Below are positions 1 to 64,000 of a stretch of DNA of 64,000 nucleotides, in pieces. Below the pieces are notes generated by a model. It did not search any database, was not told the origin of the DNA, and saw only the letters and a program-made list of their open reading frames with translations. The translations under genes were made by a program, and so were the position numbers. The stretch's first letter is position 1. Every line of letters starts with the position of its first letter. The stretch covers positions 1 to 64,000 of the forward strand of contig CAJTEM010000027.1 in the NCBI GenBank assembly GCA_910575255.1, in the 5' to 3' direction. This stretch comes from Lachnospiraceae bacterium. GTDB lineage: Bacteria > Bacillota > Clostridia > Lachnospirales > Lachnospiraceae.

Positions 1-364
1 TGTTTTACGCATTTTGTCATAATTGGAGTATTGTACTTTGTGAAACGAAATCCAAACTTTTTCCGGCAAGAATCCCCAATTATCAAGCTGTTTTCAGAAA
101 AGTTTGGATTTTATATAAGTTTGGATTTGTGGAAATGTGCATAACAGGCTATGGAATCATGGATAACTCTATTCACAGCACATGGAAAAACTAAAGAACG
201 GCTTTCCCATGTCCTGCAAACAGAGTTACCCACAATTCCATAAGACAGCCAGTTATACACATTACAGCACAATGCCGACTACTACGGAATCCCTCTCATT
301 CATACATCTTTTGGGACATTTCCATATATGACAGACAAACAAATAAAAATTTGAACACTATCAT
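1..364. other. Intergenic, no gene recognised
   Basis: No convincing coding sequence is seen. Short reading frames at 151-250 and 270-350 have no ribosome site and match nothing I recognise. The stretch contains two close copies of a 13-bp AT-rich string ending in TTTGGATTT (about 103-130). It may be decayed mobile-element DNA, which is inference from the neighbourhood only. Confidence 0.4.
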
Positions 365-404
365 AAAAGTCAAGAAATATTATCTTGCTTTATCTTGACT
401 TTTT
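365..404 (+). terminator. Hairpin with T run
   Basis: AAAAGTCAAGA at 365-375 is the inverse complement of the segment at 393-403. The loop is 17 nt and a T run follows at 400-405. It would end transcription coming from the left. The right arm overlaps the -35 box of the next promoter. Confidence 0.45.
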
Positions 405-423
405 TAATCATGTCCATTATAAT
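395..423 (+). promoter_or_regulatory. Promoter of the SRPBCC-MarR operon
   Basis: TTGACT (395-400) and TATAAT (418-423) are separated by exactly 17 bp, a near-consensus sigma-A promoter. Transcription would begin near 430, directly in front of the palindromic operator. Confidence 0.75.
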
Positions 424-433
424 AAGTGTGCTC

Positions 434-453
434 ATAATAAGTAAACTTATTAT
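434..453. promoter_or_regulatory. Probable MarR operator
   Basis: ATAATAAGT, a 2-nt spacer and ACTTATTAT form a perfect 9-bp inverted repeat between the -10 box and the ribosome site. A further half site (AATAAGT) lies at 421-427 overlapping the -10. The operon encodes a MarR regulator, and this size and position fit MarR autorepression, which is inferred. Confidence 0.65.
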
Positions 454-467
454 TGGAGGTATCAAAA

Positions 468-866
468 ATGTTCAAGTACGAAAACATGGTGTCTGGAAAT
501 ATTGACATCAAAAAATTATGGGAACTTTATAGTAATGTTTCCCGTTGGAAAGAGTGGGATAATGATGTGGAAAATGTAGTGTTGCATGGTAACTTTGCGA
601 CTGGTAGTAATGGAATTATGTCAATGAAAAATGGGCAATCACTCCCGTTTGTGATTGACAGCATTGATACTGAAAGGGAATTTACTACAAGTTCTCATTT
701 AGGCGAGATTACCATATCGTTTGGTCATGTTATAACAGAAAGCACTATAACACATACGGTTATCATTAGTGGAGGGGCAGACGAGCAAATGGAAGGTATG
801 GGCAGAGGAATAACAGCCAACTTGCCTAACGCAATGGATAAATTGTTGTCTATGGTATCACAATGA
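468..866 (+). CDS. SRPBCC (START-like) family protein
   Basis: A 132-aa soluble protein. The start with a tryptophan-rich segment (SRWKEWDNDVENV, about residues 28-40), alternating beta strands and a long C-terminal helix match the SRPBCC/polyketide-cyclase fold, which binds hydrophobic ligands in a cavity. No catalytic residue can be assigned. The ATG at 468 is chosen because GGAGG lies 8 nt upstream (455-459); an upstream TTG at 453 overlaps the operator and is less likely. It overlaps the MarR gene by ATGA, so the two are translationally coupled. A role in detoxifying or sensing a small aromatic molecule together with MarR is inference. Confidence 0.75.
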   Translation: MFKYENMVSGNIDIKKLWELYSNVSRWKEWDNDVENVVLHGNFATGSNGIMSMKNGQSLPFVIDSIDTEREFTTSSHLGEITISFGHVITESTITHTVIISGGADEQMEGMGRGITANLPNAMDKLLSMVSQ

Positions 867-1318
867 AGGAGTCACGATATAATTCGCGCGATGAAAGCAT
901 TGGTTTGTTATTTTGGCAAGTATCTACTCTTTGGCAAAGGGCGGTTAAATCAGTTTTACGTCAGTTTGATTTGACACATACTCAATATGTCATACTTGCT
1001 GTTATTGTTGAATTAAGTGAAAGTGATATTGAAATTACGCAAAAGAAAATATCCGATTTCTCGATGATTGACCCTATGACAGTATCGTCAACATTACGTT
1101 TGCTGGAAAAGAAAGGATTAACGCAAAGAATCCAAAGTAAAGTTGACAGTCGTGCAAATACAATCTGTAATACAGATAATGGATTATCTGTATTAAAAGA
1201 AGCGATTAAAGCAGTAGAAAGTGTTGACATTAGTTTTTTCTTTGAGACAGAAAATGATACAGAAGTATTTCAAAAATTATTGTTCCAACTGAAAAATAAA
1301 AACAATAAAAATTTGTAA
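863..1318 (+). CDS. MarR family transcriptional regulator
   Basis: A 151-aa winged-helix protein. The central part (about residues 50-110) has the MarR pattern: a helix starting at TQKKISDF, recognition helix DPMTVSSTLRLLEKKGL, then a wing with the hallmark D-S-R (VDSRANTI). The N- and C-terminal helices would form the dimer interface. It is the second gene of a two-gene operon, overlapping the SRPBCC gene by 4 nt, and probably represses its own promoter through the palindrome at 434-453. The ligand is unknown. Confidence 0.88.
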   Translation: MKESRYNSRDESIGLLFWQVSTLWQRAVKSVLRQFDLTHTQYVILAVIVELSESDIEITQKKISDFSMIDPMTVSSTLRLLEKKGLTQRIQSKVDSRANTICNTDNGLSVLKEAIKAVESVDISFFFETENDTEVFQKLLFQLKNKNNKNL

Positions 1319-1422
1319 AACGGACGTTCCTCTGCCCTGTCGTTATCTGTCTCTCATTTGAATTATAGTAATTTAACTGTCAATCACGCACCACCCCATG
1401 TGGGGGAAAGGGGGAATCATTT

Positions 1423-2037
1423 ATGCCTTGCATAGAAGCATACAGAGAACACATCATGTATACGTTCAACGGCTATTGCAAGACTGTCATACGCTTTGCG
1501 GCTATCAACGCATGGCGTGACAGGAGCAGACGGCGGCAAAAAGAAATATCCCTTGAATACCTCACAGAAGAAAAGTTTTACCCTTTAGGCACAACAGACG
1601 AATATTTTGAAGCACCCTATGAAGAACATCCTATAACGATATGCAGTCAGACAGTTATCCTTACCAATAAGCAGGATCATAAAGTTATTGGCGATATGTG
1701 GGTATATCTCATTGAAAATGACCGCATGGCAAAAGTGGCATTTCGCCTTTCACCTGCCTGCCAGGGCAAACGGCTTATGACAGAAGCGCTGGTGAGAGCA
1801 GTTACCTTCTGCTTTGAAGAAACGGAATTACAGCGTTTATGGGCTGATGTTCACATACAAAATATTGCATCCTATAAAACTTTGGAAAAGGCAGGCTTCA
1901 AGCGTGAGGGGCTTATCCGTGGAGGTAAAATGGTAAACACATACTGCGATTACTATTTGTATGGTATGATTAAGGCTGATTATATTGAAATCTCCCAATC
2001 AAAAAGCGCATTGCGTGAAAAGCCCGGCAAAAAATAA
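1423..2037 (+). CDS. Chimera: element sigma factor N-terminus fused to GNAT acetyltransferase
   Basis: A 204-aa frame made of two unrelated parts. Residues 1 to about 80 match the start of the sigma-70-like regulator typical of Tn916/Tn1549-type integrative elements (YTFNGYCKTVIR, RRRQKEISLEYLTEE, PLGTTDEYFE). Residues about 82-195 match the C-terminal two thirds of a GNAT N-acetyltransferase, with the acetyl-CoA loop in RLSPACQGKRLMTEAL, the ADVHIQNIASYKTLEKAGF motif and the GLIRGGK end. The first GNAT strands and the sigma DNA-binding region 4 are missing, so neither half is complete. GGGGG 8 nt before the ATG and the leader upstream are those of the sigma gene. The junction is near 1663. 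Whether the fusion folds is unknown. Confidence 0.7.
   Translation: MPCIEAYREHIMYTFNGYCKTVIRFAAINAWRDRSRRRQKEISLEYLTEEKFYPLGTTDEYFEAPYEEHPITICSQTVILTNKQDHKVIGDMWVYLIENDRMAKVAFRLSPACQGKRLMTEALVRAVTFCFEETELQRLWADVHIQNIASYKTLEKAGFKREGLIRGGKMVNTYCDYYLYGMIKADYIEISQSKSALREKPGKK
1437..1482 (+). repeat. 46-bp repeat, copy 1 (sigma gene 5' end)
   Basis: This segment recurs, imperfectly, at 24922-24967 (shared core GAACACATCATGTAT). In both places it forms the 5' end of a chimeric reading frame, encoding [KR]EHIMY[TS]FNG[YF]CK. Confidence 0.7.
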
Positions 2038-2076
2038 AATGATATGATTTGATCATCAACTTAAGGAGGTGCCGCA

Positions 2077-3006
2077 ATGCACGCATATGAAGCAATCGAA
2101 CAATCCCTGACTTTTATTGAGGAACATCTGACAAAAGAAATTTCAACGGAAGAACTGGCAAATACTGTCGGTCTGTCCCCCTTTTATTTTCAGCGATTAT
2201 TCAAAAGGATGGTAAACAAACCGGTTCAGGAATATGTGAAGCTACGCCGTTTGGCAAAGGTTATTGAAAACCTGAAAAGTAGCAACCATAGGATTCTTGA
2301 CGTTGCCCTGGACTATGGCTTTTCAAGTCACGGGAATTTTACACGGGCTTTCAAGGAAACGTATGGGATTACGCCTGAAAGCTACAGGAGGGATTTGCCA
2401 ATGCTCAATACATTCGCCAGGCCGGAAGTTTCCATGAATTATGTTTTAGTAGACGAGGGGGTTCCGCTGGTGGCCGGAAATATCGTCCTGGAAATCCAGA
2501 GAAGGACATTGGAAAAACCGGAAATTTACCTTGGCCTGGAAACGGAAGTCCGTATTTCCGAACAAATGCCGGCTGGTGAAAGCACAGGTGTAGATGTACC
2601 GGGACAGCTTTGGAAGCGTTATCACATGGAGAAGGTTTCCATCGCAGCCAATCTAAATACTGCTGTAGAAATGGGAATGTCCCATGGGGAAGATACTGTA
2701 CAGAACCTTTTCACTTATTTTGCAGGCGGTCTTGTTCAAAATATTCCGGACCGGCTGCAGGATGGTTTTGTTAAGAGAGAACTCCCGGCAGGAGAATACA
2801 TCGTTTGCAGAGTCGAAGCAGAAAATTTTGAGGATTTGGTAACGGTTTCTTTAGATCAGGCCGGTAAATATCTTTTTGGTATCTGGCTGCCCCGCCACAA
2901 TTTAACCACGGAGCCTTTCTCAGCAGAAAAATATTACCGTGACCTGGAGGGGATGGCCTGTATGGAAATTTGGGTCAAGCCCCTGCCGCTGAAAAATAAA
3001 GGCTAA
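2077..3006 (+). CDS. AraC family regulator with GyrI-like effector domain
   Basis: A 309-aa regulator. Residues about 8-108 hold two AraC helix-turn-helix units (first: TEELANTVGLSPFYFQRLFK; second: ILDVALDYGFSSHGNFTRAF ending in the GITPESYR signature). Residues about 125-305 form a GyrI/BmrR-like small-molecule binding domain (ending YRDLEGMACMEIWVKP). Rob/SoxS-like proteins with this layout usually control drug or stress genes. AAGGAGGT lies 7 nt before the ATG. The DUF3788 gene follows after 13 nt, so the two probably form an operon. Confidence 0.87.
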   Translation: MHAYEAIEQSLTFIEEHLTKEISTEELANTVGLSPFYFQRLFKRMVNKPVQEYVKLRRLAKVIENLKSSNHRILDVALDYGFSSHGNFTRAFKETYGITPESYRRDLPMLNTFARPEVSMNYVLVDEGVPLVAGNIVLEIQRRTLEKPEIYLGLETEVRISEQMPAGESTGVDVPGQLWKRYHMEKVSIAANLNTAVEMGMSHGEDTVQNLFTYFAGGLVQNIPDRLQDGFVKRELPAGEYIVCRVEAENFEDLVTVSLDQAGKYLFGIWLPRHNLTTEPFSAEKYYRDLEGMACMEIWVKPLPLKNKG

Positions 3007-3019
3007 GGAGGAATTCAGA

Positions 3020-3448
3020 GTGGATTGGAATGTGCTGTATTCAAAGGAAAAATCCCCGTCACTGGAGCAAGTCACAGAATATATTAACAATTCTTTATGG
3101 ACAGATTTTAATAACCGTATTCAGTCCACCTATCGGATCAGGCCCTGCATAGAACACAGCCGTTGTTCTATGCAGGCAGGCTGGAATATTAAGTATAAAA
3201 AAGGCGGAAAGTCTCTTTGTACACTCTATCCGATGCAGGGCTATTTTATTGCTCTCGTGGTTGTAGGAAGTCGTGAACTTACGGAGGCAGAGTTTCTTAT
3301 GCTGCAATGTTCCGACTATGTGCAGACAGTATTCAAAAACACAAAAACCGGAAATGGACAGAAATGGTTGATGCTGGATGTGCGGGATAGAGAAATTATG
3401 GATGATGTATTTCGCCTTATCAATCTCAGAAAGCGTATACCATCATAG
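3020..3448 (+). CDS. DUF3788 family protein
   Basis: A 142-aa protein matching the DUF3788 pattern: tryptophan-containing helix (SLWTDFNN), basic stretch WNIKYKKGGKSLCTLYP, then the strand FIALVVVGSRE. The function of the family is unknown; members often sit beside AraC/GyrI regulators, as here. The start is GTG, with TAAGGAGG 7 nt upstream overlapping the stop of the AraC gene. No transmembrane segment is seen. Confidence 0.72.
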   Translation: MDWNVLYSKEKSPSLEQVTEYINNSLWTDFNNRIQSTYRIRPCIEHSRCSMQAGWNIKYKKGGKSLCTLYPMQGYFIALVVVGSRELTEAEFLMLQCSDYVQTVFKNTKTGNGQKWLMLDVRDREIMDDVFRLINLRKRIPS

Positions 3449-3872
3449 CAGGAAAATGAAAGTTGCAGAGCCGTTTTATGACAAACTGTGTATAACAAGC
3501 CGGAAGGAGAGGCAGTTTAATGTCTGAACAGGTATTGTCTATATGAATAGGAGAAAATAGAATCGTACTTTTGGTTGTTGATATCCCAAATTTGATTATG
3601 AATAATGAGTTATATGATTTTCAGGTATTATTATTGGGCTGTAGACGGATTACTGTATAGATGCATCTGTGAAAGGTGGCTTTGAGCACGGTTTTAAAAT
3701 GATTGTTCCGGCAAACCAGTATGGTTGATAATGCATATATATCAGCCGATAATTCTTATAAATATTACAATGGGTTCATGTGGAATGGAAGATATACAGA
3801 ATGTATCTCATTTGAAAAAGCGTTTGGATTGATGAATAAATAAATCAGGAAGTGGCAGGGGTGTTTGCGGAT
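3449..3872 (+). pseudogene. Decayed coding remnant
   Basis: There is no intact gene. A nine-codon frame with a ribosome site starts at 3521 and stops at once. At about 3729-3842 an open frame encodes a C-terminal-looking tail (NSYKYYNGFMWNGRYTECI, ending FGLMNK). Stops in all frames between these pieces suggest a gene in decay. I do not recognise the family. Confidence 0.35.
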
Positions 3873-4412
3873 ATGAAAAGATATATTGCTTTATTAAGAG
3901 GTATCAATATAAGCGGGAAAAATAAAGTGCCAATGGCAGAATTAAAGAAGGGATTTGAAACACTTGCTTTTGTAGAAGTGAAAACATATTTGAACAGCGG
4001 CAATGTGATTTTTTCCAGTGATGAAGATAATATCAGGAAGCTTACGGACAAGATTGAGGAAATGATAAAAAATCAGTTTGGACTGGATATTCCTGTTTTT
4101 GTCCTGTCAAGGGAAGCGCTTGAGGATATTTTACAAAATGCGCCCGACTGGTGGGGCAGTGAGAACAAAGAAATCTATGATAATCTGATTTTCATAATAC
4201 CGCCAGCTGCATTTTCCGATGTATATAATGAAATCGGGGAACCCAAAAAGGAATTGGAGAGGATAAAGGATTACAAGGAAGTGATATTCTGGTCTTTCAG
4301 CCGTAAAGATTACCAAAAGACAAACTGGTGGCCTAAGACAGCAGGTACGAAGATCAGCACGAAGCTGACCATAAGGACAGCAAATACGGTTAGAAAGATA
4401 GCCAGTATGTGA
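3873..4412 (+). CDS. DUF1697 family protein
   Basis: A protein of about 179 aa with the diagnostic DUF1697 start (YIALLRGINISGKNKVPMAE), YLNSGNVIFSS, and the C-terminal motif KTNWWPKTAGTKISTKLTIR-NTVRK. It is full length for the family, which is common in bacteria and has no established function. The ATG at 3873 is preferred (AGGGG 11 nt upstream); GTG codons at 3852 and 3861 are alternatives. It stands alone on this strand. Confidence 0.78.
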   Translation: MKRYIALLRGINISGKNKVPMAELKKGFETLAFVEVKTYLNSGNVIFSSDEDNIRKLTDKIEEMIKNQFGLDIPVFVLSREALEDILQNAPDWWGSENKEIYDNLIFIIPPAAFSDVYNEIGEPKKELERIKDYKEVIFWSFSRKDYQKTNWWPKTAGTKISTKLTIRTANTVRKIASM

Positions 4413-4450
4413 TTACTGTTGAAATTTGCATTTTATATAAAAAACGTTAA

Positions 4451-4468
4451 AATACTATATATAGTATT
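4451..4468. promoter_or_regulatory. Perfect 18-bp palindrome, possible operator
   Basis: AATACTATATATAGTATT is its own reverse complement. It sits 6 bp upstream of the -35 box at 4475, a typical place for a regulator site. No regulator can be assigned. Confidence 0.45.
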
Positions 4469-4474
4469 GATTGC

Positions 4475-4503
4475 TTGACCAAAACAATATCTTGTGCTAA
4501 ACT
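4475..4503 (+). promoter_or_regulatory. Promoter of the small-protein/YqaJ unit
   Basis: TTGACC (4475-4480) and TAAACT (4498-4503) are spaced by 17 bp. The predicted transcript has a leader of about 230 nt with two hairpins before the first small gene. Confidence 0.6.
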
Positions 4504-4524
4504 GTCCTTGTAATTGATTTTTGT

Positions 4525-4573
4525 GCCAGTAGTACCATTATGCCCTTTGGCTGGTGGTGTACTGGCTTTTTTT
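4525..4573 (+). terminator. Leader hairpin 1 with T run
   Basis: GCCAGTA (4525-4531) pairs with TACTGGC (4560-4566), extended by ACCA/TGGT, followed by eight T. It has the shape of an intrinsic terminator and lies only about 15 nt after the predicted transcription start, so it could give a short RNA or act as an attenuator. Confidence 0.55.
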
Positions 4574-4600
4574 ATGTTAAGGGATCACTTTCCCTTTGAG

Positions 4601-4672
4601 AGCGGGAATGACTTTGGTTCATGGAAATCCATGGACGCCAGGGATTTGGCAGATGGTCATTCCCGCTTTTTT
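4601..4672 (+). terminator. Leader hairpin 2 with T run
   Basis: AGCGGGAATGAC (4601-4612) pairs perfectly with GTCATTCCCGCT (4656-4667), followed by TTTTTT. A 12-bp stem with a 43-nt loop and a T run is a second terminator-like element in the same leader. Confidence 0.55.
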
Positions 4673-4741
4673 ATTATGCTGTTGCCCAAACGCCGATCAG
4701 GGCTTTGAGGATAAAACATTTTTGAAAGGCAGGTAGAAAGA

Positions 4742-4903
4742 ATGAGTACAAGGAAGAAACAGGCCGGCAGGAGCTGGCAGAAACAGGCGGCAGGATATCC
4801 CTTCAGGGATACCGCTGCACAGAAAGCAGACAGCCAGTACTGGAAGAACTGTACCACGATCCGGACAGTAAACTTCACGCACAGGGCTAGAAGGGGGGCG
4901 TGA
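4742..4903 (+). CDS. Small basic protein upstream of YqaJ
   Basis: A 53-aa basic protein (starts MSTRKKQAGRSWQKQAAGYP) with no membrane segment. AAAGGCAGG lies about 9 nt upstream. Its stop overlaps the region of the YqaJ start, so the two are probably co-transcribed. Not recognised beyond being typical of small genes next to phage or element recombination genes. Confidence 0.45.
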   Translation: MSTRKKQAGRSWQKQAAGYPFRDTAAQKADSQYWKNCTTIRTVNFTHRARRGA

Positions 4904-4905
4904 CC

Positions 4906-5511
4906 ATGCCCGATACGAACATGGAAAGGGAAAGGCACAATCCGCAGGTGCTTGTGGATACGGAAAACCTTACCCGGGAAGAATGGCTGGACTGGCGGCG
5001 CCGCGGGATCGGCGGCAGTGACGTCTCTGCCATCATCGGGATCTCCCCTTTCCGTACCGCGCGGGATATCTACTATGACAAGCTGGGTATTGCGGCGGTG
5101 GAGGAAGATGAGGGAAACTGGGTAGCCATGGAAATGGGGCATCTCCTGGAAGACCTTGTGGCAAAGATTTTTGAGAGGAAGACAGGGCTTAAAATCTATC
5201 AGATCAAGAAGATGTTCCGGCATCCCCTTTATCCGTTCATGCTGGCAGACGTGGATTACTTCATCACCATGCCGGACGGGACGAAAGCCATCCTGGAGAT
5301 CAAGACCACGAACTATAATGCGAAAGACCACTGGTGGAAAGACGGCAGGGAGACCGTGCCGGCCTACTATGAGCCACAGGGCAGGCATTACAGCGGGGAA
5401 GTATCGGAGGAACACGCTCATGTCACAGCCCAGCGCCCCAAGGACCGAGGTGGTTATAAGGTCAAGGCCGTTCATTACCTGTTCGGCAATCCACTCCTCA
5501 ATGCCGTCTAA
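4906..5511 (+). pseudogene. YqaJ-type viral recombinase, C-terminally truncated
   Basis: YqaJ proteins are lambda-exonuclease-like DNA exonucleases that work with a single-strand annealing partner. The first ~165 residues are clear: RRRGIGGSDVSAIIGISPF, the acidic motif MGHLLEDLVAKIFE, LADVDYF, LEIKTTN (the E-x-K catalytic pair) and YYEPQGRHY. After about 5398 the frame runs into the antisense of a conjugation gene, so the last 37 residues are foreign and the normal C-terminal domain is lost. The catalytic residues are present, yet the protein is probably non-functional. An upstream GTG at 4900 is possible but too close to the ribosome site. Confidence 0.72.
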
Positions 5512-5520
5512 AATACCCAT
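5398..5520 (-). pseudogene. VirB6/TrbL-like conjugation protein, N-terminal fragment
   Basis: Read on the minus strand, the first ~41 codons (MGILDGIEEWIAEQVMNGL, TTSVLGALGCD, FLRYFP) match the start of the multi-spanning VirB6/TrbL-like membrane protein of Tn916/Tn1549-like conjugation modules. AAAGGA lies 11 nt before the ATG. The gene is cut near 5398, where the sequence switches to the truncated YqaJ gene in opposite orientation. It lies 22 nt after the VirB2-like gene, the usual order. Confidence 0.65.
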
Positions 5521-5542
5521 AAATGATCAATCCTTTCCGGCA

Positions 5543-5935
5543 TCAGCCGCTCCACTTGCCATCCGCAAAGAACGGGGTGATGTAGGCCATGGTGAACCCC
5601 AGGCCGTTTAAGATCGCCCAGGTGATGCAGATGCGCTTCAGCCATGCGCGGCTTTCGTCCACCGTGCGGCCGGAGCGGGAGAAGTTCATCATCAGCAGGG
5701 CTACCGAAGCGGTGACGATAGCGGCCACAGTGGAGATCAGTACGATCTGGTTATAGACGTCCTTCATGATCTCCGTGGCTTTCGTCCACACATCGGTGGC
5801 ATAGACTGGCTGGGTAGTCATTAAGAACATCATAAAACTCAGGAAGGCATAATAGGCTGCCTTTGCGGGGGAGAACCTGTGGCGGGGCTTCTTACCTGCC
5901 GGGGCAGGTGTCTGCAGTTTGTTTTTCAGTCTCAA
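5543..5935 (-). CDS. VirB2-like small membrane protein of a conjugation module
   Basis: A 130-aa protein with a basic N-terminus, a signal-anchor-like segment (AAYYAFLSFMMFLMTTQPVYA, approximate site after AYA/ATD), then two further hydrophobic helices (QIVLISTVAAIVTASVALLM and ICITWAILNGLGFTMAYI). This is the layout of the pilin-like VirB2/TrbC-type protein placed just before VirB6/TrbL in Firmicute integrative conjugative elements. A TTG start at 5935 is chosen since AAAGGAGG lies 8 nt upstream. With the rest of the transfer genes gone it is an orphan. Confidence 0.6.
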   Translation of the reverse strand: MRLKNKLQTPAPAGKKPRHRFSPAKAAYYAFLSFMMFLMTTQPVYATDVWTKATEIMKDVYNQIVLISTVAAIVTASVALLMMNFSRSGRTVDESRAWLKRICITWAILNGLGFTMAYITPFFADGKWSG

Positions 5936-6058
5936 TTTGTGGACCTCCTTTAAATAAGATTTGGTTGTGAAAGAAAAGACCATGCCACAGAGACGGGCAC
6001 GGTCTTCTTTCTTTGGGCTGGCAGGCGGGGAAAAACCGGATCATATGGTAAGAGGCGC

Positions 6059-6086
6059 AAAAAAAGCACCTCTCTGGAAAGGTGCC
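6059..6086 (-). terminator. Minus-strand terminator
   Basis: On the minus strand GCACCT and AGGTGC form a stem followed by TTTTTTT (plus-strand A run 6059-6065). It lies about 120 nt upstream of the VirB2-like start, so it ended a gene now lost or attenuates the transfer operon. A longer inverted repeat, GGGCTGGCA (6015-6023)/TGCCAGCCC (6088-6096), encloses it. Confidence 0.6.
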
Positions 6087-6301
6087 ATGCCAGCCCGGAT
6101 TGCTTTTGGGTGCAGTTTTAAGCATATTTAGTGTAACATATCCCTCTTTACGGGAAAAGAGCAGAACCGTGCCAATTTCGTGCCAGACCTTTTGGAAAAC
6201 AAAATATCCTGTTTTCATTGCATTTTGATGTATAGTCCGATAAGATGAAAAAATTTAATAAATGTATATGGAGAAGAATTTATATTTTTTGTGAAAATAT
6301 A

Positions 6302-6330
6302 TTGCATAAAAAATATATGTGTGGTATAGT
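6302..6330 (+). promoter_or_regulatory. Promoter of the first ATPase/RloB pair
   Basis: TTGCAT (6302-6307) and TATAGT (6325-6330) with a 17-bp spacer, about 50 nt before the ATPase start. Confidence 0.6.
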
Positions 6331-6380
6331 ATGTAATGAGTAAGAAGATAAATAGGTGTTTAATCTTGGAGGGAATCAGC

Positions 6381-7658
6381 ATGTTAATAGAATTAAGGGC
6401 GAAAAACTGCTTTTCGTTTTCAGATGAGATTCGATTTTCGACAAAAGCAGATATGAGAAATAAAAAGTTCTCATCCAATGTCCATACAGAGAATAATTTT
6501 AATATTTTGAAAACAGTAGGAATCTATGGTCCAAATAACGCAGGTAAGACATGCTTGGTAAAATGTATCCGCAGTGCCAAGAACATTTTATTAAACCAGA
6601 AACCCCGTATCATGCCCAATATTTTTCAAGAAAGTACAATATGCCAGCTGGGTATTACATTTTTGGAGGAGGGCAGAGAGTTTTCCTATGATTTTTGGTA
6701 TGATGATAAAAAGGAAGAATATCCTTATGAAAAGTTTGCTGAAATCACAAAAGATCAATATGGGAACGAAAAAGAAACTGTTTGGCTTTTAAAGGATATC
6801 ATCAATGGGAATTGCCAATATGGTGATGAAGATCTTTTAAAAATGATGCCGCTTATATCTCAGAGTAACCTGCTATTCTATCTGGTAGATTCCAGTAAGT
6901 TCCAGCAGCTGGCGGAAATGAAGCGGATTGTCACAAAGTTTGCTTCCAGGATTGATATTGTCAATATGAATAATATCCCTTTAAAACGTACCATCAACCT
7001 CATGAAAAATCAAAATGATATTCAAAGGAAAGTCGTGGAGTTCATCAAGAATTCTGATCTGTATATGGATGATTTTGAATATGCGGATATCGATAAGATT
7101 CGCGTAAAAATGGATTCTGACGAGGAAAAACCGGAGGAAAAGGCTCTTGATATCCCCGAGCAGATTATGGATCAGATCCGACTGGTATCCGTTTATAGAG
7201 GGGTTGCGGTCCCCAGCGTGCTTTTTGACTCTACGGGAACAAAAAAGATCGCTGCCCTTGCAAGTTATATCATAGAGGGAATTGAACAGGGCAGAATTCT
7301 TGTTGTGGACGAACTGGACAGCAGCATTCACTTTAAATTGACCAGAGCAATAGTTGCTATGTTTAATAATGAACTGAATACCAACGCACAGATGATATTC
7401 ACTGTACATGATATCAACTTGATGGATTGCAAAAAAATGTTCCGCAAAGAACAGATCTGGTTTGTTCATAAGGATGATACAGGCATTTATGTTTATTCTC
7501 TGGCAGAGTTTACCGCACAACAGGGGGTACGAGATACTACGGATATTATGGAGAAGTACCGAAAAGGGGTATTAGGTGCCCTTCCAGATCCCGAACTGAT
7601 TCGATCTTTATTAAGCCTCAAAGGAAATCGGAAGGAGGTGCCAGTTGATGGCGAATAA
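6381..7658 (+). CDS. AAA15-type ATPase (RloA/AriA/OLD-like), system 1
   Basis: A 425-aa ABC/SMC-like ATPase of the AAA15 group. It begins with the family pattern (IELRAKNCFSFSDEIRFS), has Walker A GPNNAGKT at residues 50-57, Walker B ILVVDELDSSIHF at about 304-316 and the switch histidine in MIFTVHDINLMD. Proteins of this group pair with a RloB or TOPRIM partner in anti-phage systems. The ATG at 6381 is chosen since GGAGGG lies 8 nt upstream. The partner gene starts before its stop (overlap near 7648), so the pair is translationally coupled. Locally AT-rich compared with the element DNA upstream, consistent with separate acquisition. Confidence 0.82.
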   Translation: MLIELRAKNCFSFSDEIRFSTKADMRNKKFSSNVHTENNFNILKTVGIYGPNNAGKTCLVKCIRSAKNILLNQKPRIMPNIFQESTICQLGITFLEEGREFSYDFWYDDKKEEYPYEKFAEITKDQYGNEKETVWLLKDIINGNCQYGDEDLLKMMPLISQSNLLFYLVDSSKFQQLAEMKRIVTKFASRIDIVNMNNIPLKRTINLMKNQNDIQRKVVEFIKNSDLYMDDFEYADIDKIRVKMDSDEEKPEEKALDIPEQIMDQIRLVSVYRGVAVPSVLFDSTGTKKIAALASYIIEGIEQGRILVVDELDSSIHFKLTRAIVAMFNNELNTNAQMIFTVHDINLMDCKKMFRKEQIWFVHKDDTGIYVYSLAEFTAQQGVRDTTDIMEKYRKGVLGALPDPELIRSLLSLKGNRKEVPVDGE

Positions 7659-8214
7659 GCTTCCTCAGATTTTTACGGGCAGTAAAATATGTATTATATG
7701 CGAAGGAGACGAAGAATATGAATATCTAGAAAAATTGATCTCTTTAGATGTATAGAGTAAAAATTATTGTTTCCAGTTAGAGAATGCTGAAGGAAATGGA
7801 AATATTCCTGCACGATATCAAGATAAATTTCAGAACGGCTCATACGATTTGGTTTTAATATTCTGTGATACAGATAAAAAGCCCTATGAGCAGTATGTAG
7901 ATATTAAGCGAAAGATTAGTGAATTCCACGGGGTTGAAAATGCAGCAGACCATGTTGTCATATATGGGAATCCATGTACTATGCAGATTATCATTGAGCA
8001 TTGGGATGATGTAGTACTTGGTTCCCATAAAAAGAAGAAAAATGCTCCAATTATTTTTAACCTTACAGGTATAGAGGGATATAAGGGCAGAGCAGATCAG
8101 CGCCAGGAATTATTCTCCAGGATCACTAAAGAAAATTATCAGGAAATGCAAGAGAGGATTAAATGTCTGCCTTCTGATGATGAGGTAGAAGGAAGCACTA
8201 ACATTGAGGTATGA
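7648..8214 (+). pseudogene. RloB/TOPRIM-like partner of system 1, interrupted by an in-frame TAG
   Basis: The frame opens with SKICIICEGDEEYEYLEKL (E19-G20 of a TOPRIM-like fold), then meets a TAG at 7753-7755 (codon 36). In the same frame it continues (NYCFQLENAEGNGNIPARYQ) through the acidic D-x-D motif in LIFCDTDKKPYEQY to a stop at 8214. The match to RloB-like proteins on both sides shows one gene with a nonsense codon, not two genes. GGAGG lies 8 nt before the ATG. The end also looks shortened. As written, system 1 would be dead unless the amber codon is read through or is a sequencing error. Confidence 0.7.
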
Positions 8215-8469
8215 TTGCATAATTTTTCTCCTTTAAAAGAGCAAAATAAGCAGGTAGGTTCGAAAATGCAAAGTGAACGTAGAAGTCTCACTTGCACCTT
8301 CATTGAAAAACTGCTAATATTATTGCTAATACGACTATGGGAATCATACCGCTATGAGGTGGACGTAGGTGCTCTTAGGTGGAAATGAAAGGTTCAAAAG
8401 TGTTGATTTTATTGGACTTGGAGATACCACAAGGATTAGGCTGAACCTGCGTGGAAACAGCCCTTTTAA
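8215..8469. other. Intergenic, no gene recognised
   Basis: All frames are broken by stops. The stretch leads directly into the tRNA 3' fragment and probably represents the end of an integrated element next to its attachment site, which is inferred from position. Confidence 0.35.
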
Positions 8470-8512
8470 CTCCTAAGCGGTAGGTCGGGTGTTCGAGTCA
8501 CCTCGGGAACGC
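8470..8512 (+). other. 3' part of tRNA-Arg (CCU): probable attachment-site remnant
   Basis: Starting in the anticodon loop (CTCCTAA), the sequence continues with the 3' anticodon strand (GCGGT), a short variable region and a good T arm (GGGTG-TTCGAGT-CACCT, with G53-C61 and TTCGAGT loop), then CGGGAAC as a 3' acceptor strand. The 5' half (acceptor, D arm, 5' anticodon strand) is absent: the bases before the loop do not pair. Integrases often use exactly this 3' segment as core site, so this is best read as an attR/attL copy. Confidence 0.55.
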
Positions 8513-8521
8513 TGGGAACAC

Positions 8522-8561
8522 AGCCGAAAGCCCTCGATTTTAGCGGATTTTCGGCTTTTTT
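8522..8561 (+). terminator. Terminator after the tRNA fragment
   Basis: AGCCGAAA (8522-8529) pairs with TTTCGGCT (8549-8556), followed by a T run. It is the type of terminator that follows tRNA genes and would have come with the attachment site. Confidence 0.75.
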
Positions 8562-8647
8562 CATTCCAGCGTCAAAACGCCAGGTATCTGCTGCGCATGG
8601 CGGGAATTCTAAAATAAAAGATATTGATAAAAGGTGGTCTGACAGAG

Positions 8648-9895
8648 ATGAAAAACACGGGAAAACAAAAATGGTTTATTGCTGCAGGTGTCCTTCTTTT
8701 TATAATGTCCGGATGCGGCAAAAAGGCAGAGGAAAATCAGGAGATACCGCAAAATGCAGAAGTCAGAGAAGAATATTCGGAAAAGGAACAAATGGGAGAA
8801 AACCGTGATTCCGATGGGGAATCCATTGCGGAGCTTTATCGTGATATTTATGAACAGGCAGCCGAAATGGGGACGGTTGGAGAGCTGGAAGTGACAAGAC
8901 GCATGGTTGAACGGATCGGAGAACATGGTTATGCCGTGGTGGACGAAGAAAATCAGATTGACATGGTCGGTTCGGAACAGGTTTTACGCTTTTGCAGATC
9001 CGTTGAGGAAGCGCAGGATGATAAACTTACCGTAATCGTAATCACCAGCTCCGGCGGATTTATAAAGTATGACCTTCATACAGCAGCAGGCGCAGTAAAT
9101 GTAACCAGAGGATATTATCAGTATAGCAATGAGATTCTGAATAGCTTGAGTACCGTAAGCTATCCGGCAGAATCGTGGGAATACACAAAAGAAGGCTACC
9201 TGCTGTTTGAAGGAAGTTATTTTTCCGAAAGCTATTATGCGCTTTCCCTCAGTAATGAACCGGAACATACGGCGCTGAGGGTTGAGCCGCTGGATGAAAC
9301 GTGCAGGGAATTAAACAGACTGTATTTGCTGCCGGTGGGGTATGGGAGAAATAATCTTTTCCTTACGGACTGGAGTGAACAGCATTTGGGGAATCTGGAT
9401 TTTTATGATTTATTCGACAGGTTCTACCCGGATATCTATGGGCAGCCGGTTCCTTTTACGCCGGATGATGATTTAGACGCCGGAGCCGTTTACAGGATAC
9501 CGGCAGATGTATTTGAACATGTCATTGAGCGTCATTTGCAAATTGATTACGAGGAGCTGCAGAGGAAGGCCGCCTATATCCCGGAGGATCAGACTTATGA
9601 ATACAGACCGAGAGGGTTTTATGAGGTTGAATATCCGGATATCCCATATCCGGAGGTGGTCAGTTATACGGAAAATGATGACGGAACGTTAGCTTTGACT
9701 GTGAATGCCGTATACCCGGAGGAAAACACCTCCAGGGCGTATACCCACAAAACCGTGGTCCGTCCCCTTGACGATGGAGGTTTTCAGTATGTATCCAATC
9801 AGGTTATTTTTCCGGAGGGCGGCTGTGAGCCGTGGTGGCATTCAGACCGGCTGACAGAAGACCAGTGGAAGAAAGTATATGGAGGGGATGATTAG
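8648..9895 (+). CDS. DUF6070-like lipoprotein
   Basis: A 415-aa exported lipoprotein. The signal peptide (KWFIAAGVLLFIMSGC) ends in lipobox MSGC, followed by an acidic linker. The body has two similar beta-rich halves and ends with YTENDDGTLALTVNAVYP and VVRPLDDGGFQYVSNQVIFP. I associate this pattern with DUF6070, found in Lachnospiraceae; function unknown. The ATG at 8648 (AGGTGG about 10 nt upstream) gives a proper signal peptide. A paralogue follows immediately. Confidence 0.7.
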   Translation: MKNTGKQKWFIAAGVLLFIMSGCGKKAEENQEIPQNAEVREEYSEKEQMGENRDSDGESIAELYRDIYEQAAEMGTVGELEVTRRMVERIGEHGYAVVDEENQIDMVGSEQVLRFCRSVEEAQDDKLTVIVITSSGGFIKYDLHTAAGAVNVTRGYYQYSNEILNSLSTVSYPAESWEYTKEGYLLFEGSYFSESYYALSLSNEPEHTALRVEPLDETCRELNRLYLLPVGYGRNNLFLTDWSEQHLGNLDFYDLFDRFYPDIYGQPVPFTPDDDLDAGAVYRIPADVFEHVIERHLQIDYEELQRKAAYIPEDQTYEYRPRGFYEVEYPDIPYPEVVSYTENDDGTLALTVNAVYPEENTSRAYTHKTVVRPLDDGGFQYVSNQVIFPEGGCEPWWHSDRLTEDQWKKVYGGDD

Positions 9896-11248
9896 TTGGA
9901 AGATTTAAAGCGGTTGTTCAGAAAGGGGAGTTTCCTGCTTATCCTGTTATGTCTGGCAGTGGCAGCCGGGAACTTCTTTAAAGGCTTTGAGGAGGACAAA
10001 GGCCGAAAGCAGCCGGAGGAATCCTGGGAACCGGCTATGGAGATTTCCGGCAGCGCTGCCACAGGCAATCCCGGGGCAGCAGACAAAGGAGAAGAACCTT
10101 CTTTGGCAGAGAGCAGGGAAGATAATGACAAAAAAGGGCGTTGGGAAAAAGGATATGCTCTTCCGGTTGATGAAAACGAAAGGAAAGAAGCGGAAGCTGA
10201 CTTAAGGGCCGCGTTGGAATTGACCAGGGACATTTACCAAGAAGCGGACAAAGGCGATGCTTCAAACGTGGTTTTATCAAAGGAAGTTTTAATTCAATTA
10301 AAAGAGAAGCTAAAGACTATGGGCATGCCGGTCACAGGGAGCGAACCGTACCAGGTTATGGAGAACTGGCAGGAGATGGAGCGTTTTTTACAGGATGCCG
10401 GAGTGGGAAAGGCCGGGACCGTGCTCCTGTACCGGATTCATAGAGACGGAGGAATCGGAAGGTTTCAATATCAGTATGATGGAGAAAATCTGTATGTGCT
10501 GGCAGCAAATATGACATGGGGGAAAGATGAAACACCGATGCCTGCGTACATTTCCTATACAAGAATAAAAGAATGGCGGTATACGGAAAAAGGATATTTC
10601 TGCTATGAATTATGTGTACCGGAACCTCCGGAAGTATCGGAGATTGTTGATGGAAGCTGCCTGGTCAGAGTGAGGCCCCTGCCACAGGAGTGCCGTGAAA
10701 TGTCCGAAAAATGTGTGCTTCCATTGGGGTATCAGGGAAATAACCTGTTATGTTCCAACTGGGACAGGGAGAGCCTGGATAAACTGGATTATAACGGGAT
10801 TTATGAATATTTTTATGGGATGAAGTATGACAAGCGGTTTGAACCGGAGCAGTATCCCCATGGAATACCGGCAGAAGAGTTTGAAGACACCATCATGGAT
10901 TACCTTCCGGTTTCCAGGGAAGAGATTCGGCAGTGGGCCGTGTTTGATGAAGGGCGTCAAGTCTACCGATGGGAGAGACTGGGGTGCGGAAATTACGCCC
11001 CCAGTTTCTTCGGTACTTCTGTTCCCGAGGTGACACAGATCAGGGAAAATGAAGATGGAACATTTACCCTGACTGTGGATGCGGTATGCCAGATGATTTT
11101 GTGCAATGATGCGGTTATAACCCATGAGCTTACAATCAGATGCTTAGAGAACGGCGGTATTCAGTATCTGGGAAATCAGATACTGGATGATGGAATGCGA
11201 AATATTCCGGAGTATCAGTACCGGACAGGAATCAGCATTCAATCATAA
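9896..11248 (+). CDS. DUF6070-like membrane-anchored paralogue
   Basis: A 450-aa protein homologous to the preceding lipoprotein along its length (LPLGYQGNNLL against LPVGYGRNNLF; ENEDGTFTLTVDAVCQ against ENDDGTLALTVNAVYP; CLENGGIQYLGNQI). Instead of a lipobox it carries an uncleaved N-terminal anchor (GSFLLILLCLAVAAGNFF). The TTG start directly follows the previous stop, with GGAGGGG about 9 nt upstream, so the pair is translationally coupled. It converges on the ABC permease gene; the two overlap by six bases at their 3' ends. Confidence 0.7.
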   Translation: MEDLKRLFRKGSFLLILLCLAVAAGNFFKGFEEDKGRKQPEESWEPAMEISGSAATGNPGAADKGEEPSLAESREDNDKKGRWEKGYALPVDENERKEAEADLRAALELTRDIYQEADKGDASNVVLSKEVLIQLKEKLKTMGMPVTGSEPYQVMENWQEMERFLQDAGVGKAGTVLLYRIHRDGGIGRFQYQYDGENLYVLAANMTWGKDETPMPAYISYTRIKEWRYTEKGYFCYELCVPEPPEVSEIVDGSCLVRVRPLPQECREMSEKCVLPLGYQGNNLLCSNWDRESLDKLDYNGIYEYFYGMKYDKRFEPEQYPHGIPAEEFEDTIMDYLPVSREEIRQWAVFDEGRQVYRWERLGCGNYAPSFFGTSVPEVTQIRENEDGTFTLTVDAVCQMILCNDAVITHELTIRCLENGGIQYLGNQILDDGMRNIPEYQYRTGISIQS

Positions 11249-13576
11249 TTCATTGATTGTGACGGTAATCGCCATATTGCATATCCTTTTGGCCGGAGCG
11301 TATACCGCGATTAGAGCAGAGAAAACAACAAAAACAATCACGATTCCAATTAGTGCTCCAAACAGCCGCCACTCCACTCCCAAATGGCGGGTGATCAGTC
11401 CAATATACAGAAAACGGCTCAGGGGAATCCCGATTCCGAAACCGGCAATCAGGCCGGAAACAGCATAGGTGAAAGCCTCTGCGGCAATCATCCGGGTAAG
11501 CTGCCCTCCATCCATACCCACGGCCCGCATTGCCCCGTACTGCTTTGTCCTCGCAGACACACTCATGGAAATACTGTTAACGATATTAAACAAGGTAATG
11601 ATTCCGATAATCGCAAGGAACCCATAAGTGATCATCCGTGTTGCCAGATAAGTGGTATTGTTCTGCTGATTGGACTCCCGCAGGTCGCTGACAATCACCT
11701 GGCTGTTTTCAAAGTCTCTGATCCGTGCCACGGTTTCCTCCGTGGCATTTCTCCCAAGCTGCACACCGATCAAGCAATACTTTTCCGGTCCCATCAATCG
11801 GTCATAGGTCTCCTGGGAACAGATTAAAATCTGGCTGTCGCCAAACAGCCCCTGGGACAGGATACAGGAAATCTCGATCTCTGTACCGCCTATCTTAACG
11901 ATATCTCCCATCTTTAACGGGTTATCCTTATTAAAAACCGTTGCCGCTTTGTTACTGTTTCCGTAAATTTCTGAAAAATCTCCCTGGACAACGCTTTCTT
12001 TTGCATACTCCAGCAGAGTCTCGTCATAGGATACTACATTGACATGATCGATTCCCTCCCTCAAGGACACTGCCGGAATATTGTCTTTGTAGTTACATCC
12101 GTAGACATTGGAGACCCCTTCCATTTTCCTGATTTCGTCAACCAGTTCACGATCCAGTATCCTTGCATTGGCATACCCGTTCAGCGCCAGATCCGCGGTC
12201 GTAACGGACTGGGAAGGCATCAGCAGCTTTGCAAAGTCCAAAAGCACCGAAAAAGAAAGCAGCAAAATAATACCGAGCGCGAAGGACGCCGTCATGAAAA
12301 ACCATCCTTTTCTGACCGCCACCGCATGATGGATACCCAGAGAGGATTCGATTTTTAGAAAGCCTGTTCTTGCGGCCCGGCGGACTGCCGGCGTACTTCC
12401 TGCATTGCCGGAAACCGCAGATACAGGGGAAACTTTTGCCGCCCGTCTGGCCGGGGACTCTGCCGACAGGAGAACGGTTATGATTCCTACCATAGCTCCG
12501 CAGATAAGACCCACAGAACTTACTTTAAACACCGGCATAGTATCCCATTCACCACCTATGCCGTAGCGGAGCATCCCGCAGACGCCCCAGCTTGCAAGGG
12601 TTCCAAGCAGCATTCCCATTGGCACCGCCCGTTTGCACCAGTTCAGCGCTTCCAGACGTACAAACCGGATAATCTGCCGGCGGCTTGCGCCAATGCAGCG
12701 CATCATACCAAAGAACTGGGTCCTTTGGGCAAGATTGCTGTTCATGCTGCCGGAAATCATCAGTGTTCCTGCCAGCAACACTAATACGAACAGGATAACC
12801 GCGATCTGATAGAAGCCGTTCATGGATTTACTTTTGCTGCAGCCTGCCGTGCCCATAACGCCGGTGTTTTCAGAAATACTCTCCTCCGGCAGCCCATATT
12901 GCGCCGCAAGCTCCTTTTTTGCCTTTGCTGCTTTTGCCGCGCTCTGAAACTGCACGTAAAGGGTTGTGTCATTGTCCGCAATTTTGTTTTGCTCCATGAG
13001 GGACGAAAAAGCTCCCTGCGTCATATAGACACCTACCAGATAAGTCTGGCCCTCATAATAACCCTTGTCATCCGTGCCAAGACCGGATACCGTGAAAACC
13101 CTGTCACCAGCAGGTGTATGCACGGTTATTTCGTCGCCGGGCCATACCTTAAGGGCGTCGGCGGCATTGGGGCTTAACATGACCTGGTCGTCCTTTTGCG
13201 GAAAATCGCCTTCGGTAATGCCGTTTGAAATCTGCTTTATACAGGCTTCTTCCGTACCGTACAAAACCGCCTTTTTTTCATTGACGTAGTAGGGCTGTTC
13301 CCCATCAAGGTTAAACACCGAGGAAAAACCTGCCGCAGTCACATCCGGGCGCGCTCGGATTCCCTGTGCCGTATCCTGCGAGACATCAGGGAGACTGATA
13401 TGCCAGTTTCCGTGTTTATTTATCATGGCAATATGTTCTCCCTGGGTCACCATGTCCGCCACACTGAAAATGGCAGTCACAAGGAACACTGCAAACACAA
13501 TGCACAAAATCGTCATACGGTTCCTTCGCCTGTGTACCTTTGCAGAAATTGGAATAAGGCTGAGATAACTTTTCAT
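11243..13576 (-). CDS. FtsX/MacB-type ABC transporter permease
   Basis: A 777-aa permease with a duplicated FtsX unit: TM1 (TILCIVFAVFLVTAIFSVAD), a large external domain to about residue 255, a three-TM FtsX core (FYQIAVILFVLVLLAG through GLICGAMVGIITVLL), a second anchor near residue 420 (FFMTASFALGIILLLSF), a second external domain and a final three-TM core. Such permeases with a LolD-like ATPase pump peptides or lipids or act as mechanotransmitters in antimicrobial-peptide sensing. The ATG overlaps the ATPase stop as ATGA with GGAGG upstream. A two-component system lies next to it, as in Bce-like modules. Confidence 0.88.
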   Translation of the reverse strand: MKSYLSLIPISAKVHRRRNRMTILCIVFAVFLVTAIFSVADMVTQGEHIAMINKHGNWHISLPDVSQDTAQGIRARPDVTAAGFSSVFNLDGEQPYYVNEKKAVLYGTEEACIKQISNGITEGDFPQKDDQVMLSPNAADALKVWPGDEITVHTPAGDRVFTVSGLGTDDKGYYEGQTYLVGVYMTQGAFSSLMEQNKIADNDTTLYVQFQSAAKAAKAKKELAAQYGLPEESISENTGVMGTAGCSKSKSMNGFYQIAVILFVLVLLAGTLMISGSMNSNLAQRTQFFGMMRCIGASRRQIIRFVRLEALNWCKRAVPMGMLLGTLASWGVCGMLRYGIGGEWDTMPVFKVSSVGLICGAMVGIITVLLSAESPARRAAKVSPVSAVSGNAGSTPAVRRAARTGFLKIESSLGIHHAVAVRKGWFFMTASFALGIILLLSFSVLLDFAKLLMPSQSVTTADLALNGYANARILDRELVDEIRKMEGVSNVYGCNYKDNIPAVSLREGIDHVNVVSYDETLLEYAKESVVQGDFSEIYGNSNKAATVFNKDNPLKMGDIVKIGGTEIEISCILSQGLFGDSQILICSQETYDRLMGPEKYCLIGVQLGRNATEETVARIRDFENSQVIVSDLRESNQQNNTTYLATRMITYGFLAIIGIITLFNIVNSISMSVSARTKQYGAMRAVGMDGGQLTRMIAAEAFTYAVSGLIAGFGIGIPLSRFLYIGLITRHLGVEWRLFGALIGIVIVFVVFSALIAVYAPAKRICNMAITVTINEL

Positions 13577-14307
13577 TCCCGGCCTCCTTTCCATTCCGGT
13601 CCGCTCATGGCAGACGTCCCCCGGACATCCGCTGCCCTTCCCAGATCAGTCAGTTCCCCGTCCGATACCTGCAAAACCCGGTCGGCGGTCTGTGCAATAC
13701 TGCGGTTATGGGTAATCATGATGATGGTCTGCTTGTATTTACGGGACGCTTCTTTAAGAAGGGCGATTACCTCGCTGCTGTTTTGCGTATCCAGATTTCC
13801 CGTGGGTTCATCGGCAAGGATCAGAGACGGCCTCGCGATCAGCGCCCGCCCGATGGCGGCTCTCTGCTGCTGTCCTCCAGATAACTGGCCGGGCAGATGA
13901 TTCCGGCGTTCCTTTAGATTCAGCACCGTGAGAAGTTCCTCCAGATACGTTTTGTCCGGCTTCTGATAATCAAGCAGCATGGGGAAAATGATATTCTGCT
14001 CCACCGTAAGCTCTGGCACAAGGTTGAATGCCTGAAAGATAAAACCGATATTCCTGCGCCGGAAAACGGTAAGCCTGCGCTCGTCCATGGAAAAAATATC
14101 CCTGCCGTCAATCGTTACCTTCCCCGATGTGGGGGTATCCAGGGCGCCGATCATGTTAAGGAGCGTACTCTTGCCGGAACCGGATTCTCCCACAATCGCC
14201 ACATATTCGCCCTTTGGAACGGAAAAGCTGACGTCCCTCAGAGCCTTCACAGCAGCATCCCCCCTGCCGTAGGTCTTGCAGATGTTGCTGACTTCTAATA
14301 AATTCAT
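13573..14307 (-). CDS. ABC transporter ATP-binding protein (LolD/MacB type)
   Basis: A 244-aa ATPase with Walker A GESGSGKST (about residues 40-48), Q-loop in IGFIFQAFNL, signature LSGGQQQRAAIGRAL, Walker B SLILADEPTGNLD and H-loop IIMITHN. These are the marks of the FtsE/LolD/MacB branch that pairs with FtsX-type permeases, here the next gene, overlapping by 4 nt. Probably controlled by the histidine kinase/regulator encoded just upstream. Confidence 0.92.
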   Translation of the reverse strand: MNLLEVSNICKTYGRGDAAVKALRDVSFSVPKGEYVAIVGESGSGKSTLLNMIGALDTPTSGKVTIDGRDIFSMDERRLTVFRRRNIGFIFQAFNLVPELTVEQNIIFPMLLDYQKPDKTYLEELLTVLNLKERRNHLPGQLSGGQQQRAAIGRALIARPSLILADEPTGNLDTQNSSEVIALLKEASRKYKQTIIMITHNRSIAQTADRVLQVSDGELTDLGRAADVRGTSAMSGPEWKGGRE

Positions 14308-14371
14308 TGTGTAAACACCTCCTGTACCTGAGAGATTAGCACATGAATATTACTGTAAGGCTACCGTAAGA

Positions 14372-15418
14372 TTACAATTTTGTAGGAATCAGAAAATTTA
14401 TGGTAAATACGGTGCCTGTGCCCGGTGTGCTGTCCACCTCGATAGTTCCGCTGTGGGATTCAATAATCATCTTGGCAAGAGGAAGGCCCAGCCCGATGCC
14501 CTGCCGGTCTTTGGAAAAGCGGCTGCGGTAAAACCGCTTGAAAATATGGTGCAGATCCTCCGGGTGAATGCCGCTGCCGTTGTCTCTTATGCAAACCTGG
14601 ACAAGGTTGCGGAGAGCCCGCCACTCCATCCGCACTGTATCCCCCTTTTGCGTATGATCCAGGGCATTCTTCACAAGATTATCAATGGCTTCCATCAGCC
14701 AGTCGCGGTCACAGAAAAGGGAAACCTGATCAGGGCCGGACAGAACGATTTGTTTCTGTTCCTGTTTGGCCCTGTAGGCAAAATGCAGCTGAATATTCCG
14801 CATCATCTCTGCCAGGTTTTCCGAAGTCTTTTCAAGAGAGATGGAACCGGCGTCCAGCCTTGCGATTGTCAGCAGGTTTTTCACCAGGGCTTCAATCCGG
14901 TCAAGCTCCTGCTCCGACAGGGCGGCAAATTCTTCCATGGCGGGCCAGTCCTTTGCCTCCTCCTGCATCAGGCCGTTATATATGTTCAGGGCCGCCAGCG
15001 GCGTTTTGAGCTGATGGGAAATGTCGGATATGGTATTCTTCAAGAATTCCTTTTCCTGCAGTTCGTTTGCGGCATGGGCGTTTAACACCGTTGCCAGCGA
15101 ATTTACACAGTGAAACAGCCGATACAGCTCCCCTTCCTCGTCACATTCGATGCGGGCGTGTGCATTCCCGGAAAGAAAGGAATCGATCTGCGACACCGCA
15201 TGTTCCATGACCCTGTCCTGACGGATAAAATACCGGCAGCAGGAAGTCCACAAAGCGATCGCCGCCGCCAAGGTAAGCAGTGCAATCCACGGGGAAAACC
15301 GCTGATAAAGAAACAGGAAGCAAAGCTCCGCCAGCAGAAGAAAGAGTGCCATAATAAGGGAGATCAGAAGGAAAAGATGCCTGATCTCCCGGTTTGCCAA
15401 GATCCTAAATACTTTCAT
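14372..15418 (-). CDS. Sensor histidine kinase
   Basis: A 348-aa membrane kinase. Two transmembrane helices at about residues 13-36 and 42-60 leave almost no external loop, the intramembrane-sensing layout common in bacitracin/lantibiotic systems. Phospho-acceptor H135 lies in SDISHQLKTPLAALN; N box IDNLVKNALDHT, G1 IRDNGSGIHPED and G2 RQGIGLGLPLAKMI are intact. It follows the response regulator after 6 nt in the same transcript. Signal perception through the FtsX-type permease is an inference from the arrangement. Confidence 0.9.
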   Translation of the reverse strand: MKVFRILANREIRHLFLLISLIMALFLLLAELCFLFLYQRFSPWIALLTLAAAIALWTSCCRYFIRQDRVMEHAVSQIDSFLSGNAHARIECDEEGELYRLFHCVNSLATVLNAHAANELQEKEFLKNTISDISHQLKTPLAALNIYNGLMQEEAKDWPAMEEFAALSEQELDRIEALVKNLLTIARLDAGSISLEKTSENLAEMMRNIQLHFAYRAKQEQKQIVLSGPDQVSLFCDRDWLMEAIDNLVKNALDHTQKGDTVRMEWRALRNLVQVCIRDNGSGIHPEDLHHIFKRFYRSRFSKDRQGIGLGLPLAKMIIESHSGTIEVDSTPGTGTVFTINFLIPTKL

Positions 15419-15424
15419 AAAAAT

Positions 15425-16111
15425 TTACCCCGTTACGTTCCATTTGTAGCCCATGCCCCGGACGGTTAAAAGCATCCGGGGCTCGCCCGGATCATCCTCA
15501 ACCTTCATTCTCAGCCTGCGCATATAGACGGTAAGGGAACCGCTGTCGATAAAGCTGCCTTCGCAGTCCCACAGCTTTTCCAAGATCCGTTCCCTGGGCA
15601 GCACCACGTTTGGGTTCTGCATAAAAAGGCACAAAAGCCTGTATTCCGCCGCCGTCAGATCCAGAAGCTCTCCGTTTTTGAAAGCCTGTCCTTTAAGCAG
15701 GCAGATACGGATATTATTTGACACAAGCTCCGTGTCCGCCGCCCCGAAATCGTTTGCCCGCCGAAGAAGCGCATTGATTCTTGACTCCAAAACACCCAGC
15801 TTGAAGGGTTTTGTGATATAGTCATCGCCGCCTATATCAAGTCCCATGATTATGTTCATTTCTTCATCGGAAGCCGTTAGAAAGATAATGGGCACCTTGG
15901 AAATTTGCCGGACTTTTTTGCAGAACGCAAAACCGGAACCGTCAGGCAGCGCCACATCCAAAACCAGAAGGTCGTATGTTCCGTCCTCCCACAGACGCTC
16001 CGCCTCCAGCAGCGTCCTTGCCACATCCAGTGAAAAGCCCCATTTTTTAAAAGCAAAAGACAGCCCGTTTACCAGGCTCAAATCATCTTCCAAAAGTAGG
16101 ATTCTGCTCAT
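15425..16111 (-). CDS. OmpR-family response regulator
   Basis: A 228-aa regulator (232 aa if the ATG at 16123 is used). Receiver domain with acidic pocket LLEDD, phospho-acceptor aspartate in YDLLVLDVALPDG (about residue 52), threonine in IIFLTASD and lysine in DDYITKPF, then a winged-helix domain ending in SLTVYMRRLRMKVEDD and VRGMGYKW. It is encoded between BlaR1 and the kinase and most likely drives the kinase/ABC genes downstream. AAAGGA overlaps the BlaR1 stop, so it is co-transcribed. Confidence 0.9.
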   Translation of the reverse strand: MSRILLLEDDLSLVNGLSFAFKKWGFSLDVARTLLEAERLWEDGTYDLLVLDVALPDGSGFAFCKKVRQISKVPIIFLTASDEEMNIIMGLDIGGDDYITKPFKLGVLESRINALLRRANDFGAADTELVSNNIRICLLKGQAFKNGELLDLTAAEYRLLCLFMQNPNVVLPRERILEKLWDCEGSFIDSGSLTVYMRRLRMKVEDDPGEPRMLLTVRGMGYKWNVTG

Positions 16112-16129
16112 ATTTTTCACCATTCCTTT

Positions 16130-17500
16130 TCAAGGCACTGGGGCTGATTTTATCCCAGCCAGATTCTCCTCCATTTTATCCATCACCCGTTTCTTCTGCG
16201 CTTCTGTGAGAAATCCGTCCGCTATTGCATCGTCCAGAATCTCTGCCACCTCTGTCATATCATTCCGGTAGGTTTCGGCAGTCAGAGGTACATTCCGGTT
16301 CACAAGTTCCGGCCGCATGACAATGGTTGGGTTAAAGGAGACCATAACCGTTTCTGTTTCCATAAGAAACGCCCCTTTATAAATGACATATTCTCCTTTC
16401 CCATTGTCAGCTTTCAGGCGGTTCAGATCCCGTTCCATGGCTACGGCGTCCGGGTCTTTCTCGCCCCTGTCTGCTTTTACGGCATCTACGATCCTTTGGT
16501 ATTCTTCCACGGAGTACAGCTCAAAGATGCCTCCAAGGGTCGGGTCATCCTTCCGGAAGTTCAGAGAAAAAGTGCCGGAGGGCATTGCGCCATAAACGGT
16601 GATACAGCTTATGACCATGGCAAGGGAAAAGAGGATTCCTGTGAGGGAAACTTTTTCTTTCTTTTTCATGATGTGAAAGATTCGTTCTCTTATAAGGCTT
16701 TGCCCAAAACCGGAGGTCAGAAGATGGATTCCGGCTCTCTTTGCTTCCAGTTCTACCAGTAAATCGGCATAAAGCTTACGGTTTTCTCCTCCCACGGCCC
16801 GGACTACAGCTTCATCGCAGGCCAGCTCCATATCCCGGCAAGCCAGGGCAGCCATGAGCCATACCAGAGGGTTAAACCAGTGGCAGACACAGGATATGGT
16901 CAGGCACAGCTTTTTCAGTGCATCCAGGTGCCGGATGTGAGCCGCTTCATGTTCCAGGATCAGCTTCATGCTCTCTTTGTCCGCCCAGTCGGTCTGTTTT
17001 GGAAGCAGAATCACCGGGAAGAAGATACCATAGGTTAAAGGGGAATCAATCTCGTCCGAAACTCGGACGGTAATTCTGCGGAAGGAACGCTTCTGCTCCA
17101 GCCACATGGGAATCCAGGAAGATTTCTTAAGGAGAATTGCTGTGCGGTATTTCTTCATACTGGCGGCATGAAGATAAGCGATATACAGGCTGACAGCTAC
17201 AGCGCCGCAAAGCCATAGGATTTTAAGGAGATTCCATCCAAAGTCTGGCCCGGCCCCGGCTGTTTGCCAGGTTCCCGCCGAAAAAGGTAAAGCCGCGGTG
17301 ATATCCGGCATTTTTCCGCTTAACGAATGCGCCACAGGCACAGGAAAGCCCGTCGGTACGGGAATCATCAGCTTCCACCAGGCAAGCAGCCAGAGCAGCG
17401 AAAAAACGGTTCTGGGTATTCTGTCAGAAAAGAACTTCCGAAAGGCCACGGCCATCAGAATCAGAACGGAAGCCGAAAGGCTCATCTGCAGCAGGTTCAT
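16130..17500 (-). CDS. BlaR1-like M56 sensor protease with C-terminal sensor domain
   Basis: A 456-aa integral membrane zinc protease. TM helices lie at about 4-22, 32-48, 91-111 and 286-305. The zinc site is HEAAH (184-188) with the distal ligand in MELACDE; WFNPLVW is the family motif. In BlaR1/MecR1 the external C-terminus senses a drug and triggers cleavage of the BlaI repressor encoded next door. Here the external part (about 311-456) is not a penicillin-binding domain but an alpha-helical domain (TLGGIFELYSVEEYQ, LNRLKADNGKGEYVIYKGAF, FNPTIVMRPELV) that is also encoded as a free secreted protein at 25409. Start at 17500 (GGAG 7 nt upstream). Confidence 0.87.
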   Translation of the reverse strand: MNLLQMSLSASVLILMAVAFRKFFSDRIPRTVFSLLWLLAWWKLMIPVPTGFPVPVAHSLSGKMPDITAALPFSAGTWQTAGAGPDFGWNLLKILWLCGAVAVSLYIAYLHAASMKKYRTAILLKKSSWIPMWLEQKRSFRRITVRVSDEIDSPLTYGIFFPVILLPKQTDWADKESMKLILEHEAAHIRHLDALKKLCLTISCVCHWFNPLVWLMAALACRDMELACDEAVVRAVGGENRKLYADLLVELEAKRAGIHLLTSGFGQSLIRERIFHIMKKKEKVSLTGILFSLAMVISCITVYGAMPSGTFSLNFRKDDPTLGGIFELYSVEEYQRIVDAVKADRGEKDPDAVAMERDLNRLKADNGKGEYVIYKGAFLMETETVMVSFNPTIVMRPELVNRNVPLTAETYRNDMTEVAEILDDAIADGFLTEAQKKRVMDKMEENLAGIKSAPVP

Positions 17501-17504
17501 AGGC

Positions 17505-17876
17505 TCACTCCATTTCATTGATCATTTGCTTTAATTCCTCCAGTTCCTTTTTTGACAGGGCCCTCTGGGATAACAGCGCCGAAAACAGCAGGGGGACGGA
17601 GCCGTCAAAGACACGGTTTACAAATTCCCTGGTATCATCCTGAACTGCCTGTTCTTTGGAAAGGAGAGCCCTGCAGACAAAATTCGGCTCCAGGCGTTCA
17701 ATAAAGCCCTTCTGGATACATTTTTTAATGACCGTGTAGGTGGTATTCTTATTCCAGCCGACGGTATCACGTAGGGTCAGGGAAATCTGTTTGGCTGTTA
17801 CTTCTCCTTCTTTCCAGATTACTTCCATTACCTTTCTTTCTGAATCAAACAGTGTCTTTTCCATACCCGTGTTCAC
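17505..17876 (-). CDS. BlaI/MecI family repressor 1
   Basis: A 123-aa winged-helix repressor: LFDSERKVMEVIWKEGEVTA, recognition helix TVGWNKNTTYTVIKKCIQKG, wing FIERLEPNFVCRAL, C-terminal dimer helices with the usual protease-sensitive region. It should bind the palindrome over its own -10 box (17918-17931) and the matching operators at 25304-25346. It precedes BlaR1 and overlaps its start region; the operon continues into the two-component and ABC genes. Confidence 0.92.
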   Translation of the reverse strand: MNTGMEKTLFDSERKVMEVIWKEGEVTAKQISLTLRDTVGWNKNTTYTVIKKCIQKGFIERLEPNFVCRALLSKEQAVQDDTREFVNRVFDGSVPLLFSALLSQRALSKKELEELKQMINEME

Positions 17877-17915
17877 CTCATATTCATTGTGTGTTCTTTA
17901 TCGTACATTTCCCAT

Positions 17916-17944
17916 ATACTATCACAGTAGTCTGTTGATGTCAA
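17916..17944 (-). promoter_or_regulatory. Promoter of the blaI1-blaR1-ABC operon
   Basis: On the minus strand TTGACA (17944-17939), a 17-bp spacer and TAGTAT (17921-17916). The BlaI operator covers the spacer end and -10 box. Confidence 0.8.
17918..17931. promoter_or_regulatory. BlaI operator O1
   Basis: ACTATCACAGTAGT, arms ACTA/TAGT around a 6-nt centre, resembling MecI/BlaI operators (TACA-type palindromes). It overlaps the -10 box (minus strand TAGTAT) of the blaI1 promoter. It differs by one base from the operators at 25304 and 25333. Confidence 0.75.
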
Positions 17945-17964
17945 TGAATAACCGCCGGATATGG
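17926..17964. repeat. 39-bp repeat, copy 1
   Basis: 35 of 39 positions match 23022-23060 in direct orientation. The segment contains the -35 box and half of the BlaI operator of the blaI1 promoter. Confidence 0.8.
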
Positions 17965-17977
17965 ATGATCAGTATTG

Positions 17978-18124
17978 TTATAGCTTGTCCGCATTTTCAT
18001 AGATTGCCTTTTTATCCTGATCGGACAACAGTGTTTTATTCGTGTCTTTCACAAAGGAAAGAATGAGTAAAACCGCTGCTAAACCGTAAAACCAATAAGT
18101 AAAAACTGTGTTCACCTTTACCAC
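17978..18124 (-). CDS. Small membrane protein (48 aa)
   Basis: A GTG-started frame with AAGGA 7-8 nt upstream. The product has one hydrophobic helix (VFTYWFYGLAAVLLILSFV, residues 7-25) followed by a charged tail (KDTNKTLLSDQDKKAIYEN). Upstream on the same strand is a TATAAT box near 18153. It lies in front of the blaI1 promoter and points the same way. Size and topology suggest a regulatory or accessory small membrane protein; no family is recognised. Confidence 0.5.
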   Translation of the reverse strand: MVKVNTVFTYWFYGLAAVLLILSFVKDTNKTLLSDQDKKAIYENADKL

Positions 18125-18283
18125 CGTCTTTTCCTTTGCTTTTCAACTTTCATTATAGTACAATTTGCTCAAATTTCCTGTTGCACACGCAGCAAAAAGT
18201 GAGGACGCAGCTGCGTCATTCCCTGGGCCTCTCATTTGCGCCTGGTATTTCATACGACCGAATATTTTATATTTGGAAGATTC

Positions 18284-18353
18284 AAGACACGAGTAGTATT
18301 GACAAAGCATTAAGACTGTGGTAGTTTAATTTTAAAAATACTACTGGTGTCTT
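18284..18353. promoter_or_regulatory. Inverted-repeat operator pair around the blaI2 promoter
   Basis: AAGACACGAGTAGTATT (18284-18300) is the inverse complement of 18337-18353 with one mismatch. The promoter (TTGACA 18299-18304, 17-bp spacer, TAGTTT 18322-18327) lies between the arms. Each arm contains AGTAGTATT/AATACTACT, resembling a BlaI half-operator pair. Binding by BlaI2 is inferred. Confidence 0.7.
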
Positions 18354-18373
18354 ATGAAAGGAGTTCCTGTTTG

Positions 18374-18733
18374 ATGGCTGTAAAACTTTTTGACTCTGAA
18401 TTGAAAGTAATGGAGGTGCTCTGGAAAGAGGGGGACATTCCGGCAAAGCAGATTGCTAAACAACTGACCGGGCAGTTGGGCTGGAATGTAAACACGACCT
18501 ATACTCTCATAAAGCGGTGCATCAAAAAAGGGGCGATTGAACGCTCCGAGCCGGGCTTTATGTGCCGCGCCTTGATACCGAAAGAGTCCGTCCAAGAGGC
18601 GGAAACCAACGAACTGATCAATAAAGTCTATGACGGTTCTGCTGATAAGCTATTTGCGGCTCTGCTCGGCAGGAAGAAACTTTCCGCTGAACAGATCGAA
18701 AAGTTGAAACAGATTGTTGGCGATTTAGAATGA
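18374..18733 (+). CDS. BlaI/MecI family repressor 2
   Basis: A 119-aa repressor, clearly paralogous to the one at 17505 (LFDSELKVMEVLWKEGDIPA, GWNVNTTYTLIKRCIKKG, ERSEPGFMCRALI). GAAAGGAG lies 10 nt before the ATG. It is followed after 10 nt by its own BlaR1-like protease. It presumably represses its own operon through the inverted repeat at 18284-18353; cross-talk with BlaI1 is possible since the core AGTAGT recurs in both sets of sites. Confidence 0.92.
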   Translation: MAVKLFDSELKVMEVLWKEGDIPAKQIAKQLTGQLGWNVNTTYTLIKRCIKKGAIERSEPGFMCRALIPKESVQEAETNELINKVYDGSADKLFAALLGRKKLSAEQIEKLKQIVGDLE

Positions 18734-18743
18734 GGAGGTAACT

Positions 18744-20948
18744 ATGAGCTTTCTGCAAATGAGTTTTTCCGGTGCCATTTTAATTTTAGCGATTGTTGTC
18801 ATTCGTGCGCTGGCAATTAACAGACTGCCGAAAAAGACCTTTTTGGCACTATGGGGGGTTGCGCTATTGCGCTTGTTGATCCCATTATCTTTACCGTCCA
18901 TGTTTAGCCTTTATTCGGTCATAGGCCATAGGACATCCGCTATGCAAGCGGTACAGCAGACCCCCGTTGCAAACTTTATCCCGGTCACTCCGACCCAGGC
19001 TATGACGATGCTCCCAAGTACAGCCGGTATCAATGAAACGGGAAGCTCCATTTCCATATGGACAGTCATTTGGGCTGTTGGCGCACTTATCTGTTTCCTG
19101 TTTTTTGCAATTTCGTATATCCGATGCCGCCGGGAGTTTCAGACCTCTCTGCCTGTGGAGAATGATTTTGTAAAAAGCTGGCTCATTACACATAAAATAA
19201 AGCGTCAAATCGCCATTAGGCAGTCCAGCCGGATTTGCGCCCCTGTCACCTACGGCTTTCTCCGGCCTGTGATTTTGATGCCAAAGGGTACAGACTGGAA
19301 TGATACAAAATCGCTTCCATACGTTTTGACCCATGAGTATGTTCATATCCGGCGTTTTGACGCTTTCACGAAGCTGGTTTTGGTTGTGGCACTCTGCATC
19401 CACTGGTTTAATCCGTTGGTATGGGCTATGTATATCCTGGCAAACCGTGATATTGAACTTTCCTGTGATGAGGTGGTTGTTCGGCTTTTTGGAACGGGAA
19501 ACAAGTCGATTTATGCGCGGATGCTTATCAGTATGGAGGAAACAAAAAGCGGTCTGACCCCGCTATGTAACAGCTTTAGCAAAAACGCCATTGAAGAAAG
19601 AGTGACCGCTATTATGAAAATCAAGAAAACATCGTTGATTGCCACATGTGTTGCGGTTGTTTTGGTTGCTGGAGTCATGGTTGCTTTTTCCACCTCTGCC
19701 GCGGCAGGAAATAATCGGTTAAGCCCTGTTCCCAATACTGGCTTTACCGATGAAGAGTATAACAAGCTGTTTGCGTTACAGCTTGACGGTTATGAGGATA
19801 TGACCGTTTCCGAGTTTCGGACACAGATTTTTGAATTGATTGATACAGTCGAATATAGAGAGCTTCTGGAGCGTTTTTCACAGGATCAAACGCTTTATGA
19901 TAGGAAAGACAACAATGAAACCGCCTCATTCCTGTTTAATGTGTTAGAACCGCTTATTGCCGAAAGATGGCAGGAAAGAGACTTCGGCGGCTATGCAACG
20001 ACAAATTATGTGGCATCAGACAACGCGACACTGGAATATCAACTCACGATGACGATACTGGATGCAGACACGCTGACCGTCCGGGAGTACAACGATGCGC
20101 GGCTCGGCGTTGCAAATGCCATGCCAGCGCTTTTACAGGGAATGTCTTTGGAAGAACTCCAGGGAGATCAGACGGCGGCGCTTCAATCAAAAATTGAGGG
20201 CATTGCCCAGGCGCACAGCCTTAAATGCCTGCAACTTTCCATTCAATTTTGGTTTATGCCGCTTTCTGGCTATGTAGATACCCTGCCCGCCAGTACCGAT
20301 GATCCCGGCTTCAATGAACAAGAGCCGCGCCAGTACGGATATGGCACAAGCGAGGAGTATGCCTCACTATTGGCTCTCAAAACCCCCGATTACCAACAGA
20401 TGACTGTGGCCGATTTTAATGCTGCCTTGCTGGAATGGGCCAACGAAAACCTTGACGGATGGGATCGGATTGGGGAGGATGCCGCACGAAATGATTATCG
20501 GGTGGAACTCTCGGCGGAGGAACGTGCTTTTGTGACGTTGACGAGGACGCTTTCCGGTGAAGAAAATTTCCGTATGATACAAAGCCTGAATACCGGACGC
20601 CCGGAGGAAGATCCGTGGTTTGCCGGAACCATCCTTTCAAAAGATACGGAAGACGGGGGCTATGGCGCCTGGTGTAATTTGTGGTATCAGTTTTCCTATC
20701 ACATCGCAGACAAAGATCGCTTGACGATTGGCGAGCGTGATTACGCTATCGGCGGTATCGTCAGTGCCATAGAAGCCTTTTGGAATGAAACCCCGCTGGA
20801 TGATTTGCTGACGCTGACCGAGCGCGATGTCGTAACGAAAATGGTTTCTTTGGCTGATGAATATAGTACCGATCTAATCACAATCACAATTGACGAAAAT
20901 CAAGTGCAGTTTGAGGGCATGGACGAGAGAGAAAAGTCTAAATTTTGA
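18744..20948 (+). CDS. BlaR1-like M56 protease with duplicated external domain
   Basis: A 734-aa membrane zinc protease. TM helices lie at about 5-24, 34-58, 103-126 and 296-316; zinc motif HEYVH (197-201), distal ligand in IELSCDE, and WFNPLVW are intact. The external C-terminal part (about 320-734) is much longer than usual and contains two related units starting at about residues 333 (FTDEEYNKLFALQLDGYEDM) and 533 (YGTSEEYASLLALKTPDYQQ). It has no penicillin-binding motif, so the ligand is not a known beta-lactam site. It probably cleaves BlaI2 when the external part is engaged. Confidence 0.87.
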   Translation: MSFLQMSFSGAILILAIVVIRALAINRLPKKTFLALWGVALLRLLIPLSLPSMFSLYSVIGHRTSAMQAVQQTPVANFIPVTPTQAMTMLPSTAGINETGSSISIWTVIWAVGALICFLFFAISYIRCRREFQTSLPVENDFVKSWLITHKIKRQIAIRQSSRICAPVTYGFLRPVILMPKGTDWNDTKSLPYVLTHEYVHIRRFDAFTKLVLVVALCIHWFNPLVWAMYILANRDIELSCDEVVVRLFGTGNKSIYARMLISMEETKSGLTPLCNSFSKNAIEERVTAIMKIKKTSLIATCVAVVLVAGVMVAFSTSAAAGNNRLSPVPNTGFTDEEYNKLFALQLDGYEDMTVSEFRTQIFELIDTVEYRELLERFSQDQTLYDRKDNNETASFLFNVLEPLIAERWQERDFGGYATTNYVASDNATLEYQLTMTILDADTLTVREYNDARLGVANAMPALLQGMSLEELQGDQTAALQSKIEGIAQAHSLKCLQLSIQFWFMPLSGYVDTLPASTDDPGFNEQEPRQYGYGTSEEYASLLALKTPDYQQMTVADFNAALLEWANENLDGWDRIGEDAARNDYRVELSAEERAFVTLTRTLSGEENFRMIQSLNTGRPEEDPWFAGTILSKDTEDGGYGAWCNLWYQFSYHIADKDRLTIGERDYAIGGIVSAIEAFWNETPLDDLLTLTERDVVTKMVSLADEYSTDLITITIDENQVQFEGMDEREKSKF

Positions 20949-20987
20949 TTAAGGCGGCCTAACGGCGGTATCTAAGGAGGTATCGCC

Positions 20988-21164
20988 GTGGCTGTTTTTG
21001 CTTTTCATAATACCCACGCTTTGCATCAGTTAAGCTTTTTTAATGGCGAAAGTACCAGCAGCGCAACACCGCCGCCTAAAAGGGCTGTTAATAGCTGTGG
21101 CATAGAGAACATTTATGGCGGATGTCCCGCAAACAACAAAAAAGGACATTTGCCATTCCAATGA
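20988..21164 (+). CDS. Possible 58-aa small protein
   Basis: GTG start with AAGGAGG 7 nt upstream, 40 nt after the BlaR1-like gene. The product begins MAVFAFHNTHALHQLSFFNG and has two cysteines in CGIENIYGGC. It runs over the start of a Crp remnant in another frame, so it may itself be debris. No family recognised. Confidence 0.3.
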   Translation: MAVFAFHNTHALHQLSFFNGESTSSATPPPKRAVNSCGIENIYGGCPANNKKGHLPFQ

Positions 21165-21283
21165 ATAGAAACGCTATGGCTGAATATCTTAACGTGGAAC
21201 GCAGCGCGCTTTCACGAGAGTTGTCCTATATGAAGCGTGATGGGGTTATTGATTATCATAAAAACACATTTCGATTGCTTTGA
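21122..21283 (+). pseudogene. Crp/Fnr regulator, C-terminal helix-turn-helix fragment
   Basis: A 53-codon open frame, SRKQQKRTFAIPMNRNAMAE then YLNVERSALSRELSYMKRDG, ending DYHKNTFRLL. This is the C-terminal winged helix of a Crp/Fnr-type regulator (AMAEYLNVERSALSREL is the recognition motif). The ~150-residue cyclic-nucleotide-like domain is missing upstream, so this is a remnant. Confidence 0.65.
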
Positions 21284-21309
21284 GCGAATCACATATTTAT
21301 TCCATAACC

Positions 21310-21340
21310 AGGGGCTGTCAACTTGCGACAGCCTCTGGCT
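21310..21340 (+). terminator. Hairpin, possible terminator
   Basis: AGGGGCTGTC (21310-21319) pairs with GACAGCCTCT (21327-21336) with a 7-nt loop. Only a weak T tract follows. Confidence 0.4.
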
Positions 21341-21515
21341 GTTTATATGTCCTGTACCCTGTTCGTTCTACAAACGCTAACATGGGGCGACTGTGCTTCG
21401 GGATGTAAGGCCGTTGTTCGTTTTTCTAAACTTTTTCAAAATGACTGTGACCTAAACGATTATTTTTCGAGTAGATAGATGAAGAACTCTATCTGGGGAC
21501 AAAGGAGGTATGGAA

Positions 21516-22073
21516 ATGGAAGATGACAGCATTGTCAACCTTTATTGGGCGCGCTCTGAAAATGCAATATCAGAAACATCTAAAAAGTACGGAAATTACT
21601 GCTATTCCATCGCTTATGGCATCCTCGGAAATATAGAGGACGCAGACGAAAGTGTAAATGATACTTACCTTGACGCATGGAACAGCATTCCGCCCCACCG
21701 TCCGTCTATCCTCTCAACATTTTTAGGTAAAATTACACGGAGAATATCTATTGACAAATGGCGTGGACGTACTGCAAAAAAGCGAGGCGGCGGTGAGATC
21801 GTGCTGGTACTTGACGAACTGTCTGACTGTATTCCCTCTAACCAAAACGTAGAGCATGAGGTGGAGGCCGCAGAATTGGTACAGCTAATTGACAGTTTCG
21901 TTATGTCGCTATCTCCTATGGAACGCCGGGTTTTCATCTGCAGGTATTGGTATTTTGACCCGATTAGCGAGATTGCTCAAAGATTTGGGTTTTCACAAAG
22001 CAAAGTAAAAATGATGTTACACAGGCAACGGAAAAATCTTCTAAACCGGTTGGAAAGAGAGGAATTTTTGTAA
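21516..22073 (+). CDS. RNA polymerase sigma factor (sigma-70/ECF type)
   Basis: A 185-aa sigma factor. Region 2: YGNYCYSIAYGILGNIEDAD with the -10-recognition helix ESVNDTYLDAWNSIP and RRISIDKW; region 4: SPMERRVFICRYWYFDPISE and GFSQSKVKMMLHRQRKNL. The ATG at 21516 is preferred because AAAGGAGG is 8 nt upstream; the ATG at 21510 is too close. Its stop overlaps the next gene (TAATG), the classical coupling of sigma and anti-sigma factor. Confidence 0.85.
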   Translation: MEDDSIVNLYWARSENAISETSKKYGNYCYSIAYGILGNIEDADESVNDTYLDAWNSIPPHRPSILSTFLGKITRRISIDKWRGRTAKKRGGGEIVLVLDELSDCIPSNQNVEHEVEAAELVQLIDSFVMSLSPMERRVFICRYWYFDPISEIAQRFGFSQSKVKMMLHRQRKNLLNRLEREEFL

Positions 22074-22819
22074 TGAAAGTTGAAAATATTTTGGATGCTG
22101 TTGGAGCGATTAACGATGAGGCTGTGCAAGATGCGAAAGCATATAAGCGGGTCCGATACAATAAAGCGGTCAAATGGGGGGCTATGGCAGCTTGTGCTGG
22201 CCTGATTATCACAGCAACAGCACTGACACTACCGGGCATTTTGAGGGAACCGAGCGGCGGCCCGAGCATTCCCGGCGGCATTGTTACTCCAGGGGAACAT
22301 CCGGAGGGTGTTGACCCGGTAATTGAAAGTATGGCTGTATATCCGGCCACCGAGGATATTCGAGATGTTTTAGATGCGACCATAGAAAGCGTTGATGAGA
22401 ATACCGCCTACGGAATACCGGGATTAGGAAATCACTTGCCTGCTGATTTGCCCGCTGGCTATCATTTTGGTAAGGCCAGTCTATATGAAACAACTATGAA
22501 AAACGGAACAAAATATCACTTACTTCGGGTAACTTATACAACAGGCAATGATGAAATAACAACGGCTCCCGCTAACGATGATGGCAGAGTTGCAGTTGCA
22601 GACCCAAGCCTATTTGGTTCAAGTTTTGTTGTTCTCATTATGGACCATGAGCCAAGGACAAATAAACCTATATACTCTTTTAAGGATTTGCGAGAATATT
22701 TAGAAACAAAAGACGACAATGGAATCTTTCATTTTGCCTATGAGGATGTGTATATTGGGGTTTCTCCAGATGACCTTTCTGCGGAAGAAATCCTTGATGT
22801 AGTAAATTCTATTCCATAA
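22073..22819 (+). CDS. Probable anti-sigma factor / membrane-anchored sensor
   Basis: A 248-aa protein with a cytoplasmic head of ~33 residues (ILDAVGAINDEAVQDAKAYK), one TM helix (about 34-53, WGAMAACAGLIITATALTL), a proline/glycine linker and an external domain of ~180 residues. The head-TM-external layout and overlap with the sigma gene suggest it holds the sigma factor at the membrane. No zinc-binding anti-sigma motif (HxxxCxxC) is seen, so it belongs to another class. Function is inferred from context. Confidence 0.65.
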   Translation: MKVENILDAVGAINDEAVQDAKAYKRVRYNKAVKWGAMAACAGLIITATALTLPGILREPSGGPSIPGGIVTPGEHPEGVDPVIESMAVYPATEDIRDVLDATIESVDENTAYGIPGLGNHLPADLPAGYHFGKASLYETTMKNGTKYHLLRVTYTTGNDEITTAPANDDGRVAVADPSLFGSSFVVLIMDHEPRTNKPIYSFKDLREYLETKDDNGIFHFAYEDVYIGVSPDDLSAEEILDVVNSIP

Positions 22820-23021
22820 AGCATGTTCACAAAGATAATGCCAACGGAAAATTCTCCGACAGCAGATTGATATTTCCTATGGCTTTGTGGAAGTACTCCC
22901 TGCTCAATGATCTGAAAAACGGAGAAACGGCATAGCCGAAGCTACGCCGTTTCCCGAAAACAATCCTATGCTGTTTTATGAGTGCCGCTTTTGACAAGGC
23001 TTTCTTTATACATTTTTTGAT
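22820..23021. other. Intergenic with hairpin
   Basis: GAAACGGC (22924-22931) pairs with GCCGTTTC (22946-22953), extended by TAGC/GCTA with loop CGAA: a strong hairpin after the anti-sigma gene, without a T run. An open frame just before it (about 22824-22939, containing KDNANGKFSDSRL) resembles a serine-recombinase segment, but the match is too short to call. Confidence 0.4.
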
Positions 23022-23060
23022 AGTAGCCTGTTGATGTCAATGAATAACCACTGGATGTGG
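23022..23060. repeat. 39-bp repeat, copy 2
   Basis: Matches 17926-17964 at 35 of 39 positions. It retains the -35 box (minus strand TTGACA) of the blaI1 promoter but only half of the operator and no good -10, so it is probably an inactive duplicate. Confidence 0.8.
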
Positions 23061-23107
23061 CTGATAATATAATTGAACCGATAAGTATAATAGGGTTATA
23101 GGGAAGC

Positions 23108-24055
23108 TTACCTACAATAATGCTGATGTAATTCGTATATCTTTTGTTTCATTAGCTCCACAAGTTCTGGTGGTTCTAAGACAGTTGCATTGATTCCAAA
23201 TGGCAGGAAATAATCGGCAACCCAATCCAAGGTTGCATGACGTATTTCCATGTCGATGATACCGCCGCCTGTTGGGAATGTTTTTAATCCCCTTGCCAGT
23301 AAAAATTCAGTTTCGCAGCGTTTAACACCTATATCGGTTAGCTGAATCTTTATGTGGTAATCATTTCCGATTTCTAACCTTTCGAGATATTCTTGAATGG
23401 ACGCAGGAACAGGAAATTTCCCTTTAGGATATGGTTTTTCCTCTATTATTTCCTTTATACGGTCAATACGGAACTCTCTGATTTGATTAGCAACGGTGCA
23501 ATATGCAGGGCAATACCAAAGCCCATTCATAGCATATAGCCCAATCGGTATAATTGTGCGTATACTTTCAGAATGTGTTGATGAATACTGTATTGTTGCT
23601 GAATGGTGATTAACGACAATATGAAACATTGGTTTAAGTAGTGGTGAATCGCAATGCCTGTCTGGAATCCAAAATACTACACTATTTTGAATTTGTGTAA
23701 TACTGCTTTGTATATCTAAGGGCAGACAGTTCAAAAATTTTTTCAAAACAGATATTGTTTCCTGTTCAAAAGGTAAATCGTGATAGAATTTCAAGGCTTG
23801 ACAGGCAAAGAATATAGCTTTGGCTTCATTCTCTGAAAAAGTGACAGGCGGCAAAATACGCTCTTTCAAGATGTGATACCCGCCAGCAGCACCGACTTCG
23901 GAATAAAGGGGGAATCCAGCCTGTTCTAATTCTTGCAAATCACGGAGTATTGTTCGCTTTGACACAGAAAATTCTTTTGCTAATTCGCCTACTGTAAAAT
24001 CCTTTTTGGTATTTATCGTTATCATCATTTCAATAAGCCGTTCTGCTTTTGACAT
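23108..24055 (-). CDS. YafY/DeoR-type regulator with WYL domain
   Basis: A 315-aa regulator: N-terminal winged helix (KAERLIEMMITINTKKDFTV, ELAKEFSVSKRTILRDLQEL, about residues 1-55), then a WYL ligand-binding domain (IIPIGLYAMNGLWYCPAYC, REFRIDRIKEI) and a WCX C-terminal part (DWVADYFLPFGINATVLEPP). WYL domains usually bind nucleotides or DNA ends. It is divergent from a two-gene operon starting at 24161, with the palindrome 24079-24095 between them. Confidence 0.88.
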   Translation of the reverse strand: MSKAERLIEMMITINTKKDFTVGELAKEFSVSKRTILRDLQELEQAGFPLYSEVGAAGGYHILKERILPPVTFSENEAKAIFFACQALKFYHDLPFEQETISVLKKFLNCLPLDIQSSITQIQNSVVFWIPDRHCDSPLLKPMFHIVVNHHSATIQYSSTHSESIRTIIPIGLYAMNGLWYCPAYCTVANQIREFRIDRIKEIIEEKPYPKGKFPVPASIQEYLERLEIGNDYHIKIQLTDIGVKRCETEFLLARGLKTFPTGGGIIDMEIRHATLDWVADYFLPFGINATVLEPPELVELMKQKIYELHQHYCR

Positions 24056-24078
24056 TTTTAAAAACTCCTTTCCGAATG

Positions 24079-24095
24079 GTGACAGCCGTTGTCAC
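24079..24095. promoter_or_regulatory. Probable YafY operator in a divergent promoter region
   Basis: GTGACA-GCCGT-TGTCAC, a perfect 6-bp inverted repeat with a 5-nt spacer. On the minus strand TTGCAT (24130-24125)/TATCAT (24107-24102) with a 17-bp spacer would drive the regulator; on the plus strand TTGTCA (24089-24094)/TATCTA (24111-24116) overlaps the palindrome and would drive the operon. Confidence 0.65.
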
Positions 24096-24160
24096 TATTC
24101 CATGATAGACTATCTATGTACCAAATGCAATATGATACTCAAACGAAAGGACAAGATGCT

Positions 24161-24463
24161 ATGAATAAAAACGTGATTGAAATGGTTATTTTTCAGACAA
24201 ACCAAGAAGTGACCGAGGAACATTTTTTGCGAATGTATCACAAATTGAATGAGGTGCTTGAAAAAGATATTGCCGGATTTGTAAAACGGTCATTAACAAA
24301 GGATTTAAAGCAGGATAAATGGGTTGAAATGATTTGGTGGGCATCAATGGAGGCAGCACAGGGGGCTTTGGAAAAGTTGCCGCAGGTTACGGAATTTCAG
24401 GAGTATTGTTCTGCTTTAGCAGACGAGGGAACAATGATGTTCCATTTGGAGGAAATGGCATGA
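24161..24463 (+). CDS. Small dimeric alpha-beta barrel (ABM-like) protein
   Basis: A 100-aa protein: strand VIEMVIFQTN, helix VTEEHFLRMYHKLNEVL, strand AGFVKRSLTK, WVEMIWWASMEAAQGAL, then helix FQEYCSALADEG and strand MMFHLEEM. This is the pattern of small ferredoxin-like dimeric barrels (antibiotic biosynthesis monooxygenase-like). GAAAGGA is about 9-10 nt upstream. It overlaps the DUF6194 gene by ATGA. Controlled, by position, by the divergent YafY-type regulator. Confidence 0.6.
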   Translation: MNKNVIEMVIFQTNQEVTEEHFLRMYHKLNEVLEKDIAGFVKRSLTKDLKQDKWVEMIWWASMEAAQGALEKLPQVTEFQEYCSALADEGTMMFHLEEMA

Positions 24464-24912
24464 CACCAAACGATATTCTTTCCTACTGCCAGTCTAATTT
24501 GAAAGATGTTGTATTGGTAGAAAGTTGGGGAGAACGAGGGATTTTTTATAATCCAAACGGAGTTTTGAAACGGGGAGTATATGTTTTAACTGTTAAAGAA
24601 AAAGACGGTGATAATGATAAAGGCTCTATGTTGAACCGTGATAATGTATATCGTGTGAACGTTGGTTTAAGGAAACAGACCTTTATTAAAAAATTTGGGT
24701 ATATTCCAGAGCGTCCGCCTGCTGGAAAAATCGTAAAAATGGATTATGATTTTACCGTTTTAGATACCATTATTCCCCACCCTGTCTACGCATGGATGAG
24801 CTGGGTATGTGTTTTAAATCCCTCTGATAAGACCTTTGAGGATTTCAAAGCAATGATACAAGAATCCTATGATTTTGCAAAAGAAAAATTCAACAGAAGA
24901 AAAAGTAAATAA
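24460..24912 (+). CDS. DUF6194 family protein
   Basis: A 150-aa protein. Its core matches DUF6194: GVYVLTVKEKDGDNDK, VYRVNVGLRKQTF, PERPPAGK and PHPVYAWMSWVCVLNP. Family function is unknown, but members often accompany WYL/YafY regulators and small monooxygenase-like proteins. The ATG overlaps the upstream stop. Confidence 0.68.
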   Translation: MTPNDILSYCQSNLKDVVLVESWGERGIFYNPNGVLKRGVYVLTVKEKDGDNDKGSMLNRDNVYRVNVGLRKQTFIKKFGYIPERPPAGKIVKMDYDFTVLDTIIPHPVYAWMSWVCVLNPSDKTFEDFKAMIQESYDFAKEKFNRRKSK

Positions 24913-24921
24913 TGCAACAAA

Positions 24922-24967
24922 AGCATACAAGGAACACATCATGTATTCTTTCAATGGCTTTTGCAAA
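24922..24967 (+). repeat. 46-bp repeat, copy 2 (sigma gene 5' end)
   Basis: Copy of 1437-1482. It encodes KEHIMYSFNGFCK in a frame that opens at 24869 and runs on into the TnpW-like start, but is not preceded by the sigma gene leader. Confidence 0.7.
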
Positions 24968-24976
24968 GGAGAGTCT

Positions 24977-25240
24977 ATGAACAAAGACACCAGCAAGACC
25001 AGCCACACCACCGCCCTTCTGGATGTGAAGCCTGATCTTGTGAAGCGGATAGGAAATACCACCTTTGACATACATATCCATTTCAGCGAAACGAGCCGGG
25101 AAACGCTGCACACAGAGATGGGAAATTATACGCTAAACAGCGGTGACGCTCTTGTTTTTGACTCGTCTGTCAAGCACACCTATATCAATGAGCAGGATGT
25201 AATGCTTACTTTTATGGTGGTAAATTTCTATCCCAATTAA
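24977..25240 (+). CDS. Chimera: TnpW-like start fused to a cupin-type C-terminus
   Basis: An 87-aa frame with AAAGGAG 6 nt before the ATG. Residues 1 to ~48 (KTSHTTALLDVKPDLVKRIG then TTFDIHIHFSETSRETLH) match the start of TnpW, a small protein of Tn4451/Tn1549-related elements. Residues ~49-87 (YTLNSGDALVFDSSVKHTYI then FMVVNFYPN) match the last strands of a cupin sensor domain as found at the end of HTH-cupin regulators. The TnpW C-terminus and the HTH of the regulator are both absent. Unlikely to be functional, though it has a good ribosome site. Confidence 0.6.
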   Translation: MNKDTSKTSHTTALLDVKPDLVKRIGNTTFDIHIHFSETSRETLHTEMGNYTLNSGDALVFDSSVKHTYINEQDVMLTFMVVNFYPN

Positions 25241-25290
25241 AAAAGCGGGCTGTAATCGGAATTCTTAAGAGATTCGTCAGAAAATATTCG

Positions 25291-25319
25291 TTGACGCACT
25301 TGGACTACTATGATAGTCT
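25291..25319 (+). promoter_or_regulatory. Promoter of the secreted sensor-domain gene
   Basis: TTGACG (25291-25296), 17-bp spacer, TAGTCT (25314-25319). The first BlaI-like operator overlaps spacer and -10, as in the blaI1 promoter. Confidence 0.7.
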
Positions 25320-25347
25320 ATTGTTTAGATAGACTATCATAGTAGTC
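25303..25347. promoter_or_regulatory. Paired BlaI operators in a perfect 19-bp inverted repeat
   Basis: GACTACTATGATAGTCTAT (25303-25321) and its exact inverse complement (25329-25347), 7-nt spacer. Each arm holds one 14-bp operator (25304-25317 and 25333-25346), one base different from the blaI1 operator at 17918-17931. A short T tract follows, so the transcript could also form a leader hairpin. Confidence 0.8.
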
Positions 25348-25408
25348 TATCTTTTTCAAAAGGTGCGCACCTGTGAAGATAAAATAATAAAAAGAAAGGA
25401 TTTATACC

Positions 25409-25954
25409 ATGCTCCATCGTACAAAGAGAAACCTTACAGCTTCAGGAATCATGTGTCTTATGCTTATGGCTGCCGGACAGACTGCCTATGGAGCAGCGCC
25501 TGCCCCGCAGGTATCCACGGTTTGGGCCCAGGAAGTTCAGAACCCGGCGGAGGATCTTACTTTGGGAGGGCTTTTTGAACTTTATACCCCGGAAGAATAC
25601 GAGGAATCCATCAACCAGATTAAAAAATACATGGGCGCAGACCATGCCGATGTCAAGGCCATGGAAGCGGACCTGGCCAAACTGAAGGCGGATAACGGCA
25701 AAGGTGAATTTGTCATTTACAAAGGCGCTTTTACCGTATCCACAGAAACAACCATCGTTGCCTTCAATCCGACGATTGTTATGAGGCCGGATCTGGTAAA
25801 AAGCGCAGAGGAACTGACAGCGGAAAACTATAAAAAGGATATTGAGGATGTAACAAAGCTTTTGGACCAGGCCGTAAAAGATAAGACCGTAACATCAGAC
25901 CAAAAGGATTCTATCCTGAAAAAGATGAATGAAAACCTGGCGAAATTAAATTAG
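25409..25954 (+). CDS. Secreted free copy of the BlaR1 sensor domain
   Basis: A 181-aa exported protein. A signal peptide (RNLTASGIMCLMLMAAGQTA, likely cut after AYG-A) is followed by a ~140-residue helical domain that closely matches the external C-terminus of the BlaR1-like protein at 16130: LGGLFELYTPEEYE, AKLKADNGKGEFVIYKGAF, AFNPTIVMRPDLV, and a final K-K-M-N-E-N-L-A. The promoter carries two BlaI-type operators. It may be a soluble ligand-binding protein, decoy or co-sensor for the BlaR1 system; this is inference. AAAGGA is about 11 nt upstream. Confidence 0.78.
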   Translation: MLHRTKRNLTASGIMCLMLMAAGQTAYGAAPAPQVSTVWAQEVQNPAEDLTLGGLFELYTPEEYEESINQIKKYMGADHADVKAMEADLAKLKADNGKGEFVIYKGAFTVSTETTIVAFNPTIVMRPDLVKSAEELTAENYKKDIEDVTKLLDQAVKDKTVTSDQKDSILKKMNENLAKLN

Positions 25955-25976
25955 GGCGGCTGCCATATATGGGAAA

Positions 25977-26022
25977 GCAAAACGGGTGTATCATCTAAAC
26001 GGTGATGCGTCCGTTTTGTTGC
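25977..26022 (+). terminator. Terminator-like hairpin
   Basis: GCAAAACGG (25977-25985) pairs with CCGTTTTGT (26011-26019), with an inner ATCA/TGAT pair. It separates the convergent secreted-protein and GNAT genes and can work in both directions. Confidence 0.6.
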
Positions 26023-26043
26023 ATGGATAATGCAAAAATAAAT

Positions 26044-26502
26044 TTAACGTACTCTCACGGTATTTGTAAGAACAAATCCTACTTTTTTGTACAGCATGAA
26101 AGCTTTATCATTCCATTTAGCAACATGTAACAAAATAGGCTCATTACTGGTTTGGCGAATATGGTTCATTCCCCATAATAAAAGTTGTTTTCCATATCCC
26201 CTGTCTTGAAATTCCTTATTGACGATCAAATCGTCTATTTCGTTTCCATAACAAGCAATAGAACCAATAATTTCTTCCCCACTTACAAGCAAGAAAATAT
26301 CCTTACTTTTTTCACGAACTTGTTTATAATCATTCAAAAAATTATACGGCTCAATAGCAAGAAATTTTCGCATTTCATAAAAGCAAGTATTATATATTTT
26401 CATGTATTGTTGAAAATACTTCTGCTCAAAAGGAATACACAAGATATTGCTTTTTTCAATATCATTTTTTATATATTTCATTTCATATGCGATTATTTCC
26501 AT
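26044..26502 (-). CDS. GNAT family N-acetyltransferase
   Basis: A 152-aa acetyltransferase. GEEIIGSIACYGNEIDDLIV forms the central strands, FQDRGYGKQLLLWGMNHI is the acetyl-CoA loop (Q-x-x-G-x-G), and LHVAKWNDKAFMLYKKVGF is the C-terminal motif. Full length for a minimal GNAT. The ATG at 26502 is chosen over a TTG at 26523 because AAGGG lies about 10 nt before it. The substrate is unknown. Confidence 0.85.
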   Translation of the reverse strand: MEIIAYEMKYIKNDIEKSNILCIPFEQKYFQQYMKIYNTCFYEMRKFLAIEPYNFLNDYKQVREKSKDIFLLVSGEEIIGSIACYGNEIDDLIVNKEFQDRGYGKQLLLWGMNHIRQTSNEPILLHVAKWNDKAFMLYKKVGFVLTNTVRVR

Positions 26503-26540
26503 GTTGTAATTTCCCTTCTGCAACCCCCGATTTGTCGTCT

Positions 26541-26765
26541 TTACCTGATAGCATTAAGACGCACTAAATTATTATAATTTGTTCTTCCACATTGAGAACC
26601 CTTGTGTTTAACAACCTGCCTGGACAAAGCGCAGTCCCAGAATGCTCCCCCCCATGAATGACCGACCAAATACACCGAACTTTGATGAAACCGCAGCCCT
26701 TTCTCCCAAGAGTTAACAACAGTGTAGTTCCATGGAGGCCTGTTTTTTGAAGAAGACGCTTTCAT
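26541..26765 (-). other. Open frame of doubtful status
   Basis: A 74-codon minus-strand frame (contains PPWNYTVVNSWEKGL and YLVGHSWGGAFWD). G-H-S-W-G-G looks like an alpha/beta-hydrolase nucleophile elbow, but the rest of the fold is missing and no ribosome site is visible. It may be a conserved repeat-like sequence or a gene fragment. Confidence 0.25.
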
Positions 26766-26799
26766 TCCATTGTTTATAATATCTTCTTGGGATATTGGC

Positions 26800-27264
26800 T
26801 TATCTATGAATCATTCCGCTTTTCTCTATTTTATTCCAACGTTTGAATACAATTATTTCCGCATCAGTTCCATAGCCGCTGTACTCAGATACCATGAGAT
26901 ATTTCTCATCAGCGATAATTCCATAACATCTGTCGCTGTCCTTTTTATGAAGCTGATTCCCTAAATAAATCCTGTTATCATCCCAAAACTTTACGGTCTG
27001 GCCGTTTGGAAGGGTATATTCAATGTTCGCAAAGGAACCTTTCAGCGCATTCAGCTCTGTTACTTCTTCCATATCTGGAATCTGCAGCGTATTGAAGGCC
27101 ACAATCAGCTTTTCTTTTAATTCGCTTAACGATGTTTTCCCTTTTTTACAGCACTGTGCAACAAGGCATTCTGCCCCAAAAGGCTGCCCTTCTGTTGCTG
27201 CACATCCGTTACAAGTGCTGCATAATTCACAGTTCGTACAATCAATTCCGCAGATAGATTTCAT
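26800..27264 (-). CDS. DUF3795 cysteine-rich protein
   Basis: A 154-aa protein opening with CGIDCTNCELCSTCNGC (C-x3-C-x2-C-x2-C-x2-C-x2-C), a DUF3795-like metal or Fe-S binding motif, followed by more cysteines (AECLVAQCCKKG), a helical part and a beta-rich C-terminus. Probably cytoplasmic; the function of the family is unknown. GAGGAAAAC lies just upstream. It follows the GyrI-like gene after 27 nt on the same strand. Confidence 0.7.
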   Translation of the reverse strand: MKSICGIDCTNCELCSTCNGCAATEGQPFGAECLVAQCCKKGKTSLSELKEKLIVAFNTLQIPDMEEVTELNALKGSFANIEYTLPNGQTVKFWDDNRIYLGNQLHKKDSDRCYGIIADEKYLMVSEYSGYGTDAEIIVFKRWNKIEKSGMIHR

Positions 27265-27291
27265 TCTGTTTTCCTCCTCAAATTCTCTTTT

Positions 27292-27753
27292 TTACAGCTT
27301 CCTTATGGAAAAAAATATATACCCTTTCCCGGTCTTTGGACAGGTAAAATCATGGACGGCACCAACCAGAGCAATACCATTGCCCTTCATATATCGGATT
27401 ACTTCTGAAAAGGTATTATCATTTTCACGTTCCACATAAATATACTCATAGCCGGGTATCACCCACTTTGTCCAGCCATCGGGGGCTTTTGCATCCTCAT
27501 TACACTCCACCCCTGCAAGGTAAAATCCTTTCTGAAAGCCCTCCCAGGGCTGGAAGGAACAGGAAAAGTCAGACATTGCGCCCCATATTCCGCTGATGTT
27601 CCCATCTTCATCTTTCTTTGCCAGATGTGCGATTTCTCCAAAATTGGAATTCGCCTCATCCCATAACTTCTGAATAAAGCCGGCTCCGTCCGTTGTCGCC
27701 CCTTCTTTTCCGATGACAACAAAGGATTCTTTTTCACATGTTTCGATTTTCAT
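27292..27753 (-). CDS. GyrI-like small-molecule binding protein
   Basis: A 153-aa stand-alone effector-binding domain (GyrI/BmrR C-terminal type): CEKESFVVIGKEG at the start, FIQKLWDEANSNFGEIAHL helix, GIWGAMSDF, YLAGVEC, WTKWVIPGYEYIYVE. Such proteins bind hydrophobic drugs; some hydrolyse cyclopropyl toxins. No DNA-binding part is present. It precedes DUF3795 and follows EFR1, all on the minus strand with short gaps. Confidence 0.8.
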   Translation of the reverse strand: MKIETCEKESFVVIGKEGATTDGAGFIQKLWDEANSNFGEIAHLAKKDEDGNISGIWGAMSDFSCSFQPWEGFQKGFYLAGVECNEDAKAPDGWTKWVIPGYEYIYVERENDNTFSEVIRYMKGNGIALVGAVHDFTCPKTGKGYIFFSIRKL

Positions 27754-27786
27754 TGATTTGTTACTCCCTTCGCTTTATGTTTCATT

Positions 27787-28575
27787 TCATTTTAAAGGCT
27801 CGTTCTTTTTCTCGTTTTGGATATATTTATCATAGCGGCACTGCTCAATGACTGTGTGTCCCAGTAATGTAATTGCCCTTGCCGGACAGGAACTGATGCA
27901 CCGGTAACACATCGTACAGTGTTTTCCGGCAGCCGCTTTTCCATTTTTCAGGGTAAGGTTGTCGGCCGGGCAGAGCCGGGTACAAAGCCCGCAGCCTGTA
28001 CAGGCATTACTGATTTTTAATTGATCCGAGTAACTTTTGGTTTTGCTGTAGTACCACAAACGCTGGCAGAGTAATCCGGCGATTCGGTTATAAAGATGCA
28101 GGCCGTTTTTGGGATACCTGCCTTTCCTGATTTCCTCTGCACATTTCTCAATCTTTCTGTCTGCTTTCCGGATGATTTCCCGGTTCTCCTGAAAGGTTTT
28201 TTTCAGCAGCTTTACATCGCAGACAGAATCAGGCATACGGATATGGAAACCGCCAACGATTTCCGCACCATACTTTTTGAGCAGCCGTGCCGAGCAGCCT
28301 GCGCCGTCTCCGCTGAACAATCCCATAGTGGCAACGCAAAGTATTTTTTTACCCTTCCAAAGATCCGGATGGCTTTTGATAAAATCTTTTACCATGACAG
28401 GAACGTTTGAAAATTGAACAGGATATGCAAAAACGATAAAGTCATGCTGTGATAATAAATGTACCGCGTCTTTCTGCTCCATCGGAACTGCCTGCGCAGT
28501 TTTATCCAGTAAAAAAAGCAGCTTTTTGATACAATGTTCTGTGTTTCCCGTTCCGCTTAAATAGATACCTGTCAT
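27787..28575 (-). CDS. EFR1-type flavodoxin-ferredoxin fusion
   Basis: A 262-aa electron-transfer protein. The N-terminal flavodoxin-like domain starts with the FMN loop SGTGNTEHCIK and continues with FVFAYPVQFSNVPVMVKDF. The C-terminus has two [4Fe-4S] motifs: CTGCGLCTRLCPADN and CTMCYRCISSCPARA. This is the EFR1 (flavodoxin/ferredoxin domain) family of anaerobes; partner enzyme unknown. First gene of the EFR1-GyrI-DUF3795 group. Confidence 0.88.
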   Translation of the reverse strand: MTGIYLSGTGNTEHCIKKLLFLLDKTAQAVPMEQKDAVHLLSQHDFIVFAYPVQFSNVPVMVKDFIKSHPDLWKGKKILCVATMGLFSGDGAGCSARLLKKYGAEIVGGFHIRMPDSVCDVKLLKKTFQENREIIRKADRKIEKCAEEIRKGRYPKNGLHLYNRIAGLLCQRLWYYSKTKSYSDQLKISNACTGCGLCTRLCPADNLTLKNGKAAAGKHCTMCYRCISSCPARAITLLGHTVIEQCRYDKYIQNEKKNEPLK

Positions 28576-28658
28576 ATTTTTTCCCTTTCAAAATTGGAGT
28601 AATGACCACGTCCCTGCACCATGGTTTCTGATTTTATCCTCTTCTGTCAATTTTACTG

Positions 28659-28716
28659 CCATTGACCGATTTTGGGAAGGGCTGAAAACAAATGTCTTCT
28701 CAAAACCGGTCAATGG
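28659..28716. repeat. 16-bp imperfect inverted repeat
   Basis: CCATTGACCGATTTTG (28659-28674) and CAAAACCGGTCAATGG (28701-28716) pair with one mismatch. A half copy with the same flank (TTCTCAAAATTGGTCAATGG) occurs at 63887-63906. Confidence 0.65.
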
Positions 28717-28851
28717 AGCAATAATAAATTAAGTTCATTCTTTTTTAAGATGTTTTAGAGGCTTTTTAGAGACTACTCTGATAAAATGGACAAAAATCCG
28801 CAGAAATATCGGATAAACTGTGGATTGAATTTTATATGAGAGGAGAGCAAC

Positions 28852-29523
28852 ATGAAAAGGAAAACAGGAAAAATGATCTTATTGACAGGGGTGCTGTGCA
28901 TCCTGAGCCTTGCGGTATGTGCCTGTGGAAAGACGGAGGAAGCATCAGATACCCCTGAACCACAGGTGGTTCAGGGCGAGCCGATCCCGGAGGATGATAC
29001 GGAGGACGATGCTTCTGCTCCGGAACCGGAAGCGGATGCAGAAGGAACCGACACCGGGAATGAACCGGAGTCACCGGAAGTCTCACCGGAACCGCAATCT
29101 GGTGAAAGCAGCAGTCAGGGAACAGACAGCGCACAGAAAGAACAGCCGGAAGCACAAAGTCAAAGTACGTCTGGCATATCTGCAGAATGGGTGGACAGTA
29201 CTCCCAATCTGGAAGGGGATATCAAAGAGCTGAAGGATGGGCAGCTTACCGTGGTAGAGGCCATTACAGAAAAATCAGATAATGGCGGTGATATCATAGT
29301 GGTTCCCGGAAGCGAGGATGATTCTGAGTTTAATAAGATTTCAGTTACATACGATGAAAATACCCTGTTTGCTATACAAACGATCTATGATGGAGGGGCC
29401 GGATCTGAAATGTCAGAGGCAACAGCGGCAGACCTGGCATCCGGCCAGTTCATTCGGGTATGGGGAAGTCCTTCCGGTAGCGGACTGAAAGCAACCCAGA
29501 TTTGTATTGTAAAAGTGATCTGA
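28852..29523 (+). CDS. Acidic lipoprotein
   Basis: A 223-aa protein. The signal peptide (MILLTGVLCILSLAVCAC, lipid on the last Cys) is followed by a low-complexity, glutamate/proline/serine-rich spacer (about 30-100) and a compact C-terminal domain of ~120 residues (LEGDIKELKDGQLTVVEAIT, SEFNKISVTYDENTLFA, QFIRVWG). The C-terminal 60 codons and the terminator recur almost unchanged at 46924-47160. Function unknown; a peptidoglycan amidase and an Ig-like protein follow in the same direction. GAGAGGAG about 8 nt before the ATG. Confidence 0.65.
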   Translation: MKRKTGKMILLTGVLCILSLAVCACGKTEEASDTPEPQVVQGEPIPEDDTEDDASAPEPEADAEGTDTGNEPESPEVSPEPQSGESSSQGTDSAQKEQPEAQSQSTSGISAEWVDSTPNLEGDIKELKDGQLTVVEAITEKSDNGGDIIVVPGSEDDSEFNKISVTYDENTLFAIQTIYDGGAGSEMSEATAADLASGQFIRVWGSPSGSGLKATQICIVKVI

Positions 29524-29533
29524 ACCATTGCCT

Positions 29534-29581
29534 GCCCTCTTTTGATAAGGAGAAAACCCTTGTCAGGAGAGGGCTGTTTTT
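29534..29581 (+). terminator. Terminator after the lipoprotein
   Basis: GCCCTCT (29534-29540) pairs with AGAGGGC (29568-29574), followed by a T-rich tract. The same terminator is present in the duplicate at 47113-47162. Confidence 0.75.
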
Positions 29582-29631
29582 GTAATTTGTATATTGTCAA
29601 TACCCCAAAGGAATAAAATGCAGGAGTAAGT

Positions 29632-30462
29632 ATGGTGCAAAAGAGAAGACAGCCAGCCTGGAAGACAGAGAATCAGAGAAAAAGAAGCAAGAAGATTGCC
29701 AGAAAGAGGCGTAGGGTCATAGCCTATACCGTCCGGGGAATCATGGCGGCTGTTCTGGCAGTTATGATTCTGCTGATGATCTGTGGCTGTTTGTATATCC
29801 GGGATTTTTTCCGCAGGAATGAGAATGAGAGCAGCACCCAAAAGGCGGATGTTGTTCGGGAAACAATATCCGGTGTAGAGGAAGATGAATTGGACGCAGA
29901 CCTTTCGGGGGAAGAAAACCATATGGTTGTCCTGGATGCCGGACACGGCGGGGAAGATGGGGGAACAGTGGAACAGGCGGCAACGGAGAAGGAGATCAAC
30001 CTTGCTGTTGTCCTGAAATTAAAGGAACTGCTGGAGGAACAGGGCATCCGGGTGGTACTTACCAGGGATAAAGATATTTTTATGAAACTTGAGGAACGGG
30101 TACAGATTGCAAATGGGGAAAAGGCAGATCTTTTTATAAGCATTCACTGCAATTATTATGAAAAAGACAGTTCGATATATGGTCTGGAATGTTATTACTG
30201 CAAGAGCGGGGAGGAAGGGAAACATTATGCGGAAAAGATTATGGAAACAATAGAAGAGAGCAAAAATATTGTTTCAAGGAATGTAAAACCTGCCGATTAC
30301 TATATTCTGAAGAATACAACAGTTCCTGCTGTATTGGTTGAAATAGGTTATCTTTCCAATTATAATGAAAGGAATCAGCTGATGTCAGAAGAGTATCAGG
30401 AGAAGCTTGCCGGAGAACTTGTGAAGGGGATTGTGAAAGGGATGGAGGAAAAGACAGGATAG
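29632..30462 (+). CDS. N-acetylmuramoyl-L-alanine amidase (Amidase_3)
   Basis: A 276-aa membrane-anchored cell-wall hydrolase. Basic head (1-33), TM helix about 34-57, acidic linker, then the zinc amidase domain from about residue 96: first ligand H105 in VVLDAGHGGEDGG, glutamate in EKEINLAVVLKL, H172 in ISIHCNYYE and the catalytic glutamate E237 in VLVEIGYLSN. It cleaves the amide between MurNAc and the stem peptide. AGGAG 6 nt before the ATG. A fragment of a second copy lies at 48094. Confidence 0.9.
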   Translation: MVQKRRQPAWKTENQRKRSKKIARKRRRVIAYTVRGIMAAVLAVMILLMICGCLYIRDFFRRNENESSTQKADVVRETISGVEEDELDADLSGEENHMVVLDAGHGGEDGGTVEQAATEKEINLAVVLKLKELLEEQGIRVVLTRDKDIFMKLEERVQIANGEKADLFISIHCNYYEKDSSIYGLECYYCKSGEEGKHYAEKIMETIEESKNIVSRNVKPADYYILKNTTVPAVLVEIGYLSNYNERNQLMSEEYQEKLAGELVKGIVKGMEEKTG

Positions 30463-30592
30463 TAGGTTCTGTTTCAGGGCTTCCCATAATCGGCCAATCG
30501 GAGGATAATAAAAGGAGCCGATAGTTCTGACGGTGAAGCGCAGTTTTACTGTGGCTTTTCTAATATAGACAGGTTTATAAAGGAGGATACCG

Positions 30593-31474
30593 ATGGGGAC
30601 ATTTGAAAACAGGAAAACAAAGTATATACCAGTTGTGTTTTTCATCATTTTATTTTTGGCTGTGGCAGGCGTTCTGTTTGCTGTGTTTCTTTACAAAAAT
30701 GATAAGGGTGGAAATATCCTTGTTGGGGCAAGCCCGGATACAAGTGCTTTTCAACTATATTATTATGACGGGGAAACGGTTATGGTCAGGACTCTGTATG
30801 ACAGCAGTACGGAGAAGGAAGTGATTAAAAGGATCAATGATATTCCCCTCCAGGCGGCAGAGGAACAGGCCCTCTCCCAGATGGAGACTCCCTTCTTTGG
30901 AATCTGGATCAGCAGCGGGGAAGGGTATGACATTTCCGTGACGGCATCCGGTGGGGTCTGGCTTAGGAATGACGGGGCGGTTTATTATGGGGATACGGAC
31001 CTCTCCTTTCTATGGAGAGAGATGGAAGGCAGTGATGAGGATACCTGGAATGTCCTTAACTTTCCCAATGCCGGGCATTTGTCCGTATATCACAGCTGTT
31101 TCCTGCTGAAAGCGGATGAGCTGCCTGCAGAGGGTACAGAGGGGATGTCTATGACTGTCCAGGACATCGGGACAAGTGAGATTACGGTATTGATTGCCAA
31201 TAACAGCGGGGAAGAATTCACTTACGGGGAATACTTTTCCCTCCAGAAACAGATAGATGGCCAGTGGTACACAATGCCTGTCAGGGCGGATAATGTTGGC
31301 TTTCAGGATATTGCCCATATCCTTCCGGACGGGGAGAGTGCCAGCGAGACATATAATCTGGATATTTATGGCACGCTGGAGCCAGGGATGTACAGGCTTG
31401 TGGTGGAAACACTGAGCGCCGAGTTTCTGGTGGGGCATGGGAGGATGGCAGGAACAGAAGGGGAAGAAAAATAG
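30593..31474 (+). CDS. Membrane-anchored protein with Ig-like domain
   Basis: A 293-aa protein with an N-terminal TM helix (about 8-31, IPVVFFIILFLAVAGVLFAV), an external part of ~120 residues and a C-terminal bacterial Ig-like domain (LIANNSGEEFTYGEYFSL, YNLDIYGTLEPGMYRLVVET, VGHG), a unit seen at the end of many Lachnospiraceae lipoproteins. Function unknown. AAAGGAGG 8 nt upstream of the ATG. A broken paralogue lies at 48260-48863. Confidence 0.65.
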   Translation: MGTFENRKTKYIPVVFFIILFLAVAGVLFAVFLYKNDKGGNILVGASPDTSAFQLYYYDGETVMVRTLYDSSTEKEVIKRINDIPLQAAEEQALSQMETPFFGIWISSGEGYDISVTASGGVWLRNDGAVYYGDTDLSFLWREMEGSDEDTWNVLNFPNAGHLSVYHSCFLLKADELPAEGTEGMSMTVQDIGTSEITVLIANNSGEEFTYGEYFSLQKQIDGQWYTMPVRADNVGFQDIAHILPDGESASETYNLDIYGTLEPGMYRLVVETLSAEFLVGHGRMAGTEGEEK

Positions 31475-31498
31475 ATTTCAAGTACTGGGAGGACCTTA

Positions 31499-32104
31499 AT
31501 GAACAAGAAATTTTTTGAACTGCCATTGGAAAAGCAGGAACGGATTATAAAAGCAGCATACATGGTGTTTGCCCATGACAATTACAAAAACGCATCCATG
31601 TCCAGGATTGCGGATGACGGCGGCATATCAAAGTCCCTGCTGTTCCATTATTTTCAAAATAAAAAAGATCTGTATTTATACCTCTGGAAGAATATCAACA
31701 GGATATCAAATGAAATAGAGCTGAAGTATTATTACAAAGAAATGTCAGACTTCTTTGAGGCAATGACCCGGAAGGTTCTGGCAAGATGTGAGTTTATGAG
31801 AACGGCTCCCGATGAATATTTATTCTCATTACGGGCCCTTTTTGCGGAAAACCCGGAAATCAGGGAGGCAACCGGGAAGTCGTATGATAAAACATATGAG
31901 GATGCGGCGGACAGGATGCTGGGGGATCTGGACCTTTCCGTATTTCGGCCAGGCGTTGACGTAAGGATGCTGTTAGAGGAGATTGACAGCTATCTGATGC
32001 GCTGTGTCTGGCAAATGCTTTCCTCTGGGAAGTTGGACCCGGACGGCCTGGAAAAGGATTTTTTGAAAAGGGTCGGGCAATGGAGAACAGCATATTTGAA
32101 GTAA
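31499..32104 (+). CDS. TetR family regulator A
   Basis: A 201-aa regulator. HTH: EKQERIIKAAYMVFAHDNYK, MSRIADDGGISKSLLFHYFQ, then NKKDLYLYLW. The C-terminus has the family pattern LFAENPEIREA and LEKDFLKRVGQW. It is paralogous to the gene at 59757, which carries an insertion just after the HTH. GGAGG lies 7 nt before the ATG. The adenosine-deaminase-like gene follows after 33 nt. Confidence 0.9.
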   Translation: MNKKFFELPLEKQERIIKAAYMVFAHDNYKNASMSRIADDGGISKSLLFHYFQNKKDLYLYLWKNINRISNEIELKYYYKEMSDFFEAMTRKVLARCEFMRTAPDEYLFSLRALFAENPEIREATGKSYDKTYEDAADRMLGDLDLSVFRPGVDVRMLLEEIDSYLMRCVWQMLSSGKLDPDGLEKDFLKRVGQWRTAYLK

Positions 32105-32137
32105 ACTGTGCTGTCCAGTGGGGGAAATGGAGGAACC

Positions 32138-33094
32138 ATGGAAGGAGCTTCAAGAAAGTTTATAACAGCTTTAAAGGACAATGACCTTGCTGCTGTCAGA
32201 GAAGTGCCAAAAGCAGACCTGCACAACCATTTTGTCCTTGGGGGGAGCAGGATATATATATATGAGCAGAAGCAGATTCTCATTGAGCCGATCAAAAAGC
32301 CCCTGGCTTCCATGTGGGAAATGGATGGCTGGAACAGCAGATATATTGGTGAGAGATTCTCTGGCAGCAACATGCGCAAATTTCTTATAGAGGCAACTTT
32401 TGTCCAGGCAAAGCATGACGGCATTGCGATCTTGGAGATAGGGGAAGATGTCTGGGGGTTAAATGAGTTTTTCCATAATGACATTGTGGAACTGATAGAG
32501 ACATTCCAGGAAATCAACGAGCGGATTGCGCCGGAGGTTTGCCTGCGGCTCCAGATCGGATTATCCAGGCATTGCCCTGTGGACTATCTGGAGGGCTGCC
32601 TGAAACATTTCTGGGGGTACCCGGAATTCTACTCCATTGAATTGTATGGGGATGAACTGGCACAGCCGATTGAAAATTTTATCCCCATATACAGGAGAGC
32701 AAAAGAAGAGGGGCTTTGCCTGAAAGCCCACATTGGTGAGTGGGGAACAGCAGAGGACGTTGTTCGCGGCGTGGAGGCATTGCGGCTTGATGAAGTGCAT
32801 CATGGTATCGCGGCGGCGGAATCGGAGGAGGCCATACAGTTCCTAAAAGACAGGGGAATACGCCTTAACCTAACGCCCAGCAGCAACCTTTTGCTGGGGC
32901 GAATAAAGGAGATGGCGCACCACCCCATCCGGAGATTATACAGGGGCGGGTTAGACGTGACCATAAATTCGGATGATGTGTTGATTTTTGACAGTGACGT
33001 GTCAAAAGAATACATAAGACTTTTTGAGTCAGGATGCCTGAATGCAGAGGAACTGAATAAAATCCGGTTAAATGGGCTGAGGGAAATGCAATAG
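32138..33094 (+). CDS. Adenosine deaminase family protein
   Basis: A 318-aa metal-dependent deaminase-like protein of the amidohydrolase superfamily. Metal ligands in KADLHNHFVLGG (H-x-H, about residue 27), the catalytic pair in LKAHIGEWG (HIGE replacing the usual HAGE), HHGIAAAE, NLTPSSNLLLG (usual P-T-S-N) and the aspartate pair in TINSDD. The substrate may be adenosine or a related purine; the altered motifs make this uncertain. GGAGG lies 4-5 nt before the chosen ATG. Probably co-transcribed with TetR A. Confidence 0.75.
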   Translation: MEGASRKFITALKDNDLAAVREVPKADLHNHFVLGGSRIYIYEQKQILIEPIKKPLASMWEMDGWNSRYIGERFSGSNMRKFLIEATFVQAKHDGIAILEIGEDVWGLNEFFHNDIVELIETFQEINERIAPEVCLRLQIGLSRHCPVDYLEGCLKHFWGYPEFYSIELYGDELAQPIENFIPIYRRAKEEGLCLKAHIGEWGTAEDVVRGVEALRLDEVHHGIAAAESEEAIQFLKDRGIRLNLTPSSNLLLGRIKEMAHHPIRRLYRGGLDVTINSDDVLIFDSDVSKEYIRLFESGCLNAEELNKIRLNGLREMQ

Positions 33095-33160
33095 GAAGTA
33101 TGAACAAGATCCGGGCATATTTTTCTGAAGACGCATATGCGATAAAAATCTCTAAAACAC

Positions 33161-33191
33161 TTGCTTATGACGTAACGTAATGAGATATACT
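33161..33191 (+). promoter_or_regulatory. MerR-type promoter (19-bp spacer)
   Basis: TTGCTT (33161-33166) and TATACT (33186-33191) are separated by 19 bp with the near-palindrome TGACGTAACGTAA in the spacer. A 19-bp spacer with a central palindrome is the hallmark of MerR-activated promoters, and the gene downstream encodes MerR. Confidence 0.65.
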
Positions 33192-33209
33192 ACGAGCAGG
33201 AGGTGAGAC

Positions 33210-33530
33210 ATGGACAAAAATAAAGCGATACCACAAGGCTATATGACTGTTGGCGAAGCCGCAAAAAAGATGGATGTTACTGTACGGACATTACAGCATT
33301 ATGACAGGGAAGGGTTACTTTCCCCGTCTGCCATGAGCGAAGGAGGCCGCAGGCTATACACAGATAAAGATATGGTAAAACTACATCAGATCTTATCGCT
33401 CAAACATCTGGGGTTCTCCCTGGATGATATAAAGAACCGGCTGATTCCCCTTGATACACCGGCAGAAATCGCAGCTGTCTTGGCAGAGTGTCCAAAATCC
33501 TGTTTTCCGGTAGTGGATGGTGTTCTGTGA
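33210..33530 (+). pseudogene. MerR family regulator, C-terminally truncated
   Basis: Residues 1 to ~92 form an intact MerR DNA-binding domain (YMTVGEAAKKMDVTVRTLQH, GRRLYTDKDMVKLHQI, GFSLDDIKNRL). At about 33484 the sequence switches to the antisense of a sigma gene, adding ~14 foreign residues and a stop. The dimerisation coiled coil and effector domain are missing, so it is probably non-functional, although GGAGG and a MerR-type promoter are intact. Confidence 0.75.
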
Positions 33531-33920
33531 GACGGCGTACAGCCCTGCCACTTCCCGCTCCGTCTTTTCCAGATAGAACAGTTCGTTCAGCAGGGCCAGT
33601 TCTTCGGCAGAAAGGCTCTGCAATACATCCTGCAATTTCTCCAGCATGTCAGCCCTGACCGCCCTGTCCTCCACGGAATCATCCGATACGGCAAACTGCC
33701 AATCCTGCTCCACAAGCTGCTCATAGGACAATTCCCGGCTGGGGATGTACTGTATTTCCTGTATTTCCTGTGTTTCCGGGTTGACTTTTGTACGCCCTTT
33801 TTTCAGCTTCCCCATAAAATACCGCTCCTTGTCCTCGGCCCGGTAATATTCCCGGTATACTTCCCCGCTCACCTGCACGGGCTTCCCGTCTATGTATAAA
33901 TAAAAATCTTTTTCCTGCAT
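33484..33920 (-). pseudogene. Integrative-element sigma-like regulator, C-terminally truncated
   Basis: Minus-strand frame starting at 33920 with GGAGGG 5 nt upstream: DFYLYIDGKPVQVSGEVYRE, YYRAEDKERYF, LSAEELALLNELFYLEKTER, GLYAVSQNTIHYRK. It is the sigma-70-like regulator type found in conjugative elements (region 4 LLNELFYLEKTEREVAGLYAVS). After about 33484 the frame runs through antisense MerR DNA, so the last helices are lost. Confidence 0.7.
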
Positions 33921-34018
33921 AGTTTCCCTCCGAAATTCTGAAATAAAATGGGTTCCAGAATCCCGGAGGCGGTGAACGACATCGGTGAAAACCGACACCG
34001 CACAGCAGGAAACGACAT

Positions 34019-34053
34019 AAAAAAAGCCGCACCCGGAAGATACCAGGCACGGC
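34019..34053 (-). terminator. Attenuator-like terminator upstream of the sigma remnant
   Basis: On the minus strand GCCGTGCC and GGGTGCGGC form a stem followed by seven T (plus-strand A run 34019-34025). It lies in the leader of the sigma gene, about 100 nt before its start. Confidence 0.55.
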
Positions 34054-34112
34054 GGGATAATTTTTGTATTTTATTGGTATTTCATAAATATGCGGGGAAT
34101 TTTTTGTCGATA

Positions 34113-34154
34113 ATAGAAGCGCCGCAATCCCCGTAAGGACTGCGGCGCTTCTAT
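34113..34154. repeat. Perfect 14-bp hairpin in the sigma leader
   Basis: ATAGAAGCGCCGCA (34113-34126) and TGCGGCGCTTCTAT (34141-34154) are exact inverse complements with a 14-nt loop. It is very stable and has no T run; probably a leader or regulatory structure of the former element. Confidence 0.6.
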
Positions 34155-34521
34155 GTAGCTGTTTTGTTTCTGTTTCTTTCCCCGTATTTCCCAATATCTT
34201 CCCCTTACCGACGGGAAATAATATGAGTTCCTAAAGTTTTCGCTGATTTCCCTGCTTATTTGTAATAAAAGGAATTATAAAGGATGATATTGTCACAAGA
34301 TAATCGCCGGGTTGTCAGAAGATAAGCAGATAACGCAGGTTGCGACAAAAAACGGCATAACCGCAAAGGTTACACCGTTTTTTATATTTACATTATATAT
34401 TTTCAGTCCATCATTATAAATGACAATCTTTCTCCACTTCCGCTTTCACGGAAATCAGCAAACAAATGCAAGGACTCTTGATTTTTAATCATCATGCCGC
34501 AAGATATGAGATATGCCCCTG
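34155..34521. other. Intergenic, no gene
   Basis: No coding sequence recognised. It contains the terminator at 34346-34383 and otherwise AT-rich DNA. Confidence 0.45.
34346..34383 (-). terminator. Terminator of the fructan locus
   Basis: AAAAACGG...CCGTTTTTT with inner TAACC/GGTTA pairs: an A-run/T-run hairpin that works in both directions and lies after the minus-strand kinase fragment. Confidence 0.7.
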
Positions 34522-35065
34522 CTAATTTCTGCTCTTTCTAATAAGCGTTTCCACTTCCTCTATTTCTGGCATTACCTTCAACGCACCTTTTCTGGTAGTA
34601 ATAATGGAAGCTGCCGCATTTGCAAAAGTCAGCATCTGTCTGAGTTTAACTTCGTCCATATTGTCAAGTCCATACTTCAATACATAGTGCAGGCAGCATC
34701 CACCAAAAGTATCTCCGGCGCCCGTAGTTTCAATCGTATTTTCCTGTAAAATCGGAGCCACTTCAACCCGCAGATTCTTATAGTAAGCCCTGCTTCCCTC
34801 CTTTCCCATAGAAAGGACAATCAAAGGAATCTCATACTGGCTTCTCAGCTTGTTAATCCCCGCATCATAATCTTCTTCTTCAGTAAACCACTGTATCTCA
34901 TTATCCGAAATCTTAAGAATATCACATTGGGATAGCCCATATGCCACCTGTTTTCTAGCATCCTCTAAGGACTTCCACAAAGGCGGTCTCAGATTCGGAT
35001 CAAAGGATATGATAGCTCCCCCCTCTTTTGCAATTTCAATTGCTTTTCTAGTTGCCTTTCGTACC
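34522..35065 (-). pseudogene. PfkB-type carbohydrate kinase (fructokinase-like), N-terminally truncated
   Basis: The open frame begins in mid-protein (IAKEGGAIISFDPNLRPPLW) and continues through KISDNEIQWF, VLSMGKEGSRAYY and the catalytic anion hole TTGAGDTFGGC to a normal C-terminus. The SFDPNLRPPLW motif and the neighbourhood suggest fructokinase. The N-terminal half, with the sugar-binding lid, is absent: upstream of about 35065 the sequence belongs to a response-regulator gene. A frame starting at 34980 is open but would lack essential parts. Confidence 0.72.
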
Positions 35066-35637
35066 GTATATAATCTTCACCCCATACGTCAAGGTAAAGT
35101 TGCTCATTTGTAAATACCCGTCCCGGACTGGCAGCAAGTACACAAAGCAACTTGAACTCATATCGAGAAAAATCTATTTCTTGTGAATTGACAAAAACTT
35201 TGTGATAATCCACATTGATGAACAAAGTCCCTCTTGAAATGGTATTAGATGACTGTTTCGTTTGATTCAGTTCCGTATAACGCCGTATCAATGCCAAGCC
35301 GCTGGCAATGGTTTCTTCCAGATAGTTCTCTGTCCATTTTATATATTCATCTGCTCCTGCTTTAATCGCTACTGTTTTCGTTGTGCTGTCATAACGCCGA
35401 TTCACTACCAGAACGGGGGCTTTTGTCAGCCCCCGTATGAGTTCCAATGAAGATAGGTACTCCTGTCCATCTGAAAAAAATGATAACCAGCAGATAGTCC
35501 GTATCTCCTAAAAGTTCGCTGGTTGCCTCCCTGACATCCGTTACTGTACAGACAAATATACCCTCTTTCTGCCATCCTCCATGAAGATCGGTCAACTCCG
35601 GTCGTTCATAGCATACTATCAATATCCATCTTTCCAT
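35066..35637 (-). pseudogene. Response-regulator-like protein with frameshift and lost C-terminus
   Basis: First part from ATG 35637 (WILIVCYERPELTDLHGGWQ, DTDYLLVIIFF). The frame shifts at a T run near 35476 (plus-strand A run) and resumes as SDGQEYLSSLELIRGLTKAP, AGADEYIKW, and a winged-helix domain (FSRYEFKLLCVLAASPGRVF then LYLDVWGEDYI). At about 35065 it breaks off into the kinase fragment before the final wing. The receiver lacks the usual phospho-acceptor context. Two independent lesions mark it as dead. Confidence 0.65.
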
Positions 35638-35780
35638 AATTCCATCTTCCGTTACACAGCAGACATTTCTATCCTGCTGCCTTTCCTAATACTTACACCA
35701 AAAAGAATAGTACCTTTGGAAATATCCTTAATGCCAGGAGTGAAGATGATGTCATTTACATTATCCTCATTCTATTCGGT
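35638..35780 (-). other. Short gap with a coding-like tail
   Basis: On the minus strand a short frame (FTPGIKDISKGTILFGVSIR) ends 20 nt before the response-regulator start. It has no start and looks like the C-terminal remnant of another gene. Confidence 0.25.
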
Positions 35781-37262
35781 CTACTTACAAGTCTCCAGTC
35801 CATATGCCTCAATATTTGTCACCGTTACCTTCCCTCCGCAGGCGCACATCCTTATCCCATTCTGTTCATTGCCCGCAAAGATATTATTCGAGTGATTATT
35901 CTGATAATCATCTGTAAATATCTCAAGCGAACTTTGGTCGGAGAAGATATGCACGTCCAGTTCCTTCTTTCCTGCCAGATACATTACACTATGGGATATC
36001 CCCACACTCCAGCCATCGCTGTTGTTCCGGTCTACAGATAACTCTGCGCGCCCGAAGTTAAAAGTACAAACCGTCTTCTTTCCTTCCCCACACCGCAGGT
36101 TAAGGAACAGCTTATCCGCATCTGTATTTTCAAGATTGATTCTGAACTTCAACTCAAAAGAAACCCCGTCTCCTGCCTGAATCTCCGCTTCTTCTTCACC
36201 TATGACCAATTTATCCTGACTGCTGCTATCGGTCCGAATGGATTCCAGTTCCTTGACTGGCACAAACTTAAGCGTTCCGTTGTCTGCCATCTGTACTTCT
36301 CTTACGATATTAAAGGAGCCGCACCAGCCTTCCTTATACGCCGGCCCCCAATCCTTCCAGAACGGCATCCAGTCCCAGCAGTTTGCCCATCCTACAATAA
36401 GCCTCCGGCCATCCGGCGCTACAAAGGACTGCGGGGCATAGTAATCATGGCCCCAATCGATCTCCCCGCTTACCTGATAGAAAAATTTGCCCGTCTCATA
36501 GTCAAAATCACCCACCATATATACTACGGTACGTTCTCCCGCTCCCATCGGCGACACCATCAGCACATATTTGTCTCCTATCTGGTAGAAATCCGGACAC
36601 TCCCACATATACCCCCACTCGCCCCGGCTCTCCGCCAGGACATTGAAAAATGTCCAGTGGATCATATCATCTGAGCGGTACAAAAGTGCCTGCGCTTTGT
36701 GATCCCTGCTGGCGCCGCAGACCATATAGTAAGTATCCCCATGTTTCCACACCTTCGGGTCACGGAACAGATGCGCGGGAACTCCTTCCGGCGGCGTCAG
36801 CACAGGATTCCCCTCATATTTCTCAAAATGTATCCCGTCCTCGCTGTAAGCGATACACTGGGTCTGTTCAAATCCTTTCCCGTCATTCTTAACGCCTGTG
36901 TACATCAAAAACAGCCTGCCGTCATGTTCAATCGCGCTTCCCGAAAAGCAGCCGCCCCTCATATGGTCATCGTAAGGCTCGCTCGGTGCAAGGGCAAGCG
37001 GAAGGTACTCCCAGTGGAGCATATCGTCACTCACCGCGTGCCCCCAGTGCATATAATCCCAATGTCCGTAATAAGGATTATACTGATAAAAGAAGTGGTA
37101 CTTTCCCTTGTAATAGATCAACCCGTTCGGGTCATTGATCCATCCGGTCTCACCCATAAAATGATATCTCTGGCGCATCTTCCCTTTTTTTACTGTTTCC
37201 CGGTTCTCGTCAATCGCCCGCTGGGCTCTCTCAATGTTATGTAGCATTATTTCCTTTGACAT
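35781..37262 (-). CDS. GH32 fructosidase (sucrose/fructan hydrolase)
   Basis: A 493-aa glycoside hydrolase family 32 enzyme without signal peptide, so cytoplasmic. The beta-propeller carries WINDPNG (residues 41-47, nucleophile D44), FRDPKVW (about 165-171, transition-state stabiliser) and WECPDFY (about 220, acid/base E). The C-terminal ~150 residues form the beta-sandwich. It hydrolyses beta-fructosides such as sucrose, sucrose-6-phosphate or short fructans. It follows the GH172 gene after 18 nt and is the last intact gene of the locus. Confidence 0.92.
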   Translation of the reverse strand: MSKEIMLHNIERAQRAIDENRETVKKGKMRQRYHFMGETGWINDPNGLIYYKGKYHFFYQYNPYYGHWDYMHWGHAVSDDMLHWEYLPLALAPSEPYDDHMRGGCFSGSAIEHDGRLFLMYTGVKNDGKGFEQTQCIAYSEDGIHFEKYEGNPVLTPPEGVPAHLFRDPKVWKHGDTYYMVCGASRDHKAQALLYRSDDMIHWTFFNVLAESRGEWGYMWECPDFYQIGDKYVLMVSPMGAGERTVVYMVGDFDYETGKFFYQVSGEIDWGHDYYAPQSFVAPDGRRLIVGWANCWDWMPFWKDWGPAYKEGWCGSFNIVREVQMADNGTLKFVPVKELESIRTDSSSQDKLVIGEEEAEIQAGDGVSFELKFRINLENTDADKLFLNLRCGEGKKTVCTFNFGRAELSVDRNNSDGWSVGISHSVMYLAGKKELDVHIFSDQSSLEIFTDDYQNNHSNNIFAGNEQNGIRMCACGGKVTVTNIEAYGLETCK

Positions 37263-37280
37263 ATAACACCTCCAAATTGT

Positions 37281-38624
37281 CTATTTATATCCATCACGGA
37301 GTTTCTTTGCAAATTCCGTGTTCAGCTTAGATTCACGCCTTGCCTTTTCTTCCTTAATGCGGAATTGTTCTTCCCTCGCCGGGGAATACTCCTCCCAGCG
37401 TTTTTCCCATGACTGTCTTGCCTCTTTCATCTCATCTGTAAGCTCCGGCATTTTTAAGTTCCTCTCAGGAAGTTTTGGCACATTCGGAAGCCTCTCTTCC
37501 AGCGGAAGAATCGTAATCTCATCTTTTGTCGGCAGTGTCTGGTACCAGTAAGCCGTGGAACTCCAGTCATCCGACAAATGGTTTGCATGTCCATGTTCTA
37601 TCGTTACCCGAAGGCTCTTCTCAAAACGCACCGGATCTGTAATATGAAAACGGTAAGACACCTGAAAACCATCCGTATCACCTTCATGGACAATTGTCCC
37701 GAAAAACGGATACGCATTCCTCTGCATTCCCCATGCATGATTAAAATAGTCCTCCGTTCCCGTTCCATTAAGGCTGGGATATTCCTCTCCATCAATGAAA
37801 AACATATCATTTCCCTCGCCCCACCAGCTTCCCTGATAGTGCTTAACAGTCAGATTACATCCTACATAGTGTCCTGTTCCCTTTACATCCAGAACCGTAT
37901 AATTCCCTTCGCCCTTGAAGTTTGTCACATTATTGACCTCAGGAGAGTTTGTCTGTACATCCGGTCCCCATCCATCGCAAGGATTCTCACGTCTCCAGCA
38001 GGAATGGAAATAAGCTGTATCTTCATCCAAAGGCTCTTTGTACATCTCATAATCAATGTTAAAATATAATATGAACGGAAGTTCATTCTCATTTACAATC
38101 TCAATTTTCGCCTTCTTATTAAACGGCATCGGGAAATAGCAGGATACGGAACACGGCGCGCCATATCTTCCTGCTTCCTCCGGTTTTAATGATACATTAA
38201 ACGGCAGAGAACTGAAATTTCCCGGATAACAGTTTCCTATGCAGAAGAAATCCCCCAAAGGAGCCAGAACGCTCGGCGTATCCTGATCATCCCATGTAAT
38301 TTTAATCAAAGCCTTTCTGTAATAAAATGGATCATAATCATCCCATATAACGCCAAGTGCAGGATGAATTTCCATAACCGGCGCTGCCGATGCGTTTAAT
38401 ACCGGATCAAGAATACTCGGAGCTTTCACCCTGCGGCATGAAGAAGTCATCCAGATATGGGTGATACACCCCGGCCCTTCCACCTCTCCAAGCACGATAC
38501 TCTCTTTTGCCGGAATCTCCCAATAGTCCTGATTCTTGCCGCGCTGATCCCAGCTTGCGAGCCTTCCGTTTCTCGCTTTCTTAATTGTTGTCAAATCCTG
38601 AAATAACCCTGATACTTTACCCAT
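37281..38624 (-). CDS. GH172 (DUF2961) enzyme, probable difructose-anhydride/alpha-fructofuranoside hydrolase
   Basis: A 447-aa protein with the DUF2961 motifs: ASWDQRGKNQDYWEI, VEGPGCITHIWMTSS, QGSWWGEGNDMFFIDG and the strongly conserved GTGTEDYFNHAWG. DUF2961 is the founding domain of GH172, whose characterised member from Bifidobacterium interconverts inulobiose and difructose dianhydride I. No signal peptide. Located between a sugar ABC transporter and GH32, so intracellular processing of imported fructose dianhydrides or fructooligosaccharides is a strong inference; substrate specificity cannot be read from sequence. Confidence 0.82.
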   Translation of the reverse strand: MGKVSGLFQDLTTIKKARNGRLASWDQRGKNQDYWEIPAKESIVLGEVEGPGCITHIWMTSSCRRVKAPSILDPVLNASAAPVMEIHPALGVIWDDYDPFYYRKALIKITWDDQDTPSVLAPLGDFFCIGNCYPGNFSSLPFNVSLKPEEAGRYGAPCSVSCYFPMPFNKKAKIEIVNENELPFILYFNIDYEMYKEPLDEDTAYFHSCWRRENPCDGWGPDVQTNSPEVNNVTNFKGEGNYTVLDVKGTGHYVGCNLTVKHYQGSWWGEGNDMFFIDGEEYPSLNGTGTEDYFNHAWGMQRNAYPFFGTIVHEGDTDGFQVSYRFHITDPVRFEKSLRVTIEHGHANHLSDDWSSTAYWYQTLPTKDEITILPLEERLPNVPKLPERNLKMPELTDEMKEARQSWEKRWEEYSPAREEQFRIKEEKARRESKLNTEFAKKLRDGYK

Positions 38625-38651
38625 AAATTTTCTCCTTTACTTTATTTTTTT

Positions 38652-38866
38652 GGTGTTAGTTTAAATATGGATTGGTGACCATTTTGCTTCTTTCAACATC
38701 AGGAAAATTCATAGTCTACAAATGCGTAAAACGCATACTGACCCATTTGTAAACTAACACCTTTTTATATACATATTTAATTTCAAACGTTGTCTGACAA
38801 ATGGCTCTCTTTTGTGATGCAAATAAAATATCTGGTAGTACCAATGATGTTTTGTTCATTTGTCAG
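38652..38866. promoter_or_regulatory. Two structured inverted repeats between permease and GH172
   Basis: GGTGTTAGTTTA (38652-38663) pairs with 38750-38761, enclosing a small ATGCGT/ACGCAT hairpin. A second pair, CTGACAAATG (38794-38803) and CATTTGTCAG (38857-38866), follows. They fill the unusual 259-nt gap inside an otherwise tight operon and may process or attenuate the transcript to uncouple transporter and enzyme levels. Confidence 0.5.
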
Positions 38867-38883
38867 GTAACTCTTCTTACAAA

Positions 38884-39714
38884 TTAACCCTTAACTGCTC
38901 CCGCAGTCATACCTTCCACAATATTTTTCTGGAAAATTCCATAGAATATCAATTCCGGTATAATAATCATAACACTGGATGCCACAATTCCACCGTAATC
39001 AACCGTATAAGTCCCTTTAAAAAACGATGCACCCATAGACAATGTATAATCAGAGACATCCCTCAGCATAACTGATGCAAACGGGAATTCATTCCAGATG
39101 TATAAAACATTGAAAATGACAACCGTAGCAATCACAGGCTTTGTCATAGGAAGTATAATTCTCACCATAAGATCCCATATATTACAACCGTCAATAACAG
39201 CCGCCTCATCTATCTCAACGGGCAGAGCTTTCAGATACCCTACAAGAAGCAAGGTATTGAAAGAAATAGAAGTCGCAATGTATGGAAAGATCAGCGCAAT
39301 CTTCCCTCTGAATCCAAAAAACACATTAATCTTGTATACCGGAAACAACAGGATAAACGGGGATATAGACAGACCCATAATCAAAAATCCATAAAGTATC
39401 TTTCTCATTCTCTCGTTCTTAAATTCCATTCTCGCAAGGACAAAAGAACTGCAAAATGTAATGACTAACTCCGCAACCAATGAGATTACACATACAAAAA
39501 TTGTATTTCCATACAGCCTCGGAAAATTAAGTGTCTCCATTGCATGCCGGTAATTATCAAAATTAAACGTCTTAGGCAATGATAACGGTGAGGATAATAT
39601 CTCGGAATTTGTCTTAAATGAGAGAACCAGCATCCATAAAAACGGAAACACAACCATGAATGTGATAAACACCATCAATATATACTGGACTGTCTTTTTT
39701 CTCTTACTTACCAT
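38884..39714 (-). CDS. Sugar ABC transporter permease (MalG type)
   Basis: A 276-aa inner-membrane permease with six predicted helices (first: ILMVFITFMVVFPFLWMLVL) and the EAA loop EAAVIDGCNIWDLMVRIILP that contacts the ATPase. CUT1 family. No ATPase gene is present in the locus, so a shared MsmK-type ATPase encoded elsewhere must energise it. Confidence 0.92.
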   Translation of the reverse strand: MVSKRKKTVQYILMVFITFMVVFPFLWMLVLSFKTNSEILSSPLSLPKTFNFDNYRHAMETLNFPRLYGNTIFVCVISLVAELVITFCSSFVLARMEFKNERMRKILYGFLIMGLSISPFILLFPVYKINVFFGFRGKIALIFPYIATSISFNTLLLVGYLKALPVEIDEAAVIDGCNIWDLMVRIILPMTKPVIATVVIFNVLYIWNEFPFASVMLRDVSDYTLSMGASFFKGTYTVDYGGIVASSVMIIIPELIFYGIFQKNIVEGMTAGAVKG

Positions 39715-39719
39715 AGTCC

Positions 39720-40592
39720 TTAACGCTCCCTTTCCTTTGTTACTGTACTGTAAATTGCCGTAATTAACAGTGACAGTAAAAACGTAACCATTGCAAGCGA
39801 CATCCCGTATCCATAATCACTGCTGGAAAATGTCATAGAATAACTATATGTTACCAATGTTTCGGACAGGTGGTTCGGGCCTCCTCCGGTCGTCTGCTGT
39901 ACAATCTCAAATATTTTAAACACTCCGGTGATAATCAGCACGGCTACCGTAGACATGGTTGTGCGCATCATCGGAATAATCACATACCTGACTTCCTGTA
40001 CTGCGCTGGCACCGTCAATCTTAACGGCTTCCAGAACATCTCCCGGAATCATCTTAAGCCCTGCGATAAATATGGTCACAAGATATCCTAACTGCTGCCA
40101 AAAATATATAATCGCAATGCTATAGGGTGACAATGTATCTCCACCAATCCACTTCTGTTTAAGCCCCTCTGCTCCGATTGCATCCAACACATTATTGATG
40201 ATACCGATATTCGGGTCCAGAATATATACCCAGATAATACCTACAATAATCGGCGCTATAATTGCCGGCGAAAAAATAAGCGCTTTTGAAAAATCAACAG
40301 CTTTTAATCTTTTGTTCAGCAACAGAGCAATCAAAAACGACAATGAAATCAGCAGAACAAATGCCAATACAAACATAACCATTGTGTTTTTAAAGGAAAT
40401 CCAGAATATTTCATCCTGAAAGAGCCTTACATAATTTTTCAATCCGATAAATTTAGCCTGCCCGATTCCCGAATATTTTGTAAAACTATATCTTGCCGCC
40501 ACCACAATCGGCAGCATAATAAAAATACTATAAATAAGAAGTGTCGGAATCATAAGACCTATCTTATATCTTTTCTTACTTAACCAATGCAT
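39720..40592 (-). CDS. Sugar ABC transporter permease (MalF type)
   Basis: A 290-aa permease, six helices (MIPTLLIYSIFIMLPIVVAA first), EAA loop EAVKIDGASAVQEVRYVIIP. It pairs with the MalG-type protein 5 nt downstream; both follow the binding protein gene. CUT1 oligosaccharide uptake type. Confidence 0.92.
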   Translation of the reverse strand: MHWLSKKRYKIGLMIPTLLIYSIFIMLPIVVAARYSFTKYSGIGQAKFIGLKNYVRLFQDEIFWISFKNTMVMFVLAFVLLISLSFLIALLLNKRLKAVDFSKALIFSPAIIAPIIVGIIWVYILDPNIGIINNVLDAIGAEGLKQKWIGGDTLSPYSIAIIYFWQQLGYLVTIFIAGLKMIPGDVLEAVKIDGASAVQEVRYVIIPMMRTTMSTVAVLIITGVFKIFEIVQQTTGGGPNHLSETLVTYSYSMTFSSSDYGYGMSLAMVTFLLSLLITAIYSTVTKERER

Positions 40593-40636
40593 ATATTTTC
40601 CCCCGTCTTTCTTATGCTCTTACCCGCAGTTTCTTC

Positions 40637-40664
40637 CCGGCACCGTGCAAATCACCGGTGCCGG
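40637..40664. promoter_or_regulatory. GC-rich hairpin between binding protein and permease genes
   Basis: CCGGCACCG (40637-40645) and CGGTGCCGG (40656-40664), 10-nt loop, no T run. Such hairpins after binding-protein genes stabilise the upstream mRNA and keep its level above that of the permeases. Confidence 0.6.
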
Positions 40665-40681
40665 AATATTCTTATCAGCAA

Positions 40682-42007
40682 TTATTGGCTATTAGCTAAG
40701 GCTGCATCAATCTTATCAAGAGCCTCTGTTGGCTGATATGTTCCCTGAAGCACACCGAAGATACCATCATACAATGCTTCCTGAACTGCGGAAGATACCG
40801 TAAGGTCTGGCGCTGCCTCCGGACTTCCCCATCCGTTTGCAAGAGCTTCAATCATAGCATTCATAGAATACTGTGTGCCGGAAGCCGTTACTCCTTCATA
40901 GCTTGTAGCCGGGAAAATAGAGCCTTTATAGGAAATCATTGCTGCCTCTTCTCCATAATAGAATTTCAGGAATTCATAGACACCTTCTTTCAAATTTTCA
41001 TCATCTGCAACAGCCGCACTAACACCGATTGGCGCTGACGGAACCTTCATAACAATTTCCTGATTGCTCTGTGTATCAGTAAATCTCGGTCCCCACCAAA
41101 ATCCAATCTTATCTCCAATGTTCTCATCAAATTCTCCACAATCCCACTGCCCGGTTCCAAACATTGCTGCATGTCCCTCATTAAATAACTGCTTCGCGTC
41201 AAAATACTCGATCGTAGCCATATTCTCCGGAAACGCACCTGCATCTTTCATACCTTGAAGTTTCTCAAAGCAAGCGGTAAGTTCTTTATTATTGAATTTA
41301 TCACTACCATTCAAAATGTTTTCAATATTATCTGCCCATCCATATCTTGCAAGAAACTCATTGAACTCCCACATCGCAAATGCACTGTTCTTGCTTCCGA
41401 TCGCAAGCGGTGTAATCCCGCTTTCTTTCAGCTTCCCGATCATCTCAATAAATTCTTCGTATGTAGTCTCGTCTGTCGGATACGCAACCTCTGCTTTATC
41501 AAACAGTTCTTTGTTATAGAAAATACCTTGTACGTTACACTGATACGGAAGTCCGAACTGTCCATTATCATCCTTAAAGGCTGCTTCCATACCACCAAGA
41601 GCTGCTTTAACATCTGCATTTTCATCAAGGAATTCTGTCAAATCCAACAAAACGCCTGCTTCGCTATACTCTGAAGTCTCTGAGCCTTCAATCCAGAAAA
41701 TCTGGGGCAATGTTCCGTCTTCAGCTTTCAATTTCATATTCTTTGAATGAGTCTCTGTATCTGCCGCTTCAAATTCTACTTTATATTTTCCCTCATTTGC
41801 TTGATTAAAGGCTTCAACGATATTATATGTAACCGATTCCTGTTCAGCCGGATTTGCTACATGGATACCGAACTTAATAACTATCGCACCACTTTCGTCG
41901 GTCTTAACTTCTTCTGCCCCTCCTCCTGAGCAGCCTGTCAGCAAGCCAAGCGTCATCATTCCGATTGTTACTGCTGACAGTAATCTTTTGAAATTTTTGT
42001 TCTTCAT
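40682..42007 (-). CDS. Extracellular sugar-binding lipoprotein (family 1)
   Basis: A 441-aa substrate-binding protein. The signal peptide with lipobox LTGC (TIGMMTLGLLTGCSGGG) is followed by an SBP_bac_1 fold: IVIKFGIHVANPAEQESVTY, IFWIEGSETSEY, FGLPYQCNVQGIFYNKELFD. It delivers oligosaccharides to the two permeases. GGAGG is 5 nt before the ATG. First gene of the operon, downstream of the LacI operator array. Confidence 0.92.
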   Translation of the reverse strand: MKNKNFKRLLSAVTIGMMTLGLLTGCSGGGAEEVKTDESGAIVIKFGIHVANPAEQESVTYNIVEAFNQANEGKYKVEFEAADTETHSKNMKLKAEDGTLPQIFWIEGSETSEYSEAGVLLDLTEFLDENADVKAALGGMEAAFKDDNGQFGLPYQCNVQGIFYNKELFDKAEVAYPTDETTYEEFIEMIGKLKESGITPLAIGSKNSAFAMWEFNEFLARYGWADNIENILNGSDKFNNKELTACFEKLQGMKDAGAFPENMATIEYFDAKQLFNEGHAAMFGTGQWDCGEFDENIGDKIGFWWGPRFTDTQSNQEIVMKVPSAPIGVSAAVADDENLKEGVYEFLKFYYGEEAAMISYKGSIFPATSYEGVTASGTQYSMNAMIEALANGWGSPEAAPDLTVSSAVQEALYDGIFGVLQGTYQPTEALDKIDAALANSQ

Positions 42008-42045
42008 ACTTTCCTCCTTCTTTTATACAGTACATTGCTTGTTGT

Positions 42046-42239
42046 GGAACCCGTTCCATATGCGCTAAAAAAAAGAGTGTCATTCTCTGCGGAACCCATT
42101 CCACATTCACTAAAAAGTTTGTAATCTGCCCGGCGCGGAACCCGTTCCATATGCACTAAAAAAAGAGTGCCATTCTCTGCGGAACCCATTCCACATTCAT
42201 TAAAAAGTTTGTAATCCACCCAGCATGGAACCCGTTCCA
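42046..42239. promoter_or_regulatory. Array of five LacI-type operators in a tandem repeat
   Basis: Five 14-bp palindromes of type [TC]GGAACCC[GA]TTCCA begin at 42046, 42090, 42136, 42180 and 42226, spaced 44, 46, 44 and 46 bp. Odd sites read CCCG and even sites CCCA in the centre, showing a duplicated 90-bp unit (42046-42135 and 42136-42225). The array lies between the LacI gene and the operon it should control, with the first site about 40 bp before the binding-protein start. Confidence 0.85.
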
Positions 42240-42378
42240 TACTGGGTAAAAAATAAAATCTAAAAGAAGCGCCTCTTTGATTTATCCAGTTTCCATTCTA
42301 TTACTCTTTTCCGGCTTTGTCAATCAATTTTTACAATTATTTTAAGCCTTGTTATTTTTATTTGAAAAATATGATTTG

Positions 42379-43362
42379 TCAAATAACTGTTGTATCCCCT
42401 TTTCTTAATTCTACATCCAGTACTACATTTTTATCTTGATAGATTCTGCCGCCAATCAACCTATGAATCAAATGGACAGATTCCTTTGCCAGACCTTCTA
42501 TTGGCTGTACAACTGCAGTCATCCTCGGTTCTACCACTTCTGTTATATAGGTTCCGTCATATGATACGAACTTAACGTCTCCTGGAACTTTCCTGTGGCT
42601 ACGTATCGTCTCATTCATGCACTCAATCGCCGGACCGTCACCTCCAAAAACGCCGTCAAATTCAATTCCTTTTGAGAATACGTCTTTAACGATTTTCCTA
42701 TAATATCCGAAATCAAACCGGTTCCACTCCAACTCATAACAAGTCGTAGAAATGTTATGCTCCTTCATAACACGCTCAAATTCGTAATGCCTCTCAAGAT
42801 AAGGTGACTCAACCTCCGTTCCCCCCTTAAAATGCAGGATTTTCTTACAGCCGTTGGCAATCAGTGTCTCTGCTGCCAGCCGTCCTCCTTTTTTATGATC
42901 AACCGAAACCACCGGTATATTTTCTCCCAGATAACGGTCAAGGGCAACAATAGGTTTTTGAATCTTTTTATACATCTCCACATCCAGAGTATGTACACCT
43001 GCGATAACCCCGTCCACAATATGACGCCTGAGCATATCGAGATACTCAAGTTCAGCATTACTTTCCTTTTCCGTATTACAAAGCATCATCTTAAATCCAT
43101 ATTTGTAAAGTTCCGCCTCGGCATAACCCACAAACTCCGAAAAAAAGGGATTTGAGATATTCGGGACAAGAACCGCTATGATCCCGGTCTTTTTATGATA
43201 CAAATTCCTCGCCAGTTCATTGGGCGTATAGTCCAACTTCTTCATAGCTTCCTCAAGCTTTACTCTGGTTTCCTCAGATACATAACCACTTTCATTCAAA
43301 AATCTTGACACTGTCCCAACTCCTACACCCGCCTCTTTTGCAACATCTCTGATACTTGCCAT
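42379..43362 (-). CDS. LacI family regulator of the fructan locus
   Basis: A 327-aa repressor. HTH at residues 3-25 (SIRDVAKEAGVGVGTVSRFL), hinge helix TPNELARNL, then a periplasmic-binding-like sugar domain (KKTGIIAVLVPNISNPFFSE, DGVIAGVHTL, PIVALDRYLGENIPVVSVDH, DGVFGGDGPAIECM). It presumably binds the five operators just downstream and is released by a fructose-containing ligand. GGAGG-like AAAGGAGG is about 7 nt before the ATG. Confidence 0.9.
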   Translation of the reverse strand: MASIRDVAKEAGVGVGTVSRFLNESGYVSEETRVKLEEAMKKLDYTPNELARNLYHKKTGIIAVLVPNISNPFFSEFVGYAEAELYKYGFKMMLCNTEKESNAELEYLDMLRRHIVDGVIAGVHTLDVEMYKKIQKPIVALDRYLGENIPVVSVDHKKGGRLAAETLIANGCKKILHFKGGTEVESPYLERHYEFERVMKEHNISTTCYELEWNRFDFGYYRKIVKDVFSKGIEFDGVFGGDGPAIECMNETIRSHRKVPGDVKFVSYDGTYITEVVEPRMTAVVQPIEGLAKESVHLIHRLIGGRIYQDKNVVLDVELRKGDTTVI

Positions 43363-43696
43363 GCATTTTTCCTCCTTTCCTTACAATTTTCTAATTCTAT
43401 TTTAGAAGATTTTAAGCAAAAGTCAAACGAAACTTTAAGTATTTATTAGTCATAGATGTCAGTGGTTGTACCGAAACTTCTATTATACCGAGGCTTACGG
43501 AGCAGCCACTGTATTTCAACGATTTTTTAAGATAATTCGGTATAACATTTTCTCCAAGATCCGGCAATCTTGCTGGCGCCTCATCGAACAGATGCTCAAA
43601 CTCGGTATAATACTTCTCGCACAAAAACAGCGTATCCATGATAATAGACAGGGCAGACAGGATAATGTCTGACTATTATCAAAGGAGGGTGTGTTA
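43363..43696. other. Intergenic, probable element remnant
   Basis: A minus-strand open frame at 43412-43639 (LFLCEKYYTEFEHLFDEAPA) has no ribosome site and is not recognised. An inverted repeat GATAATAG (43640-43647)/CTATTATC (43673-43680) lies just before a ribosome site. Confidence 0.3.
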
Positions 43697-43795
43697 ATGT
43701 CGCCCTTTTTCAAGGATATGGCGGTATCAAATGCTTTAAAGCATTGGGAGGTATCGCTGTGTCCTTATTTATTTTTCAACTTTCTGAACCGTTAA
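43697..43795 (+). CDS. Possible 32-aa leader or small protein
   Basis: ATG with AAAGGAGG 8-9 nt upstream; product MSPFFKDMAVSNALKHWEVS... ends after 32 codons, directly followed by A-rich/GC-rich DNA. Possibly a small gene of the element whose later genes follow. Not recognised. Confidence 0.3.
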   Translation: MSPFFKDMAVSNALKHWEVSLCPYLFFNFLNR

Positions 43796-43930
43796 AAAAA
43801 GCCCGCCCCCTTGGAAGGATAATTACGGCACTCAACATGAAATAATTCAGCCCGAAAACAACAATGTACTTTCATGCGCCCGAATGGCTCTATGCTGTCC
43901 GGGCGCATTTCTGTTTCTATGGAACAGCCT

Positions 43931-43951
43931 CGGGCCAATCTGGCCCGAAGC
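43931..43951. repeat. CGGGCCA palindromic repeat, copy 1
   Basis: CGGGCCA-ATC-TGGCCCG plus AAGC; 7-bp perfect arms. Lies about 75 nt upstream of the start of the sigma-like gene. Copies 2 and 3 at 44501 and 45168. Confidence 0.75.
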
Positions 43952-44023
43952 CCGGCCCCGGTGCCGTTCCCCACCGCCTCCGTTCCGGTAACTCATTCAC
44001 CAAACACCGAAACGGAGGTAAAC

Positions 44024-44446
44024 ATGGCTATCATCAATCTTCGGGATTTTTACCCGTATTATACAATGGATTCTTTCATCGAAGTGCCTGACGAGGTAGC
44101 GGAGGCAATGGCAGAGTTTGACCGCAAGGAGGCAGCCTACCGTCTGCGTACATACCGCCACAAGGCCTATTATTCCCTTGACCGGGAGGATGGCATTGAG
44201 CACTCGGTCTTGTTCATTGCTCTTTCTCCATGTGAAATTTACGAGCGCAAAGTCACCATGCAAGAACTCCATGCGGCCATTTCCAGTCTGCCCGACAAAC
44301 AGGCCAAACGTATCTACGCCCATTTCGTCCTCGGCATGAGCAAGACCGACATTGCCAGGGCCGAAGGCGTGGACGAAAAGGTGGTGCGCCTGGCAATCGA
44401 GCGCGGGCTTCGGAACATGGAAAAATTTTTAAAAAATAATTTCTAA
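44024..44446 (+). CDS. Integrative-element sigma-like regulator
   Basis: A 140-aa protein typical of conjugative elements: IINLRDFYPYYTMDSFIEVP, RTYRHKAYYSLDREDGIEHS, and a C-terminal region-4-like helix-turn-helix (ISSLPDKQAKRIYAHFVLGM, TDIARAEGVDEKVVRLAIER). GGAGG lies 8 nt before the ATG. Likely the cargo regulator of the element whose recombinase remnant follows at 45.5 kb. Confidence 0.8.
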   Translation: MAIINLRDFYPYYTMDSFIEVPDEVAEAMAEFDRKEAAYRLRTYRHKAYYSLDREDGIEHSVLFIALSPCEIYERKVTMQELHAAISSLPDKQAKRIYAHFVLGMSKTDIARAEGVDEKVVRLAIERGLRNMEKFLKNNF

Positions 44447-44500
44447 GGTGTACCGAAAAAGCCTGAAAAATGAAATGGTATATGAAAGGCGGAGGCGCCC

Positions 44501-44521
44501 CGGGACAAACTGGCCCGAAGC
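44501..44521. repeat. CGGGCCA palindromic repeat, copy 2
   Basis: CGGGACA-AAC-TGGCCCG plus AAGC, one arm mismatch; followed like copy 3 by GTGGA. Confidence 0.7.
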
Positions 44522-44876
44522 GTGGACGGACCTTTCCGGCAGATTGAAAACTGAATAGAAAGATACCCGGATACGAAGGGTGGATGTGCCAGGCGACAGG
44601 CCCGCCGTGACTTCCGTTTCCATTGTGGTTTTCACTTTGGGGGCGGGAATAGCGATAAAGCCCATGCCGCAGGCGGGGCCATGGCTGGCTCCGCCGGATA
44701 AGGCACAGAACCCGGATACTTGCGTTCAGTCACAGTCCGAGCGCCACCGCGGCCCTGCAAGCCGTGAGCCGTCGCAGGCAATGAGGACGCCTTGCCATAA
44801 GAATGGGGAGAGTTGAGACACTATGGGGTGGACAAGCCTACACCCGTCCGGGGAATCTGTTTTACAAAAACCATCG

Positions 44877-44954
44877 GGGAGCCGCCCGCTCTCACTGTCT
44901 TGTGACAGGCCAACTAAAACGGTGCGGCTCCCTGAACTTTTTTGAAAGGAAATG
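44877..44954 (+). terminator. Terminator / attenuator before the 67-aa gene
   Basis: GGGAGCCGC (44877-44885) pairs with GCGGCTCCC (44934-44942), followed after a few bases by TTTTTT (44948-44953). It lies only about 10-20 nt before the ribosome site of the next gene, so it may be a regulatory attenuator. Confidence 0.6.
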
Positions 44955-44960
44955 TAGATC

Positions 44961-45164
44961 ATGGAGAAATCTTTGCAGGAAATCCAGGACATGCTGACAG
45001 ACAGATGGAGCAATAACGCCTGCCGCGGTTATATTATCAAGGCGATGGAAAGCTGCGGCTATAAGTCAAAGGACATCTGGGAGGTTCTTATGGAACTGTA
45101 CGAAGTGTTTGACTTCTGCTCCGTGGAGGAAGCGGCGGCCTATTATGAACACTGGCAGCCCTGA
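44961..45164 (+). CDS. Small helical protein of the integrative element
   Basis: A 67-aa acidic helical protein (EKSLQEIQDMLTDRWSNNAC, GYIIKAMESCGYKSKDI). AAAGGAAAT about 10 nt before the ATG. Proteins of this type sit beside the sigma-like and recombinase genes in Clostridial elements; function unknown. Confidence 0.6.
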   Translation: MEKSLQEIQDMLTDRWSNNACRGYIIKAMESCGYKSKDIWEVLMELYEVFDFCSVEEAAAYYEHWQP

Positions 45165-45167
45165 CCC

Positions 45168-45188
45168 CGGGCCAAGCTGGCCCGAAGC
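45168..45188. repeat. CGGGCCA palindromic repeat, copy 3
   Basis: CGGGCCA-AGC-TGGCCCG plus AAGC, immediately after the 67-aa gene and 113 nt before the next small gene. Confidence 0.75.
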
Positions 45189-45300
45189 GTGGAGAAAGAC
45201 GAAGGGGCAGCGCTCTTTGCCGGGCGCTGACTTTTCGTGTTTCCCCACAGGACAAGAGGGAAACGGAAGGCTTCAACCCCGATTCGGAAAGGAGGCCCAG

Positions 45301-45477
45301 ATGGTACAATCTGTAACCTACCAGAGAGAAACAAGGACCGTCCCCTTCCAGGGAAAGACTATTGTGCTGGAAAGCCTTACCCCGGTGCTTTCCCCGAAAG
45401 AGAAGGAAAGACGGAAAAAAGAGATTGAGCGCTGTCTGTATGACGTGTTCAGCAAGTACCGCCAGAGCCGGTGCTGA
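45301..45477 (+). CDS. Small basic protein of the integrative element
   Basis: A 58-aa protein: beta-rich start (SVTYQRETRTVPFQGKTIVL) and helical C-terminus (SPKEKERRKKEIERCLYDVF). GGAGG lies 5 nt before the ATG. This type of small protein directly precedes the site-specific recombinase gene in such elements. Confidence 0.6.
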   Translation: MVQSVTYQRETRTVPFQGKTIVLESLTPVLSPKEKERRKKEIERCLYDVFSKYRQSRC

Positions 45478-45488
45478 CCCCGACAACA

Positions 45489-45517
45489 TTGCCCTCCGGG
45501 GCTATCAATGGTATAAT
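45489..45517 (+). promoter_or_regulatory. Promoter of the recombinase remnant
   Basis: TTGCCC (45489-45494) and TATAAT (45512-45517), 17-bp spacer. About 40 nt downstream a ribosome site (GAAAGGAGCC) precedes an out-of-frame ATG. Confidence 0.6.
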
Positions 45518-45563
45518 ATACTTGTAAGGTTGGTAGCTCCATTCCCATAGGAAAGGAGCCTAC

Positions 45564-46859
45564 AATGAACACTACAAGCTGGACCGGATCAGCCGCTCCA
45601 TTCTGGATTTTGCGAACATGATGGAGCTGTTCCAGGAGTATGACGTGGAGTTCGTTTCCTCCACGGAAAAGTTCGACACCTCCACCCCAATGGGGCGGGC
45701 CATGCTGAATATCTGCATTGTGTTCGCCCAGCTGGAACGGGAGACCATCCAGAAGCGCGTCACGGACGCCTACTATTCCCGGTGCCTGAAAGGCTTCCAT
45801 ATGAGCGGCCAGGCCCCCTACGGCTTCCGGCTGGAGCCGACCACGGTTGAGGGCATCCGCACAAAAATGATGGTGCCCGACCCGGCAGCCGCCGACCATG
45901 TACGCCTGATGTTTGAGATGTACGCCGAGCCCGGGACCTCCTTCGGGGACATCAGCCGGTACTTTGAGGAAAACGACATCAAAGTTCACGGGAAATCGCT
46001 GTTCCGTCCCTTCCTCTCCCAGCTGCTCCGCAACCCGGTATATGCGCAGGCAGACCTGGAATTGTATGAGTTCTTCAAAAGCTAGGGGGCGGCAGTCGTC
46101 AATGACGCCGCCGACTTCGCCGGGACAAACGGCTGCTATCTCTACCAGGGGCGGGACGTGAAGGAGGACAAGGACAGGAGCCTGAAAGACCAGATACTTG
46201 TTATCGCTCCCCATGAAGGGCTGGTTTCTTCTGACACCTGGCTGAAATGCCGAAAAAAGCTCATGGCGAACATCACCTTCCAGAACGGGAGGAAGGCCCG
46301 GAACACATGGCTGGCCGGTAAAGTGAAATGCGGAAAATGCGGCTATGCTTTAAAAGTCACCCGCAACCCTTCTGGCTATGAATACCTCCGGTGCAATAAA
46401 CGGTCCGACCACAAGGGCTGTCCGGGGTGCGGCACTCTCCGAAAGGCAGAATTTGAACAGTTCATTTTCACGGCTATGGGAGAGAAATTCCGGGATTTCA
46501 AACACCTCCGGGGCGGTGAGGAAAAGGCCAATCCGAAATTGACCGCCTATCAAGTGGAGCTGGCACAGGTAGAGGCGGAAATTGAAAAGCTCCTTGATAC
46601 GCTGACCGGGGCAAACGCCACCCTGCTTGCCTACGCCAACAAGAAAATCGAGGAACTGGACACGCGCCGCCAGAAAATCACAAAGGCGATTGCCGATTTA
46701 TCCGTGGAGACCATTTCCCAGCAGCAGATTGATTTGCTGTCCGGCTATCTGGACGACTGGGAGAATATCAGTTTTGAGGATAAGAGGAAAGCCACGGATG
46801 GCTTGATTTCATCAATCAGCGCAACCAGCGAGTATGTAAAAATAGAGTGGAAAATCTGA
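45564..46859 (+). pseudogene. Large serine recombinase, N-terminally truncated and amber-interrupted
   Basis: The frame enters in the catalytic domain after the serine (KLDRISRSILDFANMMELFQ, then MGRAMLNICIVFAQLERETI, the conserved E-R helix), runs through the recombinase domain (GFHMSGQAPYGFRLEP, GTSFGDISRYFEEN) to a TAG at 46083-46085, and continues in the same frame with the zinc-ribbon (CGKCGYALKV then YLRCNK and GCPGCG), coiled coil and C-terminus. The first ~70-90 residues, with the nucleophile serine, are missing. Both lesions make it inactive; it explains why the element is fixed. Confidence 0.82.
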
Positions 46860-46923
46860 CTTTTCCACTCTGCATATCTGAAACATTTCTTTATATCGTT
46901 TGTAGCCCCTTGTACACTGATGT

Positions 46924-47102
46924 TTACATACGATGAAAATACCCTGTTTGCTATACAAACGATCTATGATGGAGGGGCCAGATCTGAAATGTCAGAGGCA
47001 ACAGCGGTGGACCTGGCATCCGGCCAGTTCATTCGGGTATGGGGAAGTCCTTCCGGCAGCGGACTGAAAGCAACCCAGATTTGTATTGTAAAAGTGGTCT
47101 GA
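46924..47102 (+). pseudogene. Copy of the C-terminal 59 codons of the lipoprotein
   Basis: Almost identical to 29345-29523 (a handful of base differences, e.g. GCAGAC to GTGGAC). It starts abruptly without signal peptide. The duplicate continues through the terminator. Confidence 0.88.
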
Positions 47103-47112
47103 ACCATTGCCT

Positions 47113-47162
47113 GCCCTCTTTTGATAAGGAGAAAACCCTTGTCAGGAGAGGGCAGTTTTTCT
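47113..47162 (+). terminator. Duplicated terminator
   Basis: GCCCTCT (47113-47119) and AGAGGGC (47147-47153) with TTTTT (47156-47160); copy of 29534-29581. Confidence 0.75.
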
Positions 47163-47497
47163 TAAATAAAACCTTTATTGCCTGCATTTCTTTGATAAAT
47201 CTAGCATGTCTTAAAAAATTTTGCAAAAAGGTCGCCTTTCGTCTTCCGATTGCGTGTCATAAGTATAACAGCATCCAGCCAAAGGATACCCGGAAAGATT
47301 TTCGGGCACGGATGTAGTTCGCAGAGACATCTTCTTGTCCGGCATAAGACGGGCAAGAAGCATCGGGCGTCCGACCGATGTGGAAAACCGGACAACAACG
47401 GACTTACAAGTAAGCTTGACGTCTGCTGTTATCCAATTTTCCCCGCCCTGCGAACGGTAACGGGAATTCTTCCAGGTCCAGGTATTTTGAGCGATGG
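47163..47497. other. Region without recognised gene
   Basis: Both strands carry short open frames, none with a ribosome site or a recognised motif. Probably part of the decayed cluster. Confidence 0.35.
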
Positions 47498-48093
47498 ATG
47501 TGGAACAGGAAGGAGATGGAAAGATATGGACCTGGAAGCGGCAGTAAGGAAACACGGCGAGATGCTGTACCGGAGGAAAACAGCAAGAATCCCGTATTGC
47601 CCCCATTATCTGCTGAAGCGCAGACGATAGATTATAAGGGGAGCATACCGATTGACTATCTCACGGCATCTGCGGACGCCGTCTATTTAGTAAGCAGGGA
47701 TCAGGACGGGGACTCGAAATCCTGAAAATGAAGCCAGGGGAGGCTGACGGGGAGACCCTGCCAGTGACGGCGCCGGATGGGATGGTGTTTTCCGTCATGA
47801 CCACAGACGAACAGGGGAACCTGTATGTGGTGGCGGAGGATAGGTGCATTGGGGTAGTGATAAGGGATGATGAGTTTGACTCCCCTACAGAACACTGTGA
47901 AGTATGGAGGATCAGCCCGTTTGGTGAGGTGATGGCAAAACTGGACGTTTCCAAATATATCAAGAAGGAGGTCTTCTCCCCTCGTATAATCGCAGTGTCA
48001 GGAAATGGGGATATTTACCTTTCCACACAGGAGAATGGGACAGCAGTGCCGGCCTTTGATGCGGAAGGGAACTTCCTGAATAATATACGGTAG
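47498..48093 (+). pseudogene. Beta-propeller-like protein, frameshifted remnant
   Basis: Two adjacent frames join across a shift near 47715: first SIPIDYLTASADAVYLVSRD, then MVFSVMTTDEQGNLYVVAED, WRISPFGEVMAKLDV and IIAVSGNGDIYLS. Repeated short strands with D-G-N/G-N-L-Y-V turns suggest NHL/PQQ-type propeller blades. No start is seen; it runs directly into an amidase fragment. Confidence 0.5.
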
Positions 48094-48230
48094 TCCTGGA
48101 TGCCGGACACGGCGGGGAGGCTGGAGGAACCGTGGAGCAGACGGCCATGGAAAAGGAGACCAATCTGGCTGTTGTGTTGAAAATGAGAGAACTGCTGGAG
48201 AACCAGGGCTTCCCAGATTTGGTCAATAGA
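48094..48230 (+). pseudogene. Amidase_3 fragment
   Basis: VLDAGHGGEAGGTVEQTAME and TNLAVVLKMRELLENQGF correspond to residues about 98-140 of the amidase at 29632. The rest of the domain, including the catalytic glutamate, is deleted. Confidence 0.8.
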
Positions 48231-48259
48231 GCGATAATAAAAGAAACTACCAGAAAGGA

Positions 48260-48863
48260 AACGATCAGTGGGTTGTGGTCAGGACGCTGTATGACAGCGG
48301 TACGGAGAAGGAAGTGATTAAAAAAATCAGTGGTATCCCCCTCCAGGCAGCAGAGGAAGATGCCCTCTCCCGGATGGAGCCTCCTTTTTACGGGTTCTGG
48401 ATCAGCGGTCAGGATGGCTTTGATATTTCCGTGGCGGCCTCCAGCGGTGTCTGACTTAAAAATGACGGGGCGTTTATCGTCATACCATACTATTTTCCTT
48501 CTGAAAGCGGATGAACAGACAGCAGAAAGCCCGGAGGGTCTGACTATGACGGTGGAGGACATCGGGACAAGTGAGATTACGGTACGGATTGCCAATAACA
48601 GCGGGGAAGAATTTTCTTACGAGGAATACTTTTCCCTTCAGAAGCAGATAGACGGCCAGTGGTATACGATACCGGTAAGGGAGGATAACGTAGGATTCCA
48701 GGATATCGCCCATATCCTTCCGGATGGGGAGAGCGTCAGTGAAACCTATAACCTTGACCTGTACGGCACGCTGGAACCGGGGATATACCGGCTGGTGATG
48801 AAAATGTTGAGCGCTGAGTTTCTGGTGGGCCATGGGAGGGTGGCAGGAACAGAAGGGGAATAA
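48260..48863 (+). pseudogene. Ig-like membrane protein, broken paralogue
   Basis: Homologous to 30780-31474: TLYDSGTEKEVIKKISGIPL, then frame breaks around 48455-48490, then a long intact stretch (LTMTVEDIGTSEITVRIANN, EEYFSLQKQIDGQWYTIPV, VGHGRVAGTEGE). The N-terminal anchor is missing. Confidence 0.8.
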
Positions 48864-49074
48864 ACGCTGTTAAAAACAGCATGGAGAAGGGATGTAACAG
48901 AAAATGCAAAGTCCTTAAAGGAGGGACATTCGACATATGATATGTGTTGGATGTCCTGTTTTTGTTTAATAACTTCATTGAGATATATGAGAAAATATCT
49001 CATATATCGTTTACAAAACTAAAAAAATGAGTATAATAGATATTGAAAGACATATAAACTGGAGGGAAAAAGAG
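48864..49074. other. Leader region of the defence-like operon
   Basis: AT-rich. Inverted repeat near 48915-48957 (AAGGAGGGACATTCGACATA against TATGTGTTGGATGTCCTGTT, partial). No gene. Confidence 0.3.
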
Positions 49075-50301
49075 ATGCTGTGCCAATTTACAGTGAAAAA
49101 TTATAAAAGCATTCGGGATGAAATGACCTTTGATATGCAGGCAGCTGCTATTTCTGAACATGAAAATAATATAATTCGTGATAAAGATGGAGAATTGTTT
49201 TTGCCGATTTCTGCAATATATGGGCCAAATGGAGGTGGAAAGTCAAACGTATTGGAGGCAATGCATACTTTGGCTTCAAAAGTACTTCGTCCATTATATG
49301 CAACTGGTGATAAGGAGGAACGTATATTTCTTCAGAAAAGGCTGCTTATCGAACCTTTTGCATTCTCAAAAAAAACGAAAAGCCAGCCAACAGAGTTTGA
49401 AATTTTTTTCCGTACAGAAATTGCGGAGTATCGGTATAAACTCCATATCATGAAGGATGTTGTAAATTATGAAAGTTTGGACCGTGTAAAATTGGACACG
49501 GGACGACGTTCAGCGCTTTTCGAACGGGATACGGAAGAAATTTCTTTAAAAGGTGTATTTTCCAAACTGAAAGCCAGTGAGGACTTGTCCGCGACATTAC
49601 CGTTGCTGTCTTATCTTGGGATCACTTATAAAAAAAATGAGGTAGTAAAAGATGTTCTGGATTGGTTTGAATACGGAATTGATTTTTTAAACTATGGTAA
49701 TCCGATTGAAGAACTTCGTATGGCAGTATCAAATTCAGAGGATGTGAAGCAGCTTATGCTTGACATGATACAGGAAATGGATCTGGATATCGTGGATTTT
49801 CGTGTAGTTGAGGATGAAAATGACAGAATCGATGTGTATACAAAGCATTTGGTGGATGGCTATGAGACGGAGTTAAACTTACTGGAAGAATCCAGCGGGA
49901 CAAGGAAATTATTTGGTTTAATGCCATTTATTGCTGGATGTTTACTTACGGGAACCGTTTTGGTTATTGATGAACTGGATGCAAAGATACATCCTGTTTT
50001 GCTGCGTCATATTATTATGATGTTTAATGATATGAGTATTAATAAAAAGAAAGCACAATTAATCTTCACATCCCATGATCTGTCTACAATGAACAATGAA
50101 GTGTTTCGAAGGGATGAAATCTGGTTCGTGGCAAAAGGGAATGCTCAAAACTCTAAATTGTATTCATTGGTGGAATTTAAGAACGAAAAAGGCGAATCTG
50201 TTCGTAAGGATGCCAAATTCGATAAGCAATATCTGGAAGGAAAATATGGCGCTGATCCGTATCTCAAAAGAATTATAGATTGGGGGAAGGTCAATGCCTA
50301 A
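49075..50301 (+). CDS. AAA15-type ATPase (RloA/AriA-like), system 2
   Basis: A 408-aa ATPase of the same group as the gene at 6381. QFTVKNYKSIRDEMTFDMQA at the start, Walker A GPNGGGKS at residues 50-57, Walker B TVLVIDELDAKIHP at about 293-306, switch region LIFTSHDLSTM. In PARIS and related systems this type of ATPase holds a TOPRIM nuclease partner in check until a phage trigger. The ATG at 49075 has GGAGGG 8 nt upstream. It overlaps the RloB gene by 8 nt. Intact. Confidence 0.88.
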   Translation: MLCQFTVKNYKSIRDEMTFDMQAAAISEHENNIIRDKDGELFLPISAIYGPNGGGKSNVLEAMHTLASKVLRPLYATGDKEERIFLQKRLLIEPFAFSKKTKSQPTEFEIFFRTEIAEYRYKLHIMKDVVNYESLDRVKLDTGRRSALFERDTEEISLKGVFSKLKASEDLSATLPLLSYLGITYKKNEVVKDVLDWFEYGIDFLNYGNPIEELRMAVSNSEDVKQLMLDMIQEMDLDIVDFRVVEDENDRIDVYTKHLVDGYETELNLLEESSGTRKLFGLMPFIAGCLLTGTVLVIDELDAKIHPVLLRHIIMMFNDMSINKKKAQLIFTSHDLSTMNNEVFRRDEIWFVAKGNAQNSKLYSLVEFKNEKGESVRKDAKFDKQYLEGKYGADPYLKRIIDWGKVNA

Positions 50302-51004
50302 AAAAGCCGGAATGGAGAAGTGGAAAAAGAAGCGCTGTCAGGAGTATCTGGAAATGAAGCAGTACAGATACTATATCTTCTGCGAGGGGCAGCAGACAGA
50401 ACCTCTGTATTTTATGGGATTCAAAAAGCTGATTGAAGATAATCCGATTTATAAGGATATGGTTCTAATTGAAATAGAACCCTGTCAGGCAGAAACGATG
50501 CGAGTAATCGGAATGGCGGAAAGATATGTAAAGAAGAACAAAATCCAAAAGGGCCAGATTTGGTGCGTTTATGATAAAGACAGCTTTCCGGCAGATGATT
50601 TTAATGGTGTTGTCAATCGGGCAGAGAACTTAAATAAAGAAAGTTCTCAACTTCAATATCATACAGCATGGAGTAATGAATGTATTGAGTTCTGGTTTCT
50701 TTTGCATTTTGCATATTATACAGCGAATAATCACCGGGGGGAATACATAGCATTTCTGAATGATCAATTCAGGGAATTGGGGATTGGAAAATATCAGAAA
50801 AATATGAAAGATATTTTTGATATTTTGACGGAAAAAGGAAATCCAAAGCTGGCAATTCGATATGCCAAACGTATCATAAACGATGGTAAAAGTAAGACAC
50901 CAGCAGAAATTGCGCCGGGAACGAAGGTGTATGAGTTGGTGGAAGAACTGGTTAAGTATTTGCCGGAGCATGTTGCACAGAGATTTAAGGAAGCTTGCAA
51001 TTAA
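50294..51004 (+). CDS. RloB family protein with TOPRIM-like motifs
   Basis: A 236-aa protein. RYYIFCEGQQTEPLYFMGF (E31-G32) and WCVYDKDSFPADDFN (D94-x-D96) are arranged as the conserved Glu and D-x-D of a TOPRIM nuclease/primase fold. SNECIEFWFLLHF is a strongly conserved RloB motif, followed by HRGEYIAFL. RloB proteins are named from Campylobacter restriction loci and pair with AAA15 ATPases. That the pair is anti-phage is inference from family context. Translationally coupled to the ATPase. Confidence 0.82.
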   Translation: MPKKAGMEKWKKKRCQEYLEMKQYRYYIFCEGQQTEPLYFMGFKKLIEDNPIYKDMVLIEIEPCQAETMRVIGMAERYVKKNKIQKGQIWCVYDKDSFPADDFNGVVNRAENLNKESSQLQYHTAWSNECIEFWFLLHFAYYTANNHRGEYIAFLNDQFRELGIGKYQKNMKDIFDILTEKGNPKLAIRYAKRIINDGKSKTPAEIAPGTKVYELVEELVKYLPEHVAQRFKEACN

Positions 51005-51017
51005 AGGGGGAGAGTAT

Positions 51018-52985
51018 TTGGATACATCAGTAAAAAACAAAAAACTACGAACTTTGCCTTGGTATGCTTTACTTGATATTGCAGTAAAAAAGGGAATAGA
51101 AGAAAAAGAAGTTAACGGAAAGGAAAAGAATACAATAATAGATAAGATATTATCTTATGGGATCCTTTCGGATGAGGAAATAGAGCAATATGTAAATGAT
51201 TATATTTATGGTGACCGAGTAACGTTTACGTTATGGACATTTCAATCATCGTTGAAAGATTCAGATTATGGTATTGTTAATTCCCTGGAAAATGTGGAGG
51301 AGGAATATCTTTCTGTTTCTGGATATAGAAAATTAAAAATTTTATCTGTAAAAGAATATGAGGACCGTACAGAAGTTTTATATGTTTATAGCAAAGAATA
51401 TACTTATGTTAATGAGGATGGGCAAAATGCCAGTGTATGGGAACAACATAGAGGATGCTTATGGATTGGAAAGGCATCAACATATCTTGCCTGCATTAGT
51501 AAACATGAGAAAATGACGGCTTTTATGACAAAATACATTGCTGATTTATTTAAAAACCCGGTAACACAAATAAAGCCCCCAAAATCAGCAATTGACAAAT
51601 GCACAAATTCTAAGGCCATAAGCAGAATTGTGTTGCAGGGAAAAGGTGGAGAGAAAACAATTGTGTCAAGAGCTGGGGGAATTACGCCTGATCAAGAAGA
51701 AGAGATTAGCAGAATTCGTTCTGAGAGAATTGATACATCTGGGAGTTTTATCTCGGCAATTACCGAGAATATTGATGCTACGATTAAATATAATGTTAGA
51801 AACGGCAGTATTGGAATTTATAAACATTTGCCAGCTTCTGTTCTGTTTGAGTGGTCTGAAAATTCGATTAAAATTATTTTGGAGGAAATTGAAAAATTAA
51901 AAGGGAAGCCAGCTGAAGAAATTTTTAAAGAAGTAGGACAGGAAATAAAATGGACAGGGGCAAGCGGAATTGAAATTACGCAACTGAATTGGTATTTGAC
52001 ACAAATTATAGCTTCTCTTGATAGAGACGAGTATGAGTTCCAGATTCCGGTAGATAAATTATCGGTATTGGATAATAGTAAATGGTTTATCAAGTTTCCG
52101 AGAATATATTGCAAAACTTGTGATTCTTATGAGACTCCATATTGCACTGAATGTGGAACAGAGTTGAAGATGGGAAGGGGGATAATAAAAGAATGTGAGT
52201 GTGGGGCACCCTTAAAAATTAAATGTGCGGATGGTCATGATACTTGTGAGATTGTAAATTGGTATGTTCCAAGATCTATATTGGTAAGTATGATCAATAA
52301 AAATATTCAGAAAATATTTAAAGACTATTCTTTAGAATATAATATCTGCATTGTAGGCGATATGGGATATATTGTTAATGGAACAGAGAATTTGCAAACA
52401 GAAGTTGAAATTCCATTTGCAGCAATAGAATGCTTTAAACATGATTCAGTGGCCCTTACACATAGAGTGAAAGCTTATGCGGTAAATATGAATGAGAAAT
52501 GTGGTTCTGGAACCTGTTCATATGCAAAAATTGAAAAATGTACTGAAAATGATGGAATGGCATGTTTACCTAAAGTTTTTTATACCATTTTACCAGGCTA
52601 TCGTCCACAACCTCACAAAGGCATGGAGTATGGGGATGTTGCTGCGGAAGTGAAAATTGGAAATAAAGCATATGATTTAAAGGGTATCATAAAAAAGAAT
52701 AGTGAAAACCGACCTAGAAAATCTGTTAATGATGATGAAAAAATAAGAAAACCACTATTATCAACATCAGGAGAAGGGCAGGAGATAATTCGTCAGTTTG
52801 TGGAGCAGGGAATGATAGATGCTCGTTGTCAAATAATAGCAGTAGTCATTCCGCAATATATTGATGCAGGATTTAAAGGAACTTTGAGACACTTGGCAAG
52901 GTTGTCTGGAAAGAAAGTAACATTTATTGAATTGGACGAGTTATCCGAGCTGATTTCAATTAACAAAAAAATATTGGTATCATAA
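51018..52985 (+). CDS. Zinc-finger protein of unknown family, third gene of the ATPase-RloB operon
   Basis: A 655-aa protein not recognised as a whole. An N-terminal SAP/HeH-like helical segment (residues ~6-40, WYALLDIAVKKGIEEKEVNG) suggests DNA binding. A four-cysteine knuckle pair lies at about residues 373-388 (YCKTCDSYETPYCTECG), then ECECGAPLKIKCADGHDTC and further Cys near residue 500. Near the C-terminus, YGDVAAEVKIGNKAYDLKG could be a PD-(D/E)xK-like strand pair, and GQEIIRQFVEQGMIDARCQI then VTFIELDEL a Rossmann-like end; both are tentative. TTG start 13 nt after the RloB stop with AAGGGGGAG upstream. It could be a sensor or nuclease added to the ATPase/TOPRIM pair. Confidence 0.6.
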   Translation: MDTSVKNKKLRTLPWYALLDIAVKKGIEEKEVNGKEKNTIIDKILSYGILSDEEIEQYVNDYIYGDRVTFTLWTFQSSLKDSDYGIVNSLENVEEEYLSVSGYRKLKILSVKEYEDRTEVLYVYSKEYTYVNEDGQNASVWEQHRGCLWIGKASTYLACISKHEKMTAFMTKYIADLFKNPVTQIKPPKSAIDKCTNSKAISRIVLQGKGGEKTIVSRAGGITPDQEEEISRIRSERIDTSGSFISAITENIDATIKYNVRNGSIGIYKHLPASVLFEWSENSIKIILEEIEKLKGKPAEEIFKEVGQEIKWTGASGIEITQLNWYLTQIIASLDRDEYEFQIPVDKLSVLDNSKWFIKFPRIYCKTCDSYETPYCTECGTELKMGRGIIKECECGAPLKIKCADGHDTCEIVNWYVPRSILVSMINKNIQKIFKDYSLEYNICIVGDMGYIVNGTENLQTEVEIPFAAIECFKHDSVALTHRVKAYAVNMNEKCGSGTCSYAKIEKCTENDGMACLPKVFYTILPGYRPQPHKGMEYGDVAAEVKIGNKAYDLKGIIKKNSENRPRKSVNDDEKIRKPLLSTSGEGQEIIRQFVEQGMIDARCQIIAVVIPQYIDAGFKGTLRHLARLSGKKVTFIELDELSELISINKKILVS

Positions 52986-52991
52986 TGCAAT

Positions 52992-53024
52992 AGGAACCTT
53001 TGGAAAAATCCAGAGGTTCTTATT
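52992..53024 (+). terminator. Terminator of the defence-like operon
   Basis: GAACCT (52994-52999) pairs with AGGTTC (53014-53019), with inner GG/CC pairs, followed by a T-rich stretch. Confidence 0.6.
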
Positions 53025-53103
53025 GTTACTATACGCTGTTAAAGATTTGACGGAGGACTCGAAAATAAAGAAGTGGGAATGAAGTTTGTCTGTTCTGAAA
53101 AGG

Positions 53104-53144
53104 GCAAAAAAAGTCGAGTACATTTTCCGGCATGCTGTTATACT
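53104..53144 (+). promoter_or_regulatory. Promoter of the UvrA-like gene with shared 15-mer
   Basis: GCAAAAAAAGTCGAG (53104-53118) lies exactly 20 bp upstream of a TATACT box (53139-53144). The same 15-mer lies exactly 20 bp upstream of TATGAT at 55497 before the AraC gene. Confidence 0.6.
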
Positions 53145-53180
53145 ACTAAGACCAGGCCAAAGGCCAGAAAGGAGAACATC

Positions 53181-55427
53181 ATGCCAGATCAGAATCATAT
53201 CGTTATTCAGGGCTTATGCCAGAACAATCTGAAAAATATTTCCTTAAAGATACCAAAACAAAAGCTCGTTGTATTCACCGGGGTCTCCGGCTCCGGGAAA
53301 TCCAGCATCGTGTTTGACACCATTGCGGCAGAGAGCCAGCGCCAGATGAACGAGACCTACAGCGCTTATGTCCGGGGCAGGCTCCCGAAGTATGAGAAAC
53401 CAAAGGCGGAAAGAATCGAAAACCTTTCCCCCTCGGTCATCATTGACCAGAACCCACTTGGGGGCAACGCCCGTTCCACGGTGGGGACCATCAGCGACAT
53501 GTATTCCGCCCTGCGGCTGCTCTACTCCCGGATCGGGGAACCCCATGTGGGAACACCCTCCTGCTTTTCCTTCAACAATCCGGGGGGCATGTGTCCGGAG
53601 TGTTCCGGATTGGGGAAGGTGATGACGCTGGACGTCCTTCCTCTTATAAAGGAAGATAAAAGCTGGAATGAGGGGATGGTGGAGCTGCCCACGTTCCGTG
53701 TGGGGAACTGGTACTGGAAGCAGTATACAGACAGCGGCCTGTTTGACCTGGATAAAAAATGGCAGGACTATTCCGAAAGGGAACGGAACCTTCTGCTGTA
53801 CGGTTCGGAGGAACCGGGCGGGAAGCGGGTGTCGAAGCAGGTGGAGGGCATCCACAACATGATGAGCCGGCTGCTGTTAAAAAGGGACAGCTCCGAACTT
53901 GGGGAAACTTCTGCAGGCCGGCTGACAAAATATGTCCGGGAATCCGACTGTCCCCTCTGCCATGGGAAACGCCTAAACGGGGCGGCCCTGTCCTGTAAGA
54001 TTGCCGGGTATGATATCAGTGAGATGTGTGAGATGGAGTTGACAGAACTGAAACGGGTTCTGGGGACAGTCACAGACCCAAGGGGCAGGTCGGTGGCGGA
54101 GAGCCTAGTTATGACCCTGACCCGCATGATCGAGATCGGCCTCCCTTACCTTTCCCTGAACCGGGAAGCGGCTACCTTGTCCGGCGGGGAGGCACAGCGC
54201 CTGAAGCTGGTGCGCTACATGGGGAGCGCCCTCACGGGCATGCTCTATATTTTCGATGAGCCAAGCACCGGGATGCACCCACGGGATGTACACCGCATGA
54301 CCAGGCTGCTGCGTGCCCTCCGGGATAAGGGGAATACGGTCCTGGTGGTGGAGCATGATAAGGATGTAATCTCCATTGCGGATGAAGTGATCGATGTGGG
54401 GCCGCTGGCAGGAAAAAACGGCGGGGAGGTTCTCTATCAGGGCAGCTATCAGGGGCTCTTTGGCTCCGGCACATTAACCGGGAAGGCCATGGAGATGGAG
54501 ATACCCTTTAAGGCGGAGCCAAGGAAGCCCCAAGGGTTCCTGCCTGTCAAACATGCCAGCCTGCACAATCTGAAACAGGTTTCCGTTGATATCCCCCTGC
54601 GTGTGTTGACTGCGGTGACCGGTGTGGCAGGCTCCGGGAAAAGCTCCCTGATCCGGGACGTGTTTGCCGGACAGTATCCGGAACAGGTCATCCTGGTGGA
54701 CCAGTCCCCGGTGACAGCCACCGGGCGTTCAACCCCGGCCACCTTCCTGGGGTTTTTCGATGATATCCGAAAACAGATGGCGAAAGAAAACAACGTGAGC
54801 GCCGCCCTATTTTCCTTTAACAGCAAAGGCGCCTGCCCGGTCTGCAAAGGACGGGGGGCTGTCACCACCGAGCTGGTCTTCATGGACCCGGTGACGACCA
54901 CCTGCGAGGCTTGCGGCGGGAGCCGTTACAGCAACGAGGCGCTTTCCTATTTATACAAAGGGAAAAATATTGTGGAGATTCTGGATATGAGCGCAGAGGA
55001 GGCCGAAGGCTTCTTTTCCGGCCGTCCGAAAATCTGCAGGGCGCTGCACGCCATGGTGGAGGTGGGGCTTCCCTACCTTTCCCTTGGACAGCCCTTATCC
55101 ACTCTGTCAGGGGGCGAGCGGCAGCGGGTAAAGCTGGCAAAATACCTGGGACAGAAGGGGAACATCTATGTGCTGGATGAACCCACCACCGGGCTCCATG
55201 CTTCCGATGTGAAGACAATTATGAAACTTCTGGACGGCTTTGTGGAGCAGGGGAACACGGTGGTTGTGATCGAACATAACATGGATGTGGTAAAGCTGGC
55301 GGATTACGTGATTGACATGGGGCCGGACGGGGGGACGATGGGAGGCGAGGTAGTCTTTACCGGAACCCCGCAGGAGCTGGCGGAATATGGACAGACCATT
55401 ACGGCTGATTATCTAAGGAAATGCTGA
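53181..55427 (+). CDS. UvrA-like ABC ATPase (resistance-type paralogue)
   Basis: A 748-aa twin ATPase. First nucleotide-binding half: Walker A GVSGSGKSS, zinc cysteines in CPECSGLGK and CPLCHGKRL, signature LSGGEAQRL, Walker B YIFDEPSTGMHP. Second half: GVAGSGKSS, CPVCKGRGA with CEACGGSRY, LSGGERQRV, YVLDEPTTGL. It is ~200 residues shorter than housekeeping UvrA and lacks the UvrB-binding insert, as in the UvrA2/DrrC-like group linked to drug and DNA-damage tolerance. GAAAGGAG is about 8 nt before the ATG. It heads a block with AraC regulators and an exporter. Confidence 0.87.
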   Translation: MPDQNHIVIQGLCQNNLKNISLKIPKQKLVVFTGVSGSGKSSIVFDTIAAESQRQMNETYSAYVRGRLPKYEKPKAERIENLSPSVIIDQNPLGGNARSTVGTISDMYSALRLLYSRIGEPHVGTPSCFSFNNPGGMCPECSGLGKVMTLDVLPLIKEDKSWNEGMVELPTFRVGNWYWKQYTDSGLFDLDKKWQDYSERERNLLLYGSEEPGGKRVSKQVEGIHNMMSRLLLKRDSSELGETSAGRLTKYVRESDCPLCHGKRLNGAALSCKIAGYDISEMCEMELTELKRVLGTVTDPRGRSVAESLVMTLTRMIEIGLPYLSLNREAATLSGGEAQRLKLVRYMGSALTGMLYIFDEPSTGMHPRDVHRMTRLLRALRDKGNTVLVVEHDKDVISIADEVIDVGPLAGKNGGEVLYQGSYQGLFGSGTLTGKAMEMEIPFKAEPRKPQGFLPVKHASLHNLKQVSVDIPLRVLTAVTGVAGSGKSSLIRDVFAGQYPEQVILVDQSPVTATGRSTPATFLGFFDDIRKQMAKENNVSAALFSFNSKGACPVCKGRGAVTTELVFMDPVTTTCEACGGSRYSNEALSYLYKGKNIVEILDMSAEEAEGFFSGRPKICRALHAMVEVGLPYLSLGQPLSTLSGGERQRVKLAKYLGQKGNIYVLDEPTTGLHASDVKTIMKLLDGFVEQGNTVVVIEHNMDVVKLADYVIDMGPDGGTMGGEVVFTGTPQELAEYGQTITADYLRKC

Positions 55428-55461
55428 TTAAATCAGCGTTTCCCTAAAAAACCCGAAAACA

Positions 55462-55502
55462 GCAAAAAAAGTCGAGACAAAAAGTGGGGATCATTATATG
55501 AT
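55462..55502 (+). promoter_or_regulatory. Promoter of the AraC gene with shared 15-mer
   Basis: GCAAAAAAAGTCGAG (55462-55476), 20-bp gap, TATGAT (55497-55502). See 53104. Confidence 0.6.
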
Positions 55503-55622
55503 AGTAATTCCAGAAGTAATCGTTCAGGTAGGTCTGCGCGTTCACCGCGCTGACCGTATGAAAACGTTGTGGTTGCGAGCATCCGGCCCATCGCCAAAGG
55601 CGATTCTAAATGGCCGGATGCC

Positions 55623-55653
55623 GTAACAGTTCAGGGCTTTTCTGAACTGTTAC
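55623..55653. repeat. GTAACAGTTCA hairpin, copy 1
   Basis: GTAACAGTTCAG (55623-55634) and CTGAACTGTTAC (55642-55653), perfect 12-bp arms and 7-nt loop, just before the ribosome site of the AraC gene. A second copy lies at 61534. Confidence 0.8.
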
Positions 55654-55673
55654 ACTCTAGGAGGTGGTCTATT

Positions 55674-56561
55674 TTGAAAGAACGGACAGCGGCGGTCCAA
55701 AGGATGCAGGATTATATCGAAGCCCATCTGGAAGCGGATATCACACTGGCACAGCTGTCAGCCGTCTCCCTGTTTTCCCCCTGGCATTCCTACCGGCTGT
55801 TTAAGGAGTTTTTGGGGGTGACGCCGGCAGAATATATCCGCAGGCTCCGGCTTTCCCGTTCCGCCATGCGGCTGAAGGAGGAACAGTGCCTTGTGACGGA
55901 GGCGGCCTTTGACTGCGGGTTTGGCAGTGTGGACGGGTATACCCGTGCCTTTTACCGGGAATTCGGCTGCAGGCCGGGGGAATATCTGAAGGATCCGGTG
56001 CCCATTGCCCTGTTTATCCCATACGGCGTGAAATTCGGAGAACTGAGAAAGGATGTTTTGGATATGGAAATGAAAAATCTCCAGAGCGTATTTATCCAGG
56101 TGATCCAAAAACCGGAGCGAAAGGTCATCATCAAACGAGGAATAAAAGCGGAAGATTATTTTGCATACTGTGACGAAGTGAGCTGTGAGGTCTGGGGAAT
56201 ATTAAAAAGCATGGATTCCCTCTGCGGGGAGCCGGTCTGCCTGTGGCTGCCGGGAGCCTATAAAAAGCCCGGCACTTCCACCTATGTACAGGGCGTGGAG
56301 GCAGAGGCGGATTACCATGGGGAAATCCCGGAGGGGTTTGATGTCATTTCCCTGCCTGCCTCCGAGTATCTGGCGGTCCAGGGGGAGCCTTTCCGGGAGG
56401 AAGATTATTCCCAGGCGATTCTTGCCGTACAATATGCCATCGACCATTATGACCCGTCTGTGATCGGATACGAGTGGGACGAGGAAAGCCCCCGCATCCA
56501 GCTGGAACCCAGAGGGGAGAGGGGATACATCGAGCTTCGGGCAATTAAAAAGCAGCAGTAG
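55674..56561 (+). CDS. AraC family regulator with GyrI-like domain
   Basis: A 295-aa regulator. AraC HTH pair in residues ~8-105 (DITLAQLSAVSLFSPWHSYR; VTEAAFDCGFGSVDGYTRAF, GCRPGEYL), effector domain ~130-290 (VFIQVIQKPERKVIIKRGIK, YLAVQGEPFREEDY, RGYIELR). TTG start with AGGAGG 8 nt upstream; the palindromic hairpin lies in the leader. Probably controls the UvrA-like gene and/or the exporter next to it. Confidence 0.85.
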   Translation: MKERTAAVQRMQDYIEAHLEADITLAQLSAVSLFSPWHSYRLFKEFLGVTPAEYIRRLRLSRSAMRLKEEQCLVTEAAFDCGFGSVDGYTRAFYREFGCRPGEYLKDPVPIALFIPYGVKFGELRKDVLDMEMKNLQSVFIQVIQKPERKVIIKRGIKAEDYFAYCDEVSCEVWGILKSMDSLCGEPVCLWLPGAYKKPGTSTYVQGVEAEADYHGEIPEGFDVISLPASEYLAVQGEPFREEDYSQAILAVQYAIDHYDPSVIGYEWDEESPRIQLEPRGERGYIELRAIKKQQ

Positions 56562-56595
56562 CGGTGCATACCGTTACCGGAAAAAGGAGGATAAG

Positions 56596-57339
56596 ATGAG
56601 CGAAACGAGAAAGAAAACAGAAGAGGCTGTTAAAACAACGGGCCTTACCAAAAGCTATCAGAGAAGAACTGTGTTGAAGGGCTTGAATCTGTCAGTCAAG
56701 GCCGGAACGGTCTTTGGTCTGTTGGGGGCAAACGGCGCCGGAAAGAGTACCACTATCGAATGCATCCTGGGAACGGAACAGGCCGATGGCGGAACCGCCC
56801 TGGTATTGGGGCGGGATGCCAAAAAGGACCGGCGCGCTGTATTTCAGAAAGTGGGCGTCCAGTTTCAGGAAGGGGATTACCAGCCGGAAATCAGGGTATC
56901 CGAGCTTTGCGAGGAAACTGCCTGCCTGTATGAGAGGCCGGCAGACTGGCGGAAGTTGTGTGAACGTTTCGGAATCGGGGATAAGACAGGTCATGCCGTA
57001 AAAAGTCTTTCCGGCGGGGAGCGCCAGCGGCTGTTTATTGTTCTGGCGTTGCTACCGACCCCGGAGATTGTGTTCCTGGACGAGCTGACTACAGGGCTGG
57101 ACGCAAGGGCGCGCCGGACGGTGTGGAAGATTCTTGAGGATTTAAAGGGTGAAGGGCTGACCATCTTCCTCACTTCCCATTTCATGGATGAGGTGGAGGC
57201 CCTCTGCGATGAGATCTGTATTCTGAGAAAAGGGGAGGCCGTCTTTTACGGCACCGTGGAGCAGGCGAAATCTCAGAGCGGCTGTGAGCGTCTGGAGGAT
57301 GCCTATTTGAAATTTGCGGACGAGGAGGTTGTGGCATGA
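56596..57339 (+). CDS. ABC exporter ATPase
   Basis: A 247-aa ATPase: Walker A GLLGANGAGKSTT, Q-loop VGVQFQEGDY, signature LSGGERQRL, Walker B IVFLDELTTGLD, H-loop TSHFMDEVEAL. Typical of DrrA/CcmA-like drug exporters. GGAGG 6 nt upstream. Overlaps the permease gene by ATGA. Confidence 0.92.
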   Translation: MSETRKKTEEAVKTTGLTKSYQRRTVLKGLNLSVKAGTVFGLLGANGAGKSTTIECILGTEQADGGTALVLGRDAKKDRRAVFQKVGVQFQEGDYQPEIRVSELCEETACLYERPADWRKLCERFGIGDKTGHAVKSLSGGERQRLFIVLALLPTPEIVFLDELTTGLDARARRTVWKILEDLKGEGLTIFLTSHFMDEVEALCDEICILRKGEAVFYGTVEQAKSQSGCERLEDAYLKFADEEVVA

Positions 57340-58079
57340 GAACATTTTTCAGTCTTTTAAAAACAGAACTGAAGCTGAATATCCGGAATATGAACATGGT
57401 GATTTTTGCCGTCATTATGCCGGTTGTGGTACTGGTCATCCTTGGTTTCATATACCAGACAAAGCCCGCCTTTCCGGGGGCGGAGTACACGTTCCTGGAG
57501 CAGTCCATGAGCGCGGTCTGTACCATCTCCATCTGCGCCGGGGGCCTGATGGGGCTGCCTTTAGTGGTAGCCGGATACCGGGAACGGAAAATCCTCAAAC
57601 GGTTCCGGGTGACGCCCATCAGCCCGGTTATGCTGCTGGGGGTGGAATTTACCATCTATGTGCTGTATGCCGCGGTTTCTATGGCTCTGGTCTTTCCCAT
57701 GGCGGCTGTGTTCTGGGGCGTAAGGCTTCCCGGCAGCCCGGCGGCATTCCTTGGAAGCTGGCTTCTTACCCTGGTTTCCACCTTAAGCATCGGGATGATG
57801 GTGGGCGGCATTGCGAAAAATGAAAAAATGGCCAGTGTGATCGCCTGCCTTTTGTACTTTCCCATGCTGATTTTTTCCGGGGCCACGCTGCCCTTTGAGG
57901 TGATGCCGGGGATGATGCAGAAAATCGTTGCCCTTTTCCCGCTGGCACAGGGGATACAGCTTATGAAGGCGGCTTTTCTGGGGATGCATACGGAATCTGT
58001 CTGGGTATCGGCAGCGGTTATGGGGATTGTTACTATTTTGTGCGCAGGCGCAGCGGTGAAATTTTTTAAATGGGAGTGA
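57336..58079 (+). CDS. ABC-2 type exporter permease
   Basis: A 247-aa membrane protein with six predicted helices (MVIFAVIMPVVVLVILGFIY first; IYVLYAAVSMALVFPMAAVF; ACLLYFPMLIFSGATLPFEV; VMGIVTILCAGAAVKFF last) and the ABC-2 motif RFRVTPISPVML. Partner of the ATPase upstream; probable drug or lipid export. Confidence 0.9.
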   Translation: MRTFFSLLKTELKLNIRNMNMVIFAVIMPVVVLVILGFIYQTKPAFPGAEYTFLEQSMSAVCTISICAGGLMGLPLVVAGYRERKILKRFRVTPISPVMLLGVEFTIYVLYAAVSMALVFPMAAVFWGVRLPGSPAAFLGSWLLTLVSTLSIGMMVGGIAKNEKMASVIACLLYFPMLIFSGATLPFEVMPGMMQKIVALFPLAQGIQLMKAAFLGMHTESVWVSAAVMGIVTILCAGAAVKFFKWE

Positions 58080-58167
58080 GTTCTTTCGGGCTATCAATTC
58101 GTATCGTTCAAATGAGAGGTTTTTTGTGAGATAATAGGCTATACTTAAAACAGCAGGGGGGAATGCG

Positions 58168-59004
58168 ATGGACTGGATAAAACGGTTGAACCAGGCGATT
58201 GATTTTATAGAAGAAAACCTGGATGGGGAACTGGATTATGAGGATGTAGCCGGGGTTGCGGGCTGCCCTTCCTACTATTTCCAACAGATGTTTTTATATA
58301 TGACAGACATGACACTGCGGGAATACATACGGCGGCGCAGGCTGTCTCTGTCCGCCGTGGAACTGCAAAAGGGAAATGGAAAAGTAACGGATATTGCCAT
58401 GAAGTATGGTTATGAATCTCCCACCGCGTTTACCAGGGCTTTTAAGAATTTTCATGGAATCACGCCCTCTGCTGTAAAAACGGAACCTGTATCCTTTCAG
58501 GCATATCCCCCCATTTCTTTTTCTATGGCAATCCACGGAGGGGCGCCGCTGCAGTTCAGGATAGAGGAAAAAGAAGCGTTCCGGATACTGGGAAGGTCCT
58601 GTCCCCTGTCGAAAGAACTGACAGAGAATTTTGAAAGAATACCAGCGGTATGGGATGCCGCACTGGCAGACGGAACACTTACCAGATTACTCTCCATGGC
58701 AGAGGGAAAGCCGGAGGGACTTCTCGGTGTCAGTATCCATCATATGGAAGACTGGAAATATCTGATTGCTGTCCGTTCCGATCAGAAGCCGGGGGAATAC
58801 GAAGAATATCAGATTCCGGCATGCAAATGGGCGGTTTTTGAAGGGAAGGGAACGAACCGTACCCTTCAGGAACTGGAAAAGCGTGTCATTACCCAGTGGC
58901 TTCCTGCGTCCGGCTACACCTACGCAGAGATACCGGATATTGAGGTGTATCTCCATGCAGACCCGGAAGACGCAGTCTATGAATACTGGCTTCCTGTACG
59001 ATAA
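58168..59004 (+). CDS. AraC family regulator with GyrI-like domain
   Basis: A 278-aa regulator: HTH pair (LDYEDVAGVAGCPSYYFQQM; VTDIAMKYGYESPTAFTRAF, GITPSAVK) in residues ~8-108, effector-binding domain ~120-278 (FRILGRSCPLSKEL, GLLGVSIHHMEDW, WPASGY-like end YTYAEIPDIEVYL). AGGGGGG lies 6-7 nt before the ATG. The third protein of this architecture in the window, here next to a drug exporter and AlkD-like gene. Confidence 0.88.
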   Translation: MDWIKRLNQAIDFIEENLDGELDYEDVAGVAGCPSYYFQQMFLYMTDMTLREYIRRRRLSLSAVELQKGNGKVTDIAMKYGYESPTAFTRAFKNFHGITPSAVKTEPVSFQAYPPISFSMAIHGGAPLQFRIEEKEAFRILGRSCPLSKELTENFERIPAVWDAALADGTLTRLLSMAEGKPEGLLGVSIHHMEDWKYLIAVRSDQKPGEYEEYQIPACKWAVFEGKGTNRTLQELEKRVITQWLPASGYTYAEIPDIEVYLHADPEDAVYEYWLPVR

Positions 59005-59034
59005 GAAGAGCATGGAACCGGAAGGAGGATACCG

Positions 59035-59760
59035 ATGGATGGTCAGGAGATGATAAATGAGCTTAGGGCGCAGGCTTCTGAGAAATACAGGGAAAATATG
59101 ATTCGGATGGGGATACCGGCCGAAAATAGTATTGGTGTGGCAACGTCCGTAGTAAGGGGCCTTGCAAAGAAAGCCGGGAAATCGCAGGAGCTGGCATTTG
59201 AACTGTGGAATACAAAATACCACGAGGCAAGGATGCTGGCGGTCTTGTTGATGAATCCGAAGGCGACAACGGATGCTGAGGCGGAAAGGCTGCTCCTTGA
59301 TGTGGTTTCCTGGGATTTATGCGACCACCTGTGTAAAAATTTATTTTTGAAGATGAAGAGCAGGGATATTTTTATTACAAAGTGGATACGGGAACCGCAG
59401 TTATATAAAAAAAGGGCGGCGTTTGTGCTGATTGCAGCTTCCGTGATACATGACAGGAAGCTTACGGATGAAACCGTGGACGGCTATCTGGAGATGGTTA
59501 CACAGCATGCGGATGATGGAAGGGAGCATGTGAAAAAGGCGGTTTCTACTGCTTTGAGGGAAATCGGAAAAAAGAACTTTCATTATAATGAAAAGGCGCT
59601 TTTGCTGGCGCACGAGTGGATGGAAGGAGAAAGCAAGGCATTGAGGTGGATTGGAAAGGATGCGGCGAAGGAACTGGAAACCATGGTAAAGGCAGAAGGA
59701 CGGGGACGTCTGATTTCCGCAAATACCAGGATGGGAAAGGAATCAGGAGGTTCGGGATGA
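59035..59760 (+). CDS. AlkD-like DNA alkylation repair protein
   Basis: A 241-aa all-helical (HEAT-like) protein of the DNA alkylation repair family: GVATSVVRGLAKKAGKSQEL, LWNTKYHEARMLAVLL, SWDLCDHLCKNLFLK, WIREPQLYKKRAAFVLIAAS, REIGKKNFHYNEKAL. Such proteins excise or handle alkylated bases. GGAGG 6 nt before the ATG. Overlaps TetR B by ATGA. Confidence 0.85.
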   Translation: MDGQEMINELRAQASEKYRENMIRMGIPAENSIGVATSVVRGLAKKAGKSQELAFELWNTKYHEARMLAVLLMNPKATTDAEAERLLLDVVSWDLCDHLCKNLFLKMKSRDIFITKWIREPQLYKKRAAFVLIAASVIHDRKLTDETVDGYLEMVTQHADDGREHVKKAVSTALREIGKKNFHYNEKALLLAHEWMEGESKALRWIGKDAAKELETMVKAEGRGRLISANTRMGKESGGSG

Positions 59761-60467
59761 ACGGGAAGTTTTTTGCGCTACCGCAGGAAAGGCAGGAGCA
59801 GATCATAAATGCGGCATATGGTGTGTTTTCCAGGAACAGCTATAAAAATGCGTCCATGTCCAGGCTTGCGGATGCCGGCGGCGTATCCAAATCCCTGCTG
59901 TTTCATTATTTCTTAAGTCAAAGCCCCCGCAGCAAGCTACAGGGTCTTTGCCCCTCGCGGCAGTCGCCAAATGGACATGCCAGCATGTCCGCCTGGCTCG
60001 TTGCCCGCGGGAATAAAAAGGAACTGTATCTGTACCTTTGGGAACATGCATGCAGGCTTTACCGTGAAAAAGTAAGGAAGGGAGATACGCAGACCACGGA
60101 TTTGTTTGAGATCCTCTGCCAGAGGGTTCTGGCAGGCTGTGTCTTTATGAGGGAAGCCCCGACCATATACCTGTTTATCTTGAGGGCATTTTTTGAGGAA
60201 AACCCGGAAATCAGGGAAGAACTTCAGAATCATTATAAGACAGCCTATCTTCACGGAACAGAAGATATACGGGAGCCGGCAGATATGGACCTGTTCCGGC
60301 CGGGGATTGATACGCGGCTGCTGTTAGAAGAGATTAACGGTTATCTTCTCAGCTGTTACTGGAAGATGTTTTCAACCGGGGAGCTGAACCCGGATTCTCT
60401 GGAAAAGGACTTCCTGAAAAGGGTTGGACAGTGGAAAAGGGTATACCTGAAAGAAAGGAATCATTAA
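59757..60467 (+). CDS. TetR family regulator B with in-frame repeat insertion
   Basis: A 236-aa regulator paralogous to TetR A at 31499. The HTH (RQEQIINAAYGVFSRNSYKN, MSRLADAGGVSKSLLFHYF) is followed not by Q-NKKDLYLYLW but by ~34 foreign residues (LSQSPRSKLQGLCPSRQSPN and on) before NKKELYLYLW. The insertion is encoded by 59914-60011, a GC-rich palindromic repeat, and keeps the frame. The rest (FFEENPEIREE, RPGIDTRLLLEEI, LEKDFLKRVGQW) is normal. DNA binding may persist since the insertion follows the recognition helix. Confidence 0.85.
   Translation: MNGKFFALPQERQEQIINAAYGVFSRNSYKNASMSRLADAGGVSKSLLFHYFLSQSPRSKLQGLCPSRQSPNGHASMSAWLVARGNKKELYLYLWEHACRLYREKVRKGDTQTTDLFEILCQRVLAGCVFMREAPTIYLFILRAFFEENPEIREELQNHYKTAYLHGTEDIREPADMDLFRPGIDTRLLLEEINGYLLSCYWKMFSTGELNPDSLEKDFLKRVGQWKRVYLKERNH
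59914..60011. repeat. Palindromic repeat element inserted in the TetR gene
   Basis: About 98 bp, GC-rich, absent from the paralogue. Contains GGACATGC-CA-GCATGTCC (59970-59987, perfect 8-bp arms) and GC-rich ends. I recall similar sequences scattered in Lachnospiraceae genomes, but this needs a search. Confidence 0.65.
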
Positions 60468-60468
60468 G

Positions 60469-60870
60469 ATGGCAGTTTCAAATATAAGGGCAGACTTTCA
60501 CGCAGAACTGCAAAAGGTTTGGGAGATTGTGACTTCTCTGGAGGATACGGCGTGGCGCAGCGATCTGAGCAGGGTTGAAATCATAGATGATAAGCAGTTC
60601 GTGGAATACACAACGTCCTGCTACCAGACCACCTTTACCGTTACAGTGAGGGAGGAATGCCGACGTTTAGAATTTGATATGGAGAATGACAATATGCACG
60701 GGCATTGGACAGGGATTTTCTCCAGCAAAGGCAACGTAACAACGGTTGATTTCACGGAGGATGTTACAGCAAAAAAATGGTTTATGAAACCATTTATCGG
60801 GGCATATCTGAAAAAGCAGCAGGGTTTATATATATCGGATTTAAGGAAAGCTTTGGAGCATACCTCATAA
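60469..60870 (+). CDS. SRPBCC family protein
   Basis: A 133-aa START-like protein: IRADFHAELQKVWEIVTSLE (helix-grip start), WRSDLSRVEII, ending in a long helix FIGAYLKKQQGLYISDLRKA. It resembles the protein at 468 in fold, not in detail. It follows TetR B by one base and is probably under its control; ligand unknown. Confidence 0.72.
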   Translation: MAVSNIRADFHAELQKVWEIVTSLEDTAWRSDLSRVEIIDDKQFVEYTTSCYQTTFTVTVREECRRLEFDMENDNMHGHWTGIFSSKGNVTTVDFTEDVTAKKWFMKPFIGAYLKKQQGLYISDLRKALEHTS

Positions 60871-60884
60871 GATTATCTTTTCTA

Positions 60885-60930
60885 TTGACTTTTCACAAAA
60901 AGGAGAATAGAATGATAGCAAGCACTTGCT
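60885..60930 (+). promoter_or_regulatory. Promoter and palindromic operator of TetR C
   Basis: TTGACT (60885-60890), 17-bp spacer, TAGAAT (60908-60913), followed by AGCAAG-CA-CTTGCT (60917-60930) between the -10 box and the ribosome site. Typical autoregulation by TetR, inferred. Confidence 0.7.
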
Positions 60931-60946
60931 TATAAGAGGTGGGAGA

Positions 60947-61525
60947 ATGGACGAAACAAGCCAAAAAATTATTGACGCAACCATGTCTCTGATTCGTGAT
61001 AAAGGGTATGTTGCCACAACGACAAAAGATATCGCACGTTTAGCCGGCGTAAACGAGTGTACGCTGTTCCGTAAATTTCAAAATAAAAAAGATATTGTAC
61101 TCCATGGGGTATCTCAGGAAAAATGGAGAGCGCATGTTACGCCGGAGCTTTTCAAAAATGTGCAATGGGAGTTAGAGCCGGATTTAGAGATGTTTATGAA
61201 CGCATATATGGATAAAATCACTCCGGATTTTGTAAATCTGTCCATTGGCTTAAGAGCGCCGCAGCTTTATGAAGAAACTGCCTCTATGATCATGAAAGTA
61301 CCACAGGCATTTATTTCTTCTCTGACAGAATACTTCAGGAAAATGGAGGAACTGGGGAAAATCCCCCATTATGATTTTGAAAGTCTGGCGATGACTGTTT
61401 TTTCTTCCACGTTTGGTTATACCTTTTTAAATGCGTCTTTTGGTCAGAACCTTACGGATGTGGGCAGAGAAGAATTTATCAAAAACAGTGTGAAGATATT
61501 TGTAAATGGGATTGTACAGAAGTAA
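60947..61525 (+). CDS. TetR family regulator C
   Basis: A 192-aa regulator: QKIIDATMSLIRDKGYVATT, DIARLAGVNECTLFRKFQNK, then a helical ligand-binding domain. AGGTGGGAG lies just upstream of the chosen ATG. It stands alone between SRPBCC and ilvB; its target may be itself through the palindrome at 60917. Confidence 0.88.
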   Translation: MDETSQKIIDATMSLIRDKGYVATTTKDIARLAGVNECTLFRKFQNKKDIVLHGVSQEKWRAHVTPELFKNVQWELEPDLEMFMNAYMDKITPDFVNLSIGLRAPQLYEETASMIMKVPQAFISSLTEYFRKMEELGKIPHYDFESLAMTVFSSTFGYTFLNASFGQNLTDVGREEFIKNSVKIFVNGIVQK

Positions 61526-61533
61526 AAATGGTA

Positions 61534-61564
61534 GTAACAGTTCAAGGGGTATCTGAACTGTTAC
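61534..61564. repeat. GTAACAGTTCA hairpin, copy 2
   Basis: GTAACAGTTCA (61534-61544) and TGAACTGTTAC (61554-61564), 9-nt loop, in the leader of ilvB. Arms identical to copy 1 at 55623. Confidence 0.8.
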
Positions 61565-61641
61565 AAATGGTACTGTATATTCAGTGCCATTTTATCATAC
61601 CTAAAAGCAAGCAAGTACACGCATACAAGGAGGCAATGATG

Positions 61642-63375
61642 ATGATTACAGGTGCGGAATTATTTGTGAAAGCTCTCAAGGCGGAGCAGGTAGATACCCT
61701 GTTTGCCTACCCGGGCGGACAGGCAATCGACCTGTTTAACGCCCTTTACGGTGAACAGGATATTGATGTTATTTTGCCGCGGCATGAGCAGGGATTAGTC
61801 CATGCGGCGGACGGATATGCACGCTCCACGGGAAAAGTCGGGGTCTGTCTGGTTACAAGCGGACCGGGAGCTACCAATTTAGTGACAGGGATAGCGACAG
61901 CGAATTATGACAGTGTTCCACTGGTATGCTTCACCGGGCAGGTACCTACCGGGCTGATTGGCAATGACGCCTTTCAGGAGGTTGATATTATGGGTATCAC
62001 AAGAAGTATCTGCAAATACGCCGTAACGGTCCGCAAACGTGAGGAATTGGCGGCGGTCATCAGGAAAGCCTTTCTTATTTCCCGGACAGGGAAACCGGGC
62101 GTTGTTGTTGTCGATTTACCGAAGGATATACAGAGGGAATATGGCAGTGACGACTACCCGGAAGAAATCGAAATCAGAGGATATAAGCCGAAGCTTTCCG
62201 TTCATCCGGGACAGTTAAAGAAAGCACTGGAAACATTGAATCACGCAAAGAAGCCCGTCTTTTTGGTCGGCGGCGGCGTGAACATCAGCCATGCACATTC
62301 GGAAATGCTAAAGCTAGCAGAAATGACAGGGGTTCCCGTTGTTACTACCATCATGGGAAAAGGGGCAATTCCCACAACCCATGACTTGTATATCGGGAAT
62401 CTGGGAATCCATGGAAGCTATGCAGCCAATACAGCTATCAGTCATTGTGACGTCCTCTTTTCTATCGGGACAAGGTTTAATGACCGCATAACAGGAAAAA
62501 CCGGACACTTTGCCACCCATGCGGCAATCATTCATATAGATATAGACCCCGCTTCGATTTCCAGAAATATAGAGGTGGATATTCCCATTGTTGCGGACGC
62601 AAAAACGGCTCTTTTGGCATTGCTTGAAAAAGCGCAGAAATTAGATACGGAGGAATGGCTGGAGCAGATCAGGCAGTGGAAAAGCCAGTATCCACTCTCC
62701 ATGAAAACAGAAGGGCTGACCCCGGAAAAAGTGATAAGGGCAATCAACCATACGTTTGACAATGCGATCATTGCCACAGATGTGGGGCAGAACCAGTTAT
62801 GGGCGACACAATTCCTGGAATTAAGCGAAAAGAAGCAGATGCTGACCTCCGGGGGCTTAGGAACTATGGGCTATGGCTTTCCGGCTGCTATTGGAGCCCA
62901 AATCGGAAATCCGTCAAAGGATGTTATCGTTATTTCAGGGGACGGCGGCATGCAGATGAACATTCAGGAAATGGCGACCGCAATCTGCTATGAACTTCCA
63001 ATCACCATCTGCATACTGAACAACGGTTATTTGGGAAATGTACGGCAATGGCAGGAAATGTTTTTTGACAGGCGTTATTCCAGCACCTGTATGCGGTACA
63101 GGAAAAGCTGCCCCGGCAGCTGCAATACCCCGACAGAGCACTGCCCGGAATATACGCCGGATTTTCTTAAATTGGCGGAAAGCTACGGGGCAAACAGTAT
63201 CCGCGTAACAAAAGAAAATGAGATAGCCGCTGCCCTTGAAACTGCAAAAGACACGCTAAAAGTACCTACTGTCATTGAATTTATCATTGAGCCGGAGGAA
63301 AATGTTATGCCGATTGTTCCGCCCGGCAATGCTTTGGACGACATGATACTGGAAAGCGGGGATAAGGGAATATGA
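61642..63375 (+). CDS. ilvB: Acetolactate synthase large subunit
   Basis: A 577-aa ThDP enzyme that condenses two pyruvates (or pyruvate and 2-oxobutyrate) in branched-chain amino-acid synthesis. Catalytic glutamate in LPRHEQGLVHAADGYARS, central FAD/PQQ-like domain, ThDP-binding GDGGMQMNIQEMATA ending CILNN. A cysteine-rich stretch (CMRYRKSCPGSCNTPTEHC) follows the ThDP motif. ATG codons at 61636, 61639 and 61642 are in frame; the last is best placed (AGGAGG 8 nt upstream). Overlaps ilvN by ATGA. Confidence 0.93.
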   Translation: MITGAELFVKALKAEQVDTLFAYPGGQAIDLFNALYGEQDIDVILPRHEQGLVHAADGYARSTGKVGVCLVTSGPGATNLVTGIATANYDSVPLVCFTGQVPTGLIGNDAFQEVDIMGITRSICKYAVTVRKREELAAVIRKAFLISRTGKPGVVVVDLPKDIQREYGSDDYPEEIEIRGYKPKLSVHPGQLKKALETLNHAKKPVFLVGGGVNISHAHSEMLKLAEMTGVPVVTTIMGKGAIPTTHDLYIGNLGIHGSYAANTAISHCDVLFSIGTRFNDRITGKTGHFATHAAIIHIDIDPASISRNIEVDIPIVADAKTALLALLEKAQKLDTEEWLEQIRQWKSQYPLSMKTEGLTPEKVIRAINHTFDNAIIATDVGQNQLWATQFLELSEKKQMLTSGGLGTMGYGFPAAIGAQIGNPSKDVIVISGDGGMQMNIQEMATAICYELPITICILNNGYLGNVRQWQEMFFDRRYSSTCMRYRKSCPGSCNTPTEHCPEYTPDFLKLAESYGANSIRVTKENEIAAALETAKDTLKVPTVIEFIIEPEENVMPIVPPGNALDDMILESGDKGI

Positions 63376-63872
63376 AAAAGAGATGGATTTGTTTATTTGT
63401 TGAAAATGATGTAGGGGTTCTTGCCAGAATATCGGGACTGTTTTCCGGGAAGTCCTATAACCTGGCCAGCCTGACCGTGGGGCCAACCGAGGACAGAACG
63501 GTTTCCCGTATGACAATCAGCTTAACCAGTGATGACAGAACATTTGAACAGGTAAAAAAGCAGCTGGGCCGGTGTGTTGAGGTAATTAAGGTAGTTGATT
63601 ACACAGACATTGCGATCCATATGAAAGAGCTGATGTTTGTAAGAATCAATAACTGCTCGGATCGGGATATTGACAGGATATTCAAGATTTCGCAAGTATT
63701 TCAGGTATCGGTTATTGATTATTCCCCGGAGACCGTGCTGATTGAAAGTGTACATACAGAAAACCGTAATAATGATCTGATTGCATTACTGGAGAAATGC
63801 TATGCAAACCGAATTGAAATTGTCCGGGGAGGCAGTGTTGCTGTTGAAACATTAAGCATAGCTGAACGATAA
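63372..63872 (+). CDS. ilvN: Acetolactate synthase small (regulatory) subunit
   Basis: A 166-aa regulatory subunit. N-terminal ACT domain (WICLFVENDVGVLARISGLF, NLASLTVGPTED) binds valine for feedback control, followed by the C-terminal activation domain (FQVSVIDYSPETVLIESVHT, IEIVRGGSVAVETL). Full length. Activates IlvB. Confidence 0.92.
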   Translation: MKKRWICLFVENDVGVLARISGLFSGKSYNLASLTVGPTEDRTVSRMTISLTSDDRTFEQVKKQLGRCVEVIKVVDYTDIAIHMKELMFVRINNCSDRDIDRIFKISQVFQVSVIDYSPETVLIESVHTENRNNDLIALLEKCYANRIEIVRGGSVAVETLSIAER

Positions 63873-63886
63873 AGAGGAATGGGGCT

Positions 63887-63906
63887 TCTCAAAATTGGTC
63901 AATGGG
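63887..63906. repeat. Half copy of the 28.66-kb inverted repeat
   Basis: TTCTCAAAATTGGTCAATGG matches the right arm and flank at 28697-28716 with two changes. No left arm is seen here. Confidence 0.5.
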
Positions 63907-64000
63907 GTGATAATATAGAAAGCGAATCAGAGAGGGCAGGTTATTATCTTATATTTTTACGCCGCAGTGCGCCGGAAAGAGCTTCTGATTTATTTGGAGG

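Follow-up and report, generated by a model that had tools for sequence, protein, structure and literature searches.

The window, the whole 64,000-nt stretch of DNA that was analysed, carries three open frames laid out as in the first-pass annotation (Table 1): an ATPase gene, an RloB gene and a third gene, here called gene 3. The 8-nt overlap of the first two and the 13-nt gap to gene 3 are both exact, and the four other loci with this trio that were measured (L016, L019, L022 and L024) have the same 8-nt overlap and gaps of 12-16 nt. The trio is AT-rich, as had been described, with a GC content of 36.0% against 45.2% for the whole window and about 49 to 56% in the flanking 2-kb windows on both sides. 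The element debris said to lie nearby includes the remains of a serine recombinase upstream (45618-46859).

Table 1. Features of the three-gene locus and its borders (positions in the window)
Feature	Position	Strand	Details
Palindrome ATATGAGA-N5-TCTCATAT	48985-49005		Directly 5' of the -35 box; exact, 0 mismatch
Sigma-70-type promoter TTTACA-16-TATAAT	49010-49037	+	11/12 consensus positions
ATPase gene	49075-50301	+	AbiLi-type ATPase (ABC/OLD), 408 aa; K56 in the Walker A motif GPNGGGKS (residue 50)
RloB gene	50294-51004	+	RloB/AbiLii TOPRIM-type protein, 236 aa; E31 of CEG, D94 of DKD
Gene 3	51018-52985	+	RdgC-like/zinc/PD-(D/E)xK-like protein, 655 aa, TTG start
RdgC/Iml3(CENP-L)-like domain, gene 3 residues 65-295	51210-51902	+	Structure match
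Zinc-ribbon region, gene 3 residues 365-410	52110-52247	+	C365, C368, C376, C379, C395, C403 invariant, 21 rows
Further cysteine cluster, gene 3 residues 495-516	52500-52565	+	C495, C508, C516 invariant, 21 rows
PD-(D/E)xK-like nuclease domain, gene 3 residues 533-648	52614-52961	+	E537/D540/K559/E589/Q593
Terminator-like hairpin 3' of gene 3	52987-53026 (about)	+	Folding energy -25.9 kcal/mol
Unit common with L022	48976-52986	+	72.9% nt identity, blastn
Unit common with L024	48985-53024	+	72.7% nt identity, blastn

Among 13 candidate promoter sites between 48800 and 53200, a number not above that in shuffles (mean 16.0), this one is the best, and similar boxes are found in aligned AbiL loci. 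An in-frame ATG at 49027 falls between the -35 and -10 boxes, and the downstream ATPase start is therefore preferred. The palindrome is a possible operator of the AbiL operon, since its TGAG...CTCA arms are in the same position upstream of all seven aligned close-subfamily AbiL operons, including those that have no gene 3. The host genome has no surplus of the motif TATGAG-N7-CTCATA: with one mismatch allowed, 16 sites occur, against 18 for the reversed control. The hairpin is absent from the list of a simple terminator scan; its stem is near-identical in L024, and at the corresponding position L022 has another hairpin. L022 and L024 are unrelated settings, and DNA homology is confined to the unit; beyond its borders, 40000-64000 of the window gives no further match as long as 150 bases. 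With a promoter, three frames and a terminator-like hairpin, the three genes look like one unit. All six dN/dS comparisons for gene 3 (0.075-0.114) show purifying selection, so its frame is not a chance one. For RloB, dN/dS is 0.062 in the one comparison of three where it could be estimated; in the other two, and in all three for the ATPase, dS is saturated and pN is far below pS.

Judged by their profiles, the first two genes are AbiLi and AbiLii, an OLD-type ATPase with an RloB/TOPRIM protein, which is an already known kind of pair. The ATPase matches PADLOC AbiLi (6.5e-85), AriA (3.2e-29) and Pfam AAA_21 (2.2e-27), and RloB matches Pfam RloB (1.5e-39; 136.6 bits against a cut-off of 31.5) and PADLOC AbiLii (3.9e-30). 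The earlier description of the pair as RloAB-like is thus confirmed, and the E-G and D-x-D motifs seen in RloB are those around E31 and D94. No AriB-type effector was found: at E up to 1, the sole PADLOC model that gene 2 matches is AbiLii.

The trio had been matched to no known system, and none of the profile libraries searched names gene 3. Pfam gives no accepted match and two below the cut-off, PADLOC and NCBIfam give none at E up to 1, and PHROGs gives none at E up to 0.01. The AF2 model (pLDDT 84.1, pTM 0.73) begins with a small bundle of helices (residues 1-62). The SAP/HeH-like start proposed in the first-pass annotation has no Pfam match at E up to 1, and SAP is not the main domain; the largest recognised domain has an RdgC/CENP-L-like fold, whose predicted structure matches RdgC and Iml3, with a large rmsd to RdgC (5 A in VIA and 8-9 A in Foldseek). 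No RdgC or RexA sequence profile matches gene 3 in Pfam or NCBIfam at E up to 1. The cysteine knuckles noted before fare better, the invariant cysteines supporting zinc ribbons.

The C-terminal part of gene 3, where a PD-(D/E)xK end had been suspected, is predicted to have the core fold of these nucleases on the basis of VIA Z and motif together. Foldseek with the nuclease domain alone gives a best E of 0.013 and none that pass 0.001, and several of the VIA Z values (MspJI, AspBHI, Avs4) are under 8, a level that unrelated models often reach. Residue 557 is an invariant isoleucine, so that the motif reads I557-x-K559, with no acid two residues before the lysine. Catalysis would therefore need an acid from elsewhere, for example from E537 or E589, and the invariant E537, E589 and Q593 could be substitutes for the missing one. 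This non-canonical motif would suit a gene 3 that binds DNA in a regulatory or structural role and whose nuclease fold is dead, as would the precedent of RdgC, a non-nucleolytic DNA ring; neither RdgC nor RexA is known to be a nuclease itself. Such a role appears improbable, because E537, D540, K559, E589 and Q593 are invariant in 21/21 aligned rows despite an identity of only about 20% between the two main gene 3 clades.

Gene 3 and the pair also occur apart. The pair is not seen at 17 of 26 gene 3 loci (one of the 17, L031, has just 44 nt upstream), where 26 is a lower bound that includes several near-copies and comes from a genome scan with two peptide patterns, biased to members that keep them. 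Among the 24 RloB-positive genomes of the family sample, three hold the trio and 21 have no gene 3 in a whole-genome search (299 genomes, presumably the same set for both searches). The stretches looked at come one each from 16 RloB-positive genomes, with G007, G009, G051, G054 and G182 outside them, as are extra RloB copies in G262 (C93), G076 (C66) and G269 (C131); the L072 stretch has just 224 nt after RloB. Three other genomes (L073, L074 and L075) have AbiL pairs 68-87% identical to that of the window with no gene 3, indicating that AbiL does not need gene 3. At L018 an intact gene 3 accompanies a pair with broken frames, and at L020 a 262-aa gene and an AbiTii-like gene lie between an RloB remnant and gene 3.

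The pair-associated gene 3 proteins form one clade (six rows, three of them near-copies; support 100/100, with 0/500 shuffles as low), suggesting one recruitment of gene 3, after which it and the pair were inherited together to as low as 65-74% protein identity. The expectation that homologues of gene 3 would keep company with the pair thus fails at the family level and holds inside the pair-associated clade. Since the family is separable from the pair yet contributes a single pair-associated clade, gene 3 is best read from these comparisons as an accessory module that a defence operon of a known kind has captured, and not as part of an obligatory three-part system.

The neighbours of gene 3 elsewhere are often restriction genes. 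Of the 17 loci without the pair, 13 carry nearby genes that a profile or a similarity label assigns to R-M or Dnd. A similarity control with R-M proteins from the other loci scores 9/17 of these loci (one, L033, via its near-copy L032) against 0/16 AbiL loci that lack gene 3 (p 0.0009, Fisher), two sets that differ in taxa and stretch length; dropping near-copies (L028, L033, L040) leaves 6/14 against 0/16 (p 0.005). Among the 11 trio stretches, an R-M-like neighbour is seen in L022 alone, which lies close to a type IV-like restriction enzyme. Gene 3 might itself be a modification-dependent, type IV-like restriction enzyme against modified-base phage DNA that escapes ordinary restriction. Its relatives adjoin C5 methylase (5mC), HsdM/D12 (N6-adenine) and Dnd (phosphorothioate) modification genes, however, so none of these marks is the family-wide trigger. 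No modified-base reader profile matched gene 3 in Pfam or NCBIfam, although an unfamiliar type of reader could escape profiles, and the type IV-like role is considered unlikely.

The trio is probably an abortive-infection operon of the AbiL type into which a DNA nuclease associated with restriction was captured, and so would combine an RNA/translation-killing arm with a DNA-cutting arm. By analogy with PARIS and AbiL, the AbiLi ATPase would restrain RloB until a phage event lifts this hold, and the freed RloB would cleave RNA, probably tRNA, so that translation stops. Gene 3 would have been captured once, from an accessory nuclease family that mostly accompanies restriction-modification and Dnd systems. 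Its RdgC-like fold probably closes round DNA; the zinc ribbons probably read some DNA feature, and the C-terminal domain probably cuts DNA.

It is quite possible, if short of an even chance, that the operon is a passive stack of two independent defence genes under one promoter in a defence island, linked by co-expression alone. The separate occurrence of pair and gene 3, the genes interposed at L020 and the type IV-like enzyme near L022 all fit this, but the one-clade association and the common unit borders in unrelated settings exceed random stacking. The same clade, its long co-inheritance under purifying selection and the conserved gene order and 12-16 nt spacing could also point to an integrated three-part system, in which the gene 3 clamp and zinc ribbons sense phage replication or recombination DNA, and sensing or nicking trips the ATPase to release RloB. 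Lambda RexA, thought to act upstream of RexB, offers a model for gene 3 as such a sensor. The available text of PMC11077077 describes RexA as a phage-exclusion protein that binds DNA and is structurally homologous to RdgC. An integrated system of this kind seems doubtful. A broader version, also rather unlikely, would have the clamp-nuclease detect phage replication or recombination DNA, cut it and trip the AbiL switch, so that the shut-off of translation would be tied to DNA cleavage. The family would then be a general plug-in partner for the restriction, Dnd and abortive systems of Bacillota, and its fold would be related, as a nuclease cousin in bacteria, to kinetochore CENP-L/CENP-N.

On the favoured reading of a captured nuclease, the locus draws attention to a family of DNA nucleases, predicted to be clamp-like and so far uncatalogued. 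Its members recur next to various restriction systems, and a single recruitment apparently brought the family into an AbiL operon; PADLOC knows the AbiL pair and has no model for gene 3. Two questions can now be put to the test: do abortive systems take on DNA cutters as second effectors, and what does a nuclease recognise that grips in the manner of RdgC/CENP-L? No description of the ATPase-RloB-gene 3 trio was found in the literature searched, which mostly excluded subscription papers and preprints.

Several known systems resemble parts of the locus. The nuclease-type domains of FokI, AF1548, MspJI/AspBHI and Avs4 have a fold like the C-terminal part of gene 3, and the D540-K559 spacing of 19 is the same in FokI. 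Their partner domains differ, and their motifs have an acid or Q before x-K where gene 3 has I-x-K. The predicted fold of residues 65-295 matches RdgC and kinetochore Iml3. A common fold is published for these two together with lambda RexA and kinetochore Chl4 (PMC11077077, available text), the match to RexA itself being weak. Unlike RdgC and RexA, gene 3 starts with an extra helical bundle and also has zinc ribbons and a nuclease-like domain, and it has no sequence-profile match to them. The RdgC-histone operons of Bacillus and Halobacteria likewise encode a protein whose RdgC-like fold is extended at both the N- and the C-terminal end, but it is partnered there by a histone and a membrane protein, and the available part of the description mentions neither a nuclease nor a zinc ribbon (PMC11390915), which sets them apart as described.

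AbiL of Lactococcus and RloA/RloB have the same ATPase and RloB genes, order and family profiles. AbiL is described as bicistronic in the accessible part of PMC10440598, whereas here a nuclease-like third gene lies in the same apparent transcription unit; the same source reports a TOPRIM_OLD(D44, RloB-like)/AAA pair of Clostridium algidicarnis tested as a toxin-antitoxin pair. PARIS (AriA/AriB), presented with two proteins in the text available of PMC12409363, likewise joins an OLD-type ABC ATPase to a separate TOPRIM protein, but the toxin gene here is RloB/AbiLii and the ATPase scores AbiLi far above AriA. The OLD-ABC/TOPRIM and OLD-ABC/REase backup modules around BREX share the theme of OLD ATPases and nucleases beside restriction-like systems, and the terms RdgC and RloB are absent from the main text as available (PMC12839542). 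In those modules the ATPase is paired with either a TOPRIM or a PD-(D/E)xK protein, whereas here both are in one operon.

The three-gene operon reported by the first-pass annotation is confirmed. The ATPase, RloB and gene 3 frames lie where it placed them, and its 8-nt overlap and 13-nt gap are both exact. Measured in five trio loci (the window and, among stretches from other genomes, L016, L019, L022 and L024), the overlap is 8 nt and the gap 12-16 nt. The operon is also AT-rich as claimed, with 36.0% GC vs 45.2% for the window. A hairpin of -25.9 kcal/mol lies 3' of gene 3; its stem is near-identical in L024, and L022 has another hairpin in the same place. The TGAG...CTCA palindrome before the promoter is kept in 7/7 aligned AbiL operons (window, L022, L024, L072-L075), with or without gene 3, which suggests a candidate operon-specific operator. 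By eye, recombinase-like frames directly follow gene 3 in L020 and L022, and one lies nearby in L039/L040.

Features of the window and of related stretches
Feature	Stretch	Position	Strand	Remark
ATPase	Window	49075-50301	+	Open frame
RloB	Window	50294-51004	+	Open frame
Gene 3	Window	51018-52985	+	Open frame, TTG start
Promoter match TTTACA-16-TATAAT	Window	49010-49037	+	Ends 37 nt upstream of ATPase start
TGAG...CTCA palindrome	Window	48985-49005		Immediately before -35
Serine recombinase remains	Window	45618-46859	+	Resolvase-domain and zinc-ribbon pieces in two open frames
Second AbiLi-like ATPase	Window	6336-7658	+	PADLOC AbiLi, 3.7e-65
Short D-x-D frame	Window	7849-8214	+	After second ATPase; resembles truncated RloB/TOPRIM (by eye); no match in PADLOC search
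Intact gene 3	L018 (Acetatifactor muris DSM 23669 record)	7011-8984		ATPase and RloB frames broken
AbiL pair, then SIR2 (two frames) and HerA	L074	6531-10033		Genes follow the pair in overlapping frames
Distant gene-3-like protein	L013	12199-14487	-	E 1.8e-8
Distant gene-3-like protein	L014	11204-12313	+	E 6e-4
PbeC/DndD-like ATPase	L011 (Butyrivibrio sp. Su6)	114-2605	+	3.6e-75; upstream of Dnd genes; 176-aa partner without label

The pair had been called PARIS/OLD/RloAB-like, and this reading stands in its RloAB/AbiL-like form. The ATPase hits AbiLi at 6.5e-85 and, less strongly, the PARIS ATPase AriA at 3.2e-29, and the second gene hits the Pfam RloB profile (1.5e-39) and the PADLOC AbiLii profile (3.9e-30). 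RloB is described as related to OLD/TOPRIM domains and known from type I restriction operons and AbiL, and toxicity-neutralisation tests are reported for a Clostridium algidicarnis TOPRIM_OLD(D44)/AAA pair (PMC10440598). In PARIS, the ATPase hexamer is described as sequestering AriB until a phage trigger causes its release, dimerisation and tRNA cutting (PMC12409363). By analogy, RloB here may act like AriB.

The trio recurs elsewhere, in two cases in a distant setting. DNA homology to the window spans 48976-52986 in L022 (Clostridium sp. Marseille-P3244; 72.9%) and 48985-53024 in L024 (uncultured Acetatifactor; 72.7%), and then ends; the trio and its promoter therefore persist as one unit in different places. 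Six other records hold a close copy of the trio, in nucleotide blocks that are 97-99% identical (L016, the G264 contig of L009; L019, the G283 contig of L010; L017, L018, L021 and L023), and most of them have long shared flanks. In 6/6 comparisons among the window, L020, L022 and L024, gene 3 has a dN/dS of 0.075-0.114; dS is saturated in 5/6 comparisons for the ATPase and RloB.

The co-occurrence check proposed by the first-pass annotation went against a regular partnership at family level. Among 299 sampled genomes of the host family, 24 have RloB-type genes (E up to 1e-15) vs three with gene 3, all inside the trio, and 17 of the 26 gene 3 loci found in one genome-collection scan show no pair. 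Neither gene 3 nor a remnant was found in 16 further AbiL stretches, one of which (L072, entered as gene 3-free in the trees) ends 224 nt past RloB and is therefore uninformative. Gene 3-free pairs can be close to that of the window, with AbiLi and RloB identities of 87% and 81% (L073), 74% and 76% (L074), and 68% and 73% (L075). In the AbiLi and RloB trees, trio pairs are interleaved with gene 3-free pairs and three changes are needed, well-supported branches forcing two for AbiLi and one for RloB. The AbiL-linked gene 3 proteins (four distinct lineages plus near-copies) form a single clade with 100/100 support and one change, with 0/500 shuffles as low. The slot after RloB accepts other defence genes, since L074 has SIR2-HerA there. 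The history is explained most simply if an AbiL operon captured gene 3 once, with co-inheritance and some third-slot losses or swaps thereafter.

All 26 gene 3 loci come from Bacillota or from records labelled only as bacterium. The pair is directly upstream in eight (L016-L019 and L021-L024, with frames broken in L018), and L020 has an RloB remnant at the contig edge, then two other genes (one AbiTii-like), then gene 3. The pair-free loci are L025-L041, L031 having only 44 nt upstream. R-M or Dnd genes occur in the fetched stretch of 13/17 (10/14 without near-copies): type I or type I-like R-M (L025, L027, L028, L032, L033, L037), D12 methylase with DpnII (L026), DndB and DndE plus C-, D- and A-like genes assigned by domain and order (L029), type ISP (L035), and C5 methylases (L036 with HNH; L038; L039 and L040 with a NotI-like enzyme). 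An HSDR_N protein and a helicase in L031 leave that locus classed as unclear and outside the 13, and no R-M or Dnd genes were recognised in the fetched stretches of L030, L034 (a 3.8-kb contig) and L041. Similarity to R-M proteins from other loci was scored in 9/17 pair-free loci, L033 solely via its near-copy L032, vs 0/16 gene 3-free AbiL loci (p 0.0009), or 6/14 vs 0/16 with near-copies dropped (p 0.005). Of the trio stretches, 11 in number with two regions entered twice, L022 alone scored; it has a type IV-like enzyme upstream. The two genomes with the distant gene-3-like proteins belong to a different family of the same phylum, and in both the protein adjoins a murB-like gene (by eye).

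Most likely, AbiL would be an abortive arm directed at RNA or translation, by analogy with PARIS, and gene 3 a DNA-directed arm, whose RdgC-like clamp and zinc ribbons would choose DNA for cleavage by the predicted nuclease part. The data are compatible with, but do not call for, an integrated version in which gene 3 would be the sensor that trips AbiLi. A family-wide modification-dependent trigger is unlikely, because gene 3 relatives adjoin 5mC, N6-adenine and phosphorothioate modification genes.

The link between the pair and gene 3 is so far evolutionary and, by layout, transcriptional, not mechanistic. The first-pass annotation knew no system with this trio, and gene 3 is indeed undescribed in the libraries and literature searched. 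The pair is already a known kind, and the trio is a new variation on it.
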